From Arthrobacter burdickii (lineage in GTDB: Bacteria; Actinomycetota; Actinomycetes; Actinomycetales; Micrococcaceae), in the NCBI RefSeq assembly GCF_030433645.1, contig NZ_JAROCG010000001.1, positions 1 to 64,000 of the forward strand: a stretch of 64,000 nucleotides of DNA, written 5' to 3'. A program made the position numbers and the translations under genes. The first letter of the stretch is position 1. Every line of letters starts with the position of its first letter. The notes under the pieces were generated by a model. That model searched no databases. It saw only the letters and a program-made list of their open reading frames with translations, and was not told where the DNA came from. Of the stretch, positions 1-64,000 are shown piece by piece.

Positions 1-165
1 TTACCGCGCTGCTTCCGTTTCTCCAAATCGGCCGGTTCCCGCTTCCCTCGGCCCCGTTCCAGTCCATGCGGATAGGAGGTGAGCCTTGGTTCTGTGGTTG
101 TCGGCCGATCAAATGTCTTCATCAGCGCGGATATAAACAGTAGCACCGGTCGGTCCTGAATGTAA
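1..165. other. Left-edge intergenic stretch, no supported gene
   Basis: I see no gene here that I can support. Short open stretches exist on both strands but none has a start with a ribosome binding site together with a recognisable product. An AGGAGG-like string near 76-81 on the plus strand is followed only by a frame that stops within about 25 codons. The adjoining bases up to 222 hold the terminator of the leftward alpha-glucan operon. Confidence 0.5.
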
Positions 166-204
166 AACGGCGGTGGACCCCCTCCTGGAAGGGGGTCTAC
201 CGCC
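166..204 (-). terminator. Intrinsic terminator of the glgE-treS-mak/glgB operon
   Basis: A 14-base stem (169-182 with 191-204, one G.U pair) is followed on the minus strand by a run of four T. It sits 19 bases beyond the stop codon of the branching-enzyme gene and closes the leftward operon. Confidence 0.75.
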
Positions 205-222
205 GGGACTGCCGGCCGCCGA

Positions 223-3200
223 TCAGGAGGCGGCGGGCTTCAGGTAGAGCACTCCGAGAGGCGGAACCCGCACGTCGCCGTATGCCGGCTGACCGTTGTG
301 CGCGCCTTCCTGGGCGGTCACGAGGCCGCGGTTGCCGACGCCCGACCCGCCGAACTCCTCGGAGTCGGTGTTCAGGACCTCGGTCCACTCCCCCGCCCAG
401 GGCAGTCCGACCCGGAAGCCCTCGTGCGGGCCACCGGCGAAGTTGGCGATGCACACGAGCGGATTCCCCTGGTGGTCCCAGCGGATGAAGGACAGCGTGT
501 TGTGCTCGCCGTCGTTCTCGTCGATCCACTGGAAGCCGGCCGGCTCGTTGTCCCGCGCGTACAGCGCCGGGGTCTCCTTGTAGATCGTGTTGAGAGTGCG
601 GACGAGTTCCTGGACACCCTTGTGCGACGGGGTGTCGGTGAGCCACCAGTCGAGGCTGTGGTGCTCGGCCCACTCGGATTCCTGGGCGAACTCCGATCCC
701 ATGAAGATGAGCTGCTTCCCGGGGTGGGCCCACTGGAACGCGAGGTACGCGCGGACGTTGGCCAGCTGCTGCCACCGGTCGCCCGGCATCTTGCGCAGCA
801 GGGAACCCTTGCCGTGCACGACTTCGTCGTGGCTGATGGGGAGCATGAAGTTCTCGGTGTAGGCGTACACCATGGAGAACGTCGCCTTGCCGTGGTGGTG
901 CACCCGGTTGATCGGGTCCTCCGAGATGTACTGCAGGGTGTCGTGCATCCACCCCATGTTCCACTTGATGCCGAAGCCGAGGCCTCCCGAGCTGGTGGGC
1001 CTGGTCACGCCGTCGAACGCCGTCGACTCCTCCGCGACCATCACGATGCCCGGCGCCCTCTTGTAGGCGGTCGCGTTGACCTCCTGCAGGAAGGAGATGG
1101 CCTCGAGGTTCTCGCGGCCACCGAACCTGTTCGGGCGCCACTGGCCTTCCTCGCGGGAGTAGTCGAGGTAGAGCATCGACGCGACGGCATCGACGCGCAG
1201 CCCGTCGATGTGGAATTCCTCGAGCCAGTAGAGGGCATTGGCGACCAGGAAGTTGCGGACCTCACGGCGGCCGAAGTCGAAGATCAGCGTGCCCCAGTCC
1301 TGGTGCTCCCCGAGGAACGGGTCCCCGTGTTCGTACAGGGTGCCGCCGTCGAAGTTGGCCAGCGCCCATGCGTCCTTCGGGAAGTGGGCGGGAACCCAGT
1401 CCATGATGACGCCGATGCCGGCCTGGTGCAGCCTGTCGATCAGGTACTTGAAGTCGTCGGGCGAACCGAAGCGCGAGGTCGGCGCGAAGTAGGACGTCAC
1501 CTGGTAGCCCCACGAGCCGCCGAAGGGATGCTCGGCGACAGGCATGAGCTCGACGTGCGTGAAGCCCTGCCAGGACACATATTCCACGAGCTGCTCGGCG
1601 AGTTCCCGGTAGCCCAATCCCTGGCGCCAGGACCCGAGGTGCACTTCGTAGACGCTCATCGGGCCGTTGTGGGGATCGCCGGCGGCACGCGCCTCCATCC
1701 ACTCGTCGTCGCCGAAGACGTAGGTCGACTCCACGACCTTCGACCCCGTGAGGGGCGGGACCTCGGTGCCTCGCGCCATCGGGTCGGCCTTCTCGCGCCA
1801 GTGCCCGTCGTTGCCGAGGATCTCGAACTTGTAGCAGGTGCCCGCCCCTGCCCCGGGGATGAAGATCTCCCAGATGCCGGAGCTGCCGAGGGCGCGCATG
1901 GCGTTGACGGTTCCGTCCCAGCCGTTGAAGTCGCCCATGACGCGCACGGCGCGGGCGTTCGGGGCCCAGACCGCGAAAGACACTCCATCGATGTCGCCCA
2001 GGACGGACGAGTAGTGGCGGACGTGCGCACCGAGCGCGGTCCACAGTGTCTCGTGCCGGCCCTCACCGATCAGGTGCATGTCGATCTCGCCGAGCGTCGG
2101 CAGGAACCGGTACGGGTCGTCGACGACCTCCGGTTCGCCGCCGTAGGCCACCTCGAGCCGGTAGTCGGGCACATGCCCGGGGCTCTCGGCGGGGAGGGCA
2201 CCGACCCAGATGCCGTTGTGCTCGTGGTGCAGCTCGGTGCGCCCGGAGGCGGTGATGACGGCGACGGACCGGGCCAGGCGGCGCAGTGTCCGGATGGTCA
2301 CGACGTCGTCGTTGCCGAGGTGCGCGCCCAGCACGGCGTGCGGCTGGTAGTAGCTGCCCTCCGAGACCTGGTGGAGGACGGACGGGTCGACCGGAACGGG
2401 GGTCAGGTCCGTCGAGGCGGTGGACGTCTCGGGGTCGTCGTCCTGCCCGGAGGAGGCTACGGCCTCCTTCGCCTTCACGGCCAGTCCTGCCGTCGCGCTC
2501 TTCGCCTTGCCGGCCACGGCCTTCGCCGTGCCCGCGACGGCCTTGGCCGCCTTGCCTGTGATGGTTTCTTCGCCTGTGCCCTCGTCCGGGCCGGAGTTCT
2601 TCGGGGGGTTCATGTCAGCTGCTTTCGTAGCGTCCGCTCCGGGCTGTGCACCCAGTGCGCGTCGGACATCCCGGACGGGCATCTCTACCCAGTCCGGCCT
2701 GTTGCGGATCTCGTAGACGACTTCGTACAGGGCCTTGTCGAGCCAGAGGGCGCGGAACAGCGGACCCGTCGTGTCTACGGGTGCCCCGGCCTCCTCCGCG
2801 TACCCCTCGAGGAAGGCATCGCGGGCTGCGTCCGACCACTGTTCGGTCTCGGCAGCCTCGGGGGAACCGACCGGAGCAGCCCCGCGGGAGGCCGCGGCGT
2901 ACTCCAGTGAGCGGACCATGCCGACGACGTCGCGCAGTGGGACGTCGGGGACGCTCCGCTCCGCGGTGGGCCGGAGGGGCTCCCCCTCGAAGTCGATGAT
3001 GAGCCATGTGCCGTCGGGGGACTGGAGGACCTGACCCAGGTGGAGGTCGGCGTGGATGCGCTGCAGGGGCGGGATGTCCCCGAGGCTTTCGACGTCGCGG
3101 ATGATGCGGTCGACCTCGGCGCCCAGGGGCCCGACGGCGTCGCCCGCCTCTTCCCAGGCCCAGCGGATGCGCTGCGCAAGCGCGTCCTTGAACTCCTTCT

Positions 3201-4035
3201 CCTCGGCGTCACTCGCCGTGCGGCTGCCGAATGCGCCCTCGAGCTGCCGGTGGATCCGGGCGACGGCCTGGCCGAGGCCGCGTGCCTGGGTGGTGAAGTC
3301 CGTCGCGGACGACGCCGCCTGGGACGCCGTGCGCCACGCATCGGTGCTTCCCTCGACGAAGTCCCGCAGGACGCTGACGTGGCCCGTCACGTGGTGGCCG
3401 GGTTCCCCGTGCGGTTCCTGCCAGGTGCCCGTGATCCATCCGAAGGTGTCCGGGGTGTCGGTGGACCCCTCGGCCGTGAGCCCTGCACTGATGTGCACGT
3501 CGGGGCTCTCACCGGCGGCGAGGACGCGGAAGAACTTCACGATCATGGACCCGGGGCCGGTGCCGTACACGACCGAGGTGTTCGACTGCTCACCCTGGAG
3601 CACCTTCACGGGCTGCACCGTGCCTGGCTCCTGGTGATCGGGTGCCTTGATGACGACGCCCGAGAGCCTCCCGTCGGGGGTGCTGGCGCCGCGCAGGAGG
3701 AAGTCGACCCAGAGACGCACGAAGTCGGCGTCGTGGGTCGCGTCGTAGGCCCACTGCGGACCGAGGTCGGGATGCTCGACCCGGCCGATGAGGCCGGACG
3801 CGGCGTCGTCGAGCGGTTCGCTGCGGTAGCTGATCGGCACACTGACGACGTCGGTGCGCCGTCCGGAGTCGACGGCCAGGAAATGCACCTCGAAGCCGGC
3901 AGCACCGGCAGGGTCCTCCAGGACCGTCCCGCCGACGACCGTCAGGTCCACCGACGGTTCCTTGGCAGGGAACCACCGCTGGGCTGGAAGCCATTCCGTG
4001 AGGATCTCCGGGATGAAGGGGGTGTGGGTCGTCAT
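223..4035 (-). CDS. glgB: Maltokinase / 1,4-alpha-glucan branching enzyme fusion
   Basis: One 1270-residue frame joins two normally separate enzymes of the GlgE pathway. Residues about 1-470 look like maltokinase (Mak/Pep2), which phosphorylates maltose to maltose 1-phosphate: the kinase catalytic motif HADLHLGQ and a following DFEG are present. Residues about 550-1270 are a GH13 branching enzyme with the N-terminal modules and the catalytic Asp (GLRVDAV), Glu (VAEEST) and Asp (ISHDEVVHG). The linker (about 475-550) is rich in Ala and Lys with repeated AVAG/AK units. The ATG at 4035 overlaps the treS stop by four bases (ATGA); an open extension further upstream lies inside treS and is not used. 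An in-frame internal ATG at 2613 (codon 475) could in principle give a separate GlgB, but I see no good ribosome binding site before it. Cytoplasmic. Confidence 0.93.
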
Positions 4036-5800
4036 GATCGGATCGCCTCCGGGAGGGGGATGACCGGCATCGCTTCCGTGTGGGGGGACGACGTGTTGGA
4101 ACTTGCGGAACGCACGCGCAGCCAGAAGAAGTCGTGGCTGCCGAGCGTCAGCGTGTTCTCGCCGTCCTCGGCGAAGGCCGGGAAGATCGCCCCGCCGAAG
4201 AGGTCCCGCAGGCCACGGCCGGCGAATTCCGGGAGGCGCATCTTCACTGCCACGGGGTGCTGCGACAGGTTGAAGATGCACAGGACGGACTCGGCGGGCT
4301 CGCCTTCGGCGTTGTCGGCGTCGACCTCGCGGAGGAACGCCAGGACGTGCTCCGAATCGACGGGGACGTTGCGGTAGGTGCCGAGCCCGAACGCCGGGTG
4401 GGCCTTGCGCACCGCGAGCATCTGCCGGACCCAGTGCAGGAGCGAACTCGACGTCGCCATCTGCGCTTCGACGTTCACGTGGTTGTAGTGGTACACGAGC
4501 GACTGGACGACCGGGAGGTACAGCTTGCCGGGGTCCACCGGGGAGAAGCCCGCGTTGCGGTCCGGGTTCCACTGCATCGGGGTCCGGGACGCGTCACGGT
4601 CCTCGAGCCAGATGTTGTCGCCCATACCGATCTCGTCGCCGTAGTAGAGGAACGGACTGCCGGGCAGGGACAGCAGCAGGGCATGGATCAGTTCCACTTC
4701 CGCCCGCGAATTGTCGAGCAGTGGGGACAGCCGTCGGCGGATGCCGACGTTCGCGCGCATGCGGGGATCCGGCGCGTACCAGCCGAGCATCGCCTCGCGC
4801 TCCTCGCTGGTGACCATCTCGAGTGTGAGCTCGTCGTGATTGCGGAGGAAGGTGCCCCACTGGGCGCCGGCCGGGATGTCGGGGGTCTCCTTCATCGTCT
4901 CGATGATGGGCGCAGCCTTCTGGTCGCGCAGCGCGTAGAAGAGCCTCGGCATGATCGGGAAGTGGAAGGACATGTGGCACTCGGGGCTGTCCTCGTCGCC
5001 GAAGTACTCGACGACCTCGTCCGGCATCTGGTTCGCCTCAGCGATGATGACCCGGCCCGGGTAGTTCTCGTCCACCATGGCGCGGAGCCGCTTGAGGAAC
5101 TCGTGCGTCTTCGGCAGGTTCTCGCAGTTGGTGCCCTCCTCCTCGAAAAGGTAGGGGATGGCGTCAGCGCGGAAGCCGTCGATGCCCTGGTCGAGCCAGA
5201 ACCTCACGACGTCGAAGATGGCCTCCTGCACCTTGGGGTTCTCGAAGTTGAGGTCCGGCTGGTGGCTGAAGAACCGGTGCCAGAAGAACTGGCGGCGCAC
5301 CGGGTCGAACGTCCAGTTCGATTCCTCGGTGTCCACGAAGATGATGCGCGCGTCCTGGTACTTCTCGTCCGTGTCGCTCCAGACGTAGAAGTCCCCGTAC
5401 GGGCCTTCGGGGTCCCTGCGGGACTCCTGGAACCAGTGGTGCTGCTCCGAGGTGTGGTTGAAGGGCAGGTCGATGATGACCCGCACGCCGCGCGCGTGGG
5501 CCTCGGCGACGAGCCGCTTGAAGTCGCCCAGGGAGCCGAACTCGTCCAGGACGTCGTAGTAGTCCGAGATGTCGTAGCCACCGTCACGCAGCGGGGACTT
5601 GAAGAACGGTGGCAGCCACAGGCAGTCGACGCCGAGCCACTGGAGGTAGTCCAGCTTGTCGATCAGGCCCGAGAGGTCGCCGGAGCCGTCCCCGTTCGCG
5701 TCGGCGAATCCGCGGACCAGGACCTCGTAGAAGACCGCCTTGCGGTACCAGTGGGGGTCGTGGGCCAGTCCGGGTGCGTTGAGCTGGAAGGGGTTGGGCA

Positions 5801-5801
<1 letters not shown>
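4032..5801 (-). CDS. treS: Trehalose synthase (maltose alpha-D-glucosyltransferase)
   Basis: GH13 enzyme of 589 residues that interconverts trehalose and maltose and so feeds maltose to the maltokinase encoded next. The N-terminus has the family sequence [14 protein letters not shown], and the catalytic residues are visible: nucleophile Asp in [10 protein letters not shown], acid/base Glu in IIAEANQ and Asp in [10 protein letters not shown]. It starts with GTG at 5801, sharing one base with the TAG stop of glgE (TAGTG), and its own stop overlaps the next start by four bases, so the three genes are translationally coupled. In some actinobacteria TreS is fused to maltokinase; here the kinase is fused to the branching enzyme instead. 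Confidence 0.95.
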
Positions 5802-7840
<2,039 letters not shown>

Positions 7841-7847
7841 CCGTACG

Positions 7848-7853
7848 ACGTTA
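7848..7853 (-). promoter_or_regulatory. -10 element for leaderless glgE
   Basis: TAACGT read on the minus strand, seven bases before the GTG at 7840. It shares the 135-base intergenic region with the divergent glgP promoter. Confidence 0.5.
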
Positions 7854-7962
7854 GCGAGTAATGGGCCGAAATGCTAAGGGGGCTTTGCGTAACATCATCC
7901 AGGGCTTCGTATTACGTAAGCGATTGCGCGGTGCGCCCTCCCGCGCAGCCGGGCAAGTGCGC

Positions 7963-7968
7963 TAGCGT
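7963..7968 (+). promoter_or_regulatory. -10 element for leaderless glgP
   Basis: TAGCGT, seven bases before the GTG at 7976. No clear -35 box and no Shine-Dalgarno sequence. Confidence 0.5.
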
Positions 7969-7975
7969 AACCGGA

Positions 7976-10588
7976 GTGAAGGCAATCCGCAGATTTACCG
8001 TCCGAACCGTCCTCCCCGAGAACATCGCTCCGCTCGGCAAACTGGCGGGAAACCTGCGCTGGTCGTGGCACCTGCCGACCTGGCGTCTCTTCGAGGAGAT
8101 CGACCGCGCCGCATGGGAGGAGAGCGACCACGACCCCGTGGCCTTCCTCGGCTCCGTCACCCGTGAGAAACTGCACCAGCTCGCCGCCGACGAGAAGCTG
8201 GTGCAGCGCATCCAGGAGCTCGGCGCGGACCTCGACGACTACCTGACGGCGCCGCGCTGGTACCAGGGTCTCGGCGACGACGCCCCCCGCAGCATCGCCT
8301 ACTTCTCCCCCGAGTACGGCATCAGCGCCGTCCTCCCCCAGTACTCCGGCGGCCTGGGCATCCTGGCCGGCGACCACCTGAAGTCCGCCTCCGACCTCGG
8401 CGTGCCCCTCATCGGCGTCGGACTGCTCTACCAGGCCGGCTACTTCAAGCAGTCCCTCTCCCGTGATGCCTGGCAGCAGGAGACCTATCCCGTTCTCGAC
8501 CCGGACGGCCTGCCGCTGACACTGCTCCGCGAGGAGGACGGCTCCGCCGCGAAGGTCGTGCTGCCCCTGCCGAACGGCCGGCAGCTGTCCGCACACATCT
8601 GGCGCGCCGACGTCGGCCGCGTCCCCCTGCTGCTCCTCGACTCCAACGTCTCCGAGAACGACGAGGCGGCCCGCAACGTCACCGACCGCCTCTACGGCGG
8701 CGGTGGGGACCAGCGCCTGCAGCAGGAACTCCTCCTCGGTATGGGCGGCGTCAAGGCACTCCGCATCTTCCAGCGGCTCACCGGCACACCCGCTCCCGAG
8801 GTGTTCCACACCAACGAGGGCCACGCAGGTTTCCTCGGCATCGAGCGCATCCGCGAACTGATGGACCCCTCGAACGAGTCACCGATGAGCTGGGAGGAGG
8901 CGCTGGCGGCAGGCCGCGCGTCGACGGTGTTCACCACGCACACGCCGGTCCCGGCAGGCATCGACCGCTTCGACCGGTCCCAGATCGAGCACTTCTTCCA
9001 CGCCGGCCTGGCGCCGTCCGTGCCCACGGACCGCGTCCTGGCCCTCGGTGCCGAGAACTACGCCGACGGCGATCCGTCGAAGTTCAACATGGCCGTGATG
9101 GGCCTGCGCCTGGCACAGCGCGCCAACGGCGTGGCGAAGCTGCACGGCGAGGTCTCGCGGGGCATGTTCTCCGGTCTCTGGCCGGGGTTCGACACGCGCG
9201 AGGTCCCCATCACCTCCGTCACCAACGGCGTGCACGTCCCGAGCTGGGTCGACCCGCAGATCGCCGACTTCGCCCGCGCCAACTTCGGCGCCGAATCGAT
9301 CCTCGATCCGCAGTGGAACAAGGTCTACGACGTCCCCGACAAGGACATCTGGGCCCTGCGCCGCAGCCTGCGCTCCAACCTGGTCGACGACGTGCGCCAG
9401 CGCCTGCGTTCCTCCTGGAAGAAGCGCGGCGCCGCCGACGCCGAACTGGCCTGGACGGACTCGGTGCTCGACCCGGACGTCCTCACCATCGGCTTCGCCC
9501 GCCGCGTCCCGACCTACAAGCGGCTGACGCTGATGCTGCGCAACCCGGCCCGCCTCAAGGCGCTGCTCCTGCACCCGGAGCACCCGATCCAGCTCGTGAT
9601 CGCCGGCAAGTCGCACCCCGCGGATGAGCAGGGCAAGCGCATGATCCAGGACCTCGTCCGCTTCACGGACGACCCGGAGGTGCGCCACCGCATCGTCTTC
9701 CTGCCCAACTACGACATCGCCATGGCCCGCACGCTCTTCCCCGGCTGCGACGTCTGGCTGAACAATCCGCTGCGCCCGCTCGAGGCGTGCGGCACGTCCG
9801 GGATGAAGGCCGCCATCAACGGCGGCCTGAACCTGTCCGTCCTCGACGGCTGGTGGGACGAGATGTACGACGGCGACAACGGCTGGGCGATCCCGACCGC
9901 CAACAACGGCGCCTCGGCCGACGAGCGCGATGACATCGAGGCGGCGGCGCTGTACGACCTCCTCGAGACCCAGGTGGGCCCGCGCTTCTACTCGCTGGTG
10001 CCCGCGGAGGGAGCAGGAGCCGCCGGCCCGTCGGAGCCCTCCCGCGACGGGGTCCCGCACCAGTGGATCGCCATGATCAAGCACACGATGGCGACCCTCG
10101 GCCCCGCCGTGTCGGCGGAGCGCATGCTGCAGGACTACGTCGAGAAGCTGTACCGCCCGGCCTGGCGCTCCGGACAGGCCGCCACAGCCGACTCCTTCGC
10201 CCTCGCGAAGAGGACGGCCGCCTGGCGCTCACGCGTCCAGGGCAGCTGGCCCGCCGTCCAGGTGGAACACGTCGATTCCACGGGCGTCTCGGAGGACCCG
10301 CAGATCGGCGACTCGCTCACGGTCAATGCCTACGTGGCGCTCGGCGGGCTGAATCCCGACGACGTCGCGGTCGAGGTGGCCTACGGCCGGGCCCTCGACA
10401 GCGACGAGCTGAGCGACGTGACGGTCGAGGACCTGGACGTCGCCGAGAACCTCGGGAGCGGGCGCTACCTCTTCACAGGCGGAATCCGCATCGACCACTC
10501 CGGGTCCTTCGGGTACACGGTGCGCGTGCTCCCGAAGCATTCGACCCTCGCGACGAAGGCCGAGCTCGGGCTCGTCGTCAACGCCTGA
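7976..10588 (+). CDS. glgP: Alpha-glucan (glycogen/maltodextrin) phosphorylase
   Basis: 870 residues, GT35 family of the type with an N-terminal DUF3417 domain. It releases glucose 1-phosphate from alpha-glucan chains with pyridoxal phosphate as cofactor. The PLP-lysine motif EACGTSGMKAAINGG and the glucan-site motif HTHTPV equivalent (TTHTPVPAG) are present. I place the start at GTG 7976 because the family sequence begins there (KAIRRFTVRTVLPENI) and because TAGCGT sits 7 bases upstream; the open reading frame upstream is not family-like. Divergent from glgE, so synthesis and breakdown share one control region. Confidence 0.93.
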   Translation: MKAIRRFTVRTVLPENIAPLGKLAGNLRWSWHLPTWRLFEEIDRAAWEESDHDPVAFLGSVTREKLHQLAADEKLVQRIQELGADLDDYLTAPRWYQGLGDDAPRSIAYFSPEYGISAVLPQYSGGLGILAGDHLKSASDLGVPLIGVGLLYQAGYFKQSLSRDAWQQETYPVLDPDGLPLTLLREEDGSAAKVVLPLPNGRQLSAHIWRADVGRVPLLLLDSNVSENDEAARNVTDRLYGGGGDQRLQQELLLGMGGVKALRIFQRLTGTPAPEVFHTNEGHAGFLGIERIRELMDPSNESPMSWEEALAAGRASTVFTTHTPVPAGIDRFDRSQIEHFFHAGLAPSVPTDRVLALGAENYADGDPSKFNMAVMGLRLAQRANGVAKLHGEVSRGMFSGLWPGFDTREVPITSVTNGVHVPSWVDPQIADFARANFGAESILDPQWNKVYDVPDKDIWALRRSLRSNLVDDVRQRLRSSWKKRGAADAELAWTDSVLDPDVLTIGFARRVPTYKRLTLMLRNPARLKALLLHPEHPIQLVIAGKSHPADEQGKRMIQDLVRFTDDPEVRHRIVFLPNYDIAMARTLFPGCDVWLNNPLRPLEACGTSGMKAAINGGLNLSVLDGWWDEMYDGDNGWAIPTANNGASADERDDIEAAALYDLLETQVGPRFYSLVPAEGAGAAGPSEPSRDGVPHQWIAMIKHTMATLGPAVSAERMLQDYVEKLYRPAWRSGQAATADSFALAKRTAAWRSRVQGSWPAVQVEHVDSTGVSEDPQIGDSLTVNAYVALGGLNPDDVAVEVAYGRALDSDELSDVTVEDLDVAENLGSGRYLFTGGIRIDHSGSFGYTVRVLPKHSTLATKAELGLVVNA

Positions 10589-10620
10589 CCGTCCCCGCCC
10601 CCGACGGGGCGGTCGACACG

Positions 10621-10656
10621 AACGAAGCCCGGGACCGTGCGGTCCCGGGCTTCGTT
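10621..10656. terminator. Bidirectional hairpin between glgP and glgX
   Basis: Perfect 16-base stem (10621-10636 with 10641-10656) and a four-base loop, placed between two convergent genes, so it can serve both. Confidence 0.85.
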
Positions 10657-10675
10657 CGTACTGGCTGCGGGCGGG

Positions 10676-12775
10676 TCAGCAGCGGTAGATACGCACCGAG
10701 ATACCCGCCACGGTGTCGGCGTCGCCCGACCGCAGCTGGGCACCCGACGGCTCGCGACCGGCCGAGTCGAAGGTCTGGCTGAACCAGCGTGGCTGCTCCC
10801 CCTCGACGCCCTGCCCCTGCAGGATCCAGGCCGACGGGAGATGGATGCGCGTCTCACGGGGGGAGCCGTTGATCACGACGAGTCCGTTGATCGTCCCGCC
10901 CGTGGAGCCGAGGAGCAGCTGGACCGTCCGCGTCCCTGGGTCGTTCCACTCGTGGGCCGTCATCGGGAGTCCGGCGGCATTGAACCAGAGCAGCATCGAC
11001 TGCTCTCCGCGGGACGGGAACGTGGAGGGTTGCCTCGCCAGGAAGTCCCGGCGGATGGACAGCAGCGTGCGCGTCGCGTCCAGCATGCGCCGGGAGGACG
11101 CATCATCGGGCCAGTGCATCCAGCCGAGTTCGTTGTCCTGGCAGTACACGTTGTTGTTGCCGTGCTGCGTCCTGCCGAACTCGTCCCCGGCCGTGATCAT
11201 CGGAACACCGAGCGAGATCAAAAGCGATGCCATGAGGTTGCGGGCGCTCTTCTCGCGCGCCGCGAGGATGACCTCGTCCTCAGTGCGCCCCTCGGCGCCG
11301 TGGTTGTAGCTGTGGTTGTCGTTGGAGCCGTCGCGGTTGCCCTCGCCGTTGGCTTCATTGTGTTTCCGCTCGTACGCCGTGAGGTCGGCGAGCGTGAATC
11401 CGTCGTGGGCCGTGACCAGGTTGATCGAGGCCAGCGGGCTCCGTCCGGACGCCGCGAACGTCTCGGCCGACCCGGCGAGGCTGCCGGCCAGCCGCGCAGG
11501 CGAGGACCCCGTGCCGCCGGCCGCGATCGACTCCACGTCCCGCAGCCAGAAATCGCGGACCGTGTCCCGGAAGCCGTCGTTCCAGTCCGCCCAGCCGACC
11601 GGGAACCGCCCTGTCTGCCAGCCATCGGGCCCGAGATCCCAGGGCTCCGCGATGAGCTTGGTCCCGCGCAGCGCCTTGGAGGCGCCGGCTGCCACGAGGA
11701 AGGGGTGCCGCGGCGTGAAGGCGTTGTGCTCGTCCCGTGCGAGGGTGACCGCGAGGTCGAAGCGGAACCCGTCGATCTGGCATTCCTCGACCCAGTAGCG
11801 CAGCGAATCAAGCGCGAATTCCACGACCCGTGGCTGCGAGAAGTCCAGGCTGTTGCCGCAGCCGGTGGTGTCGATGTACCGGCCCGCGGCGTCGTGCCGG
11901 TAGTAGTCCCTGTCCCCCAGACCCCTCCAGCACAGGGCAGGACGGTACTGCGGGCCCTCCCCGGTGTGGTTGTACACGACGTCGAGGAGAACCTCGAGGC
12001 CCGCTTCGTGGAGTGCGCGGACCATGCCCTTGAACTCGTCGAGCACTGCTGCCGGTCCTGCCGCCTGTGCTGCCGCGGTGGCGTAGCCGGTGTGCGCGGA
12101 GAAGAACCCGAGGGTGTTGTAGCCCCAGTAGTTGCTGAGTCCGAGTGGCTCGAGGTGCGGCTCGTCGATGGAGAAGTGGATGGGCAGGAGTTCGACGGCG
12201 GTGATCCCGAGCTCCCGGAGGTACGCGATCATGGCCGGGTGCCCCAGTCCGGCGTAGGTGCCCCGGAGGTCTTCCGGCACGTCGGGATGGAGCTTCGTCA
12301 GGCCCTTGACGTGGGCCTCGTAGATGACGGTGTCGCGCCAGGGCGTGAACGGGCGCTCGCTCTTCCCCCAGTCGAACACGTGCTGGAGGAAGACGGAGTA
12401 GTAGGCGCGCGACGGCGGCTCGTCGGTCCCGGAGGCAGTGTGTATGGTCTCCACTGCGCGCGCGTACGGGTCCAGGAGCAGTTGTGCCTCTCCGACCGTG
12501 CCCGGGAGTTCCTTGCCCGTCGGCCAGAACGCATAGAGGGCGCCCGGGGCGACCGGCCCCACGACGCCGTGGTGCACGCCGCCGTCGAGCCCTACGAGCG
12601 TCTCGAAGGTCCACGAACCGTCGGCCCGCTGCCAGTGGACGTCCATGGAGTCGATTGCTGGAGCCCAGACGGCAGCGTTGGCGTGCGCGTCCCGGATCCA
12701 GGTCCCCCTCGTGGCGTGGAGCCCGAGCGGGAACTCGCGGGAGTCGGGCGGCAGCGCCTGTGCGGGTTGCGTCAC
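10676..12775 (-). CDS. glgX: Glycogen debranching enzyme GlgX
   Basis: 699 residues. GH13 enzyme that hydrolyses alpha-1,6 links, usually the short branches left by phosphorylase, whose gene lies just across the terminator. Visible: N-terminal CBM48-like region (FPLGLHATRGTWIRDAHANA), catalytic Asp in DGFRFDLAVTL, Glu in LIAEPWDLG and Asp in VTAHDGFTLADL. GTG start at 12775 overlaps the rlmB stop by four bases (GTGA), so it is probably coupled to rlmB. The gene order cysS-rlmB-glgX is unusual company for a debranching enzyme and may simply reflect the nearby glycogen locus. Confidence 0.92.
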   Translation of the reverse strand: MTQPAQALPPDSREFPLGLHATRGTWIRDAHANAAVWAPAIDSMDVHWQRADGSWTFETLVGLDGGVHHGVVGPVAPGALYAFWPTGKELPGTVGEAQLLLDPYARAVETIHTASGTDEPPSRAYYSVFLQHVFDWGKSERPFTPWRDTVIYEAHVKGLTKLHPDVPEDLRGTYAGLGHPAMIAYLRELGITAVELLPIHFSIDEPHLEPLGLSNYWGYNTLGFFSAHTGYATAAAQAAGPAAVLDEFKGMVRALHEAGLEVLLDVVYNHTGEGPQYRPALCWRGLGDRDYYRHDAAGRYIDTTGCGNSLDFSQPRVVEFALDSLRYWVEECQIDGFRFDLAVTLARDEHNAFTPRHPFLVAAGASKALRGTKLIAEPWDLGPDGWQTGRFPVGWADWNDGFRDTVRDFWLRDVESIAAGGTGSSPARLAGSLAGSAETFAASGRSPLASINLVTAHDGFTLADLTAYERKHNEANGEGNRDGSNDNHSYNHGAEGRTEDEVILAAREKSARNLMASLLISLGVPMITAGDEFGRTQHGNNNVYCQDNELGWMHWPDDASSRRMLDATRTLLSIRRDFLARQPSTFPSRGEQSMLLWFNAAGLPMTAHEWNDPGTRTVQLLLGSTGGTINGLVVINGSPRETRIHLPSAWILQGQGVEGEQPRWFSQTFDSAGREPSGAQLRSGDADTVAGISVRIYRC

Positions 12776-13755
12776 GCCGACCGCTGGCGCGACACCTCGT
12801 ACAGCGTGATTCCCACCGCCATCGACGCGTTGAGCGACTCCATGGCGGAGTCGATGGGGATGGAGACTATCTGGTCGCAGTTCTCGCGCACGAGCCGGGA
12901 GAGACCCTTGCCCTCCGAGCCGACGACGATGCAGATCGGGTCGCGCCCGAGGGACAGCGCGGGGAGCGAGACGTCGCCGTCGCCGTCGAGCCCGAGGACG
13001 AAGATCCCCTTGTCCTTGAAGGACTTCAGCGCCGAGTTGAGGTTGCCGACGCGTGCAACGGGGACACGGACGGCCGCACCGGCGCTGGTCTTCCAGGCCG
13101 ACGCCGTCACTCCGACCGAGCGGCGCTCCGGCACGATGACGCCGTGGCTGCTGAACGCGGACGCCGAGCGGATGATGGCTCCGAGGTTGCGGGGGTCGGT
13201 GATGCCGTCGAGGGCCACGAAGAGCGGCGCGTTCCCGATGTGTCCCCGCTTGTACCGATCGATCGTCTCGTCGACGAGGTCCAGCGCGTCGGCGTACTCG
13301 TAGGGCGGGATCTGCAGCATGAGGCCCTGGTGCACGGCGCCGTCCGTCATGCGATCGAGTTCCGGCTTGCCGGTCTCCATCACGGGGATGCCGCGCTCGG
13401 CGGCCATCTTCAGCGACTCGCGCACGCGGTCGTCCATCTCGATGCGGATGGCGACGTGGAGGGCCTTGGCCGGGATGCCCGCGCGGAGAGCCTCGACGAC
13501 GGAGTTGCGCCCGGTGACGACTTCTTCGGCGGCCTTGCCCTTGGTGCGGCCCGTTCCGGCGCTCTTGCCGCCGGCACGCTTGGCAGCCGAGCGCTCCGAC
13601 AGCTCCTTGTTCTTGAACGCCTTGTGGTACGGGCGGTCCTCCGCCTTGGGAGTGGGGCCCTTGCCCTCGAGCGACTTGCGTCCGTGTCCGCCGGTGCCGA
13701 TGGTGGGGCCCTTTTTCGTTTTGCGAACCGCGCCTGGACGTCCGTGACTGGCCAT
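12772..13755 (-). CDS. rlmB: 23S rRNA (guanosine-2'-O-)-methyltransferase RlmB (SpoU/TrmH family)
   Basis: 327 residues. A basic, disordered N-terminal tail of about 80 residues (Lys/Gly-rich, typical of actinobacterial members) precedes the substrate-binding domain (about 80-155) and a SpoU-type knotted methyltransferase domain with motif 1 DGITDPRNLGAIIRSA, motif 2 IVVGSEGKGLSR and motif 3 IPIDSAMESLNASMAVGI. ATG at 13755 is preceded on the minus strand by AAAGGTG about 8 bases upstream. Expected to methylate a guanosine of 23S rRNA; a tRNA target cannot be excluded from sequence. Confidence 0.9.
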   Translation of the reverse strand: MASHGRPGAVRKTKKGPTIGTGGHGRKSLEGKGPTPKAEDRPYHKAFKNKELSERSAAKRAGGKSAGTGRTKGKAAEEVVTGRNSVVEALRAGIPAKALHVAIRIEMDDRVRESLKMAAERGIPVMETGKPELDRMTDGAVHQGLMLQIPPYEYADALDLVDETIDRYKRGHIGNAPLFVALDGITDPRNLGAIIRSASAFSSHGVIVPERRSVGVTASAWKTSAGAAVRVPVARVGNLNSALKSFKDKGIFVLGLDGDGDVSLPALSLGRDPICIVVGSEGKGLSRLVRENCDQIVSIPIDSAMESLNASMAVGITLYEVSRQRSA

Positions 13756-13877
13756 GGAAGAACACCTTTATATAGAAGAAGAATCTCCCCCAGTTTACGC
13801 GGAGCCGATGCCGTATACCGGCACCGGCCGGAATACGGGCGCCACGGGCGGACGGACCCGGGCCCGCGCCCGGCGTG

Positions 13878-15353
13878 CTAGTCCCCGGAGAGTGCCCAGC
13901 GCGCGCCCTCCGCGGAGTCCTCGATGGTGATTCCGGCGGCCGCCAGGGCGTCGCGGATAGCATCCGCCCTCGCCCAGTCCCGGGCGCTCCGGGCCTCGCT
14001 GCGTTCGGCCAGCCGGTCTCCGATGAGCGCGTCGAGCGCCCTACCGACTCCCCCTTCCGCCCCGGTCCCCGTGACCGCCGGGTCCCCGGCGTCGTCGAGC
14101 CCGAGGACAGCGGTCATCGCGAGGACGGCGGCGAGGCTGCTGCGGACGGCGTCGTCGTCCCCCGCCGCGAGGGCCGTGTTGCCGCTGCGCACCGTGGTGT
14201 GGAGCACGGCGAGGGCCTGCGGCACGTTGAGGTCGTCATCCATCGCCTCGGCGAAGGCCTGCGGCAGGTCGGCTGCGCCAGCCGGTCCGGGTGCCGGGGA
14301 AAGTCCCGCGAGACGGGCGGAGGCCTTGGCGATGAATCCGTCGATCCGGGACACGGCAGCACCCGCTTCCTGCAGCGACGTCTCCCGGTAGTCGAGCACC
14401 GACCGGTAGTGGGCCTGCCCGAGGTAGTAGCGGACCACCCGGGGGCCGGCGGCGTCGACCATCTCCTGCGGGCTGACGGTGTTGCCGATCGACTTCGACA
14501 TCTTCTCGCCGCCGTACGTCACCATGCCGTTGTGCATCCAGAAGCGCGCGAAGGCGTGTCCAGCAGCCTGGGACTGGGCCATCTCGTTCTCGTGGTGGGG
14601 GAACCGCAGGTCCAGACCCCCGCCATGGATGTCGAACTCGGTGCCGAGGTACTTGGTGACCATGCTGGAGCATTCGAGGTGCCAGCCCGGACGCCCGGCG
14701 CCCCAGGGGCTGGTCCACGATGCCGTGGCCGGATCCGTGTCCTTCGAGCCCTTCCACAGCGCGAAGTCGCGCGGATCCTTCTTGCCCCGCGGGTCGGCGT
14801 CGGGCGCGGCCTGCATGTCGTCGATGTCCTGCCGGGTCAGGCTGCCGTAGGCGGGCCAGGAGCGCACGTCGAAGTAGACGTCCCCGGAGTCGTCCAACGC
14901 CGGATACGCATGGCCGCGGTCGATCAGGAGCTGGATGAGTGCGTGCATCTCGGGGATGTGGCCGGTGGCACGGGGCTCGTAGGTGGGCGGACGGACGCCG
15001 AGGGCCGTGTAGGCGCGCTGGAACTCCTGCTCGAACCGGTAGGCCAGGGCCCACCACTGCTCCTCCGGCACCACCGACGGATCACGGTCGGCGGCGCCCT
15101 CGCGGAACGAGTCGGAGGACTTGGCGAGGATCTTGTCGTCGATGTCCGTCACGTTGCGGACGACGGTGACGCGCAGTCCCCGCGCCTCCAGCCACCGGGT
15201 CAGCTGGTCGAAGGCGATCGCGGACCGCACGTGCCCGACGTGCGGCATGCCCTGCACCGTGGCGCCGCAGTAGTAGAGGCTCGCCCTGCCCGGTTCCAGT
15301 GGCTCGAAGGGGCGCACCTCGGCGCGGGCGGTGTCATAGAATCGCAGGCTCAC
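13878..15353 (-). CDS. cysS: Cysteinyl-tRNA synthetase
   Basis: 491 residues, class I synthetase. Zinc-ligand Cys and HIGH signature appear together in [18 protein letters not shown], further zinc ligands in HLECSSM and the HHENE motif, and KMSKS in [11 protein letters not shown]. It starts at GTG 15353, with TAATCT ending 6 bases before, so it has its own leaderless-type promoter although it also follows ispF by 26 bases on the same strand. The paralogue MshC of mycothiol synthesis was considered; the C-terminal extension and the length favour CysS. Confidence 0.94.
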
Positions 15354-15359
15354 CGCTCC

Positions 15360-15365
15360 AGATTA
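15360..15365 (-). promoter_or_regulatory. -10 element for leaderless cysS
   Basis: TAATCT on the minus strand, six bases before GTG 15353, inside the short ispF-cysS spacer and the last codons region of ispF. Confidence 0.45.
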
Positions 15366-15379
15366 CCCGGCGGGTTCCG

Positions 15380-15910
15380 TCAGCCTTCCGGACGAACCGC
15401 CACCCGGGACGAGGACCGCACGACGACGGCGGTCGCGATCGCTGCGACACCCTCTCCCCGGCCGGTGAGCCCGAGTCCGTCGGTGGTGGTGGCCGAGATG
15501 CTGACCGGTGTCTGCGCGGCATCGGACAGGACTGCCTCCGCCTCGGCGCGGCGGGGCGCGAACTTCGGGCGGTTCCCGATGAGCTGGACCGCGATGTTGC
15601 CGATGTCGAATCCGGCGTCCCGCACGATCGCGGCGGCCGACGACAGCAGGGTGGAGCCCGAGGCGCCGGCGTACTCGGGTCGCGCGGTGCCGAAGTGCGT
15701 GCCGAGGTCCCCCACACCCGCGGCGGAGAACAGCGCGTCGGCTGCCGCATGCGCGACGGCGTCGCCGTCGGAGTGGCCCGACAGCCCGCGCTCGCCCTCC
15801 CACAGCAGGCCCGCGAGCCACAGCGGCGCGGGGTCCCCGTCGGATGCGTAGGCATGGACGTCCACACCGATCCCGGTGCGGGGTAGGTGGAGGTGTTCAC
15901 TGAGGTACAC
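15380..15910 (-). CDS. ispF: 2-C-methyl-D-erythritol 2,4-cyclodiphosphate synthase
   Basis: 176 residues from GTG 15910; the conserved core begins at GIGVDVHAY. IspF cyclises CDP-methylerythritol 2-phosphate in the non-mevalonate (MEP) isoprenoid pathway. The metal ligands Asp and His in GVDVHAY and His in [13 protein letters not shown] are present, as is the [18 protein letters not shown]-terminal motif. The start is uncertain by a few codons because the N-terminus is longer than the usual about 158 residues. Follows ispD on the same strand, separated by about 105 bases that contain a short tandem repeat. Confidence 0.92.
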
Positions 15911-15973
15911 GGCTGCTCCTGCTGGTCGGCGGTGGGAGTGGGGCGTCAGGGTGCCGCGGGCGGCGTGGCGGGG

Positions 15974-16033
15974 TCCCGGGCTACATCCCGGGCTGTATCC
16001 CGGGCTATGTCTCGGGCTATGTCTCGGGCGGCG
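15974..16033. repeat. 12-bp tandem repeat across the ispD 3' end
   Basis: About five consecutive 12-base units of the form TCCCGGGCTAYR (units begin at 15974, 15986, 15998, 16010 and 16022) with point differences, grading into weaker copies up to about 16050. The repeat covers the ispD stop codon (16017-16019) and fills part of the ispD-ispF spacer, so the last residues of IspD are encoded by repeat units. Confidence 0.8.
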
Positions 16034-16781
16034 AACCGGGATGCGTCGCGGGCTGCCGTGCGGCGAGGACCGCCTCGGCGATGACGAGGTCCAGGGGCGT
16101 GGTGACCTTGAAGGCGAGGGCGTCCCCCTCCACGACTCGCACCGTGGCGCCCTGGGCCTCCAGGAGCATCGCATCGTCCGTGACACCGGGGTCGGATGCG
16201 GTGGCGCTCGCATGGGCTGCCCGCAGCGCGCGGGCGTCGAACCCCTGGGGGGTCTGCACGGCGCGCAGGACGGCACGGTCGGGCGTCGCCGTGACGACGT
16301 CGCCCGTCACGACCTTCACCGTGTCCACCACGGGCAGCACCGGGATGACCGCGGGCGACCCTGCACGGACGGCGGCGGCGACCCGATGGAAGACCGCGGG
16401 CGGGGTGAGCGCACGGGCGGCGTCGTGGACCAGGACGACGCCGGCTGACGAAGGCAGCGCATCGAGGCCCGCACGCACGGAGGCGGCCCGTGTTGCCCCA
16501 CCGGCCACCGCCGTGATCCGCACCGTCCTATCGCCTGCGGTGCGCCGCCCCGCCTGGTCGACGACAGCGGATAGGACGGCGTCGCCTGCGGGAACGACCA
16601 CGACGACGGACGCCGCGACGCCCGACGCGACGACGGACTCCAGCGAATGCTCGAGGAGGGTCCGCCCACCGCACAGCACGCGCGCCTTCGGGATGCCCTG
16701 CCCGAGCCGCTGTCCGGACCCGGCGGCGACCAGGACGACGCCGACCTCGGCTCGGACGGACTGTGAATTCTTCTCGGACAC
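16017..16781 (-). CDS. ispD: 2-C-methyl-D-erythritol 4-phosphate cytidylyltransferase
   Basis: 254 residues. Makes CDP-methylerythritol in the MEP pathway. N-terminal nucleotide-binding loop [18 protein letters not shown], central VHDAARAL and C-terminal VTDDAMLLE are family hallmarks. Start is GTG 16781. The gene lies downstream of carD but after a strong carD terminator; TAGGGT ends 6 bases before its GTG, so it probably has its own leaderless promoter. The C-terminal tail (about [14 protein letters not shown]) runs into the 12-bp tandem repeat and is likely variable between strains. Confidence 0.93.
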
Positions 16782-16787
16782 TCCGTC

Positions 16788-16793
16788 ACCCTA
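16788..16793 (-). promoter_or_regulatory. -10 element for leaderless ispD
   Basis: TAGGGT on the minus strand, six bases before GTG 16781 and just downstream of the carD terminator. It explains how ispD can be expressed beyond that terminator. Confidence 0.5.
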
Positions 16794-16804
16794 TGACAGG
16801 GCAA

Positions 16805-16834
16805 CAAAAAAGAGGGACCCGGGGGTCCCTCTTT
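16805..16834 (-). terminator. Intrinsic terminator of carD
   Basis: Twelve-base stem (16809-16820 with 16823-16834) followed on the minus strand by TTTTTTGTTG. Lies 18 bases after the carD stop codon and 24 bases before the ispD start. Confidence 0.85.
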
Positions 16835-16851
16835 CGCGTCGAGCCCGTCTC

Positions 16852-17334
16852 CTAGGAGGCGAGGACCTCGTCGAGAACGCTTGCGGCCTTCTCTTCGTCG
16901 GTCTTCTCCGCCAGGGCGAGCTCGGAGATCAGGATCTGCCGCGCTTTCGCGAGCATCCTCTTCTCACCGGCCGACAGGCCGCGGTCGTGGTCGCGGCGCC
17001 AGAGGTCGCGGACTACTTCTGCAACCTTGATGACATCGCCCGAGGCGAGCTTCTCGAGGTTCGCCTTGTAGCGGCGCGACCAGTTCGTGGGCTCTTCCGT
17101 GAATTCGGCCCGCAGGACGTCGAACACATGCTCGAGGCCCTCCTTGCCGACTACGTCACGAACCCCTACGAGGTCAACGTTCTCTGCTGGTACTTCTATC
17201 GTCAGATCACCCTGTGCCACCTTGAGCTTGAGATACATCTTCTCTTCGCCCTTGATGACGCGCATCTTGATCTCTTCGATCTTCGCTGCGCCGTGGTGAG
17301 GGTAAACAACTGTTTCGCCGACCTCAAAAACCAT
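16852..17334 (-). CDS. carD: CarD-family RNA polymerase-binding transcription regulator
   Basis: 160 residues, close to the mycobacterial CarD length. N-terminal RNA polymerase-interacting (Tudor-like) domain starts at [17 protein letters not shown]; the helical C-terminal DNA-binding half contains the conserved [12 protein letters not shown] and [19 protein letters not shown]. CarD stabilises open complexes at sigma-A promoters, notably those of rRNA. I chose ATG 17334, preceded on the minus strand by AAGGGGA with 9-base spacing, over an open extension to 17358. Linkage to ispD and the divergent lipoprotein gene matches other Actinobacteria. Confidence 0.95.
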
Positions 17335-17591
17335 GTGGACTTTCCCCTTTCCCGTCAATCAGTTTATCACGGCAACGACACGCCCGACGATGCGTTTTCG
17401 CAGGTCAGAGGGCCGAATCAAGCTCAATTGGCTATCATTCGCCTCTTGACGGGGAGAGCTTTTGGTGATCCGAGTGCTCCCGGGCCGACGAAACCAACAC
17501 CACGATTCCGCGGCATTGCCGATAGTCTGTTGGGTAGGTCCGCACCGGATCACACCCTTGTCCCGCCTGTTGAACCCCAGGAGTTTGTGCT

Positions 17592-18122
17592 GTGAATTGT
17601 GCACCGAAGAACCGAGCGCAGCAGGCCGTTGCTGCCGGCGCCGTGCTGCTGATGCTGGGTGTCTCCGGCTGCAGCTTCACCACGGAGCAGTCGACGACGA
17701 CGCGGTACGCGGCGTCGGACGGCATCGTGAAGGACCTCGGATCGGTGCAGCTGCGCAACGTCCTGGTGGTCGGGCGCGACGACGAGACCGCAGGCCGCCT
17801 GGTGGGCACCGTGTTCAACACGAGCGACGAGCCGGTCGACCTCTCCATCCAGGCCGGCGGCGCATCCACCAGCGTCACCATCGAGGGCCAGGGCGAGTTC
17901 AGGTTCGAGGACGAGTCTGCGGACGACGGCACCCTCGAAGGACTGCCGGACATCCCGGGCTCGCTGATCGACGTCGACTTCACGGTCCAGGGCGACGAGG
18001 CGACCTTCGAGGTACCGGTGCTCGACGGGACGCTGGAGGAATACCGCGAGTACGTACCCGGCGGATACACCCCCCGGCCGAGCGAGCCCGCCGCGACCGA
18101 GGAAGCCGCCGAAGGCGAGTAG
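17592..18122 (+). CDS. LpqE-like lipoprotein of unknown function
   Basis: 176 residues. Signal peptide with lipobox LGVSGC (lipidated Cys about residue 27), so it is predicted to be anchored to the outer face of the membrane. The mature part is a beta-rich, strongly acidic domain (VQLRNVLVVGRDDETAGRLVGT) and ends in an acidic, Pro/Glu-rich tail. GTG at 17592 is preceded by AGGAG with 8-base spacing. The divergent position next to carD is the same as that of lpqE in mycobacteria, which together with the fold-like sequence suggests that family; the function is not known to me. A distant similarity to copper-chaperone PCuAC-type lipoproteins is possible but no Met/His metal motif is visible. Confidence 0.75.
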   Translation: MNCAPKNRAQQAVAAGAVLLMLGVSGCSFTTEQSTTTRYAASDGIVKDLGSVQLRNVLVVGRDDETAGRLVGTVFNTSDEPVDLSIQAGGASTSVTIEGQGEFRFEDESADDGTLEGLPDIPGSLIDVDFTVQGDEATFEVPVLDGTLEEYREYVPGGYTPRPSEPAATEEAAEGE

Positions 18123-18153
18123 CCTTCCCCGCCAGCACCTCCACCCGATGGAC

Positions 18154-18185
18154 ATGCCCGCCTCCGATCGATCGGAGGCGGGCAT
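18154..18185 (+). terminator. Terminator after the LpqE-like gene
   Basis: Perfect 32-base palindrome followed by TTT on the plus strand, 31 bases after the stop codon. Confidence 0.8.
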
Positions 18186-18313
18186 TTCCGTCTCTCCACG
18201 ACTCCGCTCGCTGTGAAGGCGGCCGAGAGGACAGAAAGAACCGCGCACAGGGCCCTCGGCCGGTCATTCCTGTCGTCTCGCGGCTCGAGCCGGAGGACAA
18301 CGCGGGGTGCGGC

Positions 18314-18994
18314 TCAGGGCTCGTACTTGTACCCGAGGCCGCGGACCGTGATGAGGTAGCGGGGGTTCGAGGGATCCGGCTCCAGCTTGCTGCGCAGCCG
18401 CTTGACGTGCACATCGAGGGTCTTCGTGTCCCCCACATAGTCCGACCCCCAGACGCGGTCGATCAGCTGGCCGCGCGTCAGGACCCTGCCCGAGTTCCTG
18501 AGCAGCATCTCCAGCAGCTCGAACTCCTTGAGCGGGAGGGCGACCTGCTCACCGTCGACACTCACCACATGGCGTTCGACGTCCATCCGGACAGGCCCGG
18601 CCTGGACGGTGGTGGAGACGAGCTCCTCGGGTTCGCCCTGGCGCCGGAGCACCGCCCGGACGCGGGCCACGAGCTCGCGCGACGAGTACGGCTTGGTGAC
18701 GTAGTCGTCGGCGCCGAGTTCCAGCCCCACCACCTTGTCGATCTCGGCGTCCTTGGCCGTGAGCATGATGACCGGGACGTTGGAGCGCTGGCGCAGCTGG
18801 CGGCAGACCTCCGTACCGGACAGTCCCGGAAGCTGGAGGTCCAGCAGCACGAGGTCCGCGCCCGCGCGGTCGAACTCGGTGACGGCGTCGAGGCCGTTGT
18901 CCACCACGGACACCTCGAAGCCTTCCTTGCCGAGGAGGTAGGACAGCGGGTCGCTGAACGACTCCTCGTCCTCGACGATCAGAATGCGGCTCAC
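18314..18994 (-). CDS. regX3: Response regulator RegX3-like (OmpR family)
   Basis: 226 residues. Receiver domain (about 1-120) with acidic pocket VEDEES, phospho-acceptor Asp in LVLLDLQLPG, and conserved Lys in YVTKPYSSREL; winged-helix DNA-binding domain (about 130-226) with ending VRGLGYKYEP. Start GTG 18994 overlaps the senX3 stop by four bases. In Actinobacteria this regulator controls phosphate-limitation genes by binding direct repeats; such a box lies upstream at about 20275-20312, between senX3 and phoU. Confidence 0.9.
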   Translation of the reverse strand: MSRILIVEDEESFSDPLSYLLGKEGFEVSVVDNGLDAVTEFDRAGADLVLLDLQLPGLSGTEVCRQLRQRSNVPVIMLTAKDAEIDKVVGLELGADDYVTKPYSSRELVARVRAVLRRQGEPEELVSTTVQAGPVRMDVERHVVSVDGEQVALPLKEFELLEMLLRNSGRVLTRGQLIDRVWGSDYVGDTKTLDVHVKRLRSKLEPDPSNPRYLITVRGLGYKYEP

Positions 18995-20214
18995 GCCTTG
19001 ACTCCCTGCTCCTGGACAGCGGCGCTGCCCTTCTTGACGGTCTTCCGGTCGGACTGCTGCCCTGTCGACCCGGCAGCGCCGTCGTCGAGGGCGCTCTCCA
19101 TCTCGGGCAGGCGGACGGTGAAGGTGCTTCCCTGGCCTGCCTGCGACCACACCGTCACCTCGCCGCCGTGGTTGGACACGACGTGCTTGACGATGCTGAG
19201 CCCCAGGCCGGTGCCGCCGGTCTGGCGGGAACGCGCGGCGTCGATGCGGTAGAACCGTTCGAAGATGCGCTCCTGTTCCTCGGGCGTGATCCCCGGCCCC
19301 TGGTCGGTCACCGAGACCTGGACGAGGCCGTCCCGGGACCGGACGCCCACCCCGACGCGGGTACCCTCCGGCGAGTAGCGGATGGCGTTGTCGATGAGGT
19401 TGCGGAAGGCCGTCATCAGGAGATCGTGATCGCCGTACACGGGGAGGGAGACCGAACCGCCGACGACGATGTCGATCTGCTTGCTCTCGGCGGGCAGCTT
19501 GTTGCGGTCCACGGCCTCGACGATGACCGCGTTGATGTCCACGGGCTTCCCGCGACGCACGACGTCGGCGCCCTGCAGGCGGGAGAGCTCGATGATGTCC
19601 TGCACGAGAGCGGACAGGCGGCCGGACTCCTTGTGCATGCGCTGGGCGAAGCGGCGCACGGCCACCTCGTCCTCGGCGGCGTCGTCGATGGCCTCCGCGA
19701 GGAGGGAGATCGCGCCCACCGGTGTCTTCAGCTCGTGGGACACATTGGCGACGAAGTCGTTGCGGATCTCCTCGCTCCGGGTGATCTCCGTGCGATCGTC
19801 GGCGAGGATCAGGATGTATTCGGTGCCGAGGGCGGCGACGCGGACCTGCACCACGATGGTCCCCTGTCCGAAGGGGCCGCGGGGAAGCTCGAGCTGTTCC
19901 TGCTCGATGACGCCGTCGCGCCGGACGCGTGCCGTGAGGTCGAGCAGTTCGGAATGGACCACGGTGTGTCCGCGGACGAGGCCGAAGGCGTAGGCGGCGG
20001 GACTCGCCCGCACGACGCCGTCGATCGCGTCCACGATGACGTAGGCGCGTCCGATGATCGAGAGAACCTCGGCCGCGCCGTCGGGCAGCGAGGGTTCGTC
20101 CTCGTAGCGGAGCCGGAGTCGCTGCGCCTCGCTCGCCCGGAACGCTGCCATGCCGCTCACGCCGAGGGCCAGGCCTACCAGCCCGGCCACGAGCGTCAGG
20201 AGAAGGGGGTCCAC
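18991..20214 (-). CDS. senX3: Sensor histidine kinase SenX3-like
   Basis: 407 residues. One clear N-terminal membrane helix (about residues 4-25), a PAS-like region (about 50-150) with little extracytoplasmic sequence, HisKA box NVSHELKTPVG (autophosphorylated His), and HATPase boxes NLIDNAIRYSP, DQGPGI and GGTGLGLSIVKHV. The absence of a large periplasmic domain is the SenX3/PhoR pattern, in which phosphate status is sensed through PhoU and the Pst transporter. phoU is divergent. GTG start at 20214 is 6 bases after TAAGCT, so probably leaderless. The C-terminal tail is long and low-complexity. Confidence 0.9.
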   Translation of the reverse strand: MDPLLLTLVAGLVGLALGVSGMAAFRASEAQRLRLRYEDEPSLPDGAAEVLSIIGRAYVIVDAIDGVVRASPAAYAFGLVRGHTVVHSELLDLTARVRRDGVIEQEQLELPRGPFGQGTIVVQVRVAALGTEYILILADDRTEITRSEEIRNDFVANVSHELKTPVGAISLLAEAIDDAAEDEVAVRRFAQRMHKESGRLSALVQDIIELSRLQGADVVRRGKPVDINAVIVEAVDRNKLPAESKQIDIVVGGSVSLPVYGDHDLLMTAFRNLIDNAIRYSPEGTRVGVGVRSRDGLVQVSVTDQGPGITPEEQERIFERFYRIDAARSRQTGGTGLGLSIVKHVVSNHGGEVTVWSQAGQGSTFTVRLPEMESALDDGAAGSTGQQSDRKTVKKGSAAVQEQGVKA

Positions 20215-20220
20215 GGACCT

Positions 20221-20226
20221 AGCTTA
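20221..20226 (-). promoter_or_regulatory. -10 element for leaderless senX3-regX3
   Basis: TAAGCT on the minus strand, six bases before GTG 20214. About 50 bases from the phosphate-type direct repeats. Confidence 0.5.
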
Positions 20227-20274
20227 TGCTCTGCGATTTCGGGCCCAGGCCCATCCGGTGGCAATAGGTAAGGG

Positions 20275-20312
20275 GTTCAACTAACGTTCACATAAAGCGG
20301 GGAAACAGTTCA
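20275..20312 (+). promoter_or_regulatory. PHO-box-like direct repeats between senX3 and phoU
   Basis: GTTCA occurs at 20275, 20286 and 20308, that is in an 11-base phase; the fourth position of the phase (20297) has only a weak match (GCGGG). Eleven-base direct repeats with a GTTCA core are the known binding pattern of PhoP/RegX3-type regulators in Actinobacteria. The box is placed to control phoU and possibly senX3-regX3 itself. Confidence 0.7.
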
Positions 20313-20384
20313 CCGCTGGCTGGAATGCTCGTCGGCAGAACTGTGACAACGGTTGAACCGATACTTCCAGGGAAGGACGCCCAC

Positions 20385-21044
20385 GTGCGTAAGGTTTTTC
20401 AGGCCGAGCTACACCAGATCGGCGAGGAGCTGATCGAGATCTCGCAGCTGGTGTCCGAGGCCATCCAGAAAGCCAACAGCGCTTTCCAGGGTGCCGACAC
20501 CGAGCTCGCGCAGGAGGTCATCGCCGCCGACGCGCGGATCGACTTCCTGCAGAACTCCCTCGACGAACGGGCCATCGACATCCTCGCCCTCCAGGGGCCG
20601 GTGGCCTCCGATCTCCGCATGATCGTGGGTGCGCTGAGGATGAGCGCGTCGCTCGAGCGGATGGGCGACCTGGCCCGCCACGTGGCGCAGCTCGCGCGCC
20701 TGCGGTACCCCGCGAACGTGATCCCGGAGACCATCCGGCCGACCTTCGACGAACTGGCCGAGCTCGACGTCCAGATCGCTGCAAAGGTCACGGAGCTCCT
20801 CGAGACCCGCAACCTCGAGCTGAGCAACGAGATCAACGCCGCGAACACCCGCGTCAACGAACTGCACGCCGGCGTCTTCAAGGCCGTCGCCGCGGAGGAC
20901 TGGAACGAGACCGCGCCGACGACCGTCGATGTCACCCTCGCCAGCCGCTACTACGAGCGCTTCGCGGACCACGGCGTCTCGGTGGCCCGCAAGGTAACCT
21001 ACCTCGTCACAGGCGAGTGGCAGCCCAGCGCTCCGCTCAACTGA
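20385..21044 (+). CDS. phoU: Phosphate signalling protein PhoU
   Basis: 219 residues, all-helical, two PhoU repeats with the metal-binding type motifs EALD-like (DERAIDILALQGPVASDLR and ASRYYERFADHGVSVAR). PhoU links the phosphate ABC transporter to the sensor kinase and represses the regulon when phosphate is plentiful. I place the start at GTG 20385, which follows GGAAGGA with 7-base spacing; an open extension to an ATG at 20325 is not family-like. Divergent from senX3-regX3 with a PHO-type box between. Confidence 0.93.
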   Translation: MRKVFQAELHQIGEELIEISQLVSEAIQKANSAFQGADTELAQEVIAADARIDFLQNSLDERAIDILALQGPVASDLRMIVGALRMSASLERMGDLARHVAQLARLRYPANVIPETIRPTFDELAELDVQIAAKVTELLETRNLELSNEINAANTRVNELHAGVFKAVAAEDWNETAPTTVDVTLASRYYERFADHGVSVARKVTYLVTGEWQPSAPLN

Positions 21045-21055
21045 CCCTCCTGAAC

Positions 21056-21113
21056 CTGCGTTGAACGGAACGACGGCGGCCCCTCGGGGCCGCCGTCGTT
21101 CCGTTCAACGCAG
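21056..21113. terminator. Very long perfect hairpin between phoU and gpmA
   Basis: Two perfectly complementary 28-base arms (21056-21083 and 21086-21113) with a two-base loop, between convergent genes. It acts most simply as a bidirectional terminator. Confidence 0.85.
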
Positions 21114-21139
21114 AGAATCGTTCCCGTCGAGGCGAGGTG

Positions 21140-21886
21140 CTAGTGCTTGCCCTGGTTCGCCACGGCCTCGATGGCGGCGGCTGCCGCGTCGGCGTCGAGG
21201 TAGGTGCCGCCGGCCTTGACGGGCTTGAGGTCCTCGTCGAGCTCGTAGACGAGCGGGATGCCGGTGGGGATGTTCAGCGCCGCGATGTCCTTGTCGCTGA
21301 TCCCGTCGAGGTGCTTCACGAGGGCGCGGAGGGAGTTGCCGTGGGCGGCGATCAGCACGGTCCTGCCGGCCCTGATGTCCGCGGTGATGTCCGACTCCCA
21401 GTACGGCAGGAAGCGCTCGAGGACGTCCTTGAGGCACTCGGTGCGCGGGACGTCGTCGCCGAGGTCCGCATAGCGGGGGTCATTGGCCTGCGAGTACTCG
21501 CTGGCGTCGTCGAGGGGCGGCGGCGGGGTGTCGTAGGACCGGCGCCATTCCATGAACTGCTGCTCGCCGTACTCCGCGAGGGTCTGGGCCTTGTCCTTGC
21601 CCTGCAGCGCGCCGTAGTGGCGCTCGTTGAGGCGCCAGTTGCGCTTGACGTCGATCCAGCTGCGGTCGGCGGCTTCCAGCGCGAGGTTCGCGGTGATGAT
21701 GGCGCGCTTCTGGCGGGACGTGTAGACGATGTCGGGAAGGATGCCGGCCTCGGTCAGGAGCTGGCCGCCGCGGGTGGCTTCCTCGCGGCCCTTCTCCGTG
21801 AGGGCGACGTCCACCCAGCCGGTGAAGAGGTTCTTCTCGTTCCATTCGCTCTGCCCGTGGCGCAGCAGGATCAGTGTGTAGGTCAT
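21140..21886 (-). CDS. gpmA: 2,3-bisphosphoglycerate-dependent phosphoglycerate mutase
   Basis: 248 residues. Interconverts 3- and 2-phosphoglycerate in glycolysis and gluconeogenesis. Catalytic phospho-His in [12 protein letters not shown], the [11 protein letters not shown] loop, and second His in [13 protein letters not shown] are present. ATG 21886 is preceded on the minus strand by AGGAG with a short spacing; an in-frame extension to 21922 is less likely. Linkage to phoU and senX3-regX3 is common in Actinobacteria. Confidence 0.94.
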
Positions 21887-22013
21887 GGCTCCTAGTCTGC
21901 CGTATCGCGCTGCGCCGGTCATTCCGGCCCGCCCCTGGTCCGCGACTGTTAAGCGGTGCCGTCGAGCGCTCCGCTCGAACAGTGCTATCGGCAGTGCGGT
22001 CGGGCGAGTGCCC

Positions 22014-22019
22014 TAGCCT
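22014..22019 (+). promoter_or_regulatory. -10 element for leaderless methyltransferase gene
   Basis: TAGCCT, six bases before the GTG at 22026. Confidence 0.45.
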
Positions 22020-22025
22020 TGATGG

Positions 22026-22826
22026 GTGCCCCCGCGTCCCCGTCCCCCGAAGCCGCTCGGGACCATCACCCGCGGCACCACGAACCCCAACCGGCTCCGC
22101 CGCGTGGACCGCTGGCTCGCCGGCCCCCAGGGGCACCGGCTCCGTCGAGCCGCCGCTCCGCTCGTGGTCGACCTCGGGTACGGCGCGGCTCCGGTCACCG
22201 CCGTCGAACTGTTCACGCGCCTGCGCTCCGTGCGGGACGACGTCGAGGTGGTCGGGATCGAGATCGACCCGGCACGCGTAGCCGCGGCCGAACCTCTCGC
22301 GCGGCCCGGGCTGACGTTCCGGCAGGGCGGCTTCGAGCTTCCGCTGGATGGCCGGCTGCCGGTCTTCGTGCGCGCGTTCAACGTGCTGCGGCAGTACGGC
22401 GAGGACGAGTACGCGGCGTACTGGGACGAGGTCCGCTCCCGGCTTGCACCCGACGGGCTGTTCATCGACGGGACGTGCGACGAGATCGGGCGGCGGTCCA
22501 CGTGGGCTGCCCTCGATACCGGCGGGCCTGTGTCGCTGAGCATCTCGCTGCGGTTCGGGGCGTTCACCCTCCCCTCCGACGTGGCGGAACGGCTGCCCAA
22601 GGCACTGATCCACCGCAACGTGGAGGGCGAACCGGTCCACGCCTACCTTCGGGCCCTGGACCGGGCCTGGCTCGATGCCGCGGCCCTCGCGTCCTTCGGC
22701 CATCGGCAGCGGTGGGTGGCGATGTGCGGTGCGCTCAAGGCGGATGGCTGGCCGCTGCTGGACGGCGCATCACGCTGGCGCCTCGGGGAGATCACCGTGG
22801 CGTGGGAGGCCGTGAGGCCCGGCTAG
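22026..22826 (+). CDS. Class I SAM-dependent methyltransferase, substrate unknown
   Basis: 266 residues. The SAM-binding glycine motif is visible as VVDLGYGAAPVTAVEL (about residues 47-62) with an acidic motif II, VVGIEIDP. The basic Pro/Arg-rich N-terminus includes GTITRGTTNPNRLRRVDRW, a sequence I associate with a family of actinobacterial methyltransferases without assigned substrate. GTG at 22026 follows TAGCCT by 6 bases. It ends four bases from the convergent DUF2516 gene with no terminator between. I do not know the substrate. Confidence 0.75.
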   Translation: MPPRPRPPKPLGTITRGTTNPNRLRRVDRWLAGPQGHRLRRAAAPLVVDLGYGAAPVTAVELFTRLRSVRDDVEVVGIEIDPARVAAAEPLARPGLTFRQGGFELPLDGRLPVFVRAFNVLRQYGEDEYAAYWDEVRSRLAPDGLFIDGTCDEIGRRSTWAALDTGGPVSLSISLRFGAFTLPSDVAERLPKALIHRNVEGEPVHAYLRALDRAWLDAAALASFGHRQRWVAMCGALKADGWPLLDGASRWRLGEITVAWEAVRPG

Positions 22827-22830
22827 GGTC

Positions 22831-23157
22831 CTACCAGGGTCCGTAGGGGCCGTAGTTGCCGCCGCGGCCCGAGGTCTGGCTGACGGCCGGCTTCACGTCC
22901 GCGAGGTACACGCACGCCGCGACGATGGCGACGATCTGGAAGAGGTTGAAGCCGCCGCCTCCGAGTGCGGACAGCAGGCCGACGACGACAGCACCGCCGG
23001 TGAGGGCGAGCCAGAAACCCTTGGTGCGCTTGAAGGCGGCTTCGAAGGCCGTTCCGGGACGTCGCACGCAGTCGGAGAAGGCCCATACCTCGATGCCCAG
23101 GGCGATCAGGCCGAGCGCGAGGTACAGGTAATGCTGGATTTCGATAACGAGAGCCAC
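22831..23157 (-). CDS. DUF2516-family small membrane protein
   Basis: 108 residues, with about three hydrophobic segments (residues 7-26, 47-65, 70-88) and a polar Gly/Tyr-rich C-terminus. The first segment and the following SDCVRRPGTAFEAAFKRTKG match the DUF2516 pattern. Function unknown. GTG 23157 lies 6 bases after TAAGCT, and the ten bases around this start are nearly the same as those of senX3. The last codon sits four bases from the stop of the convergent methyltransferase gene. Confidence 0.8.
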   Translation of the reverse strand: MALVIEIQHYLYLALGLIALGIEVWAFSDCVRRPGTAFEAAFKRTKGFWLALTGGAVVVGLLSALGGGGFNLFQIVAIVAACVYLADVKPAVSQTSGRGGNYGPYGPW

Positions 23158-23163
23158 GGACCC

Positions 23164-23169
23164 AGCTTA
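23164..23169 (-). promoter_or_regulatory. -10 element for leaderless DUF2516 gene
   Basis: TAAGCT on the minus strand, six bases before GTG 23157. Confidence 0.45.
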
Positions 23170-23273
23170 CCGGGCCTGCCTGCGGCGGTGCACCGGCGAT
23201 ATCGGCCGACGATATCGGCCTGTGTGAACGCGCTGCGTGAACGGGCTGCCGGCCTATCCGTGCTTCCGGAGGG

Positions 23274-24458
23274 TCAGAGCCCGCCGTCGCGCGGGCCGGC
23301 CGCGACACGAAGCGCGGAGTCGAGGTCCGCCCACAGGTCCTCGGGGTTCTCGATGCCGACGGACAGGCGCACGAGGGCCTCCGGTACCGTGACCGGTTCG
23401 GCGGGCTGCCGCCGTCGTCGTTCGACCAGCGATTCCACTCCGCCGAGCGAGGTGGCCGGCAGCCACAGCCGGACGGCGGCGACGAGGGCATCGGCCGTGG
23501 CGACGTCGTCGAGCTCGATGCTGACGATGCCACCGAAGCCGTTGAACTGCGCGGCGGCGCGCTCGTGCCCCGGATCCGTGGGGAGGCCCGGGTAGCGCAC
23601 GCGGCGGACGGCGGGGTGGTCCGCGAGCCGGAGTGCCAGCGAAGCCGCGGTCCCCTGGCTCCGCTCCATGCGCAGGGCGAGTGTTCGCAGTCCGCGCAGG
23701 GCGAGCCACACCTCGAACGGACCCGCGATGGCGCCATGCAGGGTCCGGTGCGCCAGGAGCCGGTCACGGAGTGCCGCATCCGAGGTGATCAGCGCCCCGA
23801 GGACGACGTCGGAGTGGCCGGCGAGCCACTTGGTGACCGAGTGGAGCACGACGTCGACCCCGGATTCGAGCGGCCGATGGACGATGGGCGTGTTGAAGGT
23901 GTTGTCCGCGACGACGACGGCGCCGGTCGCATGGGCGGCATCGGTCAGCACGGACAGCTCGGCGACCTCGAGCATCGGATTCGTGGGGCTCTCGAGCCAC
24001 AGCATCACCTGGCCGGCGTCGAACCGGGCGGCGAGCGCGTCGAGTTCCGCGAGGACGGCCGGGGTGTCCGCGATGTCCACGGTGCGCAGTTCGAAGCGGC
24101 CCTGTGCGGCGAGGTCGGCGGCGAGGCTGATCGAGCCCGCATAGGCGTGGCGGGGCATGACCACGGCACCCCCGGTGGGCACGAGGGACAGTGCGGCCGC
24201 GGCCGCACCGAGTCCCGAGCCGAAGACGAGGGCCGGGAGGTCCGCGCCCTCGAGAGCGCCCAGGGCCTCCTCGAAGGGGTCCCACGTGGGGTTGGACCCG
24301 CGTGCGTAGATACGGTCGCCCGCCTCCGGCGCGCGTGTCTCGTGGTACGTCGTCGAGAGGACGATCGGAGGGTTGACGGGCGCATCGTGCTCGCGGGGAG
24401 GACGTCCTGCGGCGACGGTGAGGGTGTCCGGGGCGAGGTCGGAGCGCTCGAGTTGCAT
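23274..24458 (-). CDS. Trans-sulfuration family PLP enzyme (cystathionine gamma-synthase/lyase type)
   Basis: 394 residues, fold-type I PLP enzyme of the Cys/Met metabolism family. Visible: substrate/phosphate-site YARGSNPTWDPFEEALGAL, ESPTNPMLEV, the aspartate of VADNTFNTP that contacts the pyridine ring, and the PLP Schiff-base Lys in HSVTKWLAGHSDV. The C-terminal signature SLGGVESLVERR and RLSVGIENPEDL also match. It could be cystathionine gamma-synthase, gamma-lyase or a relative; sequence alone does not decide. ATG 24458 lies 6 bases after TAGGCT. Divergent from tmk with 79 bases between. Confidence 0.85.
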   Translation of the reverse strand: MQLERSDLAPDTLTVAAGRPPREHDAPVNPPIVLSTTYHETRAPEAGDRIYARGSNPTWDPFEEALGALEGADLPALVFGSGLGAAAAALSLVPTGGAVVMPRHAYAGSISLAADLAAQGRFELRTVDIADTPAVLAELDALAARFDAGQVMLWLESPTNPMLEVAELSVLTDAAHATGAVVVADNTFNTPIVHRPLESGVDVVLHSVTKWLAGHSDVVLGALITSDAALRDRLLAHRTLHGAIAGPFEVWLALRGLRTLALRMERSQGTAASLALRLADHPAVRRVRYPGLPTDPGHERAAAQFNGFGGIVSIELDDVATADALVAAVRLWLPATSLGGVESLVERRRRQPAEPVTVPEALVRLSVGIENPEDLWADLDSALRVAAGPRDGGL

Positions 24459-24464
24459 GGCATG

Positions 24465-24470
24465 AGCCTA
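24465..24470 (-). promoter_or_regulatory. -10 element for leaderless trans-sulfuration enzyme gene
   Basis: TAGGCT on the minus strand, six bases before ATG 24458. Confidence 0.45.
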
Positions 24471-24525
24471 GTGCCGGGCGCGACGGCCCCTGCAAGTGTT
24501 ACCGGGAAAGGTCGTCGGCACTCGG

Positions 24526-24531
24526 TAGGCT
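24526..24531 (+). promoter_or_regulatory. -10 element for leaderless tmk-holB operon
   Basis: TAGGCT, six bases before the GTG at 24538; the same hexamer as the divergent gene. Confidence 0.5.
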
Positions 24532-24537
24532 TGGCCC

Positions 24538-25185
24538 GTGACCTTTCCCCTCCCGCACGGCCTTCCCGGGCTCTTTCTCGCACTCGAGGGCGGCGACGGT
24601 GCCGGCAAGTCCACGCAGGCTGCACTGCTGTGCCGCGCTCTCGAGGACATCGGCCGCACCGTGGTGCGCACGCGTGAGCCGGGCGGCACCCCGATCGGGG
24701 AGACGTTGCGCTCGCTCGTGCTCGAGCACGGGCACGGCGATATCGATGCCCGGACCGAAGCCCTGATGTTCGCGGCCTCGCGTGCGGCGCACGTGCACCA
24801 GGTGATCGTCCCCGCCCTGCAGCGCGGCGAGGTCGTGGTGTGCGACCGCTACATCGATTCCTCCGTCGCGTACCAGGGAGCGGGCCGAGGGCTCGGACCG
24901 CAGACCGTCCTCGACGTGAACCTCTGGGCCACCGACGGCCTCCGCCCCGACCTCACCGTGCTGCTCGACGTCGACCCGGCGGAGGGCCGCAGCCGCCGCA
25001 CCGCCGGAGCCGCACCGGAGGACCGGCTCGAATCCGAGCCCGACGGCTTCCACGCCAGCATCCGGTCCGCCTTCCTGGACCTCGCGCGCCAGGAGCCCGG
25101 ACGCTACCTCGTGCTGGCCGCGTCCGCTCCACCCGAAGAACTCCACCGTGCCATCCTCGACGCCCTGCCCCGGGTCACTGCATGA
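24538..25185 (+). CDS. tmk: Thymidylate kinase
   Basis: 215 residues. Phosphorylates dTMP to dTDP. P-loop LEGGDGAGKST, the TREPGGTPIGE segment and the DRY-type motif VVCDRYIDSSVAYQGAG are present, followed by a lid region rich in Arg. GTG start at 24538, six bases after TAGGCT. Its stop overlaps the holB ATG by four bases (ATGA), giving the tmk-holB pairing common in bacteria. Confidence 0.95.
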   Translation: MTFPLPHGLPGLFLALEGGDGAGKSTQAALLCRALEDIGRTVVRTREPGGTPIGETLRSLVLEHGHGDIDARTEALMFAASRAAHVHQVIVPALQRGEVVVCDRYIDSSVAYQGAGRGLGPQTVLDVNLWATDGLRPDLTVLLDVDPAEGRSRRTAGAAPEDRLESEPDGFHASIRSAFLDLARQEPGRYLVLAASAPPEELHRAILDALPRVTA

Positions 25186-26375
25186 GCGTTGTGTCGCACG
25201 GCCTTCCCACGACGGGCGTGTGGGCGGAGCTGCGCGGGCAGGAGCAGGTCGTGGAGCAGCTGCGCCGCGCCGCCCAGTCCGGGGCCCCCACCCACGCCTG
25301 GCTCTTCACCGGCCCGCCGGGTTCCGGTCGCTCCAACGCGGCCCGCGCCTTCGCCGCCGCTCTCCTCTGCGAGCGCGAGGCGCTCGACGAGCGGGGCTGC
25401 GGCACCTGCAAGGCCTGCCACACCGTCCTCTCCGGCACACACGCCGACCTCACCAACGTCACCACGGAGAAGGTGACCATCAGCATCGACGAGGCCCGCG
25501 AACTCGTCCGCAAGGCGCAGGACAAGCCCTCGACGGGGCGCTGGCGCATCATCATCGTCGAGGACGCCGACCGCATGCAGGAGCGCAGCACCAATGTGCT
25601 GCTCAAGGCCATCGAGGAGCCGCCACCGCGGACCATCTGGCTGCTCTGCGCGCCCAGCCCGGGCGACGTGCTCGTCACCATCCGGTCCCGCTGCCGGTCG
25701 GTGGGTCTCCGGCTGCCGCCCGTCCAGGATGTGGCGGACCTGCTCGTGGCCCGCGACGGCATCGACCCCGCGACGGCGGAAGCGGTGGCGCGGGCGGCCC
25801 AGAGCCACATCGGGGTGGCGAAGAGGCTTGCTACCGATGAGGGTGCGCGGGAACGACGCAACCAGATCGTCCGGCTGCCGCTGACGCTGCGCTCCGTGGC
25901 CGGCGCCATGCGCGCGGCGGCGGACCTGGTGAAGCTGGCCGAGGCGGAAGCCCAGAGTTCCTTCGAGCAGCGCGACGCCGAGGAGCGGGCTGCCCTGCTC
26001 GCAACCCTCGGTGCCCCGGAGACCGGCACCCTGCCGCCGTCCATGCGGGCGCAGATCAAGCGCCTCGAGGAGGACCAGACGCGGCGGGCCAAGCGGTCCA
26101 AGAACGACTACTTCGACCGAGCCCTGACCGACCTCATCTCCTTCTATCGGGACGTGCTCATGCTGCAGGTGTCCAGCGGGCAGTCGCTCGTCAACGAGCC
26201 CCTGCGGCCCGAGCTCGAGGAGTTCGCCCGCCGGGAGAGCGCGGAGGACACGCTCCTGCGGCTCGAGGCCATCAACGAGGTCCGCACGAGGCTCGTCAGC
26301 ACCAATGTCTCCCCGCTCCTCGCGATCGAAGCGATGACCGTGAGCCTCCTGTCCCGGAAGGACCTCGACCGATGA
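25182..26375 (+). CDS. holB: DNA polymerase III subunit delta'
   Basis: 397 residues, clamp-loader subunit. N-terminal AAA+ fold with a degenerate Walker A (GPPGSGRSN, Arg in place of Lys, as is usual for delta'), zinc-binding cysteines (LLCEREAL then GCGTCKAC), EDADRM in the Walker B position and the SRC motif TIRSRCRSV. Residues about 300-340 form a charged helix (IKRLEEDQTRRAKRSKNDYFDRAL). ATG 25182 overlaps the tmk stop and its own stop overlaps the next ATG, so three genes are coupled. Confidence 0.93.
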   Translation: MSVVSHGLPTTGVWAELRGQEQVVEQLRRAAQSGAPTHAWLFTGPPGSGRSNAARAFAAALLCEREALDERGCGTCKACHTVLSGTHADLTNVTTEKVTISIDEARELVRKAQDKPSTGRWRIIIVEDADRMQERSTNVLLKAIEEPPPRTIWLLCAPSPGDVLVTIRSRCRSVGLRLPPVQDVADLLVARDGIDPATAEAVARAAQSHIGVAKRLATDEGARERRNQIVRLPLTLRSVAGAMRAAADLVKLAEAEAQSSFEQRDAEERAALLATLGAPETGTLPPSMRAQIKRLEEDQTRRAKRSKNDYFDRALTDLISFYRDVLMLQVSSGQSLVNEPLRPELEEFARRESAEDTLLRLEAINEVRTRLVSTNVSPLLAIEAMTVSLLSRKDLDR

Positions 26376-27961
26376 CCCTCGGGCCGCTCCACCGACTCCC
26401 CTCTCCCGGCAGGACTCCCCGCCGTCGTGCCGTCAGCGCCCTGGCGGCCGCCGCCGTCGTGCTCGGCCTGTCCGGGTGCTCGCTGCTCGCCCCCGAGAAC
26501 CGGACGGAGTCCCCCGTCTCCGGCGTGGAGACAGCCGAACCCGCCGCGATCGGCGAGATCGACGAGGACCTCCGCGGCTTCTACACGCAGGAGGTGCAGT
26601 GGGAGACCTGCGAGGTGTCCTTCTCCTGCGCCACGGTCGAGGTGCCGCTGGACTACAGCGACCCGGGCCGCAGCAGCATCGACATCGCTGCCATCCGGGC
26701 CGACGCCACGGGCGAGGCCCAGGGCACCATCCTGGTCAACCCAGGAGGGCCCGGCGGGTCCGGCGTCAACATCGTGAAGGACTCGCTGGACTACGTCGCC
26801 AGTGATCGGCTGCGCGAGGACTACGACATCCTCGGGTTCGATCCCCGAGGGGTCAGCCGGTCCAGCGCCGTGAAGTGCTACACCGACGAGGAAGCCGATG
26901 CGGCGCGGCAGGAGAGCTACCCGTCCGACGCGACGGACGACGAGCTCCTGGCGCTCATGGTGGCGGACGCGAAGGAGTACGCGGACCTGTGCGCCCAGCG
27001 CACGGGAGAACTCCTCGGATTCGTGGACACCGAGTCGGCGGCACGCGACATGGACATCCTGCGCGCGGTCGTCAGCGACGAGAAACTGAACTATCTCGGC
27101 TTCTCCTACGGGACGCAACTGGGCGCGACCTACGCCGATCTGTTCCCCGAACGGGTAGGGCGCCTCGTCCTCGACGGCGCCATCGATCCGTCGCTCAGCA
27201 GCGAGGACGTCACGCTCGGTCAGGCGGCCGGCTTCGAGAAGGCAGTCCGCGCGTACGTCGCCGATTGCCAGCAGGGCGCCGAGTGCCCCTATCCGGGAAC
27301 GGTCGACGACGGCGTGCGCCAGATCCAGGACCTGTTCTCCGCCGTCGAGCGGCAACCGATGAAGGCCAAGGACGGCCGCCTCGTGCCGGTCCTCACCTTC
27401 GTCCAGGGCTTCATCCTGCCGCTCTACGACAACGGGAACTGGCCCACCCTGACCCAAGCGGTCAGCTCGGCGCTGGACGGCGACGCCTCCAGCATGCTGT
27501 ACCTCGCCGACCTCTCGGCCGAGCGCGAGCCGGACGGTACCTACGCGACGAACTCGTCGGCGGCCTTCCTCGCCGTGAACTGCCTCGACTACCCGATGAC
27601 CAGCGACCCGGACCAGATGCGGGCGGACGAGCGGGAGCTCATCGCCACGTCGCCCACGTTCGGCCGGTTCCTCGCCTACGGCGGTCTCACCTGTGCGCCG
27701 TGGAAGTACGCACCGGTCCTCGTACCGGCCCCCGCGCGGGCGGAGGGCGCGGACCCCATCCTCGTCATCGGCACCACGGGCGATCCTGCTACCCCCTACG
27801 AGTGGTCCACAGCGCTGGCGGAGCAGCTCGAGTCCGGCGTGCACGTCACGTGGGAGGGCGAAGGACACACCGCATACGGCCGGTCCAACGACTGCATCCT
27901 GGACATCGTTGATTCCTACTTCACCGACGGAACGGTCCCGGAGGACGGCGCGCGCTGCTGA
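26372..27961 (+). CDS. Secreted alpha/beta hydrolase lipoprotein (TAP-like C-terminal domain)
   Basis: 529 residues. Signal peptide with lipobox LGLSGC (Cys about 36), then an alpha/beta-hydrolase with oxyanion sequence NPGGPGGSG, nucleophile elbow GFSYGTQLG, the acid Asp in VIGTTGDPATP and the catalytic His in GEGHTAYG. This is the peptidase S33 / tripeptidyl aminopeptidase-like family of extracellular actinobacterial enzymes, often releasing N-terminal peptides; the true substrate is unknown. Paired cysteines (TCEVSFSC) suggest disulfides outside the cell. ATG 26372 overlaps the holB stop by four bases, so an exported hydrolase is coupled to replication genes, a conserved but unexplained arrangement. 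Confidence 0.88.
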   Translation: MTLGPLHRLPSPGRTPRRRAVSALAAAAVVLGLSGCSLLAPENRTESPVSGVETAEPAAIGEIDEDLRGFYTQEVQWETCEVSFSCATVEVPLDYSDPGRSSIDIAAIRADATGEAQGTILVNPGGPGGSGVNIVKDSLDYVASDRLREDYDILGFDPRGVSRSSAVKCYTDEEADAARQESYPSDATDDELLALMVADAKEYADLCAQRTGELLGFVDTESAARDMDILRAVVSDEKLNYLGFSYGTQLGATYADLFPERVGRLVLDGAIDPSLSSEDVTLGQAAGFEKAVRAYVADCQQGAECPYPGTVDDGVRQIQDLFSAVERQPMKAKDGRLVPVLTFVQGFILPLYDNGNWPTLTQAVSSALDGDASSMLYLADLSAEREPDGTYATNSSAAFLAVNCLDYPMTSDPDQMRADERELIATSPTFGRFLAYGGLTCAPWKYAPVLVPAPARAEGADPILVIGTTGDPATPYEWSTALAEQLESGVHVTWEGEGHTAYGRSNDCILDIVDSYFTDGTVPEDGARC

Positions 27962-27994
27962 CCGCAGTGCGCCCGTGCCCCGGACGTACCCATT

Positions 27995-28022
27995 TTGACC
28001 CCGGGCCGGAACCTCCTATAAA
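27995..28022 (+). promoter_or_regulatory. Promoter of tRNA-Thr
   Basis: TTGACC at 27995-28000 and TATAAA at 28017-28022 with a 16-base spacer, about 50 bases before the mature tRNA. The best conventional -35/-10 pair in the window. Confidence 0.6.
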
Positions 28023-28071
28023 GTTGGAGCTTGTGGATCGGCCCCGGGCATCGCCCGGACCAAGAAGCATT

Positions 28072-28147
28072 GCCTCCTTAGCTCAGTCGGTAGAGCGTCT
28101 CACTCGTAATGAGAAGGTCGCCAGTTCGACTCTGGCAGGAGGCTCCA
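28072..28147 (+). tRNA. tRNA-Thr (CGT anticodon)
   Basis: Complete cloverleaf: acceptor GCCTCCT pairs with AGGAGGC, anticodon stem TCTCA/TGAGA with loop CTCGTAA giving anticodon CGT (reads ACG), and T-loop TTCGACT. CCA is encoded (28145-28147). Confidence 0.95.
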
Positions 28148-28149
28148 CG

Positions 28150-28182
28150 AAAGCCCCGGACGGTACGCCGCCGGGGCTTTTT
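28150..28182 (+). terminator. Terminator after tRNA-Thr
   Basis: Stem of ten G/C-rich pairs (28150-28159 with 28171-28180) plus inner CGG/CCG pairing, then a run of T. Confidence 0.8.
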
Positions 28183-28256
28183 CGTGCCCGGGTACCCCGG
28201 CACGACGAACGCGGCGGGCACCCGGAGGTACTCGCCGCAGTGTGGTCCGCCTCCGG

Positions 28257-28499
28257 TCAGCTCATCGCGGGACCGGACTCCGAGGACTTGGTGAGTTCGC
28301 CGAGGAACGCGTGGCAACGGACGGCGCGCTCGGAGTCCTCGGACATCACCTGCTCGAAGAAGTCGGCGATGTCGTCGCGTCCGGCGTTCCGGGCGTCCCG
28401 GACGTACTGGCCGTAATCGTGCCCGGCCTTCAGCGAGTGGTACTGCAGTGAGATGAGGTCGAACGAGACGTCGTCGAACCCGGTTTCGCCAGTGGCCAT
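28257..28499 (-). CDS. Small conserved-looking protein of unknown function
   Basis: 80 residues, acidic and predicted helical throughout. It starts at ATG 28499, preceded on the minus strand by a strong GGAGGTG with 5-base spacing, which is the best Shine-Dalgarno in this part of the window. Two helices carry regularly spaced His and Glu (QYHSLKAGHDYGQYVRDA, ADFFEQVMSEDSERAVRCHAF), which recalls half of a ferritin-like metal-binding bundle, but I cannot confirm that. It stands alone between tRNA-Thr and a terminator. Function unknown. Confidence 0.7.
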   Translation of the reverse strand: MATGETGFDDVSFDLISLQYHSLKAGHDYGQYVRDARNAGRDDIADFFEQVMSEDSERAVRCHAFLGELTKSSESGPAMS

Positions 28500-28650
28500 G
28501 AGGCACCTCCATGCTTGGTATGAACAGGTGGTGACAGGCTAGGTCGCGCTGATTTTGATCGGCAACGGGGAATTCCCCGCACCCGGACCCCTCGCCAGCG
28601 TGCGGAGAGTCTGTTAGCCCGGACCCATGGGACGGGCCCTACGGAAACGG

Positions 28651-28681
28651 AGGAGCCTCCCGGCAGCGCCGGGAGGCTCCT
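28651..28681 (-). terminator. Terminator of the aldo/keto reductase gene
   Basis: Perfect 14-base stem (28651-28664 with 28668-28681), three-base loop, 35 bases beyond the reductase stop codon. Confidence 0.75.
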
Positions 28682-28715
28682 CTCGGTCGGCAGGTGCTGT
28701 CTGCCAGGGATGGGG

Positions 28716-29555
28716 CTAGGCGAAGTCGGACGTCGCCGGGTCGGCGCCGATGCGTCCCGCGGGGCCCTTGTCGAGTCCGTTGATGGCCTCGATGTCCTCG
28801 TCCTCGAGCGTCACGTCCAGGGACTCCCAGTTCTCGACGATGCGGGACTCGGTGACCGACTTCGGGATGACGACATTGCCGAGCGCAAGGTGCCAGGCGA
28901 GGACGACCTGCGCGGGAGTGGCGTTTCGCTTCTGGGCGATGTCCTGCAGCACGGCGTCGTCGAGCAGTCCCTTGCCCGAGCCGAGGGGCGACCAGCTCTC
29001 GTGCAGGATGTCCTTCTCGGCCTCGAAGGCCCGGAGCTCGGACTGGTTCAGGTACGGGTGGGTCTCGACCTGGTTAATCACGGGAACCACGCCGGTCCCG
29101 TCGATGATCTCGGTGAGCGCCTCGATGGTGAAGTTGGAGACACCGATGCTCTTCACGCGCCCCTGCTTCTGCAGTTCGATGAAGGCCTTCCACGTGTCGA
29201 GGTACTTGCCCTGCTTGGGCTGCAGCCAGTGGATGAGGTAGAGGTCAAGGGTCTCGAGTCCGAGGCGTTCCATCGACTCGTCGAACGCCCTGAGGGTGCT
29301 GTCGTAGCCCTGGTCCGCGTTCCACAGCTTGGTGGTGATGAACATCTCGTCGGAGCCCAGGCCCGAAGCGGCGATGGCACGGCCGACACCGGCTTCGTTG
29401 CCGTAGATCCTGGCGGTGTCGATGTGGCGGTACCCCGCCTTGAAGGCCCGGCCCACGACATCCTCGGCAACGGTGTCCTCGACCTGCCACACTCCGTACC
29501 CGAGCTGCGGGATCTCGTGGCCGTCGTTGAGCGTAAGATTTGGTGAAGTAGTCAT
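28716..29555 (-). CDS. Aldo/keto reductase (2,5-diketo-D-gluconate reductase-like)
   Basis: 279 residues from ATG 29555. NADPH-dependent TIM-barrel reductase: catalytic Asp and Tyr in HIDTARIYGNE, Lys in FITTKLWN, His in YLIHWLQP, and the cofactor motifs VIPKSVTESRIVEN and SPLGSGKGLL. It belongs to the small prokaryotic group that includes diketogluconate and methylglyoxal reductases; the physiological substrate cannot be read from sequence. No clear Shine-Dalgarno precedes the ATG. Divergent from the sigma-like membrane protein gene. Confidence 0.88.
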   Translation of the reverse strand: MTTSPNLTLNDGHEIPQLGYGVWQVEDTVAEDVVGRAFKAGYRHIDTARIYGNEAGVGRAIAASGLGSDEMFITTKLWNADQGYDSTLRAFDESMERLGLETLDLYLIHWLQPKQGKYLDTWKAFIELQKQGRVKSIGVSNFTIEALTEIIDGTGVVPVINQVETHPYLNQSELRAFEAEKDILHESWSPLGSGKGLLDDAVLQDIAQKRNATPAQVVLAWHLALGNVVIPKSVTESRIVENWESLDVTLEDEDIEAINGLDKGPAGRIGADPATSDFA

Positions 29556-29676
29556 ACAGGCGGGAACCAGCGGCGGCTCCCATTTATTTCTGTTCCCCCT
29601 GACAACTATCAGCCTGCGGAGCATTTGGTCCGACAGAACCCGAGCGCGCAGGTCGGATGTCGGCTGGTGGCGGGAT

Positions 29677-31236
29677 ATGCAGGCAACGGAAGACAGGGTG
29701 CGGGCGGCCCTCCACGACGACGCCTACCGGTACGCCTATCGGCGCTCGCTGTCCACGCGGCTCGCCTCGGAGGTGGCGCTCGAGGCGGTCGAGGCGCTGG
29801 ACGCCGGAAGCCCCGCGACACGCGATCCCTCTGGTGGAATTCCCCTCGACGGCATCCCCGGGCGCCTTCCGGTGCTGGCGACGGCGCACGCAGCCCTCGA
29901 ACGGTACCTGCCGCCGGCGCTTCCTCCTCGGGTCCAGGGCGTCCCGGACCTGCAGTACGCCCTGGCATCGCTGTCCCCCGGCGAGCGCGAACTCCTCCTG
30001 CTCTGTCACTGGGATGGTCTCAGCGCCGGGGAGGCCGCACGTGCCTCGCAGCAAGAGGCCGGCCTGCTCCCCGTCGTCGAAGCCGCCTGTGCACGCCTGC
30101 TGTTCCCGGAACCGGCATCGGCGGAGGCTTTCGCCGCCGTCCTCGCCGCCGCCGACCCGGCCCGCGCCGTGACGGCGGAGGATCTCGTCTTCAGCACCCC
30201 TGATCTGCCGTTCGCTGCCGCGGCGACCGATGGCTTCCCAGCCGATGCCCGCACGCTGCCGGGAACCTCCGGGGATTCGGACCCGGCCTCCCCACCTGGC
30301 GGCGGGAGCGCGGCGCGGAACCGGAGGAGCCAGGCGATGGTCGGCGGCTCCTGCCTCCTGACGCTCGCCGCGCTCGCCCTGGCCCTGGTCCCGCGCCAGG
30401 CCCCCAGCCCCGCCCAGGAGACGGCACGCCTGTTCGCCCTCGCCGACGTCGTCGCCGTCGTGGTGCAGTCCCGGGTGGAGCCGACGCTGGTCGAGGGCCA
30501 GATACGGATCCTTCGACGCGCATCCGTGGTGCAGATGGTGAAGGGCGAGGCGGCGCGGGACGTCCTCACCCTGGACATGACCGGGCGGAGCACCCTCGAG
30601 CGCCCCCACACCCGGGACTTCTTCCCGCCCCACCAGCTTCTGTTCCTCGTTCGGAACGCCGACGGCCACCTCGCCCCGATCGAGGGTGACGGCTCGGTGC
30701 TGACGCTGGTCGATCGTCGGTCCCCGGAGGCGACGACGGTCACCGGCGATCCCGTTCCCCTGCCGGATGAACTGCGGGAGGACCTTCGGGCGCTGCCGGT
30801 CGAGGAACTCCGGCTGGCAACCAGTGGTGAGGCGCCGGGGTCCCTGGACCCGGACGCGATCATCGGCATCCGGCCGCCGCCGGGCCGGGACGCGCAGAAC
30901 CTGCCGGCGCACCAGCTCGGCACGTTCCAGGGGAGCGCTCAGGACGGGGAGGCATGCGTCTGGTTCGAGTTCAACTCCCGCGCGGTCCTCATCCGCTGGC
31001 CCGACGGCTTCTCGGCGTACCAGCGGGCATCGTCCCTCCGGACCGGCGTCGGCGACCCTCCGGACCGGCGGGTGCTGACCGTCCTGAACGAGCGCGGCTA
31101 CCCCTACGTGGACGAGGGCCGGCCGACGCCGTTCATCCGTGCGGTCCCGACCGGCGAGCGAGGCATGTGCGGCGGGCAGGAATTCGAGGTCTGGGACATC
31201 GCGGTCGCACCGGGAAGCACCCTGCTGTACTACTGA
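29677..31236 (+). CDS. Membrane protein with a sigma-70 region-4-like cytoplasmic part
   Basis: 519 residues, not recognised as a named family. Residues 1-145 resemble an ECF-sigma-type protein: the motif LSPGERELLLLCHWDGLSAGEAARAS (split about 98-123) has the look of sigma region 4, with an acidic helical N-terminus. A Pro/Gly/Ser-rich stretch (about 185-215) is followed by one membrane helix (about 222-238) and a 280-residue outside domain with several acidic segments and two Cys (EACVWFEF, RGMCGGQEF). Topology: N-terminus in, C-terminus out. ATG 29677 follows GGTGG at about 7 bases. It may be a membrane-held transcription or signalling protein, or a degenerate sigma fused to a sensor. No partner gene is adjacent. 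Confidence 0.65.
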   Translation: MQATEDRVRAALHDDAYRYAYRRSLSTRLASEVALEAVEALDAGSPATRDPSGGIPLDGIPGRLPVLATAHAALERYLPPALPPRVQGVPDLQYALASLSPGERELLLLCHWDGLSAGEAARASQQEAGLLPVVEAACARLLFPEPASAEAFAAVLAAADPARAVTAEDLVFSTPDLPFAAAATDGFPADARTLPGTSGDSDPASPPGGGSAARNRRSQAMVGGSCLLTLAALALALVPRQAPSPAQETARLFALADVVAVVVQSRVEPTLVEGQIRILRRASVVQMVKGEAARDVLTLDMTGRSTLERPHTRDFFPPHQLLFLVRNADGHLAPIEGDGSVLTLVDRRSPEATTVTGDPVPLPDELREDLRALPVEELRLATSGEAPGSLDPDAIIGIRPPPGRDAQNLPAHQLGTFQGSAQDGEACVWFEFNSRAVLIRWPDGFSAYQRASSLRTGVGDPPDRRVLTVLNERGYPYVDEGRPTPFIRAVPTGERGMCGGQEFEVWDIAVAPGSTLLYY

Positions 31237-31258
31237 GGGTGTCCTGCTTACGGCCGAC

Positions 31259-31714
31259 CTACCGGGCGCCCGGCATGCAGCGCTCCGCCTCCTCGACGTC
31301 GTCGGCGACCAGCTGAGCCCGACGCCGCACGTTGTCGAGCCCCGAGGAGGCGATGCCCCACCGCTCGCCGTCGAGCCTCGTCATCGCGGCTGCCTCCGCC
31401 GTCGTCGCGAGGGTGTTGCCCGCGCGGGACAGCGCCCGATGAACCTGCAGGAGCGCGCCGGGGATGTCGAGGCCGTTACTCGGGGAGGATGCCTGGGCGC
31501 TCACGCAGATCGCCCGCACGCGGGGCAGCATGGCGCCGAGGTCGTTGGCGACGACCACGAGTTCGTTGTAGACGTCGTCGTCCTCGATGCCTTCGAGGAT
31601 CTGGTGGTACCGATCGAGGCCCCGGCGGAAACGGTCGTGCGCCCGCCTCCACACCCCTGTGCCCAGCTCGGCATCGTCCTTCCGTCCCTGCCGCGCCGCC
31701 GCGAAGAATGCCAC
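31259..31714 (-). CDS. Helical protein of unknown function downstream of bpa
   Basis: 151 residues from GTG 31714, which starts 8 bases after the bpa stop, with TAAGG just upstream. Longer starts (31801) would lie inside bpa. Predicted mostly helical, with a basic N-terminal half (RRAHDRFRRGLDRYHQILEG) and an acidic middle (EDDDVYNELVVVANDLG), two Cys (RAICVSAQ, AERCMPGAR) and no signal peptide. Its tight spacing suggests co-expression with the proteasome activator. I do not recognise the family. Confidence 0.65.
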   Translation of the reverse strand: MAFFAAARQGRKDDAELGTGVWRRAHDRFRRGLDRYHQILEGIEDDDVYNELVVVANDLGAMLPRVRAICVSAQASSPSNGLDIPGALLQVHRALSRAGNTLATTAEAAAMTRLDGERWGIASSGLDNVRRRAQLVADDVEEAERCMPGAR

Positions 31715-31721
31715 GTAGGCC

Positions 31722-32339
31722 TTACAGGTACTGGCCGGGCCCGTGGCTGTCCGCCGGGGCCGCCTGGGCATGGCGGACAGGCGGAGTGCGCCGTGGTTCA
31801 CCGTCCTCGCCGATCACCACTCCGGGGGCGATCACGGTGCCGGGAGGGAGCTGGCGCAGCTGGAGCCGCGCGGCCAGCTGCTGATTAGCCATCTGCTGCG
31901 CAGCGAGCGCCGCCTGGATCCCGTGGAACAGGCCTTCGAGCCAGCCGACGAGCTGGGCCTGCGCGACGCGCAGTTCGGCGTCGGTCGGTACGGAGTCGTC
32001 GCCGAAGGGCAGGTTGATACGGTGCAGCTCCTCGACCAGTTCGGGTGCGAGGCCGTCCTCGAGTTCCTTGACCGAACGCTCGTGGATGGAGGCGAGCAGG
32101 GTGCGGCCGGCGTCGTCGAGCGGCGCAGTGCGGACCTCCTCGAGCAGTTGCTTGAGCATGGTGCCGATGCGCATGACCTTCGCGGGTTCGTCCACGAGCT
32201 CCGCGAGTGATGTGGGGCGCGCGCCCGGAGCGCCCTCCGTCGCGCCGTCCCCTGCCGTGCCCGCCTGGGCGTTGCCCGGGGCGTCGTGCACGGTACCGGG
32301 AGCGGGGTCGAAGGGACTGGCCGGCTGCTGTTCCGTCAT
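31722..32339 (-). CDS. bpa: Bacterial proteasome activator Bpa/PafE
   Basis: 205 residues. ATP-independent ring-shaped activator that opens the 20S proteasome gate. The core (about 55-165) is the helical bundle with conserved LAELVDEPAKVMRIGTML and LPFGDDSVPTDAELR, and the C-terminus ends in GQYL, the GQYL-type motif that docks into the proteasome alpha ring. The N-terminal 45 residues and C-terminal tail are disordered. Start taken at ATG 32339. A TAGCGT hexamer lies only one base upstream of this ATG, too close for a leaderless start there, so the real start could differ slightly. Confidence 0.92.
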   Translation of the reverse strand: MTEQQPASPFDPAPGTVHDAPGNAQAGTAGDGATEGAPGARPTSLAELVDEPAKVMRIGTMLKQLLEEVRTAPLDDAGRTLLASIHERSVKELEDGLAPELVEELHRINLPFGDDSVPTDAELRVAQAQLVGWLEGLFHGIQAALAAQQMANQQLAARLQLRQLPPGTVIAPGVVIGEDGEPRRTPPVRHAQAAPADSHGPGQYL

Positions 32340-32413
32340 GACGCTATGCTCCCACAACCGCCGCGCGCCGGGCACACCGGATCCGGCCTTGCCCACGACA
32401 AGCTCAGGACGCG

Positions 32414-32452
32414 ACGAAGCCCGGCGCTCCTCGCGGATGCGCCGGGCTTCGT
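32414..32452 (-). terminator. Terminator of cstA-ybdD
   Basis: Perfect 14-base stem (32414-32427 with 32439-32452) with an 11-base loop, immediately beyond the ybdD stop. No T run follows, so it may be weak or also act on neighbouring transcripts. Confidence 0.6.
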
Positions 32453-32462
32453 GCCGGGCCGC

Positions 32463-32675
32463 CTAGCAGCAGCGGCCTTCGGGGTTGGCGTCCTGGCGGT
32501 CGGTCTTGTCCCGCCAGAACTCACGCTCGGTTATGGGCGGCTCGCCCGGATGGGTGCGCTCGTGGTGGTCGAGGTACGCCTGGTAGGCGTTCTCCCCCAT
32601 GACCCCCTTGAACAGCCAGGCCAGCTCGCGCGCGGTGTCCCTGGCCCGGTGCAGGACGTGCGGCACGCTGCTCAT
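32463..32675 (-). CDS. ybdD: YbdD/YjiX family small protein, CstA partner
   Basis: 70 residues. Short basic protein with the family pattern LFKGVMGENAYQAYLDHH and a C-terminus ending in RCC, as in Escherichia coli YbdD. It is needed with CstA-type transporters for pyruvate or peptide uptake in enterobacteria; here the role is inferred. ATG 32675 shares one base with the cstA stop (TGATG), so translation is coupled. Confidence 0.88.
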   Translation of the reverse strand: MSSVPHVLHRARDTARELAWLFKGVMGENAYQAYLDHHERTHPGEPPITEREFWRDKTDRQDANPEGRCC

Positions 32676-34951
32676 CAGTGTCCTGTCCGCGCCGGGCGCC
32701 TGCCCGGCTCGAGGGCGGCCCACTGCGCCTCCAGCTCCTTCTCGGCCGGAGTCGCCACCAGGCCGGCCGGCGCGAAGATGCGGGACGCCACCGGGGAGTC
32801 CTCGGTCTCCGTGCCGCCACCGTCGCGGTAGGCCTTGATGGTCGCGAGGATCGCCGTCACGATGACGATGATCGACAGCACCACGAAGATGATCGACAGC
32901 GTGCCCTGGATGGAGGTGTTGCGGACCACGGCCTCCATCGCGGCCACGGTCTTCGCGGTGCCGAAGCTCTCCTCGCCCGCGGCGAGGGCATTGCGGAACG
33001 CCGCGTTCTGCGCCCAGTAGCCGATGGCAGGGACCGGCGAGAAGATCTTCAGGAACGACGCCGTGATGGTCACCGCGGCGGCGAAGGCCAGCGGAAGTGC
33101 CGGGATCCAGAGGACCCGGAAGAGTCCGCGCTTGGCGCAGATCGCCATGCAGACCGCGAGCGCGATCGCCGCGAGCAGCTGGTTGGCGATGCCGAACAGC
33201 GGGAAGAGCGTGTTGATGCCGCCCAGCGGATCGGTCACGCCCATGATGAGGATTGCTCCCCAGCCGGCGACCATGATGGCCGTGCAGATCCATGCTCCGG
33301 CGCGCCACGAGGTGTCGCGGAAGCGGGGCACGAAGTTGCCGATGCTGTCCTGCAGCATGAAGCGCGCGACGCGGGTTCCGGCGTCGACCGCCGTGAGGAT
33401 GAACAGCGCCTCGAACATGATGGCGAAGTGGTACCAGAAGGCCATCATGCCGGTACCGCCGAAGACGCCGTGCATGATCTGCGCAATGCCGACCGCGAGG
33501 GTCGGGGCTCCGCCGGTCCGGGAGACGATCGATTCCTCGCCCACGTTGGAGGCCAGTGTCGAGAGGACGTCGGGCGTGAGGCTGACCCCGGTGAGGCCGA
33601 GTCCGTTGACGAATGCCACGGCGCCCTCGACGGTGCCGCCGGTCGCCGCGGCAGACGAGTTCATGGCGAAGTAGATGCCCCGGTCGATCGACAGGGCGGC
33701 GACGAGCGCCATGATCGCGACGAAGGACTCCATGAGCATGCCGCCGTAGCCGATGAAGCGCGTCTGGCGCTCCTTCTCGATCATCTTCGGGGTGGTGCCG
33801 GAGGAGATCAGGGCGTGGAAGCCCGAGAGGGCACCGCAGGCGATGGTGACGAAGAGGAACGGGAACAGCGAGCCCGCGACAACCGGTCCGGTGCCCGAGC
33901 GGGCGTACTCGCTGACGGCCGGGACGCTGATCTCGGGACGCGTGATGACGATGGCTACGGCGAGCATGACGATCGTGCCGATCTTCATGAACGTGGACAG
34001 GTAGTCGCGCGGAGCGAGCAGGAGCCAGACGGGCAGGACGGCGGCGATGAAGCCGTAGATGATGATGCCCCAGGCGATCGTGATCCGGTCCAGCGTGAAC
34101 AGTTCGGCGCCCCAGCCGGTCTCCGCGATCCAGCCGCCGCCGATGATGGCGAGCAGGAGGAGGACGAAGCCGATCAGCGAGACCTCGGTGACCTTGCCGG
34201 GGCGCAGGTAGCGCAGGTACACGCCCATGAACAGCGCGATCGGGATGGTCATGGAGACGGAGAAGACACCCCATGGGCTCTCACCGAGGGCGTTCACGAC
34301 AACGAGGGCGAGGATCGCGACGATGATGATCATGATCGTGAGGGTCGCGATCAGCGCCGCGGTTCCGCCGATGACGCCGAGCTCCTCGCGCGCCATCTGG
34401 CCGAGCGAGCGTCCGCCCCGGCGCATGGAGAAGAACATCACGAGGTAGTCCTGGACGGCCCCGGCGAAGATGACGCCGATGATGATCCAGAGGGTCCCGG
34501 GCAGGTAGCCCATCTGCGCGGCGAGGACGGGCCCCACCAGCGGACCCGCGCCGGCGATGGCGGCGAAGTGGTGGCCGAACAGGACGCGGCGGTCCGTTGC
34601 AGCGTAGTCCTTGCCGTCGGCCTTGTACTCGGCGGGGGTCGCCCTCCGGTCATCGGGCTTCAGGAGGTTCCGCTCGATGAACTTGGAGTAGAACCGGTAG
34701 GCGATGAGGTAGGTGCAGACGGCGGCGAAGACGAACCAGATGGCGTTCACCGTCTCGCCCCGGACGATGGCCAGGATGGTCCAGGCGATACCGCCCAGGA
34801 GTGCGACACCTACCCACAGTGCGATCTTCGCCGGGGTCCACCGGCGGTCCTCTGCTTCAGCCTGCTGCGGATCGACGGCGACCGCGGGCAGGTCCGGATC
34901 CGTCACCAGCACGTCGGCGTGCCGGTGGGCTCCGTTCTGCTTCTTACTCAT
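32675..34951 (-). CDS. cstA: Carbon starvation protein CstA (pyruvate/peptide transporter)
   Basis: 758 residues with about 16-18 hydrophobic segments. The conserved CstA_N motif near residues 115-150 (GHHFAAIAGAGPLVGPVLAAQMGY split over the first helices, then VQDYLVMF) and the C-terminal DUF4161-like region are present. Family members import pyruvate or peptides when carbon is scarce. ATG 34951 is preceded on the minus strand by AGGAG with 4-6 base spacing. Extra N-terminal 40 residues are hydrophilic. Operon with ybdD. Confidence 0.93.
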   Translation of the reverse strand: MSKKQNGAHRHADVLVTDPDLPAVAVDPQQAEAEDRRWTPAKIALWVGVALLGGIAWTILAIVRGETVNAIWFVFAAVCTYLIAYRFYSKFIERNLLKPDDRRATPAEYKADGKDYAATDRRVLFGHHFAAIAGAGPLVGPVLAAQMGYLPGTLWIIIGVIFAGAVQDYLVMFFSMRRGGRSLGQMAREELGVIGGTAALIATLTIMIIIVAILALVVVNALGESPWGVFSVSMTIPIALFMGVYLRYLRPGKVTEVSLIGFVLLLLAIIGGGWIAETGWGAELFTLDRITIAWGIIIYGFIAAVLPVWLLLAPRDYLSTFMKIGTIVMLAVAIVITRPEISVPAVSEYARSGTGPVVAGSLFPFLFVTIACGALSGFHALISSGTTPKMIEKERQTRFIGYGGMLMESFVAIMALVAALSIDRGIYFAMNSSAAATGGTVEGAVAFVNGLGLTGVSLTPDVLSTLASNVGEESIVSRTGGAPTLAVGIAQIMHGVFGGTGMMAFWYHFAIMFEALFILTAVDAGTRVARFMLQDSIGNFVPRFRDTSWRAGAWICTAIMVAGWGAILIMGVTDPLGGINTLFPLFGIANQLLAAIALAVCMAICAKRGLFRVLWIPALPLAFAAAVTITASFLKIFSPVPAIGYWAQNAAFRNALAAGEESFGTAKTVAAMEAVVRNTSIQGTLSIIFVVLSIIVIVTAILATIKAYRDGGGTETEDSPVASRIFAPAGLVATPAEKELEAQWAALEPGRRPARTGH

Positions 34952-35097
34952 GATGCTCCTCGGGTGCGAGAGTGTGATGCACACGAAGGTAGCAACGTAG
35001 TGAGCGCCGCGTCACATGGCAAGGCTGCTGTGCAACGGAATGCGCCGAACGCACCCGCCCCTGCGGCAGGTGGGCCGGCGCTCCCCGACCCGGCCGG

Positions 35098-35349
35098 TCA
35101 GGACGACCTGCGGGAAGGGCCGTCGTCGTCGTCGCCGAGCACGGCCGGCGGCTCGTCGTCGTCGTTGGCGTTCATGCCCTCGCTGATGCTCGCGTGCGTC
35201 CTGGTGCGGCTGTCGGCGGGCTCGTCCGCGTCGGCGGTCGGTCCGTTGTCGATGCCGTCGGGTACCTGGTCGCCGAGGTTCTCGGCGAAGCTGTCGGCTG
35301 CCTGCGACAGTCCGCCCTCGTCCCCGTCGTGGCCGTGATGCGTGCTCAC
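35098..35349 (-). CDS. Small acidic protein, unknown function
   Basis: 83 residues from GTG 35349, which has AAGGAG seven bases upstream on the minus strand. Strongly acidic and probably disordered, with clusters such as NANDDDEPP and GDDDDGP and His-rich start STHHGHDGDEGG. No domain recognised. It sits between cstA and the divergent FUSC-like gene. Coding is supported by the ribosome binding site and codon use rather than by any family. Confidence 0.5.
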   Translation of the reverse strand: MSTHHGHDGDEGGLSQAADSFAENLGDQVPDGIDNGPTADADEPADSRTRTHASISEGMNANDDDEPPAVLGDDDDGPSRRSS

Positions 35350-35456
35350 TGTGCTGCTCCTTCCGGTTGCCTGTCCTGCAACCTTTCCACAGCTACGACG
35401 CAATCGAAAGCATGCTGATGATGCTTCCGCGCCACCCGGCCGGGCCCGGACGGGAG

Positions 35457-35462
35457 TAGGGT
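35457..35462 (+). promoter_or_regulatory. -10 element for leaderless FUSC-like gene
   Basis: TAGGGT, six bases before the ATG at 35469. Confidence 0.45.
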
Positions 35463-35468
35463 TGATCG

Positions 35469-36563
35469 ATGGCTTCCCGCCATCCGATGCCAGCGGCGCC
35501 GTCGATTCCTCCGACCGAAAGCCCGCAGTCCGTGCACCTCCTCCGCGACCTGGTGAGCATCACCCCCTCCGCCAACGACCACCACCCGGCACTCCGCTGC
35601 GCGATCGGAGTGGGCGTCCCATTGGTCGTGGTGCTGCTGATCGGACGCCTCGATCTCGCCGTCTTCGCCACGTTCGGGGCCTTCGCCGGCATCTACGGGC
35701 GGAACGAACCGCACCGCCAGCGCCTTGCCACCCAGATCCGCGGCGGCGGGCTCATGCTCGCCGTGATCCTGGCAGCCGCACTGGCCTCGCGCGGCGACGT
35801 CGGACCCTGGGGACTCGTCCTGCTCACCAGCGCGGTCGCCGGACTCGGGACCTTCGCGGCGGGACTGTTCCGCCTCCGGCCGGGAGGCTCCCTGTTCCAC
35901 ATCTTCGCTTTCGCGGCGATCGCCTCCGTCCCCCAGCAGCCACCGCTGCTGCAGGGACTCGGTACGGCGGTCGCCACCGTCGCGTTCGCGGTGCTCCTCG
36001 GGCAGGCGGGCGCACTCTGGCCACGCCACCGCACGGGCTGGCATCGCCCGGCGGCGGACCGGCCCACGGCGCGGCACCTGGCAGGACTGGCCCGGGAGTC
36101 GGCCCTGTACGTCGTCGCAGCCCTGCTAGCCGGCAGCGCGGCCACGGCGCTCGGGATCGGCCACACCTACTGGGCGATGGTCGCCGCGACCGTGCCCCTT
36201 GTGGGACAGACGGCACGGGCGCGCACCAACCGGGGGCTGCAGCGGATTCTCGGCACGGTCGCCGGGCTCGTCCTGACGGCGCTGATCCTCCTGCCGGGGC
36301 TGGCTGCGTGGCAGTTCGTCCTCGTCATCGCCGTCGCCCAGTTCGCGGCCGAGATGTTCATCCTGCGGCAGTACGCCCTCGCGCAGGCGTTCGTCACGCC
36401 GCTCGCCCTGGTCAGCACGGAACTGGCGCACCCGAGCGATCCGGCTGTGCTCCTCGCGGATCGTGCCGTCGAGACCCTCATCGGGGCCGTGGTCGGCATC
36501 GCGCTCGTGCTGGCCCTGCATCTCCGGCAGCGTGCCGTGCAGCTTTCCGCGCGCGGCGCCTAG
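35469..36563 (+). CDS. FUSC-family inner membrane protein
   Basis: 364 residues with two blocks of membrane helices (about 47-165 and 205-335), each starting with a short cytoplasmic helix; the second block contains GIGHTYWAMVAATVPL and RTNRGLQRILGTVAGL, the pattern of the fusaric-acid-resistance (FUSC) half of aromatic-acid/efflux permeases. It lacks the large soluble insertion of YhcP-type members, so the substrate is open. ATG 35469 lies six bases after TAGGGT. Its stop codon shares four bases (CTAG) with the stop of the convergent PucR-type gene. Confidence 0.8.
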   Translation: MASRHPMPAAPSIPPTESPQSVHLLRDLVSITPSANDHHPALRCAIGVGVPLVVVLLIGRLDLAVFATFGAFAGIYGRNEPHRQRLATQIRGGGLMLAVILAAALASRGDVGPWGLVLLTSAVAGLGTFAAGLFRLRPGGSLFHIFAFAAIASVPQQPPLLQGLGTAVATVAFAVLLGQAGALWPRHRTGWHRPAADRPTARHLAGLARESALYVVAALLAGSAATALGIGHTYWAMVAATVPLVGQTARARTNRGLQRILGTVAGLVLTALILLPGLAAWQFVLVIAVAQFAAEMFILRQYALAQAFVTPLALVSTELAHPSDPAVLLADRAVETLIGAVVGIALVLALHLRQRAVQLSARGA

Positions 36564-38176
36564 TCCGTCGCCGGGGCGGGGTTCACCTCGTCCAGGTACT
36601 GGAGGGCGATCAGCAGTTCAGCCCGGACCTGCGCGCTCCCGAGGTCCATGCCGAGCAGTTCGGCCAGCACGCCGATCTGCCGCCGTACGCTGTTGCGGTG
36701 CAGCTGCAGGCGCTTCGCAGCTCCGTCCCAGCTGCCGTTCTCATGGAGCCAGCCGTTCAGGACTGCGAGCAGGGGGTCGCGGCGGTGCGGCTTCAAGGAG
36801 AGGACCGGGTGCAGGAGGCGCTCTGCCAGGGCGGTTCCTGCCTCACGGCCCAGGAGCCCTGCCACCGACCACGTCACGTCCTCCGCCCGGACACTCCTTC
36901 CGCTGGACTGCACACGCGCGCGCAGGGAGCTGACCCGCTGGTAGGCGGCAGCCAGGCCGGAGAGCTCCGTCCCCTCGCCCACGACGAGGCGCCAGCCCAT
37001 CCTCTCGACATCGGCCAGCAGCGACGAGTCCACCCGAAGCCGCGTGATCGCGGTGAAACCGTAGTCCGTGATCTCCACCAGCTTGGTGTCGAACAGGCGC
37101 CGCCATTGCAGCAGCTCGCGGATGGGGCCGTCACCCGGAAGACCATCGGCGGGATCTACCCTGATGCCCTGTACCACCCGCATCGGCGCGGACCGTGTCG
37201 AGGACAGGCTTTGGGCGAGCAGGTCCTTGAGCACGTTCAGGTGCCGGGTATCACCGTTCGTGAGGCTGTCGGGATGCAGCAGGACGGCTGTCGCCAGCTG
37301 GCTCGGGGCCAAAGAGCCGCTGGTCCTCTGCCGCACCAGGAGCTCCAGCAGGCCGATCGCCGCCTGGACCACGCTGTTCTGGGCGGCAGTCAGGGGTGCG
37401 TCACAGCCGAGGATCAGGGCACCGAGGTTGGCGTCCTTGGTGCTCCGCAACGGGTGTCCGTACACCAGCGCGGAACCCGGCTGGTCGAAGCCGTCCATCT
37501 CCACACGGGGTCCGCTACCCGAGAACAGCCGCTCCACCAGAGGCGCCAGCAGTGCAGGGTCGATCTCCGGGGTGTTCCCGCGTGCGCGGATCCGCCCGTC
37601 CGTCCCTACCAGGAGGGCCCACACGGGCACCTTCTGCACCAGCGCACCGAGGAGTTCGTGTTCCGGCCTCGGGGAGAGCACCGCCCGCATGAGCTGCCGG
37701 TTGGTGTCCGCCAGCTGACGGAACGCCCGGGCGTTCTCGGATTCGAGCAGCTGCGAGAACTCGAGTCCGATGGCCGCGAACGGCAGTGTCGAGGGGACTT
37801 CGAACAAGGTCAGGTTCCGGCGTCGGCAGGCGCTCACCAGCACCTCCGGAACCGCGTCGAAGTAGGGCTGGATCCCGAAACCGAGGGCCGGGACGCCGGC
37901 GTCCACCAGGCGCCGGACGTAGGCGTCCACGCCGGCTTCCGACCCGCCGTCCCCCAGGAAAGGCAACCCGCAGGTCAGCAGGAACTCGCCCTCGGGAAGG
38001 TACGGCGTCGGATCCTCGAGTTCGCTCGGCTCGACCCATCGGAGCAGCTCCTGGCCGCTGCCGCCATCGTGGAGCAGTCTCAACTCGGGCCGCAGCTGCT
38101 CGACGAACTGCTCGAGCGTGACGAAACCCGGGCGAGCCGGAGCGGGAACCTGCTCGTCCGGTGTAATACGTCCCAT
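36560..38176 (-). CDS. PucR-type transcriptional regulator of the lysine-catabolic cluster
   Basis: 538 residues. N-terminal PucR/allantoin-type sensor domain (about 25-150, VTLEQFVEQLRPELRLL), a middle GGDEF-like/GAF region, and a C-terminal helix-turn-helix of the PucR type (GAAKRLQLHRNSVRRQIGVLAELLG, split). Such regulators respond to small nitrogen compounds. It is divergent from the permease-davB genes with a 78-base intergenic region that contains the inverted repeat GTGAG-N6-CTCAC, so it is the likely local regulator. ATG at 38176; an unused open extension runs upstream. Confidence 0.88.
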   Translation of the reverse strand: MGRITPDEQVPAPARPGFVTLEQFVEQLRPELRLLHDGGSGQELLRWVEPSELEDPTPYLPEGEFLLTCGLPFLGDGGSEAGVDAYVRRLVDAGVPALGFGIQPYFDAVPEVLVSACRRRNLTLFEVPSTLPFAAIGLEFSQLLESENARAFRQLADTNRQLMRAVLSPRPEHELLGALVQKVPVWALLVGTDGRIRARGNTPEIDPALLAPLVERLFSGSGPRVEMDGFDQPGSALVYGHPLRSTKDANLGALILGCDAPLTAAQNSVVQAAIGLLELLVRQRTSGSLAPSQLATAVLLHPDSLTNGDTRHLNVLKDLLAQSLSSTRSAPMRVVQGIRVDPADGLPGDGPIRELLQWRRLFDTKLVEITDYGFTAITRLRVDSSLLADVERMGWRLVVGEGTELSGLAAAYQRVSSLRARVQSSGRSVRAEDVTWSVAGLLGREAGTALAERLLHPVLSLKPHRRDPLLAVLNGWLHENGSWDGAAKRLQLHRNSVRRQIGVLAELLGMDLGSAQVRAELLIALQYLDEVNPAPATD

Positions 38177-38207
38177 GAGCAACCACTCTAGGTCATTTTG
38201 CACCAGG

Positions 38208-38223
38208 GTGAGACTCGGCTCAC
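38208..38223. promoter_or_regulatory. Inverted repeat between the PucR-type gene and the permease
   Basis: GTGAG, six bases, CTCAC (38208-38212 and 38219-38223) centred in the divergent intergenic region; candidate operator for the PucR-type protein. The spacing does not fit a CRP site. Confidence 0.35.
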
Positions 38224-38254
38224 ATGCCATGGTGGTTCCCGGAAAGAAACTACT

Positions 38255-39790
38255 GTGAAGGGACGTCCACAGGTGACTGTGCCTATGAACGCTGAGAAGA
38301 CAACCATCCCGGGCGAAGGCCGGCCGGGCCTGGGTGCCCAGCTGCTCCGGCGTAAACCTCTCGACCAGATGGTCGGCGAAGCCGGAAGTGATGGCGGAGG
38401 TGCGCCGCTCGTGCGCAGCTTCGGGGTTCTCCAGCTGACCATGATCAGCGTCGGTGCCACGCTGGGCACGGGCATCCTCGTGATCCTGGGCGAGTCGGTT
38501 CCGCTGGCAGGTCCGGCGATCTGGATATCCTTCGTCCTCGCCGGCCTGGCCGCGCTGTTCTCCGCCGCTTCCTACGCCGAGATGGCCGGGCTGGTGCCCG
38601 TCGCCGGCTCCAGCTACTCGTACTCCTACGCGACCATGGGTGAAGGGATGGCCTGGATCTGCGGCTGGTGCCTGGTGCTCGAGTACGCGGTGTCCGTCGC
38701 CGCCGTCGCGGTCGGCGCGGGCCAGTACGTCAACGAGACGCTGGCCGGGTTCGGCCAGTTCCTGCCCGCTGCACTGTCCCAGCCCCCGGGCGACGGCGGC
38801 GTCGTGAACATCCCCGCGATGGCGATCGTGCTGCTCTCCATGGTGCTCCTGGTCCGGGGAGCGCGTGAAAGCGCCCGGATCAACACGGCCATCGTCGTCA
38901 TCAAGGTGTGCATCCTGCTGTTCTTCTGCGCGGTGGCCTTCACCGCCTTCGACGCCGGCAATTTCGAGCCGCTCCTGCCCATGGGTGCGGCCGGCGTCTC
39001 GGCCGCGGCCTCCCGCGTGTTCTTCTCCTACATCGGCTTCGATGCCGCCTCCACTGCCGGCGAGGAAGCCCGGAACCCCAAGCGCGATCTCCCCCGTGCC
39101 ATCCTGCTGTCCATGCTCATCGTGACCAGCGTGTACGTCCTCGTCGCCGTCGCCGCCATCGGGGCGCGCCCGTGGGGCTGGTTCGACGGAACGGAAGCGG
39201 CCCTGGTGCAGATCCTGCAGGAGCTCACGGGCCGGCCCTGGATCGCCCTCGTCTTCTCCGCCGGTGCCGTGCTCGCGATCGCGAGCATCGTGTTGACCGT
39301 CCTGTACGGCCAGACGCGCATCCTCCTGTCGATGTCCCGCGACGGACTCGTTCCCCCCGTCTTCGGGCGGGTCTCGCGCCGGACGGGGACACCCGTCGCC
39401 GGAACGCTCATCGTCGGCACCGTCGTCGCCGTGACCGCGGGACTGGTCCCGCTCGGAGAGCTTGCCGACGCGACCAGCATCGGCACCCTCTTCGCGTTCG
39501 CGCTGGTCAACGTCGCGGTGGTCTACCTGCGCCGCAACCGGCCGGACCTCCCGCGCAGCTTCCGCGTCCCGTTCTACCCCGTCACACCCGTACTGGGAAC
39601 GCTGATGTGCGCCTACCTCATGGCCAACCTGGGCGCCGCCACGTGGCTCGTCTTCGGAGTGTGGATGCTCGTGGGCATCGCCATCTACGTCGGCTACGGG
39701 CGCCGGCACTCCAAGGTCGCGGCCCTCAGCGAACTGGAGTACCGCACACTGACCGCCAAGCCCTCGACCATCAAGGAGACGCACTCGTGA
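38255..39790 (+). CDS. APC-superfamily amino-acid permease, probable lysine importer
   Basis: 511 residues from GTG 38255 (GGAAAG eight bases upstream; ATG 38285 is an alternative). About 12 membrane helices; the first carries the APC glycine motif ISVGATLGTGILVI and helix 6 region SRVFFSYIGFDAASTAGEEARNPKRDLPRA, typical of cationic amino-acid transporters. Its stop overlaps the next start (GTGA), so it is translated with the lysine monooxygenase gene. Lysine as substrate is inferred from that link. Confidence 0.88.
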   Translation: MKGRPQVTVPMNAEKTTIPGEGRPGLGAQLLRRKPLDQMVGEAGSDGGGAPLVRSFGVLQLTMISVGATLGTGILVILGESVPLAGPAIWISFVLAGLAALFSAASYAEMAGLVPVAGSSYSYSYATMGEGMAWICGWCLVLEYAVSVAAVAVGAGQYVNETLAGFGQFLPAALSQPPGDGGVVNIPAMAIVLLSMVLLVRGARESARINTAIVVIKVCILLFFCAVAFTAFDAGNFEPLLPMGAAGVSAAASRVFFSYIGFDAASTAGEEARNPKRDLPRAILLSMLIVTSVYVLVAVAAIGARPWGWFDGTEAALVQILQELTGRPWIALVFSAGAVLAIASIVLTVLYGQTRILLSMSRDGLVPPVFGRVSRRTGTPVAGTLIVGTVVAVTAGLVPLGELADATSIGTLFAFALVNVAVVYLRRNRPDLPRSFRVPFYPVTPVLGTLMCAYLMANLGAATWLVFGVWMLVGIAIYVGYGRRHSKVAALSELEYRTLTAKPSTIKETHS

Positions 39791-41487
39791 CCACCGCCAC
39801 CGAACTCCCGGCCGACGATCTCGCGGCCGACCGCCAGGCAGCCTCCCCGATCACCATGCTGAACCCGGACTTCCCGTTCAGCTACGACCACTACCTCGCC
39901 CACCCCGATGGCCTGGGGTCGGTCCCGGAGGAACTGCTCGGGACCGAGGTCGCGGTCATCGGCGCCGGACTCTCCGGCCTCGTCACGGCCTACGAGCTGA
40001 TGAAGCTGGGGCTCCGGCCGGTGGTCTACGAGGCGGACCAGATCGGCGGACGCCTCCGGACAGCGGCCTTCCCCGCGGCGCCCGGCGTCGTGGCGGACCT
40101 GGGGGGCATGCGCTTCCCCGTGTCCGGCAGGGCCTTCTACCACTACGTGGACCTGCTGGGAGTGGAGACCGAGGCCTTCCCCAACCCGCTCTCGTCGGCC
40201 TCCTCCAGCACCGTGATCGAACTGGCCGGTAAGAAGCACTACGCCACCACACCGGAGGACCTTCCTCCCTTCTTCCAGGAGGTGGCCGACGCCTGGAAGG
40301 CAGCAATCAACGACGGCGCCAGATTCACCGAGATGCAGGATGCCATCCGCTCGCGGGACACGGGCCGGATCAAGGAACTCTGGAACGACCTGCTGCCGCG
40401 AATGGACGAGCAGACCTTCTACGGCTTCATCGCCGCGAGCAAGGCCTTCAAGGAGGCAGGGTTCGCCCATCGGGAGGCTTTCGGGCAGGTGGGCTTCGGC
40501 ACCGGAGGCTGGGACACGGACTTCCCCAACTCCATCCTGGAGATCCTCCGGGTGGTCTACACGGACGCGGACGACCAGCACCGCCTCATCCGCGGAGGAG
40601 CGCAGCGCCTGCCGGAGGCCCTGTGGCACCACGCGCCGTCGGGGATGAGGCACTGGCCGGAGGGGACCTCCCTCGCGTCCCTGCACTCGGGTTCACCCCA
40701 CGGCGCCGTGGGCAGGATCAGCCGGGACCCTGACGGCGACCTGCGCATCCGCGAACGGTGGGGTCGCGAAGCCAGCTATCCGGCCGTCGTGACCACGTGC
40801 CAGTCCTGGCTGCTGTCCACCCGGATCCACACCCAGGAAGCGCTGTTCCCTGCCGACCTCTGGACCGCGATGGAACGGTCGCACTACATGCAGTCGTCGA
40901 AGACCTTCGTGATGGTGGACCGGCCCTTCTGGAAGGACATCGATCCGGAGACGGGCCAGGAAGTCCTGTCCATGACCCTGACCGACCGGCTGAACCGCGC
41001 CACCTACCTGCTGGACAACGGACCGGACAAGCCCGCGGTCATCCTGCTGTCCTACACCTGGAACGACGACGCGCTGAAGTGGCTGGCCCTGGACGCGGAC
41101 GAGCGCGTGGAACTCATGCTGCACTCGCTGGAGCAGATCTACCCGGGCGTGGACATCGCCAGCCACATCGTGGGACAGCCCATCACCGTGTCATGGGAGG
41201 CGGATCCGAACTTCATGGGCGCCTTCAAGGCGAACCTGCCGGGCCACTACCGGTACCAGCAGCGGCTGTTCACGCACTTCAAGCAGGACGCCCTCCCGGA
41301 GGGCCAGCGTGGCATCTTCCTGGCCGGTGACGACATCTCCTTCACCGCCGGCTGGGCGGAAGGCGCCGTGACGACGGGCCTGAATGCCGTGTGGGGCGTG
41401 GTGAACCACCTGGGCGGATCGTCCGCACCGGGCAATCCAGGTCCCGGTGACCTGCTCGACGCGATCGGGCCGATCAGCCTCGACTGA
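39787..41487 (+). CDS. davB: L-lysine 2-monooxygenase (DavB-like flavoprotein)
   Basis: 566 residues, flavin amine-oxidase superfamily. It has the dinucleotide-binding VIGAGLSGLVTAYE, the Arg motif GGRLRTAAF, GGMRFPVSGRAFYHYVD, the central GQVGFGTGGWDTDFPNS and the C-terminal FAD motif FLAGDDISFTAGWAEGAV. The length and these segments match my memory of Pseudomonas putida DavB, which converts L-lysine to 5-aminovaleramide with O2; tryptophan 2-monooxygenase is the nearest alternative. GTG at 39787 overlaps the permease stop. The DavA-like amidase gene lies convergent just downstream, which supports the lysine assignment. Confidence 0.88.
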   Translation: MTTATELPADDLAADRQAASPITMLNPDFPFSYDHYLAHPDGLGSVPEELLGTEVAVIGAGLSGLVTAYELMKLGLRPVVYEADQIGGRLRTAAFPAAPGVVADLGGMRFPVSGRAFYHYVDLLGVETEAFPNPLSSASSSTVIELAGKKHYATTPEDLPPFFQEVADAWKAAINDGARFTEMQDAIRSRDTGRIKELWNDLLPRMDEQTFYGFIAASKAFKEAGFAHREAFGQVGFGTGGWDTDFPNSILEILRVVYTDADDQHRLIRGGAQRLPEALWHHAPSGMRHWPEGTSLASLHSGSPHGAVGRISRDPDGDLRIRERWGREASYPAVVTTCQSWLLSTRIHTQEALFPADLWTAMERSHYMQSSKTFVMVDRPFWKDIDPETGQEVLSMTLTDRLNRATYLLDNGPDKPAVILLSYTWNDDALKWLALDADERVELMLHSLEQIYPGVDIASHIVGQPITVSWEADPNFMGAFKANLPGHYRYQQRLFTHFKQDALPEGQRGIFLAGDDISFTAGWAEGAVTTGLNAVWGVVNHLGGSSAPGNPGPGDLLDAIGPISLD

Positions 41488-41538
41488 CCTCGTCATCAGC
41501 GCGCCGGAAACACCCACCCCAGAACGAAAGGCTCCCCC

Positions 41539-41670
41539 ATGCTGTCGTCCGTCCTCCCCGCTCCCGCAGCTAGCCCCTCACCGGCACCGTCCGCCGACGA
41601 CGGCACTCTGCCGGCGGATGCGCCCTGTGCGCCCCGCTGCGAGTACTGCTTCGGCCCGGAGACGGACTAG
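41539..41670 (+). CDS. 43-residue Cys-rich peptide, CX3CX2C motif, unknown function
   Basis: An open frame too short for usual gene callers, 51 bases after davB. ATG 41539 is preceded by AAAGG with seven-base spacing, better than many starts here. The N-terminal half is Ala/Pro/Ser-rich with a short hydrophobic start; the C-terminal part holds three Cys in CAPRCEYCFGPETD (Cys 30, 34, 37). The spacing CX3CX2C is that of radical-SAM iron-sulfur motifs, but the rest of that fold is missing, so a small metal-binding peptide, a modified-peptide precursor or an unstable leader are other options. A strong hairpin follows at 41716. Codon use is like its neighbours. I do not recognise it. Confidence 0.55.
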   Translation: MLSSVLPAPAASPSPAPSADDGTLPADAPCAPRCEYCFGPETD

Positions 41671-41715
41671 GCCGGCTCCCCCGCCGGCCCGGGATGTAGG
41701 GGCATCCCGACGAGG

Positions 41716-41753
41716 AACGACAAGGGGCCTTCCGCGGAAGGCCCCTTGTCGTT
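41716..41753. terminator. Bidirectional terminator between the davB operon and davA
   Basis: Perfect 38-base palindrome whose last base is also the last base of the davA stop codon. Serves both convergent units. Confidence 0.85.
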
Positions 41754-42586
41754 CAGGCGCTGTTCTCCCAGGTCCTGTACACCTCGGGGCGGCGCTCCCG
41801 GAGGTAGGGGACGTCGTCGCGCGCGGCGCGCACAGCGTCCGGGGCGATCTCGGCGAACAGGAGGGTGGGGGCGTGTCCGGCCGCGGCGAGCAGGGAACCA
41901 TCCGGCCCGGCGACGACGCTTCCGCCCTCGAAGTCGTAGACGTCCTCGCGGCCGCTGTGGTTCGCGTACGCGACGACGAGCTGGCTCTCCAGTGCACGGG
42001 ACCGGATGATGACCTGCGGCACGGACTCGAACCCGGCGGACAGGGCGGTCGGTACCAGCAGCAGCTCCGCGCCCCGCGTGGCTGCGGCCCGCACCGCCTC
42101 GGGGAACTCGACGTCGTAGCAGATCAGCAGGGACGTCCGGACTCCGTTGAACTCGACGACGCCGGGAGGATCCTGGGCGGGGACGAACGCCGCACGCTCC
42201 TCCGCGCCGAAGAGGTGGACCTTCCCGTAGTGGAGGACCGGAACCCCGTCGGCGTCCAGGAGGGTGGCCGTGATCTGCCATCCATTGCCGTCGGAGCTGC
42301 CGTCGGAGGTGTCCCCTAGCTCCTCCGGCGTGGCGGGAAGGCTGTACACCAGGCCGATGCCGTGCCGCCGTGCGATCCCGGCAAGGCGCTGCCGAACCCC
42401 CGGCAGCACCGCGGGATCCAGTTCGGCGGCGAGGCGCTGGGGTGCATACCCGACCGGAAAGAGCTCCGGCGTCAGGAGGATGTCCGCCCCTGCCTGCGAG
42501 GCACGCCCGGCTGCCTCGTCGATGGTCCGGAGATTCGCCTCGACGTTCAGGACTTCGGCATGGGCCTGCAGGACGGACAGCAGCAT
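41753..42586 (-). CDS. davA: Nitrilase-family amidase (5-aminovaleramidase, DavA-like)
   Basis: 277 residues from ATG 42586 (AGGTGG six bases upstream on the minus strand; a GTG at 42595 is the alternative). The catalytic triad is visible: Glu in LLTPELFPVGY, Lys in LHYGKVHLFG and Cys in SLLICYDVEFPE. The sequence around LICYDVEFPEAVR and the C-terminal DVPYLRERRPEVYR is close to DavA, which hydrolyses 5-aminovaleramide to 5-aminovalerate. Convergent position next to the davB-like gene supports this. A general carbon-nitrogen hydrolase role cannot be excluded. Confidence 0.82.
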   Translation of the reverse strand: MLLSVLQAHAEVLNVEANLRTIDEAAGRASQAGADILLTPELFPVGYAPQRLAAELDPAVLPGVRQRLAGIARRHGIGLVYSLPATPEELGDTSDGSSDGNGWQITATLLDADGVPVLHYGKVHLFGAEERAAFVPAQDPPGVVEFNGVRTSLLICYDVEFPEAVRAAATRGAELLLVPTALSAGFESVPQVIIRSRALESQLVVAYANHSGREDVYDFEGGSVVAGPDGSLLAAAGHAPTLLFAEIAPDAVRAARDDVPYLRERRPEVYRTWENSA

Positions 42587-42735
42587 CGGTACCACCTCGG
42601 TTGTGACGGCCCCGGAAGAGTCCGGGGTGCTCTCCCCAGTTTAATCGGCGCGGCATCCGCTGACCGGGTCGTTTCGTCCCACGGGCAGGAGCCTCCGGGC
42701 ACATCGCCCGCGGTGGCTGCACGCGCGCGGTGCTC

Positions 42736-43710
42736 CTAGGGCATCAGCAGCAGGATCTTGCCGGTGTGCTCCCCGGCGTCGAAATAGGCGTGGGCCTCGG
42801 CCACCTGCGCCAGGGGGAAGGTCCGATCCACGAACGGCCGAACGGCGCCGGTCGCCACGAGCGGCCAGACACTCTCGCGCACCGCTGCCATGATGGCTGC
42901 CTTCTCGGCGACGGGCCGTGCCCGCAGGGTGGTTCCCGCGATGCTCGCCCGCCTGCCCATGAGCGCTCCGAGGTCGAGTTCGGCCGTCGCTCCGCCCTGC
43001 AGTCCGATGACGACGAGCCGCCCGCCGGTCGCGAGGGCCTGGATGTTGCGTGCCAGGTATTTCGCGCCCACGACGTCGAGGATGACGTCGGCACCCCGGC
43101 CGTCGGTCGCCGCCATCAACTCCTGGACGAAGTCCTGCTCCCGGTAGTTGACGAGGGTCCGTACGCCGAGGGAGCGGGCGACGTCGAGCTTCGCGGCGGA
43201 CCCGGCGGTCACATGCGGCACCGCCCCCAGGGCGAGGCTCACCTGGATGGCCATCACGCCGATGCCACCTGACGCCCCGTGGATCAGGACGTCGTCGCCC
43301 GGCGCGAGGCCGGCCTGCAGGACGAGGTTCGACCACACGGTCGCGGCGGTCTCGGGAAGCGCGGCGGCCTCCACGAGGTCCACGCCCTCCGGTGCCCGGA
43401 CCACCTGCCCGGCCGGCACCACCACCTTCTCCGCGTACCCTCCACCCGCCAGCAGGGCGACGACGGCGTCCCCTTCGGCGAACTGCGAGTCGCCCGCGTC
43501 CGCGATGGTGCCGGACACCTCGAGGCCGGGCACCGGGGACGCACCCGCGGGCGGCGGATAGTAGCCGCGCCGCTGCTGCACATCGGCCCGGTTCAGCCCG
43601 GCCGCGACGACGTCGATGAGTACCTCGCCCGCACCCGGCACCGGATCGTCGACCTCCTGCACGGAGAGGACCTCCGGCCCGCCTGCCCCCTCGATCACCA
43701 CTGCGCGCAT
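42736..43710 (-). CDS. NAD(P)H quinone oxidoreductase (PIG3-like, medium-chain dehydrogenase family)
   Basis: 324 residues. Zinc-free medium-chain reductase: N-terminal GroES-like domain (AGLNRADVQQRRGYYPPP, PVPGLEVSGTI) and a Rossmann half with IHGASGGIGVMAIQ, plus NYREQDFVQEL. The catalytic zinc Cys/His of alcohol dehydrogenases are missing, which places it with quinone oxidoreductase / PIG3 enzymes. ATG 43710 has GGGAGG upstream on the minus strand. No operon partners. Confidence 0.87.
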   Translation of the reverse strand: MRAVVIEGAGGPEVLSVQEVDDPVPGAGEVLIDVVAAGLNRADVQQRRGYYPPPAGASPVPGLEVSGTIADAGDSQFAEGDAVVALLAGGGYAEKVVVPAGQVVRAPEGVDLVEAAALPETAATVWSNLVLQAGLAPGDDVLIHGASGGIGVMAIQVSLALGAVPHVTAGSAAKLDVARSLGVRTLVNYREQDFVQELMAATDGRGADVILDVVGAKYLARNIQALATGGRLVVIGLQGGATAELDLGALMGRRASIAGTTLRARPVAEKAAIMAAVRESVWPLVATGAVRPFVDRTFPLAQVAEAHAYFDAGEHTGKILLLMP

Positions 43711-43769
43711 GCGATCCTCCCGTCCCTCGGTATTTGGGCGTCACCGCCCTTCGTGAAACACTAGCGGCG

Positions 43770-43857
43770 GGAAGGTTGTCCGAGCGGCCGAAGGAGCTGG
43801 TCTTGAAAACCAGTGGGCGGTTACCCCGTCTCAAGGGTTCGAATCCCTTACCTTCCG
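43770..43857 (+). tRNA. tRNA-Ser (TGA anticodon)
   Basis: 88 bases. Acceptor GGAAGGT pairs with ACCTTCC, anticodon stem-loop gives TGA (loop CTTGAAA), and a long variable arm typical of serine tRNA is present. CCA is not encoded (CCC follows the discriminator). Confidence 0.95.
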
Positions 43858-43863
43858 CCCATC

Positions 43864-43897
43864 AGGAGGCCCCGCACGGCGGGGCCTCCTTTCTTTT
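43864..43897 (+). terminator. Terminator after tRNA-Ser(TGA)
   Basis: Perfect 12-base stem (43864-43875 with 43879-43890), three-base loop, then TTCTTTT. Confidence 0.85.
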
Positions 43898-44224
43898 CGG
43901 GACAAAGCGGACGCCGACCGGGAGATCCGTGCTTCGTCGGGGACGCGCCCGGCATGATGCGACGGACACGCCGGTGGACGGAACGCTCAAGGGTGCAGGA
44001 AGACAGCGCGATGCGTCCACAGATCCCTGCCGATAGCTCCTGTTGTTCCGGGCCCTCTGGTCTTTTAGTAACCCATTGTTAACGATGTTCTGGTTGGCTC
44101 CTCCCGGGGACGGAATTGTCACCTGTGTCACATATGGTGCTTTTGCCAACGCGCCGCCCATCGACGGTCGGCGGGCTTCACTCGCGGCTGCTGGGCAGCC
44201 ATCGTCAAGGAGAAGAACGAACGA
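43898..44224 (+). other. Leader region of the secreted nuclease gene, no other gene
   Basis: About 330 bases without a supportable gene. An A/T-richer block (about 44056-44096) and TATGGT at 44133-44138 may hold the promoter of the secreted nuclease gene. AAGGAG at 44207-44212 is its ribosome binding site. No tandem phosphate-box spacing was found although the product would suit phosphate control. Confidence 0.45.
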
Positions 44225-47200
44225 ATGGTTTATTCGTCATGGAAGGGAGCGCTCGGTGCGGCGCTGTCGGTGGGGCTGATCGCCTCACCGATGATCGCAC
44301 TGCCGGCCAACGCCGTGGAGACACCACCGGCAACGGCATCTGCCGCAGCCACCGGCGTCATCATCAACGAGGCCTATCTGTCGGGTGGCTCCGCGGGGAC
44401 GCCGTTCACCAACAAGTACGTGGAGCTCTACAACCCGACCGACGCACCGGTGAGCCTCGACGGCTGGTCGCTGCAGTACCGTGCGCCGGGGTCCCCCGCG
44501 ACACCCGCTGCGACCGCGCTTCGGGGCACCATCCCGGCCAAGGGCTATTTCCTGATCCAGGGTGGCTCCAACGGCACCGCCGGGTCAGCTCTGCCCACCC
44601 CTGACCTCGCGACGGGCCTCAACCCCGGCGCCGCCGGCGGCGTCCTCGTGCTGTCCGATCAGGCCGCGACCGTCGGTGCCCTCCGCATCGGCAGCATCGT
44701 CGGCACGCCCGGCGTCGTCGATGCCCTGGGCTATGGCACGGCCAACGCGTTCGAAGGCACGGCCGCACCGACGCCCGGCGCCGGAAGCACGAAGTCCGCC
44801 AACCGGACCGGCTTCGCTGACACGGACAACAACGGTGCCGACTTCACGCTGCAGGACACGACGCCGATGAACAGCGCGTCGACCGGAGGCTCCACGCCGA
44901 CGCCGACGCCGACGCCGACTCCGACCCCGACGGTTCCTCCCACGCCGGGCGCGGTCGTCCCCATCCGTGACATCCAGGGCACCGGGACCGCCACGCCGCT
45001 CTCCGGCCAGACGGTCACCACGCGCGGCAAGGTCACCGCCGCATACCCCACGGGCGGATTCGCCGGCTTCTACCTCCAGACCGCGGGCAGTTCGGCAGCA
45101 GCCGATCAGACCGCGTCGGACGCCATCTTCGTCTTCTCCCCCGACACGGTCGCGTCCGTGGCCGTGGGTGACTACGTCGAAGTCACCGGTACCGCCGGGG
45201 AGTTCTTCAACCTGACGCAGCTCACCGTCCCCGCCGGCGGCACCACGAAGCTCACCGAGGCAGCCGAGGAGCCCAAGGCCTCCAGCATCGCCCTGCCCGC
45301 CACCGACGCCGCACGTGAAGCCGTCGAGGGCATGCTCTTCCAGCCCTCCGGCGCCTACACGGTCGCCGACAACTACACGCTCAACCAGTACGGCGAGGTC
45401 ACCCTCGCGGCCGGCACCGAGCGCCTCCTCCAGCCCACCGACGTCGCACGTCCGGGCACCCCCGAGAATGCAGCGGTCATCGCCGACAACGCAGCCCGGA
45501 GCATCCGGCTCGACGACGGCGCCACGACCAACTTCTTCACCCAGGCCAACCGCGGCAAGGTACTCCCGTACCTCACGGCGTCCCAGCCGGTCCGCGTGGG
45601 CTACAGCGCTGCGTTCACCTCTCCGGTGGTCCTCGACTACCGCAACAGCGCGTGGAAGTTCCAGCCGCTCTCTGAACTGAACGGCGCGACCCCCGACGCA
45701 CAGCCCGTGCAGTTCGCCGGCGAGCGCCCGGCCGCGCCCCAGCCGGTCGGCGGCAACCTGAAGATCGCCTCATTCAACGTGCTGAACTACTTCCCCACCA
45801 CCGGTGAGGAGCTCACCGGGTGCAAGTACTTCACGGACCGCGCCGGCAACCCGATCACCATCGACGGCGGCTGCGACTCCCGCGGCGCCGCGAACAAGGA
45901 GAACCTCGAGCGCCAGGAAGCGAAGATCGTCGCCGCGATCAATGGCCTCGGCGCCGACGTCGTCACCCTCATGGAGGTCGAGAACTCCGCCAAGTTCGGC
46001 AAGGACCGCGACTTCGCCCTCGCCACCCTCGTCGAGGCGCTGAACGAGAAGGCCCCCGGCACCTGGGACTACGTCCGCTCCCCCGCGGCCGTCCCCGCCC
46101 TCGCCGACGAGGACTTCATCCGCACCGCGCTGATCTACAAGAAGGCCGTCGCTGAACCCGTCGGCGAGTCGGTCATCCTCAACGACAACGTGGTGTTCTC
46201 GAATGCCCGCAAGCCCCTCGCACAGGCCTTCAAACCGGTCGGCGGCAGCGACGCGGAGACCTTCCTCACGATCGTCAACCACCTCAAGTCCAAGGGCTCC
46301 GGCCCGAGCTCCGGCGGCAACGCCGACACCGGTGACGGCCAGGGCGCCTGGAACGCCGCGCGCGTCGCCCAGGCACAGGCCCTCGTGGGCTTCGCCGACT
46401 CCATGAAGGCGGCGGCGAAGACCGACAAGGTCTTCCTGACCGGCGACTTCAACGCCTACACGATGGAGGACCCCATGCAGGTCCTCTACGACGCCGGGTA
46501 TGTCGACCAGGGCAAGAAGGACGGCAAGTACTCCTACGTCTTCTCGGGCCTCAGCGGATCCCTCGACCACGTCCTCGCGTCACCCGCGGCGGACGCCACC
46601 GTCACGGGCGTGGACACGTGGAACATCAACTCGGCGGAGTCGGTCGCCCTCGAGTACAGCCGCTTCAACAACAACGTCACCGACTACTACGTAGCCGACC
46701 CGTATCGCGCCAGCGACCACGACCCCGTGATCGTCGGCATGAACCTCGCACCGGCCGACACGACCGCGGAGCTCAACCTGCTCAACATCAACGATTTCCA
46801 CGGTCGGATCGACGCCAACACGGTCCGGTTCGCGGGCACGGTCGAGAAGCTGCGCGCCGAGTTCGGCGAGGACAAGACGGCCTTCCTCTCGGCCGGTGAC
46901 AACATCGGTGCGTCGCTGTTCGCCTCCGCCCTGCAGGACGACAAGCCGACCCTCGATGTCCTCGACGCGCTGGACCTCCGGGCATCGGCCGTGGGCAACC
47001 ACGAGTTCGACAGGGGCTTCGGGGACCTGACCGGACGCGTCGCCGACACGGCGGACTTCCCCTATCTCGGTGCGAACGTCTACGCCAAGGGCACCACCGA
47101 GCCCGCACTGGATGAATACTCGATCATCACCGTCGACGGCGTCGATGTCGCAGTGATCGGCGTCGTCACCGAGGAGACGGCGACGCTCGTCAGTCCCGGC

Positions 47201-48766
47201 GGCATCGCGAACGTCGACTTCGGCGACCCCGTGGAAGCGGTCAACCGCGTCGCGGAGGAGATCGAGGATCAGGGCCTCGCCGATGTCATCGTCGCCGAGT
47301 ACCACGAGGGCGCCGGTGACGGCGTCGTCGAGGGCGCGACGCTCGAGCAGGAGATTGCCGCCGGCGGTTCGTTCGCCCGGATCGTCACGGAGACGACCCC
47401 GCTGGTGGACGCGATCTTCACGGGCCACACGCACAAGCAGTACGCCTGGGACGCACCCGTTCCGGGAGCTTCCGGCGAGACCCGCCCGATCCTGCAGACC
47501 GGTTCCTACGGTGAGTTCATCGGCCAGATCACGCTGACCGTCGACACCGCCACCGGAGACGTGCTGTCCTACACGGCCCGCAACGTCGCCCGGACCACCG
47601 ACGCGGACGCCGCGCTCGTGGGCGCCTTCCCGAGGGTCGCCGAGGTCAAGAGCATCGTCGACGCGGCCATCGCGCAGGCGTCGGTCATCGGCAGCCAGCC
47701 CGTCGGGTCGGTCACCAGGGACATCACGACGGCCTTCACCGGTACCACGCGTGATGACCGCACCTCGGAATCGACGCTGGGCAATCTCGTGGCCGACTCC
47801 CTGCGGGCCAGCCTCTCCCCCGCCGAGCGCGGCGGAGCACAGATCGGCGTCGTCAACCCGGGTGGCCTCCGCAACGAGCTCTACTTCGCTCCCGACGGCG
47901 TCGTGACCTTCGCCGAGGCCAATGCGGTGCTGCCGTTCGTGAACGACCTCTGGACGACCACCCTGACCGGTGCGGAGTTCAAGGCGATGCTCGAGCAGCA
48001 GTGGCAGCCGGACGGGAGCTCGCGGGCCTTCCTCGCCCTCGGCCTCTCGGACAACGTGAGTGTCACCTACGATCCGGCCCTCGCGCGCGGCTCGAGGATC
48101 ACGTCCGTCCTGATCGACGGCGCACCCCTCGATCCCGCCAAGGATTACCGGATCGGCACGTTCAGCTTCCTGGCCCAGGGTGGCGACAACTTCACGGTGT
48201 TCCGTGAAGGAGCCGACACCCGTGAGTCCGGCCTGGTGGACCGTGACGCCTGGATCGACTACATCCGGGCCAACAGCCCGCTGTCGCCGTCCTTCGACCG
48301 TCGCAGCGTCCAGGTGCAGGGCGCTCCGACCACCGTGAAGGCAGGCGCCGCCGTGTCGTTCACCGTGTCGAAGCTGGACCTGACGTCGCTCGGCAGCCCG
48401 GCAAACACCACGCTGGCTGCCGGCTTCGTGGCCGCCGATGGCACCACGACGCCGCTGGGTTCCGTCCCCGTCACCGGCGGGAGTGCCACGGTGGACCTCA
48501 CCGTTCCGGCCACTGCGAGCGGGCAGGGACGCATCGTCCTGACGGCGGCACCCAGCGGGACGACGGTGACCCTTCCGGTCGCGGTCGAAGCGGTTCCTCC
48601 GGTCGAACCGCCCAAGCCGGGCAAGCCGGAGAAGCCCGGCAAGCCCATCAAGCCGGGCAAGCCTGCCTGCTCCGAGCCGGCCCTGCCGTCCGAGGGCGCG
48701 AACAGCGGCAGCTGGGCGAGCTACCGTGCGCACCTGGCGAACTACCACCGCTGCCTCGAGGGCTAG
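44225..48766 (+). CDS. Secreted ExeM/NucH-type nuclease fused to 5'-nucleotidase
   Basis: 1513 residues. Signal peptide (cut about ANAVE, residue 30), lamin-tail domain (about 45-170), a Thr-Pro linker (about 220-240), OB-like domain, endonuclease/exonuclease/phosphatase domain (about 510-840: IASFNVLNYF, catalytic Glu in VTLMEVENS, LTGDFNAY, ASDHDPVI), then a complete UshA-type 5'-nucleotidase (about 848-1340: NINDFHGRID, SAGDNIG, GNHEFDRG, GHTHKQY, NPGGLRNEL) and a bacterial Ig-like domain. The tail has four KPGKP units and a Cys-containing end, without an LPXTG sorting signal. Role: degrade extracellular DNA and strip phosphate from the nucleotides. Monocistronic, with its own terminator. 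Confidence 0.92.
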   Translation: MVYSSWKGALGAALSVGLIASPMIALPANAVETPPATASAAATGVIINEAYLSGGSAGTPFTNKYVELYNPTDAPVSLDGWSLQYRAPGSPATPAATALRGTIPAKGYFLIQGGSNGTAGSALPTPDLATGLNPGAAGGVLVLSDQAATVGALRIGSIVGTPGVVDALGYGTANAFEGTAAPTPGAGSTKSANRTGFADTDNNGADFTLQDTTPMNSASTGGSTPTPTPTPTPTPTVPPTPGAVVPIRDIQGTGTATPLSGQTVTTRGKVTAAYPTGGFAGFYLQTAGSSAAADQTASDAIFVFSPDTVASVAVGDYVEVTGTAGEFFNLTQLTVPAGGTTKLTEAAEEPKASSIALPATDAAREAVEGMLFQPSGAYTVADNYTLNQYGEVTLAAGTERLLQPTDVARPGTPENAAVIADNAARSIRLDDGATTNFFTQANRGKVLPYLTASQPVRVGYSAAFTSPVVLDYRNSAWKFQPLSELNGATPDAQPVQFAGERPAAPQPVGGNLKIASFNVLNYFPTTGEELTGCKYFTDRAGNPITIDGGCDSRGAANKENLERQEAKIVAAINGLGADVVTLMEVENSAKFGKDRDFALATLVEALNEKAPGTWDYVRSPAAVPALADEDFIRTALIYKKAVAEPVGESVILNDNVVFSNARKPLAQAFKPVGGSDAETFLTIVNHLKSKGSGPSSGGNADTGDGQGAWNAARVAQAQALVGFADSMKAAAKTDKVFLTGDFNAYTMEDPMQVLYDAGYVDQGKKDGKYSYVFSGLSGSLDHVLASPAADATVTGVDTWNINSAESVALEYSRFNNNVTDYYVADPYRASDHDPVIVGMNLAPADTTAELNLLNINDFHGRIDANTVRFAGTVEKLRAEFGEDKTAFLSAGDNIGASLFASALQDDKPTLDVLDALDLRASAVGNHEFDRGFGDLTGRVADTADFPYLGANVYAKGTTEPALDEYSIITVDGVDVAVIGVVTEETATLVSPGGIANVDFGDPVEAVNRVAEEIEDQGLADVIVAEYHEGAGDGVVEGATLEQEIAAGGSFARIVTETTPLVDAIFTGHTHKQYAWDAPVPGASGETRPILQTGSYGEFIGQITLTVDTATGDVLSYTARNVARTTDADAALVGAFPRVAEVKSIVDAAIAQASVIGSQPVGSVTRDITTAFTGTTRDDRTSESTLGNLVADSLRASLSPAERGGAQIGVVNPGGLRNELYFAPDGVVTFAEANAVLPFVNDLWTTTLTGAEFKAMLEQQWQPDGSSRAFLALGLSDNVSVTYDPALARGSRITSVLIDGAPLDPAKDYRIGTFSFLAQGGDNFTVFREGADTRESGLVDRDAWIDYIRANSPLSPSFDRRSVQVQGAPTTVKAGAAVSFTVSKLDLTSLGSPANTTLAAGFVAADGTTTPLGSVPVTGGSATVDLTVPATASGQGRIVLTAAPSGTTVTLPVAVEAVPPVEPPKPGKPEKPGKPIKPGKPACSEPALPSEGANSGSWASYRAHLANYHRCLEG

Positions 48767-48796
48767 GTAGGTCGCGGGGCTCCGGCCCGCAGAATC

Positions 48797-48833
48797 AAGG
48801 GGACCTTCACCGCATGGTGAAGGTCCCCTTTTT
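48797..48833 (+). terminator. Terminator after the secreted nuclease-nucleotidase
   Basis: Perfect 15-base stem (48797-48811 with 48816-48830), four-base loop, and a T run; usable from both sides. Confidence 0.85.
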
Positions 48834-48891
48834 CGGCGTCGGACCCGCATTCGGGAGCGTCGCGCCGCGTCCGGTTCCCGCAGGGTGCGTG

Positions 48892-50937
48892 TCAGGCGGC
48901 TGCGGCCCGCGTCAGGATGGCGCCGGCGATCGCGTCGGCGTCCAGCAGGGTCCTGCCACCGGCCTCCAGGGGTGCTCCTGCCTCCGCCGCGATGGCCGTC
49001 CCCCACTGCACCGATGCGAGCTGGAGACCGATCACGAAGAGTGATTCCTGTTCCTTGCCGGTACGGTCGACGGCGCGGTAGGGAGGCGCGGTGACGTCGA
49101 GCCCGGCTGACGTCACCGGGACCCCGTCTTCGGCCATCGAGGTCCTGGGCCGGACGGTGCCCGTGGCCAGGAGGCTGCGCATGAGCGGGGACAGGCTCGT
49201 CGAGACCCGGTTGGCGGGCATCATCGCCTCCACGAGGTAGCGCCCCGAGAACGAATCGCCATGGACCCAGGGAGACGTGGCGCGGAAGAGTCCCTCGTCC
49301 GGGTCGAAGCCGAAACTCGGGTTCGGCCCGACGAAGCGCACGATCCCCGCACGGACGAGCGCCGCGAGCTGGGCGATGCGCACCGGTGGCGGCCCGCTCG
49401 CGAGACCCTCGACCAGCGGTTCGAACCATCCCCGCAGTTCCGCGTCCCAGGACGTCGCGGAGATGCCGCCGTCCGCTACGGCCTGCTTGATGACCGACCG
49501 GCCGGCGTTCATGGCGCCGATCGCCATCTTGAGCGGGTCGTCCTCGCCCCGGGCCGAACCGGCGGCATCGGCGTCGAGGTAGGCGAGCACGGCCGCGGAG
49601 AACTCCTCGCCGTCCTCGAAGCGGCGCCCGGCGAACGGGTGCGCGAGGGCTTCGACGTCCAGGCGCAGGGCCTCCGGTACCCGGCGCGCGACGACGGCAC
49701 CGGCTGCTGCTTCCCACCCGGAGCCCTCCAGGGCAAGGGCCCCGTCGAGTTCCTCGAGGAACGCGTCGCAGGACTGGAGCGCCCGTTCTTCGGTACGGCA
49801 GAGCGTCGAGTAGTAGGCCCACAGCACGTCGCGGTGCAGCAGGGGCCAGATGTCGTGATCGAAGCCTGGCTGGACGCCCGACCTCCGGAAGGCGAGCACG
49901 CGGTCGGGTGTGCAGAAGCGCAGTGTGACGCTGCGCGGGATGTAGGAGTCGAGTTCGGCCTTCGCCCGATACGGCACTCCGCGCCGCGAGGCCGCGACGA
50001 GCCGTGGCTCCCTGCCTGATGCCTCGTAGTCCAGCCGGCCGTCGTCCCGCTGCGAGAACCGTCCCCCACGGCCCTCCGTCAGCTGGATCATGGCGTCGAA
50101 GAAGTTGAGCCCGAGCCCGCGGATCAGCACCGTCTTCCCGGCGGGCAGCCGGTGCCAGGCGACGTCCGCCGGAACAGCGGGCGCCCAGTACTGCAGCCCG
50201 TAGCGGGCCGCAGCGTCCTGCAGCTTCTCCTGCTCGGGGGTGAGGGTGGCGGCGAGGTGGCCGACAGCCAGGACGACGTCGTCGACCTCGAGCTGTGACC
50301 CGTCGTCGAGGATGATCCGCCAGCGACGCGCAGCCCCGGCTGCAGCGCCGCTACGATTCGTCCCATCCGCTTCGGCCGCGCCGCGGCTGGAGTCACCGGC
50401 ATCGTGACCGGTATCTGCACCGGTATCTGCACCGGCGTCGTCACCGGCGGGCCCGATGCCGACGGCTTCCTTGCGGTGATGCATCACGCTGACCCCGGGA
50501 CCGGCCTGTCGCACGACCTGCCCGAACACCCAGGTGAGGTACCGCCCGTACAGCGCCCTGCTCGGGAAGTCCCTCGAGGTGAGCCTCGTGCACTCCTCGA
50601 CGTCCGCGTCGCCGAGGCCGGGAACGAGTCCTTCCGTGGCACGAACGCGCCACTCGTCGAAGGACACCGCCACCGGTCCTGCTGCGATACTCCCGGCGAC
50701 GGAGCCGACGGGTACCACCGTGGGGTAGAGGGACGGAGTGTTCATCAGGAAGAGCCGTGACTGGTCGGTCCTCCAGATGTGTCCAGGACCGGGCTCGTGG
50801 GGCTCGATGAGGTGTACGACGATGTCCGGAGCAGCGTCACCGAGAGCCCTGTGCCTCGCGATCAGTCGCTCCACCACCGAGGTGCCGCGGGGCCCGCCTC
50901 CGACGACGGCGACCTGCGTTGCCTCCTGGTTCTTCAC
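48892..50937 (-). CDS. FAD/NAD(P)-binding protein (adenylate-forming/L-lysine-type monooxygenase-like), function unknown
   Basis: 681 residues. N-terminal dinucleotide site VAVVGGGPRGTSVVERL and IEPHEPGPGHIWRTDQ, with VVLAVGH at about 245, match the FAD-NAD(P)-binding (HI0933/PF13454-like) proteins. A Gly/Asp/Ala-rich insertion (about residues 160-185, repeated GADT) interrupts the domain. The rest is a helical half with GLGLNFFDAM. Product family is widespread in Actinobacteria without assigned reaction. GTG 50937 follows TAGTCT by six bases. Divergent from the prolyl oligopeptidase gene. Confidence 0.75.
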   Translation of the reverse strand: MKNQEATQVAVVGGGPRGTSVVERLIARHRALGDAAPDIVVHLIEPHEPGPGHIWRTDQSRLFLMNTPSLYPTVVPVGSVAGSIAAGPVAVSFDEWRVRATEGLVPGLGDADVEECTRLTSRDFPSRALYGRYLTWVFGQVVRQAGPGVSVMHHRKEAVGIGPAGDDAGADTGADTGHDAGDSSRGAAEADGTNRSGAAAGAARRWRIILDDGSQLEVDDVVLAVGHLAATLTPEQEKLQDAAARYGLQYWAPAVPADVAWHRLPAGKTVLIRGLGLNFFDAMIQLTEGRGGRFSQRDDGRLDYEASGREPRLVAASRRGVPYRAKAELDSYIPRSVTLRFCTPDRVLAFRRSGVQPGFDHDIWPLLHRDVLWAYYSTLCRTEERALQSCDAFLEELDGALALEGSGWEAAAGAVVARRVPEALRLDVEALAHPFAGRRFEDGEEFSAAVLAYLDADAAGSARGEDDPLKMAIGAMNAGRSVIKQAVADGGISATSWDAELRGWFEPLVEGLASGPPPVRIAQLAALVRAGIVRFVGPNPSFGFDPDEGLFRATSPWVHGDSFSGRYLVEAMMPANRVSTSLSPLMRSLLATGTVRPRTSMAEDGVPVTSAGLDVTAPPYRAVDRTGKEQESLFVIGLQLASVQWGTAIAAEAGAPLEAGGRTLLDADAIAGAILTRAAAA

Positions 50938-50943
50938 CCGTCA

Positions 50944-50949
50944 AGACTA
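50944..50949 (-). promoter_or_regulatory. -10 element for leaderless FAD-protein gene
   Basis: TAGTCT on the minus strand, six bases before GTG 50937. Confidence 0.45.
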
Positions 50950-51014
50950 TCCAACTCGGCCGCTGCCCCCGGCCGGGGGACCTCTGCGCAGTGCTGTGCT
51001 TCCCGGGCCCTGCA

Positions 51015-51020
51015 TAGGAT
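51015..51020 (+). promoter_or_regulatory. -10 element for leaderless prolyl oligopeptidase gene
   Basis: TAGGAT, six bases before ATG 51027. Confidence 0.45.
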
Positions 51021-51026
51021 GGGCCC

Positions 51027-53114
51027 ATGACGCACGCGACGGACACCACCGCGACAACGGACGACCCCTTTCTCTGGCTCGAGGACATCTACGGCGACCG
51101 GCAGCTCGAGTGGGTGCGCGCCGAGAACGCGCTGACCGAGGACGCCCTCGTGACACCGGACTTCGAGCAGCGGGAGCGGAGCATCCTCGAGGTGCTCGAC
51201 TCCACTGACCGCATCCCGATGGCGGGCAAGCACGGCGACTTCTACTACAACTTCTGGCGGGACGCCGAGCACCGGCAGGGCATCTGGCGCCGGACGACGT
51301 GGGACAGCTACGCCTCGGAGGACCCCGCGTGGGAACTCCTTCTCGACGTGGACGCGCTGAGCGCCACCGAGGGAACCGAGTGGGTGTGGGCCGGCGCCCT
51401 CTTCCTTCGTCCGGCTGAGGGCGCACCCCACGAACGGGTCCTCGTCGCCCTCTCCCCGGACGGTGGGGACGCGACGCGCTACCGCGAGTTCGATCTCGGC
51501 AGGCTGGCCTTCGTCGACGACGGCTTCGACATCCCGACGGCGAAGAGCCGGATCAGCTGGGCCGGCCCGGACGCCCTGTACGTCGGCACGGATTTCGGTC
51601 CGGGCTCCATGACGTCCAGCTCCTACCCCCGGACCGTCCGGATCCTGCCGCGCGGCGGAGACCTCGCGTCGGCCGAGCAGTACTTCGAGGTGGACCAGGA
51701 CCACATGATGGCCCTCGTCGTGCACGATCCGACGCCCGGCTTCGAGCGTGACCTCGCCGTCGACACCATCGACTTCTACACCCGCCGGACGTACCTGCGG
51801 CAGGACGGCGGGTGGCGCCTCATCGAGGTCCCCGAGGACGCCAGCATCTCCCTGCACCGGCAATGGCTGATCGTCCGGCCCCGCACGGACTGGACCGCCG
51901 CAGGCAGCACGTACGGAGCGGGATCCCTGCTCGTCATCGACCTCGCGTCCTTCCTCGGCGGGGACCGCTCCTTCGTGACGGTCTTCGCCCCGGACGCCTC
52001 GACGTCCCTCCAGTCCTGGAGCTGGACACGGAACCATCTCCTGCTCAACCTGCTCCACGACGTGTCCTCGGAGATCCGCATCATCGACCCGGCGAGGGAC
52101 TGGGCCGCCGACCTCCTGGACGCCTGCCCGCCCCTCCACTCGGTGGACGCGTACGCGGTCGACGACGAGGACGACGACGCCGGCGACGACTACTGGCTCG
52201 TCGCCACAGGCTTCCTGACCCCGTCGACGCTGTACCGCGGCACCATCGGCGGAGATTCCACCGCCGTGAAGTCCTCACCGTCCTACTTCGCCGAGGACCG
52301 GTTCAGCGTCGAGCAGCACTTCGCGGTATCGAGCGACGGCACACGGGTTCCCTACTTCCAGATCGCGCCGAAGGACCTGCAGCTCGACGGCGGCAACCCC
52401 ACCCTGCTGTCCGGCTACGGCGGGTTCGAGCACTCGATGACCCCCGCCTACAGCGGCGTGATCGGCCGGGGCTGGCTCGAACGCACCACGGAGGACGGCC
52501 GGCACGGCGTCTACGTCCTCGCGAACATCCGGGGTGGAGGAGAGTACGGACCGCGGTGGCATTCCGCCGCACTGCACGCCAACCGCCACCGCGCCTACGA
52601 GGATTTCGCCGCCATCGCCGGCGACCTGGTGCAGCGGGGTGTCACCTCGCCCGCACTGCTGGGCTGCACGGGCCGGAGCAACGGAGGGCTGCTCGTCGGC
52701 AACATGCTCACCACGTACCCGCACCTGTTCGGCGCGATCTCATGCGGGGTTCCGTTGCTGGACATGCGCCGCTACACGAAGCTGTCTGCCGGGTTCTCCT
52801 GGATCGCCGAGTACGGCGACCCCGACAAGCCCGAGGAATGGGAGTACGTGCAGACGTTCTCGCCCTACCACCTCCTCCGGGACGACGTGGCGTATCCCAA
52901 GACCCTCATCTGGACGGCGACGAGTGACGACCGGGTAGGCCCCGTGCAGGCCCGCAAGATGGCGGCGAGGATGAAGGACCTGGGCGTCCAGAACGTCTGG
53001 TTCCACGAGGCGCTGGAGGGTGGACATGCCGGAGCGTCCGACAACCGGCAAGCGGCGAGGATGCACGCCATGAGCTTCGAGTTCCTGTGGCGGGCACTCA
53101 CCGGCTCGCTCTGA
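51027..53114 (+). CDS. Prolyl oligopeptidase family serine peptidase
   Basis: 695 residues. N-terminal DPFLWLEDIYGDRQLEWVRAEN is typical of S9A peptidases; then a seven-bladed propeller (about 80-420) and an alpha/beta-hydrolase domain with nucleophile GCTGRSNGGLLVGN, Asp in TSDDRVGP and His in ALEGGHAGASD. No signal peptide, so cytosolic; acts on short Pro-containing peptides. ATG 51027 follows TAGGAT by six bases. The catalytic Ser sits in GRSNGG rather than the GGSNGG of classical prolyl oligopeptidase. Confidence 0.9.
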   Translation: MTHATDTTATTDDPFLWLEDIYGDRQLEWVRAENALTEDALVTPDFEQRERSILEVLDSTDRIPMAGKHGDFYYNFWRDAEHRQGIWRRTTWDSYASEDPAWELLLDVDALSATEGTEWVWAGALFLRPAEGAPHERVLVALSPDGGDATRYREFDLGRLAFVDDGFDIPTAKSRISWAGPDALYVGTDFGPGSMTSSSYPRTVRILPRGGDLASAEQYFEVDQDHMMALVVHDPTPGFERDLAVDTIDFYTRRTYLRQDGGWRLIEVPEDASISLHRQWLIVRPRTDWTAAGSTYGAGSLLVIDLASFLGGDRSFVTVFAPDASTSLQSWSWTRNHLLLNLLHDVSSEIRIIDPARDWAADLLDACPPLHSVDAYAVDDEDDDAGDDYWLVATGFLTPSTLYRGTIGGDSTAVKSSPSYFAEDRFSVEQHFAVSSDGTRVPYFQIAPKDLQLDGGNPTLLSGYGGFEHSMTPAYSGVIGRGWLERTTEDGRHGVYVLANIRGGGEYGPRWHSAALHANRHRAYEDFAAIAGDLVQRGVTSPALLGCTGRSNGGLLVGNMLTTYPHLFGAISCGVPLLDMRRYTKLSAGFSWIAEYGDPDKPEEWEYVQTFSPYHLLRDDVAYPKTLIWTATSDDRVGPVQARKMAARMKDLGVQNVWFHEALEGGHAGASDNRQAARMHAMSFEFLWRALTGSL

Positions 53115-53246
53115 CGGATCGCTCTGCCGGCGCCGTCCTGCCGGGGCCGTCCTGCCGGCGCTTGCGCGGCACGGCCGGGACCGGACGGGGCGTTTTGCTC
53201 TTGCCCTCCCCTTCTGGGTAACCTTGGGAGGCTAGAGATAGCCGAT

Positions 53247-53334
53247 GGAGACGTGCCAGAGCGGCCGAATGGGCTTCACTGCTAATGAAGTGTGGGCCTA
53301 AAGCCTACCGGGGGTTCAAATCCCCCCGTCTCCG
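53247..53334 (+). tRNA. tRNA-Ser (GCT anticodon)
   Basis: 88 bases. Acceptor GGAGACG pairs with CGTCTCC, anticodon loop CTGCTAA gives GCT, long variable arm present. CCA not encoded. A TAACCT hexamer at 53219-53224 is a possible -10. Confidence 0.95.
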
Positions 53335-53339
53335 CGAAC

Positions 53340-53366
53340 GGACCCCCTGGAAACAGGGGGTCCTTT
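53340..53366 (+). terminator. Terminator after tRNA-Ser(GCT)
   Basis: Ten-base stem (53340-53349 with 53354-53363) with a GAAA tetraloop and TTT. Confidence 0.8.
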
Positions 53367-53429
53367 GCGTTCCGGACCCTGCCGGAACGGCCCCGCCACA
53401 CCAGCCCCGTCGCACCGCAACCCGTCCGG

Positions 53430-55544
53430 CTAGGCCTTCAGCGCCAGGGCGAACGGAAGCACACCCGAGGCTCCTGCAGCACGCAGGGCCCTGCCCGCCT
53501 CGGTGATGGTCCACCGGCTGTCGGCGAAGTCGTCCACGAGCAGGACGGGTCCGGGGTTCGCTGCGAACCAGGCGGCACCCTCCGGTGGAACGGCGAAATG
53601 GTCCCAGACGGAGGCGAGGCGGAACGCGCTGTTGCCTCCGGGCTGGCCCTGCGGGAAGCCGTGCGGCGTGGTCAACTGCCCCAGGTAGGGAATCCGCCCC
53701 ACCCCGGCGAGCGCCTGCGCCAGGGATCCGATGAGTTGCGGACGCCGCCGTGACGGCACGCTGACCACGGCGACGGGCCGCTCGTCCCAACCCCATTGCG
53801 CCAGGACCCGCACCACGGCCTCGACGATCGACGGATCCAGCGGCGCGTCGGGCGTCGCGTCCGCCATCAGCTCCCGGAGCCGGTTGCCCCAGCCGAGGTC
53901 CGTCAGGCGGGCCAGGGCCCGACCGGACAGGCTGACCTCGCCCGGCTTGAGCTTCCCCTTGAGGGGCACTCCCAGCTTGTCCATGCCGCTGGGCCACTGG
54001 CCGCGCGGCTCCAGCTCCACGCCCACCCTGCTGAGCGCCTGGCTCGCGGAATCGGACGCCTCGTGTGCCACCTCGTCGGAGTACCAGGGGCCCGCGCAGT
54101 TGTCGCAGCGACCGCAGGGCGTCGCGGCGGGATCGTCGAGGGACCTCGACAGGAATTCCATCCGGCAACCCGTCGTGTTCTCGTAATCCAGCATCGCCCG
54201 CTGTTCCACGACGCGGGCCTCGCTGATGCGGCGGTACCGCTCGGCGTCATAGGTCCAGGACGTACCGGTGCTCTCCCACCCGCCGGTGACCTTGCGGACC
54301 GCGCCGTCGACGTCGAGCACCTTGAGGAGGAGTTCGAGGGGCGAGCGCTTCAGGTTGACCCGTGTCTCGAGCGCCGGCGTGGACAGGACGACACCGGGTT
54401 CCAGTGCGTCGAGAACCCGCAGCGCGGCATCCTGGGAGGGCATCGACGCGGTGGCGAAGTACTCCCAGATGTCGCGGTCCTCCGCGCCGGGCAGCAGCAG
54501 GACATCGGCGTTCGGCGTCCCGCGGCCGGCGCGTCCCACCTGCTGGTAATAGGCGACCGGCGAGGACGGGGCGCCGAGGTGCACCACGAAGCCGAGGTCG
54601 GGCTTGTCGAAGCCCATGCCGAGGGCGCTCGTCGCCACGAGTGCCTTCACCTCGTTGTTCTTGAGGGCCGACTCCGCGGCCTCGCGATCTGCCGGGTCCG
54701 TGCGGCCCGTGTAGGCGCGGACGGCATGCCCGTTCTCGCGCAGCAGGCGCGCGGTGTCCTCCGCAGCTGAGACCGTCAGGGCGTAGATGATGCCGCTGCC
54801 CGGCAGGTCGGACAGGTGCGTCAGCAGCCAGGCGAGGCGTGACCGCGGACTCGGCAGGCGGAGCACCCCGAGCCGCAGCGATTTGCGCGCCAGCTCGCCG
54901 CGCAGCGTGAAGACGTCCGTGCCGCCTGCCCCGAGCTGCTCCTCGACGTCCTTCACCACGCGGGAGTTCGCCGTCGCCGTGGTCGCCAGCACGGGAACGC
55001 CCTGCGGGAGCCCCAGGATCAGTTCGCGCAGGCGCCGGTAGTCCGGCCGGAAGTCGTGTCCCCAGTCGGAGATGCAGTGCGCCTCGTCGATGACGAGCAG
55101 GCCGGTGCGCCGCATGAGTTCGGGCAGGTGCAGCTCCCGGAAGGACGGGTTGTTGAGGCGCTCGGGCGAGACGAGGAGGACATCCACCTCGTTGGCCTCC
55201 AGTTTGGCGGTGATGTCCTGCCACTCGGTCTGGTTGGCCGAGTTGATCGCTTCCGCGCGGACACCTGCCCGTGCCGCGGCGGCGACCTGGTCCCGCATGA
55301 GAGCCAGCAACGGCGAGACGATCAGTGTGGGACCCGCACCCCGCGCGCGCAGCAGCAGGCTCGCCACGAAGTACACGGCAGACTTGCCCCATCCCGTCCG
55401 CTGGACGACGAGCGCACGCCGCCCGCCCTCCACGAGGGCCTCGATGGCCTCGAACTGCCCCTCGTGGAACTGCGCGTCCGGTGACCCGACGAGGGTGTGC
55501 AGGAGGGAGGTTGCTTGCTCGTTGAGTGTGGTGGTCGGCGACAT
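53430..55544 (-). CDS. RecQ-family DNA helicase with C-terminal phosphoribosyltransferase-like domain
   Basis: 704 residues. Helicase motifs: I QRTGWGKSAVYF, II VIDEAHCISDWGHDFRPDY, III TTATAN, and VI QVGRAGRG; RecQ zinc cysteines TTGCRMEF and CGRCDNCAG. The last 220 residues are not RecQ-like: they contain VLLVDDFADSRWTITEAGRAL, which has the form of the PRPP-binding loop of ComF-type phosphoribosyltransferases. ATG 55544 lies six bases after GATACT, a near match to the leaderless pattern. The combination is seen in other actinobacteria; a DNA repair or competence role is possible, reaction unknown. Confidence 0.85.
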   Translation of the reverse strand: MSPTTTLNEQATSLLHTLVGSPDAQFHEGQFEAIEALVEGGRRALVVQRTGWGKSAVYFVASLLLRARGAGPTLIVSPLLALMRDQVAAAARAGVRAEAINSANQTEWQDITAKLEANEVDVLLVSPERLNNPSFRELHLPELMRRTGLLVIDEAHCISDWGHDFRPDYRRLRELILGLPQGVPVLATTATANSRVVKDVEEQLGAGGTDVFTLRGELARKSLRLGVLRLPSPRSRLAWLLTHLSDLPGSGIIYALTVSAAEDTARLLRENGHAVRAYTGRTDPADREAAESALKNNEVKALVATSALGMGFDKPDLGFVVHLGAPSSPVAYYQQVGRAGRGTPNADVLLLPGAEDRDIWEYFATASMPSQDAALRVLDALEPGVVLSTPALETRVNLKRSPLELLLKVLDVDGAVRKVTGGWESTGTSWTYDAERYRRISEARVVEQRAMLDYENTTGCRMEFLSRSLDDPAATPCGRCDNCAGPWYSDEVAHEASDSASQALSRVGVELEPRGQWPSGMDKLGVPLKGKLKPGEVSLSGRALARLTDLGWGNRLRELMADATPDAPLDPSIVEAVVRVLAQWGWDERPVAVVSVPSRRRPQLIGSLAQALAGVGRIPYLGQLTTPHGFPQGQPGGNSAFRLASVWDHFAVPPEGAAWFAANPGPVLLVDDFADSRWTITEAGRALRAAGASGVLPFALALKA

Positions 55545-55625
55545 TTCCCCAGTATCCCAGCCGCCTCCCCCACTCCCTGCGGGCGGGTCTCCCCTGTGGA
55601 CGGCCCGCGCCGCGACACCACCCGA

Positions 55626-55631
55626 TACACT
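55626..55631 (+). promoter_or_regulatory. -10 element for leaderless phosphohexomutase gene
   Basis: TACACT, seven bases before GTG 55639. Confidence 0.45.
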
Positions 55632-55638
55632 TCGGAAC

Positions 55639-57045
55639 GTGAATACAACCTTCGATCTTTCTGCATCCTTCAAGGCGTACGACGTCCGCGGCATCGTCGG
55701 CGAGACCATCACCGTGGACTCGGTCCGCGCGGTCGGAGCAGCCTTCGTGGACTCGCTGGAACTCGCAGGGGAAACCGTCCTCGTCGGCGGTGACATGCGC
55801 CCGTCGTCCCCCGAATTCTCGAAGGCCTTCTCGGAAGGTGCCACCCTGCGCGGTGCGAACGTCGTCCTCCTCGACCTCATCTCCACGGACGAGCTGTACT
55901 ACGCCAGCGGCACCCTGAACGCGGCCGGCGTGACGTTCACCGCCAGCCACAACCCCGCCCAGTACAACGGCATGAAGATGACGCGCCCCGGAGCGGTCCC
56001 CGTCTCGTCCGAGACCGGCCTCAAGGACGTCCAGGAACGGGCCGAACGCTACCTCGCGCAGGGCACCATCCCGGCCGTCGAGGTCCGGGGCGAGACCAGC
56101 GTGCGGGACATCCTCGAAGAGTATTCACGGTTCCTCCGCACCCAGGTGGACCTCTCCTCGTCCCGGCCGCTCAAGGTCGTGGTCGACGCCGGCAACGGCA
56201 TGGCGGGCCTGACGACTCCCGCCGTCCTCGGCGACCGCCTCCTGCCGGCCCTGCCGTTCGAGATCGTCCCCCTCTACTTCGAGCTCGACGGCTCGTTCCC
56301 CAACCACCCGGCCAACCCGCTGGAGCCTGAGAACCTGCGCGACCTGCAGGCGGCCGTCGTCGAGCACGGGGCGGACATCGGGATCGCGTTCGACGGTGAC
56401 GCGGACCGCTGCTTCATCATCGACGAGAAGGGTGAGCCGGTCTCGCCGAGCGCCATCACCGCGATGGTTGCGCGCCGGGAGATCGCGCGTGCGCAGGCTG
56501 CCGGCGAGTCCGAGCCCGTGATCATTCACAACCTCATCACCTCCCGGGCCGTCCCGGAACTGATCCGGCACGACGGCGGCCGCCCTGTCCGCACCCGCGT
56601 GGGCCACTCCTTCATCAAGGCCGTCATGGCCAAGGAGGGCGCAGTGTTCGGCGGTGAGCACTCGGCCCACTACTACTTCCGTGACTTCTGGAACGCCGAC
56701 ACCGGCATGCTGGCCGCCATGCACGTCCTGGCCGCCCTCGGCGAGCAGGACGGCCCGCTCTCGGAGCTCGGGCGCGAGTACGAACCCTACTTCTCCTCGG
56801 GCGAGGTCAACTCGAAGGTGGCGGACCTCCAGGGCTCGATTGCCCGCGCCCGTGCCGAGTTCGAGCAGGACGGCGTGGTGGTCGACGACCTCGACGGCCT
56901 CACCTTCACTCCCGACCACGGCAACTGGTGGTTCAACCTCCGCCCCTCGAACACCGAGCCCTACCTCCGCCTCAATGCCGAGGCCGTGGACCCGGAGACG
57001 CTCGAGGACCTCGTCCAGCGCGTCCTCGCCGTGATCCGCGCATAG
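55639..57045 (+). CDS. manB: Phosphomannomutase/phosphoglucomutase
   Basis: 468 residues, alpha-D-phosphohexomutase family. Start of the fold FKAYDVRGIVG, catalytic phospho-Ser in FTASHNPAQYNGMK, Mg2+ site FDGDADRCF, sugar-recognition GGEHSAHYYF and phosphate-binding RPSNTEPYLR. Interconverts 1- and 6-phosphates of mannose and/or glucose, feeding GDP-mannose and glycan synthesis, and could connect glucose 1-phosphate from GlgP with glycolysis. GTG 55639 has TACACT seven bases upstream; the open frame continues upstream but is not family-like. Confidence 0.92.
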   Translation: MNTTFDLSASFKAYDVRGIVGETITVDSVRAVGAAFVDSLELAGETVLVGGDMRPSSPEFSKAFSEGATLRGANVVLLDLISTDELYYASGTLNAAGVTFTASHNPAQYNGMKMTRPGAVPVSSETGLKDVQERAERYLAQGTIPAVEVRGETSVRDILEEYSRFLRTQVDLSSSRPLKVVVDAGNGMAGLTTPAVLGDRLLPALPFEIVPLYFELDGSFPNHPANPLEPENLRDLQAAVVEHGADIGIAFDGDADRCFIIDEKGEPVSPSAITAMVARREIARAQAAGESEPVIIHNLITSRAVPELIRHDGGRPVRTRVGHSFIKAVMAKEGAVFGGEHSAHYYFRDFWNADTGMLAAMHVLAALGEQDGPLSELGREYEPYFSSGEVNSKVADLQGSIARARAEFEQDGVVVDDLDGLTFTPDHGNWWFNLRPSNTEPYLRLNAEAVDPETLEDLVQRVLAVIRA

Positions 57046-57076
57046 CCGTCCCGGGACGGCCGAACGCGCCAGAACG

Positions 57077-57112
57077 GCGAAAGGCCCCTTCCGCATGGAA
57101 GGGGCCTTTCGC
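57077..57112. terminator. Bidirectional terminator between manB and pckG
   Basis: Perfect 16-base stem (57077-57092 with 57097-57112) with a GCAT loop between convergent genes. Confidence 0.85.
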
Positions 57113-57153
57113 GTCTCCGGAAGCCGGATCCCTGGCCGGATCAGCCCACTGGA

Positions 57154-59037
57154 TCAGACGGTGTGGAAGCGTTCCTTGAGTTCCTCGAGCTGGCCCTTGA
57201 GCTCCTCGGGCAGGGATTCGCCGAAGCGGCCGTACCACTCCTCGATGGCCTGGAGTTCCTGGGCCCATTCGACGGCGTCGACATGGACGGCGGCCTCTAC
57301 CTCGGCAGGGGTCATGTCCAGGCCGGTGAGGTCCAGGGCATCCCCGGTGGGGACGTACCCGATGGGGGTCTCGACGGCGTCCGCGGTGCCCTCGAGGCGT
57401 TCGATGACCCACTTCAGCACACGGGAGTTGTCGCCGAACCCGGGCCAGGCGAACCCGCCGGATGCGGTGCGGCGGAACCAGTTGACCAGGAAGATCTTGG
57501 GCAGGCGGGACTGGTCCGCCGCCGCACTGAGGGTCAGCCAATGACGCAGGTAGTCCCCGGCGTCGTACCCGATGAAGGGCAGCATCGCCATCGGATCCCG
57601 GCGGACCCGGCCCACTTCCCCGGCGGCGGCGGCCGTGGTCTCCGAGGAGAGGGTGGAACCCATGAAGATGCCGTTGGCCCAGTTGCGCGACTGCGTGACC
57701 AGGGGGATGGTCGTCTTGCGGCGGCCGCCGAAGAGGATCGCGGAGAGTTCGACGCCGTCGGGCCGGTTGAATTCCTCCGCCAGCATGTCGATCTGGTCGA
57801 TCGGGGTGCAGAACCGGGCGTTCGGATGCGCGGCGGGGTGGTCCATGTCCGGAGTCCAGTCCCGTCCCTGCCAGTCGGTCAGGTGCGCCGGCACCTCCTC
57901 GGTCATGCCTTCCCACCACACGCCGCCGTCGTCGGTGAGTGCGACGTTGGTGAACACCGAATTGCCCTTGGCGATGGCGCGCATGGCGTTCGGGTTGGTG
58001 TGCCAGCCGGTACCGGGGGCGACACCGAACAGTCCCGCCTCAGGGTTGACGGCACGCAGCTCGCCTTCCTTCCCGAAGCGCATCCAGGTGATGTCGTCCC
58101 CGAGGGTCTCGACCTTCCAGCCCTCGATGGTCGGGTCGAGCAGCGCGAGGTTGGTCTTGCCGCACGCGGAGGGGAACGCCGCCGACAGGTAGTAGGTCTT
58201 GTCCTGCGGGGAGGTGAGCTTGAGGATCAGCATGTGCTCGGCGAGCCAGCCTTCCTCGCGGGCCATCACGGAGGCGATGCGCAGCGCGTAGCACTTCTTG
58301 CCGAGCAGGGCGTTGCCGCCATAGCCGGAGCCGTAGGACCAGATGGAACGCTCCTCGGGGAAGTGCACGATCCACTTGTCGTCGTTGCACGGCCAGGGCA
58401 CATCCGCCTCGCCCTCGGCCAGCGGTGCCCCCAGGGAGTGCAGGGCCGGGACGAAGTCGGCGCCGAGCTCGGTCATGCGGTCCAGGACCGCGGAGCCGAT
58501 GGTCGCCATGATGCGCATGGACGTCACCACGTAGGCGCTATCGGTGATCTCGACCCCGAACTTCGGGTCCTCGGCGTCGAGGTGGCCCATCACGAAGGGG
58601 ATGACGTACATGGTGCGCCCTCGCATGGCGCCGGAGAACAGGCCCGTGAGCTTGGCCTTCATCTCTCCGGGGTCCATCCAGTTGTTGGTGAAGCCCGCTT
58701 CCCTCTCGTCCTTCGAGCAGATGAACGTCTGCTCCTCGACCCGGGCCACGTCCTTGGGGTCCGAGAACGCCGCGAAGGAGTTGGGGAACGTCTCGGGATT
58801 CAGCCGCACGAAGGTCCCGGCCTCCACGAGTCCGTCCGTGAGGCGCTTGTTCTCCTCCTCCGACCCATCGATCCAGACGACCTCGGCAGGCTGCGTCAGC
58901 TGCTGCACGTCCCGCACCCAGGCGAGGAGTGCCGCATGGGTCGTCGGCGCGGAACCGGTAGCATTCGACAGCGCGGCGTCATGGGGGCTCGTGGGTGGCG
59001 TGTCGACCTGATCAAGCTGGCGCACAGGATCGCCCAT
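57154..59037 (-). CDS. pckG: Phosphoenolpyruvate carboxykinase (GTP)
   Basis: 627 residues. Makes phosphoenolpyruvate from oxaloacetate at the entry to gluconeogenesis. P-loop with the reactive Cys [12 protein letters not shown], and GTP-type motifs [21 protein letters not shown] and [15 protein letters not shown] 59037 is preceded on the minus strand by GAAGGGAAGAG. A CRP-like palindrome (TGTGA-N6-TCACG) lies 145 bases upstream, suggesting catabolite control. Confidence 0.95.
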
Positions 59038-59181
59038 TACTCTTCCCTTCGTTGGGTGCTAGGTGTATCGATGCTAGGGGTGGCACATTTCAGGCAAGGG
59101 CGCGCATTTCGAAACATTCGGAGCGCCAGCTTCACGGAGCGCGGCATCACAAGGAAGTCGAGCGCTTACGTAACACGCTGT

Positions 59182-59197
59182 TGTGACGAAGGTCACG
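59182..59197. promoter_or_regulatory. CRP/GlxR-like operator upstream of pckG
   Basis: TGTGA, six bases, TCACG: fifteen of sixteen positions of the usual CRP-family palindrome pattern TGTGA-N6-TCACA. It is between pckG and tRNA-Arg, 145 bases before the pckG start. Confidence 0.5.
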
Positions 59198-59326
59198 TAG
59201 ACCGGTCTAGGCGAGACAGGGGTAATGGCTCGATTAGGCGTCCCGATCGATTTCAGCTAGAGTTGTCTACGGCCAAACGGCCAGCTTGTAGGACTCATCC
59301 GCACTGCGGATCGACGGACTACGGAT

Positions 59327-59402
59327 GCGTGCGTAGCTCAACGGATAGAGCATCTGACTACGGATCAGAAGGTTGGGGGTTCGAATCCCTTCGCGCGCAC
59401 CA
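59327..59402 (+). tRNA. tRNA-Arg (ACG anticodon)
   Basis: Acceptor GCGTGCG pairs with CGCGCGC (one G.U), anticodon stem TCTGA/TCAGA with loop CTACGGA giving ACG, T-loop TTCGAAT. CCA encoded at 59400-59402. Confidence 0.95.
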
Positions 59403-59422
59403 CGGTTCATCCGAACCTCCTG

Positions 59423-59450
59423 AAAGGCCCCGGCTCCGGCCGGGGCCTTT
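59423..59450 (+). terminator. Terminator after tRNA-Arg
   Basis: Eleven-base stem (59423-59433 with 59440-59450) followed by CTCGTT; also close to the next gene start. Confidence 0.75.
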
Positions 59451-59493
59451 CTCGTTGGTTGCTCCCCCGCTGGTCCGATGGGAAGCTCAGCCT

Positions 59494-60912
59494 ATGAGTG
59501 AACCCCGCACCATCGATGTCATCGTGATCGGCGCCGGCGCTGTCGGCGAGAACGTAGCAGGACGGGTGGTCCAGAAAGGCCTCTCCGCGGTGCTCGTGGA
59601 GTCCGACCTCGTCGGCGGCGAGTGCTCCTACTGGGCCTGCATGCCGTCCAAGGCGCTCCTCCGTCCCGGCACCATCCTCAATGCGGCCCGCAGCGTCGCC
59701 GGCGCACGCGAGGCAGTGACCGGCACGCTCGATGCTCAGCAGGTGCTAGAGCGCCGCACGTCGTTCACCTCCGACTGGGACGACGCCTCCCAGGAGGAAT
59801 GGGTGGCCTCCGCCGGCATCGAGCTGCAGCGCGGCTGGGCGACGCTCTCCGGTGAGCGCGAGGTGACCATCTCCCACGACGACGGCTCGACCTCCGTGTT
59901 CAGGGCCACTCAGGCGGTCGTCCTCGCCACCGGCTCGACGCCGATCGTCCCGCCCATCGACGGACTTCCGGACCTGGACTACTGGACCACCCGGGAAGCC
60001 ACCTCCGCCAGGGAGGTGCCCGCGAGCCTCGCGGTGCTCGGCGGCGGGGTGGCCGGCATCGAACTCGCGCAGGCCTACGCCCGGCTCGGCGCTGAGGTCA
60101 CGGTCATCGCCCGCAGCGGCATCCTCGGCAACTACCCGAAGGAGGCCTCGGACCTCGTCCTCGACGCGCTCCGCGGTGAGGGGGTGACGATCCTGACGGA
60201 CACGGCCACGAACGCGGTCCGCAAGGAGGGCGGCAGATTCGTGCTCGAGGTCGGGGAGGGCCGGACCGTCACGGCGGAGAAGCTGCTCGTCTCGACCGGC
60301 CGCCACCCGCACACGTCGAACATCGGCCTCGAGGCCCTGGGCCTGGACCCGAAGAAGCTGAGCCGCGACGACACCGGGCAGGTGCCCGACGCCGGCGGCT
60401 GGCTCTACGCGGTGGGCGACGTCGGAGGCAGGGTGCAATTGACGCACCAGGGCAAGTACGAGGCGCGCATGACCGGTGACGCCATCGCGGCCCGCGCTCA
60501 GGGCATCCTCGGGAACTCCGCCCCGGACTGGAGCCCCTACGCCTCGACGGCGGACCGGGGCGCCGTTCCGCAGGTCGTCTTCACCGATCCGGAGATCGCC
60601 ATGGTCGGGCGCACCCTCGATCAGGCACGGGAGGACGGCGTGAACGCGTCCGAGACCTCCCTCGAGATCGCGGTCGCCGGCTCCTCCCTCCACTCCGACG
60701 GGTACAAGGGATGGGCGCAGATGGTCGTCGACGAGGACAGGAAGGTGCTCGTGGGCGTCACCTTCGCGGGACCCGAGGTGTCCGAGATGCTGCACGCCGC
60801 CACGATCGCCGTCGTGGGCGAGGTACCCCTCGACCGTCTGTGGCACGCGGTGCCCGCTTACCCCACCGTCAGCGAGATCTGGTTGCGGCTGCTCGAGAAG
60901 TACGGGATGTAG
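59494..60912 (+). CDS. Pyridine nucleotide-disulfide oxidoreductase (dihydrolipoamide dehydrogenase/mercuric reductase-like)
   Basis: 472 residues. FAD site VIVIGAGAVGENVA, redox disulfide in GGECSYWACMPSKALL (CX4C), NAD(P) site AVLGGGVAGIELAQAYARLG, second FAD motif LYAVGDVGGRVQLTHQGKYEAR and a C-terminal dimer domain with HAVPAYPTVSEIW. The catalytic His of lipoamide dehydrogenase is in the form HAVPAYPT (lacking the usual HAHPT), so substrate is unclear. ATG 59494 follows GGGAAGC. No metal-resistance genes adjoin, so a mercuric reductase role is not supported. Confidence 0.88.
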   Translation: MSEPRTIDVIVIGAGAVGENVAGRVVQKGLSAVLVESDLVGGECSYWACMPSKALLRPGTILNAARSVAGAREAVTGTLDAQQVLERRTSFTSDWDDASQEEWVASAGIELQRGWATLSGEREVTISHDDGSTSVFRATQAVVLATGSTPIVPPIDGLPDLDYWTTREATSAREVPASLAVLGGGVAGIELAQAYARLGAEVTVIARSGILGNYPKEASDLVLDALRGEGVTILTDTATNAVRKEGGRFVLEVGEGRTVTAEKLLVSTGRHPHTSNIGLEALGLDPKKLSRDDTGQVPDAGGWLYAVGDVGGRVQLTHQGKYEARMTGDAIAARAQGILGNSAPDWSPYASTADRGAVPQVVFTDPEIAMVGRTLDQAREDGVNASETSLEIAVAGSSLHSDGYKGWAQMVVDEDRKVLVGVTFAGPEVSEMLHAATIAVVGEVPLDRLWHAVPAYPTVSEIWLRLLEKYGM

Positions 60913-61005
60913 CCCAGCCCGGCGTGCCCGCGAGAATATTCTGCTTTCATCTGTCTGCTTGGCAGGCAGATAGCCTCATCATCGGTGGAACGACCAGATG
61001 AAGGA

Positions 61006-62466
61006 TCATAGGGCGGCGTCGAGGGTGACGAAGCCGTATCCTGCCGCCCGGAGCTGGGAGATCACCTGTGGGAGGGCCGCGGCGTCGAGCATTGAGCCGT
61101 CGTCGGGGTTCGAGCCGAGGTGCATCAGGACGATCTCCCCGGGCTGCGCTGAAGCCATGACGCGCTGGACGATGAAGCTCGGGCCGCGCGTCCCGTTCTG
61201 GGTGCCTTGCCAGCCCAGGGTGTCAACGGTCCACCGGAACGCCGCGTAACCGGCGGCATTGACGTCTGCGATCGTGCGGGAATCGCGGGCGCCGAGAGGG
61301 AAGCGGAAGAACGGGAGCGAGTCGCCTCCAGCGGCCCTGATGGCCCTCTGCGCACTGCTGATCTCGGTCGCGATCTGGGCATCGGTCAGGGTCGTGAAGT
61401 CTGGGTGGGTCATGGAGTGATTGCCGATCCGATGCCCCGCGTTGTAGATCAGCGCCGGGTCGGAGGGGAACTGGTTGACCCAGTTTCCGGTGAGGAAGAA
61501 CGTGCCCGGAACGCCGTTGGCTTTGAGGGTGGCGAGGATCGATCGGAGGGCGGCGTCATTGGCGCCGGCGTCGAACGTGAGCGCGACAACCTTCCGCGTG
61601 GTCGGAATGCGCTCGAGGTCCACGCCCCGGAGCGTCGACGGAACGCCGGTGTAGATGACCTCGGTCCTGCCGCTGGCCGCGTGCCACAGGATGGAACCGC
61701 GCTGGAAGTCGCCGCGGCGCCCGCCCGTGATGCCGTACTCGCCGCTGGTCGGGTAGCCGAGCCGGCTGCGCTCCCAACCGAGAGCTACCCACCGGGCGCG
61801 GATGGCTCCGTACACCTCGCGGGCTCCCGTGGCGGGCGACCAGTAGATCGACGCGGCGGCGTTCTTGCCGCTGAAGTGGTTGTACCGGCCGACCCCGTCG
61901 GGAGTGACGGTCTCGTTCGTGAGCGGGAAGCCCAGCACGCCGGCCGGCCCGCCGAGCACGAGATAGCGTCCGCGGATCGCCCCGTGCACCTCGCGCGCTC
62001 CCGTGCCGGAGCTCCAGTAGACCGACCCTCCGGCGAAGTCGTTGTACCGACCAGCGGCGCCCGGAGTGGCGATCTCGTCCGTGAGCGGGAAGCCCAGGAA
62101 GCCGGCCGGCCCGCCGAGCACGAGATAACGTCCGCGGAGCGCCCCGTGCACCTCGCGCGCTCCGGTGCCGGAGCTCCAGTAGATCGTGCCGGCAGTGTAG
62201 TCCTGGGCGCGACCCCCGGCGATGTCGTACGCGCTGCCGACGGGCGTGCCGAGGAACGAAGCGCTGCCGCCGAGCTGCTCATAGTGCTGGATGATCGCGT
62301 CGTCGCCGGCCTGCTCCACCGCCATCAGCGCCGGAACGCTCCGCTGCGCAGCCACCGCTGATTCGGCGGCCGCGGGCGGCCCCAGAGCCGTGCCACCGAG
62401 GCCACCACCGAGGACGAGGGCGAGGGCCAATGCCATTCCGAGGACCGCGGGGCGAGACCGGCGCAT
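61006..62466 (-). CDS. Secreted polysaccharide deacetylase with LGFP repeats
   Basis: 486 residues. Signal peptide (about 1-36, ending AAAES). Then four to five LGFP modules of 54 residues (about 55-270; each with GREV-type core and LGGPAGFLGFPLTDE), which bind cell-wall glycan. A NodB polysaccharide deacetylase domain follows (about 285-486) with VVALTFDAGANDAALRSIL (metal Asp), the His pair in GNHSMTHPDF, and FFRFPLGARD. Second catalytic His in EIVLMHLGSNPDDG. Probably modifies peptidoglycan or wall polysaccharide outside the cell. ATG 62466 follows AAGGGG. An extension upstream to 62649 lacks a signal peptide and is rejected. Confidence 0.9.
   Translation of the reverse strand: MRRSRPAVLGMALALALVLGGGLGGTALGPPAAAESAVAAQRSVPALMAVEQAGDDAIIQHYEQLGGSASFLGTPVGSAYDIAGGRAQDYTAGTIYWSSGTGAREVHGALRGRYLVLGGPAGFLGFPLTDEIATPGAAGRYNDFAGGSVYWSSGTGAREVHGAIRGRYLVLGGPAGVLGFPLTNETVTPDGVGRYNHFSGKNAAASIYWSPATGAREVYGAIRARWVALGWERSRLGYPTSGEYGITGGRRGDFQRGSILWHAASGRTEVIYTGVPSTLRGVDLERIPTTRKVVALTFDAGANDAALRSILATLKANGVPGTFFLTGNWVNQFPSDPALIYNAGHRIGNHSMTHPDFTTLTDAQIATEISSAQRAIRAAGGDSLPFFRFPLGARDSRTIADVNAAGYAAFRWTVDTLGWQGTQNGTRGPSFIVQRVMASAQPGEIVLMHLGSNPDDGSMLDAAALPQVISQLRAAGYGFVTLDAAL
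61919..62178 (-). repeat. Near-identical 162-bp internal repeat within the LGFP region
   Basis: A block of about 98 bases is repeated with 162-base offset (61919-62015 and 62081-62177) with only about six differences, one 54-residue LGFP module apart. Suggests recent duplication. Confidence 0.75.
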
Positions 62467-62596
62467 TGTGACCCCTTCGTGCTGAACGAGACATGCGAGC
62501 TTTGATCGAGACGCTATGCCCCAGGGACGTGCCCGGGTAGGGCCATAAGTCCCGGACCGCACTGCGACCACCCGCGCCACCGTCCGCGGCGCTGCG

Positions 62597-63133
62597 TCAG
62601 CGGAAGGTCGACGCCCGGCGCACCACGAAGTCGGTGACGTCGGCGTCACGCCCGTCGAGTGCGGCCCAGTCGCCGTCGTACGTCAGAACGGTGAGGCCCG
62701 CGGTCGGGTAGTCCGTCGCGAGGTCCATGACCGCCGGCTCGCTCGACCGCACGGAGGCGAGGCGCATCGCAAGCTCCTGCACACCGGGGTTGTGGGCGAT
62801 GACGAGCAGGCTGGTCACCGTCGGCGGCACGTGGTTGATGAGCGTGAGCATCTCCGTCGGCCGCGCCGCGTACAGGTCGTCCTCCAGCTTGGGGGTGGGC
62901 GCCTTGTCTCCGAGCTCCTTGCAGACCCAGGTGCAGGTCTGGCGGGCGCGCAGCGCCGTGGACACGAGGATGAAGTCGGGGACGGCGTCATGCTCGAGCA
63001 TCCAGCGACCGATCAGCGGTGCGTCGGCATGCCCCCTCGAGCTGAGCGAGCGCTCGTGGTCCGGCACGCCCTCCTGGAATTCGGCCTTCGCATGGCGCAG
63101 CAGCAGGAGCTTCTTCAGGTGGTGGGAGGCCAT
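62597..63133 (-). CDS. SixA-like histidine phosphatase
   Basis: 178 residues from ATG 63133. Histidine phosphatase superfamily: nucleophile in LLLLRHAKAEF, second His in LLVIAHNPGVQEL, conserved Arg in TALRARQT. E. coli SixA dephosphorylates phospho-His of HPt/PTS proteins; here the target is unknown. The start follows TAGACT by seven bases. Located between the deacetylase and a winged-helix regulator. Confidence 0.88.
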   Translation of the reverse strand: MASHHLKKLLLLRHAKAEFQEGVPDHERSLSSRGHADAPLIGRWMLEHDAVPDFILVSTALRARQTCTWVCKELGDKAPTPKLEDDLYAARPTEMLTLINHVPPTVTSLLVIAHNPGVQELAMRLASVRSSEPAVMDLATDYPTAGLTVLTYDGDWAALDGRDADVTDFVVRRASTFR

Positions 63134-63140
63134 GATCCGA

Positions 63141-63146
63141 AGTCTA
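63141..63146 (-). promoter_or_regulatory. -10 element for leaderless SixA-like gene
   Basis: TAGACT on the minus strand, seven bases before ATG 63133. Confidence 0.45.
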
Positions 63147-63171
63147 GGGCCTCCCGGCCGCACAGGGCTGA

Positions 63172-63993
63172 CTAGATGGAGTACTCCGGTGCCGCCCAGA
63201 CGACCACTTCGGGGTGGTCGTAGAACCGGTAGCCCTGGCCGCGCACGGTCCGCACGGTATTGGCCAGGCGTCCGAGCTTCGATCGCAGCCGCCGGATGTG
63301 GACGTCGATCGTGCGCTCGTTCGGCACCTCGTCGGCGTTGCGCCACAGCCCGCTGAGCAGTTCCTCGCGACCCACGGTCCGCGCCGCGTTCTCGACGAGG
63401 TAGTTCAGGAGTTCGAACTCCTTGAAGGTCAGGTTCAGCGTCTCGCCGTCGAGGTGGACCTCACGGCGCGACAGATCGATGAGGACGCCGGTGGGCCGGG
63501 CAGGCTGGGCCTGCGACGGGGCGGGGACCGCCTCCGGCCGCGGGCGGCGGGTGACCGTCGGGTCACCAAGCGCCGCACGGACGACGTCGATGTCGGACCC
63601 ACGGGCGTCGGCCGGCGCGAGGGCAACCGCGGCGTGGCTCTCCGCCGTCGGCACGAGGGACCGCACATAGTTGCGGACGTCCTGGGCCAGCTTGGAGAAC
63701 GTGGTGCCTGCGGCAGCCGCCGTGGCCTCGTCGAGCGCGACGTAGAGCACGAAACCGCGCGCCGTCGTATCGCCGGTGACAGCCTGCGGCCCGGGCACCC
63801 CGTTGGGTGCGACGACGGGAACCGGTTCGCTCATCGGCCGTGCCGCGTCCCCTCCGGGCAGTGCCTGGAGGCGGGAATGCTGGTGGGGAACCTGCGGGGC
63901 GTGCGCGGTGTAGGACGGCGCGAACGGCTGGCGTGCCTGCCGGTTCTGGGGGGAGCGGAGGGAGATATGGACGTAGCCCGGATTTACTGACAT
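63172..63993 (-). CDS. Winged-helix (OmpR-type) regulator without a canonical receiver domain
   Basis: 273 residues. C-terminal winged-helix domain (about 165-262) with LTFKEFELLNYLVENA, ERTIDVHIRRLRSKL and RTVRGQGYRFYDHPE, as in PhoB-like regulators. Residues 1-70 are low-complexity (Pro/Gln/His-rich), and about 75-125 form a short alpha/beta segment (GFVLYVALDEATAAAAGTTFSKL) that lacks the Asp and Lys of a receiver, so phosphorylation control is unlikely. Start ATG at 63993; only seven bases of upstream sequence are in the window. 38 bases from the SixA-like gene. Confidence 0.8.
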   Translation of the reverse strand: MSVNPGYVHISLRSPQNRQARQPFAPSYTAHAPQVPHQHSRLQALPGGDAARPMSEPVPVVAPNGVPGPQAVTGDTTARGFVLYVALDEATAAAAGTTFSKLAQDVRNYVRSLVPTAESHAAVALAPADARGSDIDVVRAALGDPTVTRRPRPEAVPAPSQAQPARPTGVLIDLSRREVHLDGETLNLTFKEFELLNYLVENAARTVGREELLSGLWRNADEVPNERTIDVHIRRLRSKLGRLANTVRTVRGQGYRFYDHPEVVVWAAPEYSI

Positions 63994-64000
63994 GGAAGCA

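Follow-up and report, generated by a model that had tools for sequence, protein, structure and literature searches.

A conserved C-terminal Cys/GPETD tail in an apparently undescribed family of micro-proteins of Micrococcaceae

Introduction

Radical SAM enzymes bind their iron-sulfur cluster through a loop of the form C-x3-C-x-aromatic-C. Short peptides with this spacing have also been made artificially, and a 2019 study by Galambas, to go by its title, reportedly described synthetic Cx3Cx2C [4Fe-4S] peptide maquettes with a redox-active cluster. A zinc knuckle of the DnaJ type has the form C-x-x-C-x-G-x-G. Tiny genes are known for the precursors of mycofactocin and PQQ, in which the C-terminal part is important. 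In usual RiPP precursors the leader is conserved and the core is variable, and in some arrest peptides conservation extends as far as the stop codon behind a mostly free N-terminus.

The gene described here lies in the window, which is the whole stretch of 64,000 nucleotides that was analysed. The features at the locus were as follows.

36560-38149 (-), PucR-type regulator (PF07905, PF13556), divergent from the permease gene, start provisional
38285-39790 (+), APC-type amino acid permease (AA_permease_2), upstream of davB
39787-41487 (+), davB-like L-lysine monooxygenase / L-amino acid oxidase (Amino_oxidase PF01593; PDB 3we0, E 6.8e-241)
41527-41531 (+), Shine-Dalgarno-like AAAGG, 7-base spacing to the ATG, read directly
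41539-41670 (+), gene for a 43-aa micro-protein with the GPETD tail, seen from translation and homologues, stop TAG at 41668-41670
41626-41667 (+), conserved C-terminal tail CAPRCEYCFGPETD, residues 30-43, with near-invariant columns and a pooled pN/pS of 0.17
41670-41754 (+), three consecutive hairpins at 41670-41689, 41690-41709 and 41715-41754, the last with an 18-bp stem
41753-42595 (-), carbon-nitrogen hydrolase/amidase, convergent (CN_hydrolase; amidase matches)

Results

The gene and its surroundings in the window

The frame at 41539-41670 translated to MLSSVLPAPAASPSPAPSADDGTLPADAPCAPRCEYCFGPETD, 43 aa long with Cys at 30, 34 and 37. It lies between davB and the convergent carbon-nitrogen hydrolase gene, 51 bases after the davB stop. 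The frame, the ribosome binding site and the cysteine pattern had been claimed in an earlier note on this DNA, and all three were reproduced from the sequence. The GTG start of davB overlaps the permease stop. No name was obtained for davB from NCBIfam, and davB was a fair name because its sole PDB match at E <= 1e-60 was 3we0, an L-amino acid oxidase/monooxygenase. The amidase gene is possibly davA, judging from the pathway. Further along, at 44225-48766 (+), the window encodes a 1513-aa protein with a lamin-tail domain, an endonuclease/phosphatase and a 5'-nucleotidase.

The RNA 3' of the peptide stop folded with -67.1 kcal/mol (z -5.5), and the three-hairpin region is a probable terminator between the convergent genes. 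The same note had called it a strong terminator. This rests on the 18-bp stem, since a search of the region with a rule that requires a T-run called none.

Neither Pfam, searched to E <= 1, nor NCBIfam gave a match to the window peptide. AlphaFold2 with the peptide and six relatives gave no ordered structure (pLDDT 60.5, pTM 0.14). The window had three occurrences of C-x3-C-x2-C at 15 residues or less from a stop, against a Markov mean of 0.3, and the other two frames, 21826-22281 (+) and 54821-54952 (-), do not have the GPETD end. The strict tail C-x-[YF]-C-x-GPETD-stop was found once in the window. In 707 kb of family loci, which had been chosen for carrying the tail, it was found 76 times against 0 in five first-order Markov resamples.

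Anatomy of the tail and selection

Comparison of 78 loci showed that the shared part was the last fourteen residues and that the N-termini differed widely between loci. The conserved unit was C-x3-C-x-[YF]-C-x-G-P-E-T-D followed immediately by the stop. It is larger than the cysteine motif noted earlier, and its most conserved part, the GPETD end, had then gone unremarked. The stop came directly after the tail in 78 of 79 fetched matches; L106 alone reads on beyond the tail and was excluded from the tail counts. There were 62 distinct 14-mers among the 78 loci. Cys at -10, Cys at -7, Glu at -3 and Asp at -1 were each present in 78/78, as was Tyr or Phe at -8, and Gly, Pro and Thr were each present in 76/78. 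These last three residues each used all four codons across the tails, and the stops were TGA in 42, TAG in 20 and TAA in 16. The spacing between the first and second Cys was 3 residues in 58 loci, 4 in 9 and 5-9 in 7, and the first Cys was absent in 4. The resemblance to the radical SAM spacing, to which attention had been drawn before, therefore held for 58 of the 78 members and did not extend to the 16 with a gap of 4-9 residues or the 4 that lack the first Cys. The invariance of the tail was partly due to ascertainment because the loci were found with a model of that tail. Stop anchoring and codon degeneracy are not products of this route.

Pooled pN/pS was 0.17 in the last 14 codons and 0.66 in the codons before them, from 30 same-locus orthologue pairs that are not independent of one another. 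As read from these codons, selection acts on the protein and is strongest on the C-terminally anchored last ~14 residues, and the N-terminus is overall a weakly constrained carrier. Genome G264 carried a full-length orthologue that was 72% identical to the window peptide. Twelve of the 15 codons changed between the two were non-synonymous, all 12 within residues 6-31, and davB was 98% identical in the same comparison. The N-terminus looked neutral in the group of L122, L125, L126 and L139. It was conserved in the group of L103 and L112-L114 (pN 0.03-0.05, pS 0.11-0.27), which argues against a purely neutral carrier. No hydrophobic stretch was present in the members (top 19-residue mean 1.29).

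The two groups had features of their own. L122, L125, L126 and L139 (genus g6) carry a variant with two tail Cys only, HxWxxVEQxCPYC, near a glycosyltransferase-like gene. At L103, L112, L113 and L114, two GPETD peptides with related N-termini, MSxSTASTLI..., lie within 0.7-3.3 kb of each other, near an allantoinase gene.

These comparisons bear on whether a protein is made at all. A chance frame, or conservation at the DNA level without a protein, would suit a frame that is short and whose N-terminus is near neutral in several groups. It does not suit the degenerate codons, the pN/pS contrast of the tail, the stop anchoring or the zero matches in resampled DNA, and we consider it negligible. 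The earlier note had claimed a small coding gene with a Cys motif and had let this depend on a conserved frame and synonymous-site bias in relatives. Homologues were found in relatives with the frame and the Cys motif kept, and the bias, indicating selection on the codons, was present in the tail. On this basis, 41539-41670 looks like a real coding gene for a small protein.

Size and range of the family

A search at the protein level yielded matches at E <= 0.1 in 133 of 395 Micrococcaceae genomes, mostly at chance level, and the same tail ended the frame in 18 of 37 loci collected after this search. Profile A2, made of the last 22 residues, was searched against 390 genomes; matches at E <= 1 were obtained in 270, and many were weak. 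We kept 98 listed places with E <= 0.004 that reached the model end, one of which stops one position short. These places came from 72 genomes, 22 of which had two to four; genomes with the family thus carry one to four copies at different places at this cut-off. Seventy-nine of the 98 places were fetched with flanks, and one of the 19 left out lies inside a fetched locus. Starts were picked by a script, and the N-termini of some members are uncertain. By the chosen starts, the peptides were 16-129 aa long, with 71/79 at 16-72 aa. The shortest members, at 16-17 aa, barely exceed the tail, and wrong starts are probable for several of the longest, which overlap another gene. That this tail family occupies dozens of unrelated sites across Micrococcaceae genomes was well supported by the sequence comparison.

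In a phylum-wide sample of 396 genomes, 13 matched the tail profile at E <= 0.01. The match reached the tail end only in two Micrococcaceae, G000 (the window genome) and G009. The 11 matches outside Micrococcaceae ended at position 15-16, and nine of them lay in frames of 452-1216 aa; these long-frame matches were likely caused by radical SAM loops. The tail pattern occurred in 165 stretches in a scan covering 84,980 named species, and 6 were confirmed by tblastn among the matches listed, all in Arthrobacter. With short queries, which make such searches weak, plasmids gave no tail match, the one phage match, at E 9, lay outside the family, and no member was confirmed in viral contigs. A mobile or phage origin was set aside on these weak searches. 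The family is likely confined to Micrococcaceae, as judged from the samples.

NCBIfam searches over 16 members hit two families with one member each, at chance level (best E 0.079 and 0.26). Profile A3, built from 39 gap-free tails out of 53, found no sequence match in the PDB at E <= 10. In PMC, which omits most subscription journals, nothing relevant was found on GPETD or on small Cys proteins of Arthrobacter or Micrococcaceae; a prior report elsewhere is possible. These very small proteins of Arthrobacter-type bacteria are apparently an undescribed family. With ~14 strongly selected residues and members down to 16-17 aa by the chosen starts, they easily escape gene callers and profile libraries alike.

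The link to davB

The earlier note had proposed a helper of the flavin monooxygenase. Homologues of davB were found at 124 places in 120 of 365 family genomes, and the downstream region was read at 91 of these places, with 33 left out. In the genus of the window, davB was present at E <= 1e-60 in 3 of 38 genomes (G000, G264 and G354), and a GPETD peptide lay directly downstream of davB in 3/3. The peptide of G354 has an N-terminus unrelated to that of the window peptide and the same tail, ending CPYCCGPETD. In other genera, no peptide was found downstream of davB at the 88 places read, 4 of which, all among the last 60 davB ends collected, end early at contig ends. The link between davB and the peptide is real and local to one genus. 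The window davB was up to 91% identical to davB of another genus and yet was found in only 3/38 genomes of its own, which suggests horizontal transfer of davB.

An Fe-S or zinc helper that serves the lysine monooxygenase alone would account for the three loci of the window's genus. It would leave unexplained the 0/88 davB loci elsewhere, at identities up to 91%, and the fact that most members adjoin other genes. We regard this role as very improbable. A davB-specific partner was rejected, with the peptide at 3/91 of the davB loci read and these three in a single genus, and the helper proposal of the earlier note was not borne out, as the same tail adjoins many other genes.

Neighbours and orientation at other loci

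The neighbours included APC permeases, flavin amine oxidases, agmatine-deiminase-like genes, amidohydrolases, allantoinase, L-piperidine-6-carboxylate dehydrogenase, glucarate dehydratase-like genes, histidinol dehydrogenase, DctA, an ArsR-type regulator and a protein of the copper-linked YcnI family (DUF1775). By inspection, many were catabolic or transport genes, and many of the peptide genes lie directly behind such genes. The Pfam summary of neighbours and the cluster names come from a rough gene caller, and 25 of 110 families were listed. A partner specific to amidohydrolases was also considered and rejected. Fifty amidohydrolase places were found, and 2 of the 30 read with 1.5 kb flanks carried the peptide; the three peptide-bearing ones already known lay among the 20 outside these 30.

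A small conserved protein of ~70 aa was seen in L096, L102, L118, L119, L136, L140, L144 and L146, and its end overlaps the GPETD peptide by 4 bases. It lies at about 4150-4500 in oriented coordinates and is SH3-like by eye, with WDxVxxGDxVxLxxNG...RRLFHxxDGxxL; the three scanned gave no Pfam match over the cut-off. In L075, L080, L091, L100, L101 and L134, the start of this protein seemed, by eye, to be fused to the tail after an internal loss.

The strands of the upstream and downstream genes relative to the peptide were ++ in 28, +- in 22, -+ in 22 and -- in 4 of 76 loci, as called by a codon-scored gene caller and omitting two of the 78 loci that have no neighbour on one side. The next gene was on the opposite strand downstream in 26/76 and upstream in 26/76, which indicates no fixed placement. 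The tail is dispersed among loci without a fixed cis target.

This arrangement bears on a regulatory nascent peptide that would control a neighbouring gene in cis, either as a leader or by stalling at termination. Conserved residues that reach the stop codon, a mostly free N-terminus, one group lying 5' of a downstream operon and a co-directional next gene in 50/76 loci would all agree with such a role. However, the next gene is convergent in 26/76 loci, the window included, and a TAGAAT-like -10 was seen by eye after the peptide stop at several downstream genes. In addition, no Rfam family recurred at the peptides in 64 of 79 loci searched, where SAM-IV matches were confined to L085 and L082 and tRNA matches to L068 and L091. 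We consider cis action improbable. A simple leader role was rejected, as the next downstream gene is on the opposite strand in a third of loci. The SAM-IV riboswitches (L085:4099-4230 (-) and L082:8559-8671 (-), genus g8) lie about 0.3 and 4.0 kb from the peptides, and their proximity is probably coincidental.

Upstream regions of 44 representative loci were also searched. Within 250 bp upstream, no DtxR-like or Zur-like sites were found with few mismatches to the consensus, GlnR-like sites occurred in 7/44 loci against 6/44 in the control, and no DNA words were clearly above control. A shared promoter or metal-regulator motif was rejected, with none above control.

Maturation and recognition of the tail

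The peptide might instead be a RiPP-like precursor or the source of a peptide-derived cofactor, with the Cys/GPETD tail as its core and one maturase encoded elsewhere in the genome. The small size, the conserved C-terminus, the Cys with the C-terminal Asp and the several loci in some genomes speak for this. However, the usual pattern is reversed here, with pN/pS of 0.66 in the N-terminus and 0.17 in the tail, and one group keeps its N-terminus. The seven radical SAM proteins found in the window genome matched MoaA, MiaB, HemW, LipA, the Rv2578c family, RlmN and the spore-photoproduct-lyase family, and none of these families is known to mature RiPPs. MNIO (PF05114) and YcaO (PF02624) were each found in 0/5 peptide-bearing genomes, with positive controls. 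LanB-type proteins (PF04738) were also found in 0/5 genomes, where the control was equally silent and absence is not implied. We regard a RiPP-like origin as unlikely.

A C-terminal recognition tag would be a degron, or a competitor or adaptor for a protease or receptor, in which the Cys shape the tag and bind no metal. This would agree with C-terminal anchoring in 78/79 (L106 being the sole exception), the near-exact GPETD and the mostly free N-terminus. It has no known partner, and two to three Cys with an aromatic residue are not obviously required by a pure tag. We give it the same low standing as the RiPP-like origin.

Discussion

The reading that we prefer, at a probability of roughly 35%, is that of a free micro-protein acting in trans, whose cysteines would bind metal and whose GPETD end would dock on a shared partner. 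Two or three Cys, together with a nearby Asp, Glu or His, may hold metal, as an ion or in a small Fe-S cluster. The four tails of 78 without the first Cys and the 16 more with a spacing other than 3 count against the preferred reading, as do the missing DtxR-like and Zur-like sites in the 44 upstream regions and the lack of order in the AlphaFold2 prediction. GPETD-COOH may be read by one shared partner protein, and such a partner is proposed because five near-exact residues and the chain end exceed the needs of metal binding alone. Members near inducible operons would supply the tail when the operon is on. The window peptide would be made together with the lysine permease/monooxygenase operon, yet would be no enzyme subunit.

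A wider proposal, which we hold to be rather doubtful, is a private tail code of Micrococcaceae, in which unrelated micro-proteins share the Cys-cluster/GPETD-COOH end, one undiscovered partner and a common control. As part of this same doubtful proposal, the partner might be a receptor, a protease, a maturase or a metal-delivery protein, and the loci would be catabolic and transport loci. If the tail code were true, different catabolic and transport loci would be tied to a common control. The tail is found in several copies in some genomes, yet was confirmed in one bacterial family only in the samples searched. It offers a clear point of entry to a new partner or new chemistry and could be used as a synthetic bait.

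The family fails one tested feature each of a radical SAM enzyme, a RiPP precursor and a leader peptide. It resembles the radical SAM loop in the Cys spacing of 58/78 members and in the aromatic residue that precedes the last Cys in 78/78. However, the 43-aa window peptide has no enzyme domain, the spacing varies within the family and the GPETD-COOH end is near-invariant. Radical SAM enzymes are recognized by CX3CX2C within a (partial) TIM-barrel domain, and the window peptide does not have this combination. The synthetic maquettes are likewise short peptides with Cx3Cx2C spacing, but these are models and not a natural family. The C-x-[YF]-C-x-G core resembles the DnaJ zinc knuckle. In contrast to the knuckle, a single half-motif ends the chain, P and E replace x and G, and the window peptide has no Pfam match. 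As with the precursors of mycofactocin and PQQ, the genes are tiny and the C-terminal part is important; unlike them, the genes are dispersed beside unrelated genes, and no maturase was found among the classes testable in the genomes tried. The novelty lies in the family and its layout, and the mechanism may prove to be of a known kind.
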